DNA of 10,154 nucleotides from a bacterium (GTDB lineage: Bacteria; Patescibacteriota; Minisyncoccia; UBA9983): NCBI GenBank assembly GCA_023244795.1, contig JAHFLR010000020.1, positions 1-10,154 of the forward strand. The letters run 5' to 3'. The position numbers were made by a program, and so were the translations under genes. Of this stretch, positions 1 to 10,154 are shown piece by piece. Within the stretch, counting starts at the first letter, position 1; each line of letters begins with the position of its first letter. The notes beneath the pieces were generated by a model. It saw only the letters and a list, made by a program, of their open reading frames with translations. It was not told the origin of the DNA and made no database searches.

Positions 1-127
1 TCTTTCCGTAGATATAAGGGGAAACAAGATTAATAAGCTGATGCACCACCAAGAACAACATCATGTAAAAAACCACCTTTTTAAAGGGCTTCATCAGGTT
101 TAACAGCTTTTTGGTTAAATCTCTCAT
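1..127 (-). CDS. ABC transporter transmembrane/ATPase protein, N-terminus only (partial)
   Basis: Reading the minus strand from the ATG at 127 gives 42 codons that stay open to the window edge, so only the N-terminus is visible. It begins MRDLTKKLLNLMKPFKKVV, continues as a hydrophobic helix (FYMMLFLVVHQLINLVSPY) and ends YIYGK. A short cytoplasmic lead with a 'LMKPFKK'-like basic stretch, a first membrane helix and then 'SPYIYGK' is the usual opening of an ABC exporter transmembrane domain fused to its ATPase. The nucleotide-binding domain would lie outside the window, so the family call rests on the N-terminus alone. The ATG lies 11 bases after a perfect TATAAT box, which implies a leader of about five bases and no Shine-Dalgarno site. 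Substrate cannot be predicted. Other membrane proteins with a similar first helix are possible. Confidence 0.55.
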   Translation of the reverse strand, partial: MRDLTKKLLNLMKPFKKVVFYMMLFLVVHQLINLVSPYIYGK

Positions 128-138
128 AAACGCCTTTA

Positions 139-167
139 ATTATAGCACGTTGCGACGGACTTGACAA
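139..167 (-). promoter_or_regulatory. Promoter for the ABC transporter gene (TTGTCA-17-TGCTATAAT)
   Basis: On the minus strand, TTGTCA (167-162) is followed after 17 bases by a perfect TATAAT (144-139), preceded by TGC, an extended -10 signature. The expected transcript start is only about five bases before the ATG at 127. The -35 box overlaps the -35 of the divergent plus-strand promoter, so the two promoters probably cannot both be bound at once. Confidence 0.7.
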
Positions 168-190
168 ATGGCACCCGATGGGTGTATAAT
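161..190 (+). promoter_or_regulatory. Promoter for the zinc-ribbon gene (TTGACA-18-TATAAT)
   Basis: A consensus TTGACA (161-166) and a consensus TATAAT (185-190) are 18 bases apart. Transcription should start near 197, leaving a leader of about 107 bases before the ATG at 304. This is a near-perfect sigma70-type promoter and suggests strong expression of a very small protein. Confidence 0.75.
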
Positions 191-196
191 TGTATC

Positions 197-303
197 AATA
201 ATCGAGTTCGTCAAAATCGAGCGAGTCTATAAAATTAACTTTTTATAACGTAGCCATTTTGTATCGTAACGCGATAGGTCGCCAAAAAAATTAATAAAAC
301 AAA
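197..303 (+). promoter_or_regulatory. Long, possibly structured 5' leader of the zinc-ribbon gene
   Basis: About 107 bases separate the predicted transcript start from the ATG. They hold a repeated ATCGAG (201-206 and 216-221) and a hairpin at 262-276 (TATCG, five-base loop, CGATA). GCC (253-255) and GGT (277-279) could extend that stem across an internal bulge. The last 20 bases are A-rich with no Shine-Dalgarno sequence. The leader may control translation, but no known riboswitch class was recognised, and the structure is a hand-made pairing. Confidence 0.3.
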
Positions 304-510
304 ATGGCATACGATCAAAACAGAGGAGGCGGGTTTGCCCCAAGACAAATGTTTCAAGGAGATTGGAAGTGCTCTAAATGCGCCACGGATATAAAGGAAT
401 TACCTTTTAATCCAGACCCATCTAGATTAGACCAATTACTTTGCAGAGATTGTCACAAAGCAAATCGACCTGCTCGTCCATCCGGAGGTTTCCGAAGGGA
501 CTATAGGTAA
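304..510 (+). CDS. Small zinc-ribbon protein (CxxC-x20-CxxC)
   Basis: This 68-residue protein has two zinc knuckles, CSKC at residues 23-26 and CRDC at 47-50, which together should bind one zinc ion. The knuckles are framed by a Gly/Arg-rich N-terminus (RGGGFAPRQMF) and a basic Pro/Arg-rich tail ending GGFRRDYR. The layout fits the small CxxC-CxxC zinc-ribbon family often seen in Patescibacteria, whose function is unknown. The basic flanks suggest nucleic-acid or ribosome binding, which is an inference. The gene stands alone between a strong promoter and a strong terminator. The ATG has no Shine-Dalgarno site, only an A-rich stretch. There is no signal peptide, so it should be cytoplasmic. 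The reading is secure because of the motif and the clean transcription unit; the role is not known. Confidence 0.85.
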   Translation: MAYDQNRGGGFAPRQMFQGDWKCSKCATDIKELPFNPDPSRLDQLLCRDCHKANRPARPSGGFRRDYR

Positions 511-521
511 TTAACCTAAAC

Positions 522-560
522 AAAAACCCGCCCTGGATTTATTTACCAGGCGGGTTTTTT
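522..560. terminator. Bidirectional intrinsic terminator
   Basis: The arms ACCCGCCCTGG (526-536) and CCAGGCGGGT (546-555) pair around a nine-base AT-rich loop with one bulged C. The stem is flanked by AAAAA on the left and a run of T on the right. It can therefore end both the plus-strand zinc-ribbon transcript and the converging minus-strand transcript that ends with the protease gene. Confidence 0.88.
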
Positions 561-569
561 GTTTGGGTT

Positions 570-1622
570 TTAAGGGCACAATGCTTGAAGCATTTTTAAA
601 TCCTCCGCGCTCACCTGCATTTTTTGGCCCTCCTCCTTAGGATACATTATAGAGCTCGGGCTGGTGGCGTGCTCTAAACCAAGCGCGTGCCCTAGCTCAT
701 GAGCAATGGTGAGCACCAGGTCGTTTTTATCGTAATACTGGAAGATGTCTATTTTTTTCTGGTTGCCCTCGGATGTAAATAGGCCAGTTATAAATTCTTC
801 TCTTGATCCCTGAGTTTGATTATAATAACCCACGCTACTATTAACATTGGCCGCCAAACGATTATAAATTCCGGCCAGAGTGTTTAGCTGAGAGACCAAA
901 GCGTTAAAACTATCTTTGCTGATGTTTAAATCGTCGTACATTTGTTTGATTGCCTCTTGCTCGGGCTTTAATTGGTTAAGCATAGCGGTTAACACATCTT
1001 TTTGTTGGGAAAGTTTTTCGTACTCCGCTTGAGGAGCGCCGCCCTTACTGTTCCAAAAGGCTACATTTTTATTGTACTCGTCCATTTTTTGATTATAGGC
1101 GCTTAAAGAGAGCGCAAATGAGGCCTGCGCATCTTGATACTTTGCCAATCCGTCATTAAAGGAAGTATTGGCCGACTTTACACTGTCGGTTAATCTATTG
1201 TACTCCGATTTTACTGCCGCGAGCTTACCCTCCTCGGAGGTGATTCCGCCCAAGATACCCTTGAGACGGTCGGTATCGGATTGCCTTTGGTCAAAAACCA
1301 AATTGACTGGCACATTGCCGCTAACGGTAAGATCAAAAAGATTTTTGCCCGCCGCTTGCTCCCACATTTTTTCCGCCTGTTTTATGCTGGAAGAAAAATC
1401 CTCTCTGGAGATATTAAATCTTTTGTCTATGGCGCCTATAGATATTTGTAGCGGCTTGCCACAACCACTCGCGGTAGTAACGCCGCTAATTTTTTGCCTG
1501 ATTAAGTTTATCGTATCCAGATTAAAATTTAAATTTTTGTTTTTATAGATACTGGAGAAAACAAAAACCACTGCAAAAACTATTACAACTGTGAGCAGAA
1601 TTTTTATAAAATTTTTAAGCAT
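570..1622 (-). CDS. Membrane-anchored matrixin-type zinc metalloprotease with an internal coiled-coil insert
   Basis: This 350-residue protein opens with one membrane helix (residues about 5-24) and should be anchored with its bulk outside the membrane. The metzincin signature HELGHALGLEH is at 308-318 (zinc ligands H308, H312, H318; catalytic E309), followed by the Met-turn SSIMYP at 323-328. Both halves of the motif are intact. Residues 58-112 resemble the front half of a matrixin domain, with a segment like 'fSSSIKQAEKMWEQAAG'. Between that and the HExxH lie about 175 residues rich in Gln, Lys, Ser and Asn that look helical and coiled-coil. This is far longer than a normal matrixin, whose catalytic domain is about 160 residues. 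It is the last gene of the murL-murD run, nine bases after the oxidoreductase stop. The substrate is unknown; a role in envelope protein turnover or capture of external protein is an inference. Confidence 0.82.
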   Translation of the reverse strand: MLKNFIKILLTVVIVFAVVFVFSSIYKNKNLNFNLDTINLIRQKISGVTTASGCGKPLQISIGAIDKRFNISREDFSSSIKQAEKMWEQAAGKNLFDLTVSGNVPVNLVFDQRQSDTDRLKGILGGITSEEGKLAAVKSEYNRLTDSVKSANTSFNDGLAKYQDAQASFALSLSAYNQKMDEYNKNVAFWNSKGGAPQAEYEKLSQQKDVLTAMLNQLKPEQEAIKQMYDDLNISKDSFNALVSQLNTLAGIYNRLAANVNSSVGYYNQTQGSREEFITGLFTSEGNQKKIDIFQYYDKNDLVLTIAHELGHALGLEHATSPSSIMYPKEEGQKMQVSAEDLKMLQALCP

Positions 1623-1631
1623 TTTTATTGC

Positions 1632-2213
1632 TTATTTTAACCTGCGCCCCATTTGCTCCGCTTTTTTTAGCCAGCTCTCAATCTCCTTGGGTCCCCTAAA
1701 TTTTACCTTATCAAAATTGGTACAACAAACGGGGCCAACTCCGCAAAAACCCAAAACTCCCCCGCAAAGAGAAGATTTGCCCCCGTTACCATACATCAAC
1801 CAATTAAACCAAACCGGAGCATCCATGGTAACAAGTAGCCGAGCACTTTTATTTTTTAATAATTTTTCCGGGAACAGCTTGCTGGAAGCATATTTAAACC
1901 CAAAGCCCGGCAAGATGATTCTGTCGATAAAACCCTTAAAAAGGGCCGGTATATTTAGCCACCAGATTGGATAAACAAAAACTAAATGTTCCGCCCAAGT
2001 TATGGCCTCTTGAGCCATTTTTAAATCCGGCTCAAGCTCTTGGATCTCGTGGTAGCCTTTGTGTAAGATTGGGTCGAATTTAAGATCGTATAAATTTATT
2101 CTCTTAACTTCGGCGCCGGCCTCTTTTGCGCCTTTTTCGTATGCGCTAGCAATCGCCGTGCCCAGACTCTGATCATATGGATGAGCATTGATTATTAAAA
2201 TTTTCTTTGTCAT
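1632..2213 (-). CDS. Flavodoxin-fold NAD(P)H oxidoreductase (NQO1/KefF/MdaB-like)
   Basis: The 193-residue protein begins with a first beta strand and phosphate loop, KILIINAHPYDQSLGTAIA (residues 4-22), typical of flavodoxin_2 family quinone reductases that bind FMN or FAD. Residues 79-99 (FVYPIWWLNIPALFKGFIDRI) match the conserved 'P-W-W--P---K---DR' segment that lines the flavin and substrate site. The enzyme would move two electrons from NAD(P)H to a quinone or similar acceptor in the cytoplasm. Cysteines at 150, 157, 163 and 164 are numerous for the family and may relate to redox sensitivity. A TATAAT box sits six bases before the ATG in the 15-base gap after the phosphoesterase gene, so a leaderless secondary transcript is possible. 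The exact acceptor cannot be told from sequence. Confidence 0.85.
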   Translation of the reverse strand: MTKKILIINAHPYDQSLGTAIASAYEKGAKEAGAEVKRINLYDLKFDPILHKGYHEIQELEPDLKMAQEAITWAEHLVFVYPIWWLNIPALFKGFIDRIILPGFGFKYASSKLFPEKLLKNKSARLLVTMDAPVWFNWLMYGNGGKSSLCGGVLGFCGVGPVCCTNFDKVKFRGPKEIESWLKKAEQMGRRLK

Positions 2214-2219
2214 ATGTTT

Positions 2220-2225
2220 ATTATA
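2220..2225 (-). promoter_or_regulatory. Possible internal -10 box before the oxidoreductase gene
   Basis: A perfect TATAAT on the minus strand ends six bases before the ATG at 2213, which would place the transcript start on the ATG itself. No convincing -35 box is visible. This may be an internal promoter or a chance match in an AT-rich gap. Confidence 0.3.
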
Positions 2226-2228
2226 TCT

Positions 2229-3335
2229 CTACTTTAAGGTAACCGCCACAATCTCTGGAGTATTGCCCGTACGCATTGGTGGCCCCCAAGTACCAACGCC
2301 GTTGGAGGTATAGATATTGTAATCTCCGTCCGTACGCAAGCCATAATCGTAGCCGTCATATAAGATTTTAGTTATAAATCCAAAAGGAAAGATTTGCCCC
2401 GCGTGAGTATGGCCAGAGAGCTGCAAATTAACACCCAGCTCTTTGGCCTGCTTTATTATGCTTGGCATCGGCGAGTGGTAAAGCAATATCGTTGGCTTAC
2501 CGGCAACAAAATTATCCATAGAACTACTAACTTTTTTAAGGTCGCGAGCCTCGTTAAAGCTGCGGTCGTTCGGGTAACTGACACCAACAATCTGGAGGCC
2601 GTCTAAATCTACTGTCTTATCGTCTAATATTTTTATTTTTGTTTGCTTTAAAATATTAAAAGCTTTGTCTAGACCAAAATATGTTTCGTGATTGCCGGTT
2701 ATAAAATATACTCCGCGCGGCGCGTTGATATCGTTTATAACACTAGGCAAGCCCTCGGCTCCATCCATGCCGTCAAACAAGTCCCCGGTAATTACAACCA
2801 TCTCCGGATTAAGAGCGTTAACTTGATACACGATTTGCTTTAAAAAATCCTGACCGTGCACTGCTCCAATGTGCACATCGGAAAGTTGAACGATTGTTTT
2901 GCCCTGCCATACTTGGGGTAAATTTTTAATCGTTACATCTATTTTTTTAACCTGTGGGTGGAAGGCGTTCCACACTCCGTAAACAGAGTACAAGGCAGCT
3001 GCGGCAAACAAAATTATTGTGAGAGCTTTGTTGTTTATAAAAATAAGTCTTAAAAACCAAACGGCGGCGCAGGCCAAAAGCAGATTAACCAAAAGTCCCA
3101 GCCAAACAGCGGAAACTCGGTAGAGTGTTTTGGAAAAAATATTTTCTTGGAAGCGGACGAGCGCGGAGGCGACCACAAAGCTGGCAGTAAAAAGCAAGAT
3201 AACGATTACCAAGCCGTACCTTGCTGTTGGGTTAGTAATATTAAAAAACCTTATCAACGAATAACCGAGCAGTAGATGGGAGCCGAGCAATATAACAGCG
3301 GAAGAGATTAAAAAAAGAAGAACTTGCATGCCCAT
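2229..3335 (-). CDS. Membrane-anchored calcineurin-like metallophosphoesterase
   Basis: The protein has about four membrane helices in its first 125 residues and then a calcineurin-type phosphoesterase domain. All metal-site motifs are present in order: SDVH (152-155), GDLFDG (184-189), GNHE (214-217), YHSP (286-289) and GHTHAGQ (308-314). It should use two metal ions to cut phosphomonoesters or phosphodiesters, possibly in lipid or nucleotide substrates. The layout resembles the YkuE/YaeI-type membrane-linked enzymes, but substrate is not predictable. I chose the ATG at 3335, which gives 368 residues and starts just before the first helix. An ATG at 3422 would add 29 charged residues and overlap the murL-murD gene by 62 bases. 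Neither start has a clear Shine-Dalgarno site. The 25-base gap to murL-murD suggests one operon. Confidence 0.85.
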   Translation of the reverse strand: MGMQVLLFLISSAVILLGSHLLLGYSLIRFFNITNPTARYGLVIVILLFTASFVVASALVRFQENIFSKTLYRVSAVWLGLLVNLLLACAAVWFLRLIFINNKALTIILFAAAALYSVYGVWNAFHPQVKKIDVTIKNLPQVWQGKTIVQLSDVHIGAVHGQDFLKQIVYQVNALNPEMVVITGDLFDGMDGAEGLPSVINDINAPRGVYFITGNHETYFGLDKAFNILKQTKIKILDDKTVDLDGLQIVGVSYPNDRSFNEARDLKKVSSSMDNFVAGKPTILLYHSPMPSIIKQAKELGVNLQLSGHTHAGQIFPFGFITKILYDGYDYGLRTDGDYNIYTSNGVGTWGPPMRTGNTPEIVAVTLK

Positions 3336-3360
3336 TATAATAACATATTTACTTATAACT

Positions 3361-5871
3361 CTACCAATTTCTTCGAGACGATCTTTCTGCGAGGTGTTTA
3401 AACAAATCCCCCTTCTCCTCAAAATTTTTCCACAAACTATAGCTGGGTGAAGCCATAGAGAGAAGACAAATTTCTCCCTTCGGCGTATTTTTATAAGCGA
3501 ATCTGATGGCCTTATCCATACTGCTTGTCTCTAAAACATTAAAACCGCTCTGAGAGCTTAGTATCCTTTTGCCAGTATCGGGAAACAAAACAATGTTTTT
3601 TATTTTTCGTCGTCGGAGTTCTTTTTCTAGATTTGTAAAATCGTAACCCCTGTCCTCCCCGCCTAAAAATATCGTGCCTATTTGGGGCAGAGCCCGTATT
3701 GCCATTATTGTGGACTCCGGCGTGGTGGAAATAGCATCGTCGTAGAATATGACCCCATTAAACTCGCCCGCACGCTCCAGGCGATGAGGCAAAGGCTTAA
3801 ACATTTTTACTGCTCTCTTGACGATTTGAGTTGGGATTCTAAAAATTTTTGCCGTTGCTACAACGGCTTTTAGATTATCCTGGTTGTGCTTGCCCAGAAG
3901 TGATGTTTTATAGTCCTTTATTGGAACACTCCGAAAAGACAGCGCGGCCGCCGGCGACTCTTGGGCCCATTGTTTTAACTTTGGATTGTGACCATCATAT
4001 ATAAAGTAATCGCGACCAGACTGGAAACAAACGATGTTCCGTTTAGCCTTATAATAATTATCTACTCCATTATGATATGTCATGTGTTCTGGGAACAAGT
4101 TAAGAACCAGCGCGACATGTGGAGAATAACGCATATCGTCTAATTGGTAGCTAGAAAGTTCCGCAACAAAAATCTTTTGCTGATCAATAGACCGCAAAAG
4201 TTCGCCAAGCATGGGATTACCAATATTGCCGACGAGTTCCGCGGGTTTGCCGGCCTCTTTAAAAATGTGATATATCAACGAGGCGGTAGTGCTTTTGCCT
4301 TTGGTGCCTGTTACCCCGATGATTTTATTTTTTACCGAAGAAAAAAATATGTTGGTGGCCGTTGTATAAGGACGAGTAACCAGCGCCTTGGGTATGCCCG
4401 GAGTTTTTATTACAAGATCCCCGGTGCCTTGTTTCTTTAAATAATACTTACCGTCACTTTTATCGGCAATTATTATTTTAATTTTAGGATAAAACTTTTT
4501 AATGAACTTCTCTGTTGTCTTCCCTTCCTTGCCATAACCCAAGATAACAACGTTCTTAATACCAAAAAACTTAAAGCGATCCGGCAGGTTATCTGCAGAG
4601 CTGGTAAGAAAAACTTTTTTTATAGCATCTTCCGGTACGGTTGCCCTAGAAAGGAGCGCCGCCACAACGGCTGATTTTTTAAATTGACCGCTGGCCAAGG
4701 TAAAAGCCGCGCGCGACTCCTCAAAAGTACCCACGCATTCAAATGGTCTTATTTTGCCAAGCCCCAACACCTCCTCAAAAAGTGGTAGGAGTTTTTTATC
4801 TTCGTATAGATTGCTTTTAAAGATACCCAGTAACTCTTTTTTTGCTAAAAACGGAGAAAGCATGGTAAAAACAAAAACACATTTTGGGCATTCTCCACAC
4901 CAGAGTGAGCTTGGCTGTTTTTTGCTTACCGTAAAATTTTTATTACAGCTAGAAAAGTATGGAAAATATTTTTTATGTTTGGCAAACATCTCCGCAACCC
5001 TAATCTCAAAGAAAGGACGCAAAAGAGAAAAATAAATTACCCCGCCGCAAATATATTTTTTTGTATAACTTTGGAGCAACCCCTCAAACTCGGAAGACTT
5101 GCTCCACTGGTGATTTACTTCCTCTCCCATATAAACAACGTTGCCGAAGTTGCTGCTTTGCTCGTTTCCTACCACGATGTAAGAATAATTATATAAAATC
5201 GCGGCTAGCTCTCCAAGGAACGCCACGATAGCTGAAATGGGTATATGTCCGTTATATGAGCCCTCGTGTTTTTGAAAAATTTTTTCATCCAAAAAACGTT
5301 TTATAATAATCGAATCAACGCCCATCTGTTTTATAATCTTTCTTGAGATCTCCGATTGGCGTTGGGTCTCCACCAAAAAAGCGCTGTTTTTTATGCCATG
5401 TTCTTTTAGCAACTCGGCCACAACCACAGAATCTTTGCCGCCGCCGATTCCAACCAGTGCCTTGTCTGCTCTCTCCAAAAAACAAGCGGCTTGCTTTGCT
5501 TTTTTATTATGAGGAAACTTTACCAGGCCTCTCGGGTCTATATTGTTTTTATAAAAAAACTCCCCAAGACCCTTGGTGTATAAGGTCTCCCAAAACTGCG
5601 CCTGCTCTCGAGTTAGTAAATATTTTATTTTAATTTGAGACGGGCAATATAGTTTGTAGTAACTTATACCCAAAGCCATGTGCAAACTTTCTAAAATATT
5701 TTTTAAAGCTGGCTTAGAAGTTTTTGCGGGGATAGGCCTCGGCAAGATAATTGTCTCTTTAAAAACAAGCGCTGGTCTGTCTTTAAAACTCATCTTGTAA
5801 TTAAAGAATAGCTCCCTTTGGGATGGGCTTATTTTATAATAAGTAAACTCAAAACTTTGCGGCTTAATCAT
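3361..5871 (-). CDS. murL-murD: Fused MurL-MurD: UDP-MurNAc-L-Ala-L-Glu epimerase and UDP-MurNAc-L-Ala glutamate ligase
   Basis: This 836-residue protein joins two murein precursor enzymes. Residues 1 to about 430 look like MurL, which uses ATP to invert the terminal L-Glu of UDP-MurNAc-L-Ala-L-Glu. It has an ATP-pyrophosphatase-like loop GIGGGKDS (141-148), GNEQSSNFGN (235-244), EVNHQWSKS (251-259) and CGECPKC (325-331). Residues about 435-836 are a complete Mur ligase: GYGKEG near the start, the ATP loop GVTGTKGKST (519-528), ELSSYQLD (571-578), NLFPEHMTYH (591-600), HNQDN (662-666), LPHRLE (694-699), DDAISTTPEST (711-721) and the MurD-like ending SMASPSYSLWKNFEEKG. In Xanthomonas, MurD2 adds L-Glu and separate MurL epimerises it; here both would be on one chain. 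I chose the ATG at 5871 because the -10 box lies at 5882-5887, so the upstream ATGs at 5880 and 5931 cannot be on that transcript. Confidence 0.88.
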   Translation of the reverse strand: MIKPQSFEFTYYKISPSQRELFFNYKMSFKDRPALVFKETIILPRPIPAKTSKPALKNILESLHMALGISYYKLYCPSQIKIKYLLTREQAQFWETLYTKGLGEFFYKNNIDPRGLVKFPHNKKAKQAACFLERADKALVGIGGGKDSVVVAELLKEHGIKNSAFLVETQRQSEISRKIIKQMGVDSIIIKRFLDEKIFQKHEGSYNGHIPISAIVAFLGELAAILYNYSYIVVGNEQSSNFGNVVYMGEEVNHQWSKSSEFEGLLQSYTKKYICGGVIYFSLLRPFFEIRVAEMFAKHKKYFPYFSSCNKNFTVSKKQPSSLWCGECPKCVFVFTMLSPFLAKKELLGIFKSNLYEDKKLLPLFEEVLGLGKIRPFECVGTFEESRAAFTLASGQFKKSAVVAALLSRATVPEDAIKKVFLTSSADNLPDRFKFFGIKNVVILGYGKEGKTTEKFIKKFYPKIKIIIADKSDGKYYLKKQGTGDLVIKTPGIPKALVTRPYTTATNIFFSSVKNKIIGVTGTKGKSTTASLIYHIFKEAGKPAELVGNIGNPMLGELLRSIDQQKIFVAELSSYQLDDMRYSPHVALVLNLFPEHMTYHNGVDNYYKAKRNIVCFQSGRDYFIYDGHNPKLKQWAQESPAAALSFRSVPIKDYKTSLLGKHNQDNLKAVVATAKIFRIPTQIVKRAVKMFKPLPHRLERAGEFNGVIFYDDAISTTPESTIMAIRALPQIGTIFLGGEDRGYDFTNLEKELRRRKIKNIVLFPDTGKRILSSQSGFNVLETSSMDKAIRFAYKNTPKGEICLLSMASPSYSLWKNFEEKGDLFKHLAERSSRRNW

Positions 5872-5881
5872 AACAAACATT

Positions 5882-5910
5882 ATTATAGCAAAAGAAAGAG
5901 GGCGACCGAA
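5882..5910 (-). promoter_or_regulatory. Extended -10 promoter for murL-murD
   Basis: On the minus strand, TGC precedes a perfect TATAAT (5887-5882), ten bases before the ATG at 5871. The predicted leader is about four bases with no ribosome-binding site. The -35 position (5910-5905, TTCGGT) is a poor match and lies in the loop side of the preceding terminator, so recognition probably depends on the extended -10. Confidence 0.65.
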
Positions 5911-5917
5911 GTCGCCC
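5890..5917 (-). terminator. Intrinsic terminator with UUCG tetraloop
   Basis: On the minus strand GGGCGAC and GTCGCCC form a seven-pair stem (5900-5906 with 5911-5917) closed by TTCG, followed by TCTTTCTTTT. It ends the transcript of the two small genes at 5970-6418 and sits directly in front of the murL-murD promoter. Confidence 0.85.
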
Positions 5918-5969
5918 CCACAATACAACATTGAGGAATTTGCTCGATTGAGCAGAAGAGCGCAGCGCC

Positions 5970-6173
5970 CTAGGCCTTGGGTTCCGGGCTCATGAGGCTA
6001 AAGCCCTCGGCCGCAGCTTGCAAGCGCACCTTCTCGGCGCCCTCGGTATCGCCACGCTGCAGGCACCCAGTGTACCGGATCAAAAACTCGATGTCTTTGT
6101 TCATCCTTTCTCCTCCTTCTTTTGCCGGTTGGCATTTGCACGGGTTACAAGGCTCTTTACATCCGCATTCCAT
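5970..6173 (-). CDS. Small cysteine-cluster protein of unknown function, with a possible second start
   Basis: The 67-residue product starts with a dense cysteine cluster (C3, C5, C9, C12, C14, pattern CxCx3CxxCxC) reminiscent of a metallothionein or a metal-binding knuckle. A helical acidic/basic part follows (about residues 26-55) with a single Cys at 37. The ATG at 6173 has GGAGG six bases upstream. An in-frame ATG at 6104 (residue 24) is preceded by an even better AAGGAGG seven bases upstream, which would yield a 44-residue form lacking the cluster. It lies 14 bases after the 76-residue gene, and a UUCG terminator follows, so the two form a small operon. No family was recognised. The coding call rests on the ribosome-binding sites, spacing and terminator. 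Confidence 0.65.
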   Translation of the reverse strand: MECGCKEPCNPCKCQPAKEGGERMNKDIEFLIRYTGCLQRGDTEGAEKVRLQAAAEGFSLMSPEPKA

Positions 6174-6187
6174 TTCCGCCCTCCTCT

Positions 6188-6418
6188 CTACTCGACGCGA
6201 GTAATTTTAAGACCGCGGAAGATTGTGCCGTTTCTGGTCAATAAAATCGCCTCTTTCAACATCTCTACATCAATCGGTATTTCTTGGTACCCCCTCATCG
6301 CGACGATAGGACAAGGAAAAAAATGATGGGTAGGTGTACAAAGGTCCTTGCACTCTTCAAAGTCGTCGCAATCAAGTTTCCTTTCTGCCCTTTCCAGTTC
6401 GACAATAAACTTCGGCAT
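6188..6418 (-). CDS. Small Cys/His-containing protein of unknown function
   Basis: This 76-residue protein has a Cys/His-rich centre (C17, C23, C27, H31, H32, C36) that could bind a metal ion. After it come a short strand-like region (YQEIPIDVEMLKEAI) and the ending RGLKITRVE. There is no signal peptide or membrane segment. A Shine-Dalgarno sequence AGGAAGGAG lies seven bases before the ATG, in an A-rich leader. It is the first gene of a two-gene operon with the cysteine-cluster protein. The pair lies downstream of the ubiquitin-like operon on the same strand, but two terminators separate them, so co-transcription is unlikely. No family was recognised, and membership of the conjugation system is not established. 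Confidence 0.65.
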   Translation of the reverse strand: MPKFIVELERAERKLDCDDFEECKDLCTPTHHFFPCPIVAMRGYQEIPIDVEMLKEAILLTRNGTIFRGLKITRVE

Positions 6419-6478
6419 TTTCGTTCTCCTTCCTCTGTTGTTGTTTTTTCGAATATTGGATTGTTAAAGAACTAAACT

Positions 6479-6512
6479 AAAACTGGTCTCTGTTGCCAGA
6501 GACCAGTTTTTT
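6479..6512. terminator. Perfect 14-pair hairpin terminator
   Basis: AAAACTGGTCTCTG (6479-6492) and CAGAGACCAGTTTT (6497-6510) pair without mismatch around TTGC. On the minus strand the stem's own T-run is followed by AGTTTAG, so it could stop the short transcript that starts near 6626. It could also work as an attenuator in a longer leader of the gene at 6418. On the plus strand T bases follow the stem too. Confidence 0.75.
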
Positions 6513-6532
6513 ATTTTGATATTGTGGATTCT

Positions 6533-6619
6533 TTACCTCTTATCAACGCAAAAAACTAAGCTCTGGCGCAGGCCCATAAAATAAAACCAGAAATTAAATT
6601 TTTGCATTAAACTCTTCAT
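6533..6619 (-). CDS. Candidate 28-residue hydrophobic microprotein
   Basis: From the ATG at 6619 a 28-codon frame reads MKSLMQKFNFWFYFMGLRQS and then LVFCVDKR before TAA. The middle is strikingly aromatic (FNFWFYFMGL), framed by basic residues at both ends, as in a small membrane peptide or leader peptide. The ATG lies 13 bases after a TATAAA box, close to the near-leaderless spacing of other genes in this window. A perfect terminator follows 20 bases after the stop. There is no Shine-Dalgarno site. The transcript could equally be a non-coding RNA. A longer in-frame reading from 6730 is unlikely because it would cross the promoter and the terminator of the neighbouring operon. Confidence 0.35.
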   Translation of the reverse strand: MKSLMQKFNFWFYFMGLRQSLVFCVDKR

Positions 6620-6632
6620 AAATCTTTGTATT

Positions 6633-6663
6633 TTTATATTAGCAAAACATTGGCGGCTGTCAA
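6633..6663 (-). promoter_or_regulatory. Promoter for the short unit at 6479-6626
   Basis: A consensus TTGACA (6663-6658) is followed on the minus strand by TATAAA (6638-6633) at 19 bases, or by AATATA (6640-6635) at 17 bases. Transcription should begin near 6626 and run into the perfect hairpin at 6479-6512, giving an RNA of about 150 bases. Confidence 0.55.
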
Positions 6664-6667
6664 CCTC

Positions 6668-6708
6668 ATTAAAAAGAAAATGGGGAGGAGCTTCGCAGCC
6701 CCTCCCCA
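6668..6708 (-). terminator. Terminator of the ubiquitin-like operon
   Basis: On the minus strand TGGGGAGG and GCT pair with AGC and CCTCCCCA (6681-6708, one A-C mismatch) around a four-base loop. The hairpin is followed by ATTTTCTTTTTAATG. It lies about 45 bases after the ubiquitin-like gene's stop and marks the operon end. Confidence 0.8.
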
Positions 6709-6751
6709 ACAACACTAAAGTTCTGACCAAAAAGATCCGGGTAAACGGGGT

Positions 6752-6964
6752 CTACCCGTTCTCGTCGTCCTCGGTCACGAAGACGACGTCTCCGTCGTTG
6801 ATCTTCGTGTCGAGATCGATGACCTCGCCCTCGCGTTCGAGGACCTCGCCCTTGCGCAGGCGGATGCCGGCGCCGCTGACGAGATCCTGCGCGGAAGCAT
6901 CGCTCTTGAGGCCAACCTCCGTGGACTTCTCCCCTGTGCGGGCAATCGTTGCCAACATGCTCAT
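6752..6964 (-). CDS. Ubiquitin-like beta-grasp modifier protein ending in glycine
   Basis: The 70-residue product reads like a ThiS/MoaD/ubiquitin-type beta-grasp fold. Two opening strands come first (residues 3-9 and 15-20), then a helix with the pattern SAQDLVSGAGI (24-34), and then strands through KGEVLEREGEVIDLDTKI. The hallmark INDGDVVFV (55-63) precedes a short acidic tail, TEDDENG. The chain ends on Gly70, so the C-terminal carboxylate needed for adenylation would already be exposed without proteolytic trimming. It has one terminal Gly, not the usual GlyGly. Its role would be to be activated by the E1 encoded just upstream and passed to the E2-like protein. AAAGGAGGT, eight bases before the ATG, is the strongest ribosome-binding site in the window, fitting a modifier needed in excess over its enzymes. 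The fold is inferred from pattern, not from a search. Confidence 0.75.
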   Translation of the reverse strand: MSMLATIARTGEKSTEVGLKSDASAQDLVSGAGIRLRKGEVLEREGEVIDLDTKINDGDVVFVTEDDENG

Positions 6965-7016
6965 GTGTGAGTACCTCCTTTCCCCAGGATTTTTGTTTCT
7001 CTAATCCAAGAGTATC

Positions 7017-7673
7017 CTACCTAAACACCGTCCGAACGTCAAGGTCTTGCCCAGCTACCTGGAAGGGCACCTTGCCGCCAACGATGTGGGCACTAATGCT
7101 TACCCAGATGTAGTAATCCAGCGCCATCCCCGCCTGTGGCGCAAATCGCGCGGTGCAGGGCGCCTCCATCGGAGGCTTGCTGAGATCCAACTGGGTTTCG
7201 TAAACCTCGATGTGTTGCGGATTACAGGGATTGACGGCGAAGAGTTTGAACCTCTTACCGCCAACCCTGCCGTCCAAATACAAAGGGATACCGGGGTTGA
7301 ACTTGATGGACTCCCAGATCTTGGCGCGCGTCTCTTTGGAATCGACGCCACAAACCACGATACCGGAGAGTTCCTCCTGCCCATCGAACTTTTCCTGATG
7401 CGCAGAAACCGAAACCTGGCACCCCGCCTCTAAGCGACTCTTGAGCGCGAGAACCTTCGGAGAATCAACTTCTCCAAAACCGAAACGTTGAGAGCCGACG
7501 TTTTCGTTTCCGACAACGTCGTCATCCCAAAGAGAGAGATTAAAGCCAATCTCGGCCAGCGTTTGCGCAACGCGACTGCCGATACCCCCGCAACCGATGA
7601 TGGTAACGGGAGAGTTGGCTTTTACCTGCTCTTGCTTAAAAAAATCGGAAAATCTGGAACGCGGTACTCCCAT
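7017..7673 (-). CDS. ThiF-family E1-like activating enzyme for the ubiquitin-like protein
   Basis: The 218-residue protein has the E1/ThiF/MoeB adenylation core. It shows the nucleotide loop GCGGIGS (27-33), the acidic WDDDVV (49-54) that binds the ATP ribose, the hallmark NENVGSQRFG (56-65, equivalent to the usual N-x-x-RQ segment), a K at 73 and the GVDS-ETR region (109-116). Cys173 in EAPCTARFAPQAG is the best candidate for the catalytic cysteine that would form a thioester with the modifier. It is shorter than most MoeB/ThiF proteins (about 250 residues) and has no fused E2 or rhodanese domain. No CxxC zinc pairs are visible, which differs from MoeB. A GGGGGGAG ribosome-binding site precedes the ATG, 22 bases after the JAB gene. 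The ubiquitin-like gene follows after a 52-base gap. Confidence 0.87.
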   Translation of the reverse strand: MGVPRSRFSDFFKQEQVKANSPVTIIGCGGIGSRVAQTLAEIGFNLSLWDDDVVGNENVGSQRFGFGEVDSPKVLALKSRLEAGCQVSVSAHQEKFDGQEELSGIVVCGVDSKETRAKIWESIKFNPGIPLYLDGRVGGKRFKLFAVNPCNPQHIEVYETQLDLSKPPMEAPCTARFAPQAGMALDYYIWVSISAHIVGGKVPFQVAGQDLDVRTVFR

Positions 7674-7695
7674 TTGTTTGCTCCCCCCTTGGTTG

Positions 7696-8748
7696 CTAGT
7701 GATTGAGAGGAGGAGCGCCCCTGCGGGCTATCCTCCTGCTCGACCTGCTCGAGTAAGCAACCGGAGTGTATCTTGTTACCATGGGTAGCACGATGACCGT
7801 CAGCTTTTTTGCAATCTGCTCTGCGGCCTCGGCTCGCACGTCGGGCAGTTGCGGCAAATCAACATTCACCGCTACCGGGTCTGTCTTCATTGACCACGGC
7901 CCGACATTAAAACGAAGTTGAGAGAAAAAGACACCGTGATGTTGCCCCACCGATACGAAGATCTTGTGGCGCACGCGTTCGGATGTCTTTACCCAAGAGG
8001 AGGCCTGGAGCGCGGTTACAAGTTTCTTGCGCTCTTGCTTCTTGCTTCCTCTGGGATAGTAACAAATGCCTCTGGTAGTGACGGTGGGGATAATCCATGC
8101 TTCCTCTCTGACAATTACTTTTACATCTCCGGAGTAAGCGCTCTCGCCCTCTTTCAGCGAGAGAAGAGCGGAGGTGTCTTTGATTTGCACCTCAAGCTCT
8201 TCGATACGTGGCTCTTGCCCTGGTTCGGAAACCTGGAACAGCGCGCCGCGGTACTCAACAAAAACAGGGAGATGGCTTATGTTTACCCTAAAAGGCGCAA
8301 ACACTTCCAGGTCAATCTGGAATTTGCCGGAACTGACGCCCCTGCCAACCATCATCCACTCCACATCTTTGAGGCCAAACTTGGCGGTATTGTTTTCGTC
8401 TATCACGGATTCGCCAAGGGAGAAATAGCTAATGCCCGGATGTTTGTGCATGTGCAGTTTGTACCTACACTCGCCTTGCGAGTTCTCATAGGCTCTCCTA
8501 CGTATGCAATCCGAGAGCCATTTGCCAAAGTCTCCGCCTTCCTTAGCGGTGGGAACATGCACCTCGGCCACGCCGGCCTTTTGGATGGGGAGGAAAACCT
8601 CTTTTACGAGGAAATCCTTCTCGTTCCAATCGGCCAAACCGCGCCAAGAAACCTCTTCCTCTGTCGCGTTCATCCACCCCACGCATCTCTCAAAGATTTC
8701 GTGGGGCAGAATGATTCTGGGTGCTCCCCTTACGACCATTTCGGCCAT
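7696..8748 (-). CDS. JAB/MPN-domain protein, putative isopeptidase of the ubiquitin-like system
   Basis: In this 350-residue protein the first 165 residues look like a JAB/MPN metalloprotease. A strand with the candidate catalytic glutamate reads EEVSWRG (31-37), followed by VKEVFLPIQ (48-56) and the metal motif region HMHKHPGISYFSLGE with SVID after it (99-117). Such enzymes use zinc to cut a modifier from its targets or trim its precursor. The motif is off register: the canonical pattern is HxH, seven residues, SxxD. Here HKH is followed by six residues and SLGE, so the metal-binding Asp is replaced by Glu113 or supplied by Asp117. Residues 165-350 are unrecognised, with a long strand-rich part and a basic tail (SSRSSRRIARRG). 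The start codon overlaps the E2 stop as TGATG, and GAGGAG lies nine bases upstream, so the two are translationally coupled. Confidence 0.75.
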   Translation of the reverse strand: MAEMVVRGAPRIILPHEIFERCVGWMNATEEEVSWRGLADWNEKDFLVKEVFLPIQKAGVAEVHVPTAKEGGDFGKWLSDCIRRRAYENSQGECRYKLHMHKHPGISYFSLGESVIDENNTAKFGLKDVEWMMVGRGVSSGKFQIDLEVFAPFRVNISHLPVFVEYRGALFQVSEPGQEPRIEELEVQIKDTSALLSLKEGESAYSGDVKVIVREEAWIIPTVTTRGICYYPRGSKKQERKKLVTALQASSWVKTSERVRHKIFVSVGQHHGVFFSQLRFNVGPWSMKTDPVAVNVDLPQLPDVRAEAAEQIAKKLTVIVLPMVTRYTPVAYSSRSSRRIARRGAPPLNH

Positions 8749-10154
8749 CAGGAAGCTCTCCTCAACTTATCCTTTTTTTTGGCCAAGGAAGCTTTTGTTG
8801 CCTTGGGCCAATGATCTACGGGCACAAAAGGCTCGCCGTAGCTATTGAGACGACTCCAGATTCTGCAAATCGCCATAAAATATTGGTAATTGCTAATCAT
8901 CTTGTCTATCTCGTCTCCCGCGGAGCCGAAACAAACGTCATCCGAATTGTTAACGTGGGGGTGATGATGACCCTCAACCGTTCCGTCCAAATTAACGCAC
9001 GCGAAAATCTTGCGGTTGAGATTGAGAACGATACGGAATCTTCCGATTCTTCGATCTTTCAAAATTACTTCCGTGGTCTCAACCCACACACTCTCGTCGC
9101 TAACCCCAACCTTGGTTACGAAGGCCTGCTCCTTGAGCATTTTAAACTCTCTCTCGGCCGAGGCCGCAATGCTGGCCGCATCGTCAAGTCGCTTCGCTTT
9201 GAGTGAGGCGATAAGACGATAAAGGCCGGTAATAGTTTGAGAGAGAGTTTGAACATCGTTCTCCTTCCGAGAGATTTCTTCTTCTCTCTCGTCGGATTCT
9301 TCCCGCAACCTTTCGGTGCAGAGTTTAATATATTTGCCCTTTGATTCGGCGGCAATCTTTGTTTCTCTGGCTCTGCTGGCCGCGACAATCTCCTTAACCT
9401 TTTTGGTGTCGGAAAGAAACGCGGCGTAGTGGTCAAGGATCTTGGAAAGTATGCTCTTGTCCTCGCTTGTATATTCGTAAAAGAGATTGCAGTGGATAAA
9501 GAGGTTGTTAAGCCCCCCCGCGCCACAGGCCTCTCCGTACAGCTCTCCGTGATTGTCTTTGAGGGGCACGCCACCAGCCTTAAGGATCTCTTCTTCCTTT
9601 ACTAATATCGCACTTCGGCGACGTCCCCCAACACCAAACAAGTCTGCTCTACCATAATCTGTTTCCGCGTCAACGACAATCGTCGAGTACGGAAAAATGT
9701 GTATAGCGTTGCCATCAGCCGGAGCGTGACAGCTCCCATGGCCGGAATGCAAAACGACTCGTTTGCCAATTTTCTTGGCAAAAGCCTCCAGGAGAGGCCG
9801 GGCCCATTTGTTATCTTGGTCTTGGTGGAGCTCTATGCTCACTACTGCCATCTCGCTCTCCTCCTCTTTCTTGCGGCGAGCCGTAACCCACCGCTTTATC
9901 ATCTGATACACCATTGCGTACTTCTGTTCTCCGATGAGTTGCGCAAGCCCGGCCTTAGCCGCGCCAGAACAAATCTCATGGAATGGAATCTCTTCTCCTG
10001 AAATGACGAGTTTGTAGAGACCAGTTTTGGTATCGATAGTAAGTATGTCACCACCCTCCAAAGAAATCTCGAGGATGTAGCCCAGAAATACGGAGATCGG
10101 CGCATCGCGCAAGATCTTCTCAAAATCCGCGCCGAATTGCTCGGCTTGGAGGAG
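8748..10154 (-). CDS. E2-like ubiquitin-conjugating protein with a large unknown N-terminal region (partial)
   Basis: The frame is open to the window edge, so the true start lies beyond 10154. A TTG at 10112 could start translation but is not needed. Counted from that TTG, residues about 335-435 look like an E2 fold. Strands such as GRFRIVLNLNRKIFACVNLDG (357-377) precede HPHV (384-387) and C394 in DDVCFG. HPH-x7-C has exactly the spacing of HPN-x7-C around the catalytic cysteine of eukaryotic E2s. A helical tail and a basic end (KKKDKLRR) follow. Residues about 237-330 are charged and probably coiled-coil. Residues 1-235 were not recognised; they include HSGHGSCH (122-129) and ACGAGG with C208, possible metal sites. 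It would accept the modifier from the E1 and pass it to targets. It overlaps the JAB gene by one base. Confidence 0.75.
   Translation of the reverse strand, partial: LLQAEQFGADFEKILRDAPISVFLGYILEISLEGGDILTIDTKTGLYKLVISGEEIPFHEICSGAAKAGLAQLIGEQKYAMVYQMIKRWVTARRKKEEESEMAVVSIELHQDQDNKWARPLLEAFAKKIGKRVVLHSGHGSCHAPADGNAIHIFPYSTIVVDAETDYGRADLFGVGGRRRSAILVKEEEILKAGGVPLKDNHGELYGEACGAGGLNNLFIHCNLFYEYTSEDKSILSKILDHYAAFLSDTKKVKEIVAASRARETKIAAESKGKYIKLCTERLREESDEREEEISRKENDVQTLSQTITGLYRLIASLKAKRLDDAASIAASAEREFKMLKEQAFVTKVGVSDESVWVETTEVILKDRRIGRFRIVLNLNRKIFACVNLDGTVEGHHHPHVNNSDDVCFGSAGDEIDKMISNYQYFMAICRIWSRLNSYGEPFVPVDHWPKATKASLAKKKDKLRRAS

What the first reader, a model, noticed from the sequence alone, without database searches (positions are those of the whole stretch)
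6752..10154. Compact bacterial ubiquitin-like conjugation operon: E2, JAB, E1, modifier
Four same-strand genes encode every enzymatic step of a ubiquitin cycle: a glycine-ending beta-grasp protein, a ThiF-type E1, an E2-like protein with HPH-x7-C, and a JAB/MPN protein. The genes are tightly spaced, with a TGATG overlap and a terminator after the modifier. Related sets are known as the antiphage Bil and Bub operons and in CBASS (Cap2/Cap3). Here the order, the unfused short E1 and the large E2 extension do not match a layout I can place with certainty. In a probable Patescibacterium the role could be defence or a housekeeping modification system.
Basis: partly seen in the sequence, partly recalled or inferred. 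Interest (0 to 1): 0.88.

Follow-up and report, generated by a model that had tools for sequence, protein, structure and literature searches.

The report
Minimal bacterial ubiquitin-like tagging operon
A tiny-genome bacterium carries four adjacent genes that look like a stripped-down version of our own ubiquitin protein-tagging system, and the same gene set turns up in distant cousins, sometimes next to protein-shredding machines, and on viral DNA, so it offers a new place to study how such tagging works outside eukaryotes.

Summary
In detail: on the minus strand, E2-like (8748-10154, cut by the contig end), JAB (7696-8748), E1 (7017-7673) and a 70-aa ubiquitin-like protein (6752-6964) lie head to tail. 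Profiles made with relatives identify them: Ubl to SAMP2 (2e-9), E1 to ThiF and UBA5 (Cys173 on a UBA5 cysteine), JAB to Rpn11 (3e-5), E2 core to UBE2L3 (0.0026, HPH-x7-C over HPN-x7-C). All four genes in the order E2-JAB-E1-Ubl occur in 22 of 29 E1-bearing loci; 15 of 17 named loci bear Patescibacterial names. Plasmid PRTRC shares E2-JAB-E1 order and E1/JAB kinship, but this is a separate lineage, and not Bil or CBASS. A sublineage (6 loci) has a Cdc48-type AAA before E2, with ClpP (3) or a Lon domain (1) before that. Related cassettes lie on viral contigs; E1 plus JAB also in Flavobacterium and crAss-like phages. Likeliest: reversible Ubl conjugation, perhaps feeding proteolysis. The window's JAB is the one of 24 without canonical JAMM spacing. 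No structure could be predicted.

The parts
8748..10154 (-). E2-like gene (5' end cut by the contig end): N-terminal domain of unknown fold, long coiled-coil-like stretch, C-terminal E2/UBC-like core
   Evidence: Open frame 468 aa; full-length profile hits coiled-coil proteins; E2 core profile of 27 rows has UBE2L3 as best PDB hit, E 0.0026; C408 and G410 in at least 90% of 16 rows
8931..8933 (-). codon of E2 Cys408, the predicted thioester cysteine (HPH-x7-C)
   Evidence: P[HN]-x7-C in 7 of 27 E2 proteins, C-x-G in 26 of 27; aligned with the HPN-x7-C segment of UBE2L3
7696..8748 (-). JAB/MPN-type metalloprotease gene, with a long C-terminal part
   Evidence: Profile of 15 rows hits Rpn11-type proteins, best E 2.7e-5; only copy found in the own genome
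8398..8454 (-). JAB active-site segment HMHKHPGISYFSLGESVID; non-canonical JAMM spacing
   Evidence: 23 of 24 JABs have HxHx7SxxD; the window is the only exception; E32, H99, H101, S114 and D117 are invariant columns, but the register inside the motif is uncertain
7017..7673 (-). E1-like (ThiF-fold) activating enzyme, 218 aa
   Evidence: PF00899 1.1e-12; PDB profile hits ThiF 6.4e-17 and UBA5 3e-16 over positions 15-196
7155..7157 (-). codon of E1 Cys173, the predicted catalytic cysteine
   Evidence: Invariant in 15 of 15 E1s; aligned with the cysteine of UBA5 REGVC-AASLPTT
6752..6964 (-). ubiquitin-like beta-grasp modifier, 70 aa, C-terminal Asn-Gly
   Evidence: Profile of 21 rows hits PF1061 1.2e-9 and SAMP2 2.1e-9; [NG]-G at or within 3 residues of the end in 21 of 26 Ubls
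6974..6981 (-). Shine-Dalgarno-like AAAGGAGG before the Ubl
   Evidence: sequence printed
7681..7688 (-). purine-rich GGGGGGAG before the E1 gene
   Evidence: sequence printed
8746..8750 (-). TGATG stop/start overlap of E2 and JAB
6681..6708 (-). candidate intrinsic terminator after the Ubl
   Evidence: 12-bp stem, 4-nt loop, then TTTTCTTTTT; site counts in the region do not exceed shuffles

Best explanation
This is a self-contained, reversible ubiquitin-like protein-conjugation cassette of a family found mainly in Patescibacteria, probably acquired horizontally. Proposed cycle: the 70-aa Ubl already ends in -Asn-Gly and needs no trimming; the small E1 (as in UBA5, with the catalytic cysteine inside the adenylation domain) adenylates that glycine and carries it as a thioester on Cys173; it passes to Cys408 of the E2, whose N-terminal part and coiled coil choose or hold targets; the E2 puts it on target amines; the JAB protein removes it (and trims the longer Ubl precursors of relatives). 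Shown: the four genes, kinship by sequence profile (E2 modestly), conserved cysteines, order and co-occurrence. Inferred: every reaction step. What the tag does is not shown; the best hint is a sublineage with a Cdc48-type AAA and ClpP or a Lon domain in the same gene row, which points to tag-directed unfolding or degradation, there at least.
For: Profiles tie each product to a conjugation component. All four genes in one order in 22 of 29 E1-bearing loci, mostly overlapping or within some tens of bases (starts are mechanical, so overlaps can be overstated, as in L074; L021 has 423 nt before its Ubl). In 379 genomes of the phylum the E2 profile hits 6, the same 6 with an E1 match at E <= 3.6e-18. 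Ubl C-terminal [NG]G in 21 of 26; C-x-G in 26 of 27 E2s; JAMM in 23 of 24 JABs. Some Ubls have residues after the glycine (NGQI, GGPNIVLS, GGR), as a precursor for a JAB would. AAA before E2 in 6 of 6 loci of the sublineage, ClpP in 3, Lon_C in 1; the sixth locus was found with an E2 profile alone. The AAA is nearest to VCP-like ATPase, p97 and Cdc48 in the PDB.
Against: No structure could be predicted. The E2 match to UBE2L3 is modest (0.0026 with 27 rows, 0.36 with 9 rows), and only 7 of 27 E2s have P[HN]-x7-C; L073 lacks the C-x-G motif. All six genomes hit had contributed a row to that profile, so only the lack of hits in the other 373 is informative. No JAB was found in L022, L023, L079, L081, L085; no Ubl in L022, L066, L081; L081 has a lone E1. 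The window's own JAB breaks the JAMM spacing and could be weak or dead. Five of 26 Ubls (L020, L021, L023, L024, L065) do not end at or within three residues of [NG]G. The window shows no protease or AAA gene (its 5' side is cut off), and none was seen among the frames beside L020, L021 and L024.
Confidence: 0.75

Rival explanations
1. Anti-phage defence system that works like Bil or type II CBASS: on infection the Ubl is attached to phage or host proteins and blocks phage assembly or primes an effector.
For: Patchy distribution (none of the 10 same-family genomes listed; E 2.8e-26 or better in 11 of 383 genomes of the class, own included), different GC, partial hits to PADLOC E1-E2 models (best 2.5e-12 over residues 19-85). 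Four of the eight PADLOC families seen once each among neighbours (MzaA, mad3, AbiO, Nhi) are named for defence systems.
Against: No PADLOC family recurs among 82 neighbours, and the 25 of 97 Pfam families listed are mostly housekeeping. No CBASS gene is among the PADLOC hits. Relatives of the gene set are carried on viral contigs and in phages.
Confidence: 0.25
2. Phage-derived or phage-serving cassette: phages use it to tag host proteins (takeover or counter-defence), and Patescibacteria hold copies taken from phages or other mobile elements.
For: Five of six viral-contig loci carry Ubl, E2, JAB and E1 by profile; 77 of 50,697 phage records match one of these E1s, and in a Flavobacterium and a crAss-like phage a JAMM protein directly precedes it; window E1 hits phrog_15670 at 3.8e-14.
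Against: The window's other genes are chromosomal in kind as far as named; the Patescibacterial loci lie among genes whose listed families are mostly housekeeping. E2 and Ubl of the two named phages were not found by profile. That the IMG/VR contigs are viral was taken from the collection and hardly tested.
Confidence: 0.2
3. Sulfur-carrier pathway like ThiS/ThiF or MoaD/MoeB: the Ubl carries sulfur as a thiocarboxylate and is not conjugated.
For: ThiS and ThiF are the nearest Pfam names; the E1 profile's best PDB hit is ThiF.
Against: E2-like protein with conserved cysteine, and a JAMM-type protein, which thiamine and molybdopterin operons lack according to PMC1779556 section 16.
Confidence: 0.06
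4. A decaying copy: cassette acquired by the organism and now losing function, JAB first.
For: The JAB is the only one of 24 without HxHx7SxxD; no JAB was found in 5 of 29 loci, against 2 without E2 and 3 without Ubl.
Against: Four long open frames, close spacing, strong Shine-Dalgarno-like site before the Ubl, conserved E1 and E2 cysteines; a second E2-type gene exists in the genome.
Confidence: 0.12

Closest known systems
PRTRC plasmid system (recalled as operon type 6d of Iyer, Burroughs and Aravind 2006, whose description it fits)
   Same: Core order E2 (protein B), JAB (protein A), stand-alone E1 (ThiF) in 4 of 6 plasmid regions fetched, the other 2 lacking A or B annotation; small Ubl (protein C); E1 profile match 99.6% and JAB 93.4% (52% with another JAB alignment); C-x-G at the E2 cysteine
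   Different: Ubl lies after E1, not before; no ParB, E or F seen; no JAB-N domain recognised; E2 carries a coiled coil; E2 and Ubl profiles do not match; E1 far below the TIGR03736 cut-off (47.5 of 144.75 bits); the 29 E1s and 6 PRTRC E1s lie on opposite sides of a branch with SH-aLRT 100 (quick tree)
Bil (BilABCD)
   Same: Four genes: Ubl, E2, JAB, E1
   Different: BilA has two Ubl domains, BilD is a pseudodimer with an 80-aa cysteine domain, BilB has CEHH (PMC11354881 passages); here one Ubl, a 218-aa E1 and no CEHH
Type II CBASS (Cap2/Cap3)
   Same: E1, E2 and JAB activities (recalled)
   Different: E1 and E2 are separate proteins here; no CD-NTase seen; Cap2 matches the E1 only locally
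Archaeal and eukaryotic systems: SAMP2 with JAMM1, Rpn11, UBA5-UFM1, UBE2L3
   Same: Best or near-best PDB kin of Ubl (SAMP2), JAB (Rpn11), E1 cysteine position (UBA5) and E2 (UBE2L3)
   Different: Bacterial operon; HPH in place of HPN; Asn-Gly instead of Gly-Gly tail; an E3 or RING protein was not searched for

Membership tests
PRTRC system | E1 reaches the curated cut-off of TIGR03736 PRTRC_ThiF | tested here: not met
   47.5 bits against 144.75
PRTRC system | Order E2, JAB, E1 in one operon | tested here: met
   window; plasmids L068, L070, L071, L072
PRTRC system | Ubl (protein C), ParB, E and F upstream | tested here: inconclusive
   Upstream of the window's E2 is off the contig; in the 26 loci with a Ubl it follows E1
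PRTRC system | E2 and Ubl homologous to proteins B and C | tested here: inconclusive
   hhalign 3.4% and 0.2%; small profiles
Bil | Two-domain Ubl, pseudodimeric E1 with cysteine domain, E2 CEHH motif | tested here: not met
   Ubl 70 aa, E1 218 aa; no Glu at +6 and no His at +8 and +13 after Cys408 (sequence); feature list from passages of PMC11354881
Type II CBASS | Fused E1-E2 (Cap2) | tested here: not met
   E1 and E2 are separate genes
Type II CBASS | CD-NTase in the operon | tested here: inconclusive
   none seen, but the upstream side of the window is cut; no CBASS family among PADLOC hits of 82 neighbours of relatives
Bub | Bub operon architecture | not tested
   defining papers not held; only passages of PMC13373217 that name it
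JAMM/MPN+ deubiquitinase | Glu plus HxHx7SxxD | tested here: not met
   window alone of 24 lacks the spacing; Glu32 and two His present
E1-like (ThiF fold) activating enzymes | PF00899 over cut-off, GxGxxGS, DxD, conserved Cys | tested here: met
   48 bits against 28.1; invariant columns
E2/UBC superfamily | UBC fold with catalytic Cys | tested here: inconclusive
   profile hit to UBE2L3 0.0026; fold prediction not obtained
Ubiquitin-like beta-grasp modifiers | beta-grasp domain with C-terminal Gly | tested here: met
   by profile only: SAMP2 2.1e-9; ends in Gly70

The most novel reading that the evidence does not exclude
The window operon is the minimal form of a bacterial ubiquitin-unfoldase-protease system: a family with an Asn-Gly or Gly-Gly Ubl, a UBA5-like E1, a UBC-like E2 and a JAMM protein, whose full form adds a Cdc48-type AAA and an interchangeable ClpP or Lon chamber in one operon, and whose cassettes are shared with phages, including crAss-like phages in which the E1 is listed as a thiamine gene.
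Probability: 0.35. Interest if true: 0.93.

Novelty: new variant of a known kind. Interest (0 to 1): 0.78.

Why it matters
The bacterial sets of this kind that I know of (the 2006 operon types, CBASS, Bil, Bub) were tied mainly to mobile elements or phage defence. This one is a stand-alone family in minimal-genome Patescibacteria with small, separate enzymes and an E2 active-site motif in the eukaryotic register, convenient for reconstitution. If the sublineage with Cdc48-type AAA and ClpP or Lon works as its gene order suggests, bacteria have a second route, besides Pup and the proteasome, from a covalent protein tag to proteolysis, which bears on how ubiquitin came to be joined to Cdc48 and the proteasome. 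The copies in cultured phages make a role in infection directly testable.

Tried and rejected
Structure prediction of E2 (A13, 18 tries) and JAB (A14, one try); machine busy each time, so no fold search was run. Single-protein scan of viral contigs with the window E1: 3 pattern hits, none confirmed; alignment A8 then found 6. A 15-row E1 alignment had no searchable stretch. The full-length E2 profile gave mainly coiled-coil proteins in the PDB; the core alone was then used. Window E2 against plasmids: no match. E2 and Ubl profiles did not find E2 or Ubl in Fpv1 and PhiCrAssBcn22: only E1 and JAB are shown there; neighbouring ORFs with C-I-G-S or C-T-G are a guess from position. Rejected: Bil, CBASS, PRTRC membership (features not met), thiamine or molybdopterin function.

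Rows dropped before counts: of 19 genomes hit (own included), 13 weaker ones (E 1.5e-6 or worse) were not examined as operons, though stretches of four of them were fetched; of 57, besides the own genome and G256 only nine (E 2.8e-26 or better) were followed, 46 not. Three of the nine (L058, L059, L062) are the same loci as L086, L084, L077 and were counted once. L102 (low-complexity frame) was set aside. Neighbour scan: 82 proteins of a list of 150 frames were given to PADLOC and Pfam; neighbours in the sublineage with AAA were left out and ten proteins from there scanned apart.

Literature: (all 10 searches, held library only; one search was swamped by unrelated words). Among the rows listed, often a part (15 of 58, 15 of 48, 12 of 41, 25 of 1,691), I saw no paper on such an operon in Patescibacteria or on Ubl conjugation with Cdc48 and ClpP. 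The crAss-like phage paper PMC7886860 has no hit for ubiquitin, ThiF, JAB or thiamine in its main text. Sections 14 and 16 of PMC1779556 were read; passages only of PMC11354881, PMC13373217, PMC12687455, PMC6744442 (the last two in reference lists); other papers as search listings.


Full report
What is there. The window is one whole contig (C17) of a 573,329-base genome in 83 contigs, 84.66% complete. On the minus strand lie E2-like (8748-10154, running off the contig), JAB (7696-8748), E1 (7017-7673) and Ubl (6752-6964). E2 and JAB share TGATG; the other gaps are 22 and 52 nt; the Ubl has AAAGGAGG before its ATG. A hairpin with a T run follows at 6708-6681; sites of that kind are no more frequent in the region than in its shuffles. 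GC of E2, JAB, E1 and Ubl is 0.50, 0.53, 0.55 and 0.63 against 0.415 for bases 1-6680, third-position GC 0.56-0.86 against 0.42-0.46 in four other genes.

What the proteins are. Alone, only the E1 is over a Pfam cut-off (ThiF 1.1e-12). With relatives: Ubl profile (21 rows) to PF1061 1.2e-9 and SAMP2 2.1e-9; E1 (15 rows) to ThiF 6.4e-17 and UBA5 3e-16, with the invariant cysteine (window Cys173) on the cysteine of UBA5's REGVC-AAS (that this is UBA5's catalytic cysteine is recalled); JAB (15 rows) to an Rpn11-like protein and Rpn11 2.7e-5 and to JAMM1 0.0018, and one relative's JAB, L059, passes Prok-JAB (25.4 against 25 bits), four others scanned come below it and three give no hit at E 0.001 or better or only a weak one; E2 core (27 rows) to UBE2L3 0.0026, with 9 rows 0.36. 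In the alignment the conserved P-H-x7-C lies on HPN-x7-C. The weakest identification is E2; no fold could be predicted.

Relatives. E1 searches in samples of the phylum (379 genomes) and class (383) gave 19 and 57 genomes at E <= 0.001, own included; I followed 5 and 9 strong ones. A scan of genome contigs gave 17 named loci: Saccharibacteria, Ryanbacteria, Sungbacteria, Vogelbacteria, other Parcubacteria or Patescibacteria, and two called only 'bacterium'. Without duplicates and with the window this makes 29 loci: E2 in 27, JAB in 24, Ubl in 26, all four in 22, there in the order E2-JAB-E1-Ubl without exception. L080's locus begins inside the operon, so its E2 is not in it; L081 has the E1 alone. 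In the phylum sample the E2 profile hits exactly the six genomes with strong E1 hits; all six had a row in the profile, so the weight is in the 373 without. None of the 10 same-family genomes listed has the E1. The own genome has one JAB, one E1 and a second, different E2-type gene at the very end of contig C40, cut off inside the E2 core.

Conserved signatures. Ubl tails end in Asn-Gly in 11 of 26, in Gly-Gly (not counting Asn-Gly-Gly) in 3, and [NG]G lies at or within three residues of the end in 21. Ends such as NGQI, NGC, GGR and GGPNIVLS suggest trimming. E2s have C-[aliphatic or aromatic]-G in 26 of 27, P[HN]-x7-C-x-G in 7 (window, L020, L021, L023, L024, L074, L075). JAMM HxHx7SxxD is in 23 of 24 JABs; the exception is the window, where HMHKHPGISYFSLGESVID allows no register with that spacing. 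In 13 of 25 E2s long enough to score, but not in the window's visible part (1.35), the highest 19-residue hydropathy exceeds 2, which could be a membrane anchor (in L060 it lies in the E2 core).

Sublineage with unfoldase and protease. In L060, L061, L064, L065 and L066 an AAA protein of 620-666 aa lies directly before E2 (PF00004, 2.3e-25 to 7.5e-30). Its profile is nearest in the PDB to a VCP-like ATPase, p97 and Cdc48, with PAN at 4.5e-38 (two-domain chains score twice). Before it lies ClpP in L060 and L061 (3.1e-27, 8.1e-29) and a Lon_C domain at a contig start in L064/L096 (1.4e-8). ClpB-type AAA genes adjoin in L060 and, divergently, L092 (the longer stretch of L065); there are sub-cut-off AAA_2 matches in L064 and L065 and none in L066. 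An E2 profile of these five then found a sixth genome, G694, whose contig reads LON_substr_bdg, ClpP, AAA, then E2 and JAB, end. So AAA is in 6 of 6, ClpP in 3 of 6, Lon_C in 1 of 6. The E1s of the five form one side of a branch (SH-aLRT 96, quick tree), in which the place of the window's E1 is not resolved. This is the best clue to what the tag may do.

Viruses. A scan of viral contigs gave 6 loci; L098, L099, L100, L101 and L103 carry Ubl, E2, JAB and E1 by profile, with E2-JAB-E1 in that order and Ubl before or after; L101 has two Ubls in tandem with KGGG and KGGR ends. L098 has a neighbour with weak matches to helicase families; otherwise I took the contigs' viral nature from the collection. 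The window E1 matches phrog_15670 (3.8e-14), as do three viral E1s. The L101 E1 matches 77 of 50,697 phage records, 29 of Flavobacterium and 29 of Bacteroides phages by name; in many of the rows shown it is listed as a thiamine biosynthesis protein. In Fpv1 and the Crassvirales phage PhiCrAssBcn22 a JAMM protein (1.7e-10, 1.4e-12) directly precedes the E1 (1.5e-42, 4.8e-40); E2 and Ubl are not found by profile, only ORFs in the expected places.

Known systems. Four of six PRTRC-bearing plasmid regions fetched show B-A-ThiF, that is E2-JAB-E1, in that order. Profile comparison: E1 99.6%, JAB 93.4% (52.3% with another alignment), E2 3.4%, Ubl 0.2%. The window E1 is far below the PRTRC_ThiF cut-off, and the 29 E1s stand apart from 6 PRTRC ones with SH-aLRT 100. 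So it works like a PRTRC-type system in its core, but I do not file it as a member. Iyer and others predicted from such operons a conjugation and removal cycle (PMC1779556 sections 14 and 16). Bil features and the CBASS fusion are not met; Bub could not be tested.

Function. Defence is not favoured by the neighbours but not excluded. I take reversible conjugation as most likely (0.75), a link to proteolysis with a phage-shared family as the bolder reading (0.35 for the novel case), and phage-host conflict as a real alternative given the viral copies.

Noticed in passing
G000 contig C40, L090:8921-10033 (+): A second, different E2-type gene in the same genome, cut off by the contig end inside the E2 core; no second E1 or JAB was found.
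   Followed up: partly
window 3361-5931 (-): MurL-MurD fusion: MurL-like part (2.2e-103, below that model's cut-off) joined to MurD (4.3e-71).
   Followed up: no
L104 (Flavobacterium phage Fpv1) 2183-4475: The JAB-like gene before the E1 seems to lie in two pieces around an annotated endonuclease gene on the other strand.
   Followed up: no
L105 (Bacteroides phage PhiCrAssBcn22) 2801-5148: A gene listed as thiamine biosynthesis protein in a crAss-like phage is an E1-type protein directly after a JAMM protein.
   Followed up: partly
L097:5585-6280 (-): Stand-alone Lon substrate-binding domain before ClpP, AAA, E2 and JAB.
   Followed up: partly
L023:6445-8691 (+): E2-E1-Ubl without JAB between genes that look like rpsB-tsf and the glyceraldehyde-3-phosphate dehydrogenase gene (read from the translations).
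   Followed up: no
window 570-1622 (-): Metzincin-like protein (HELGHALGLEH) with a coiled-coil-like stretch in front (sub-cut-off hits).
   Followed up: no
window 304-510 (+): Small CxxC-x17-CxxC zinc-ribbon-like protein (below the family cut-off).
   Followed up: no
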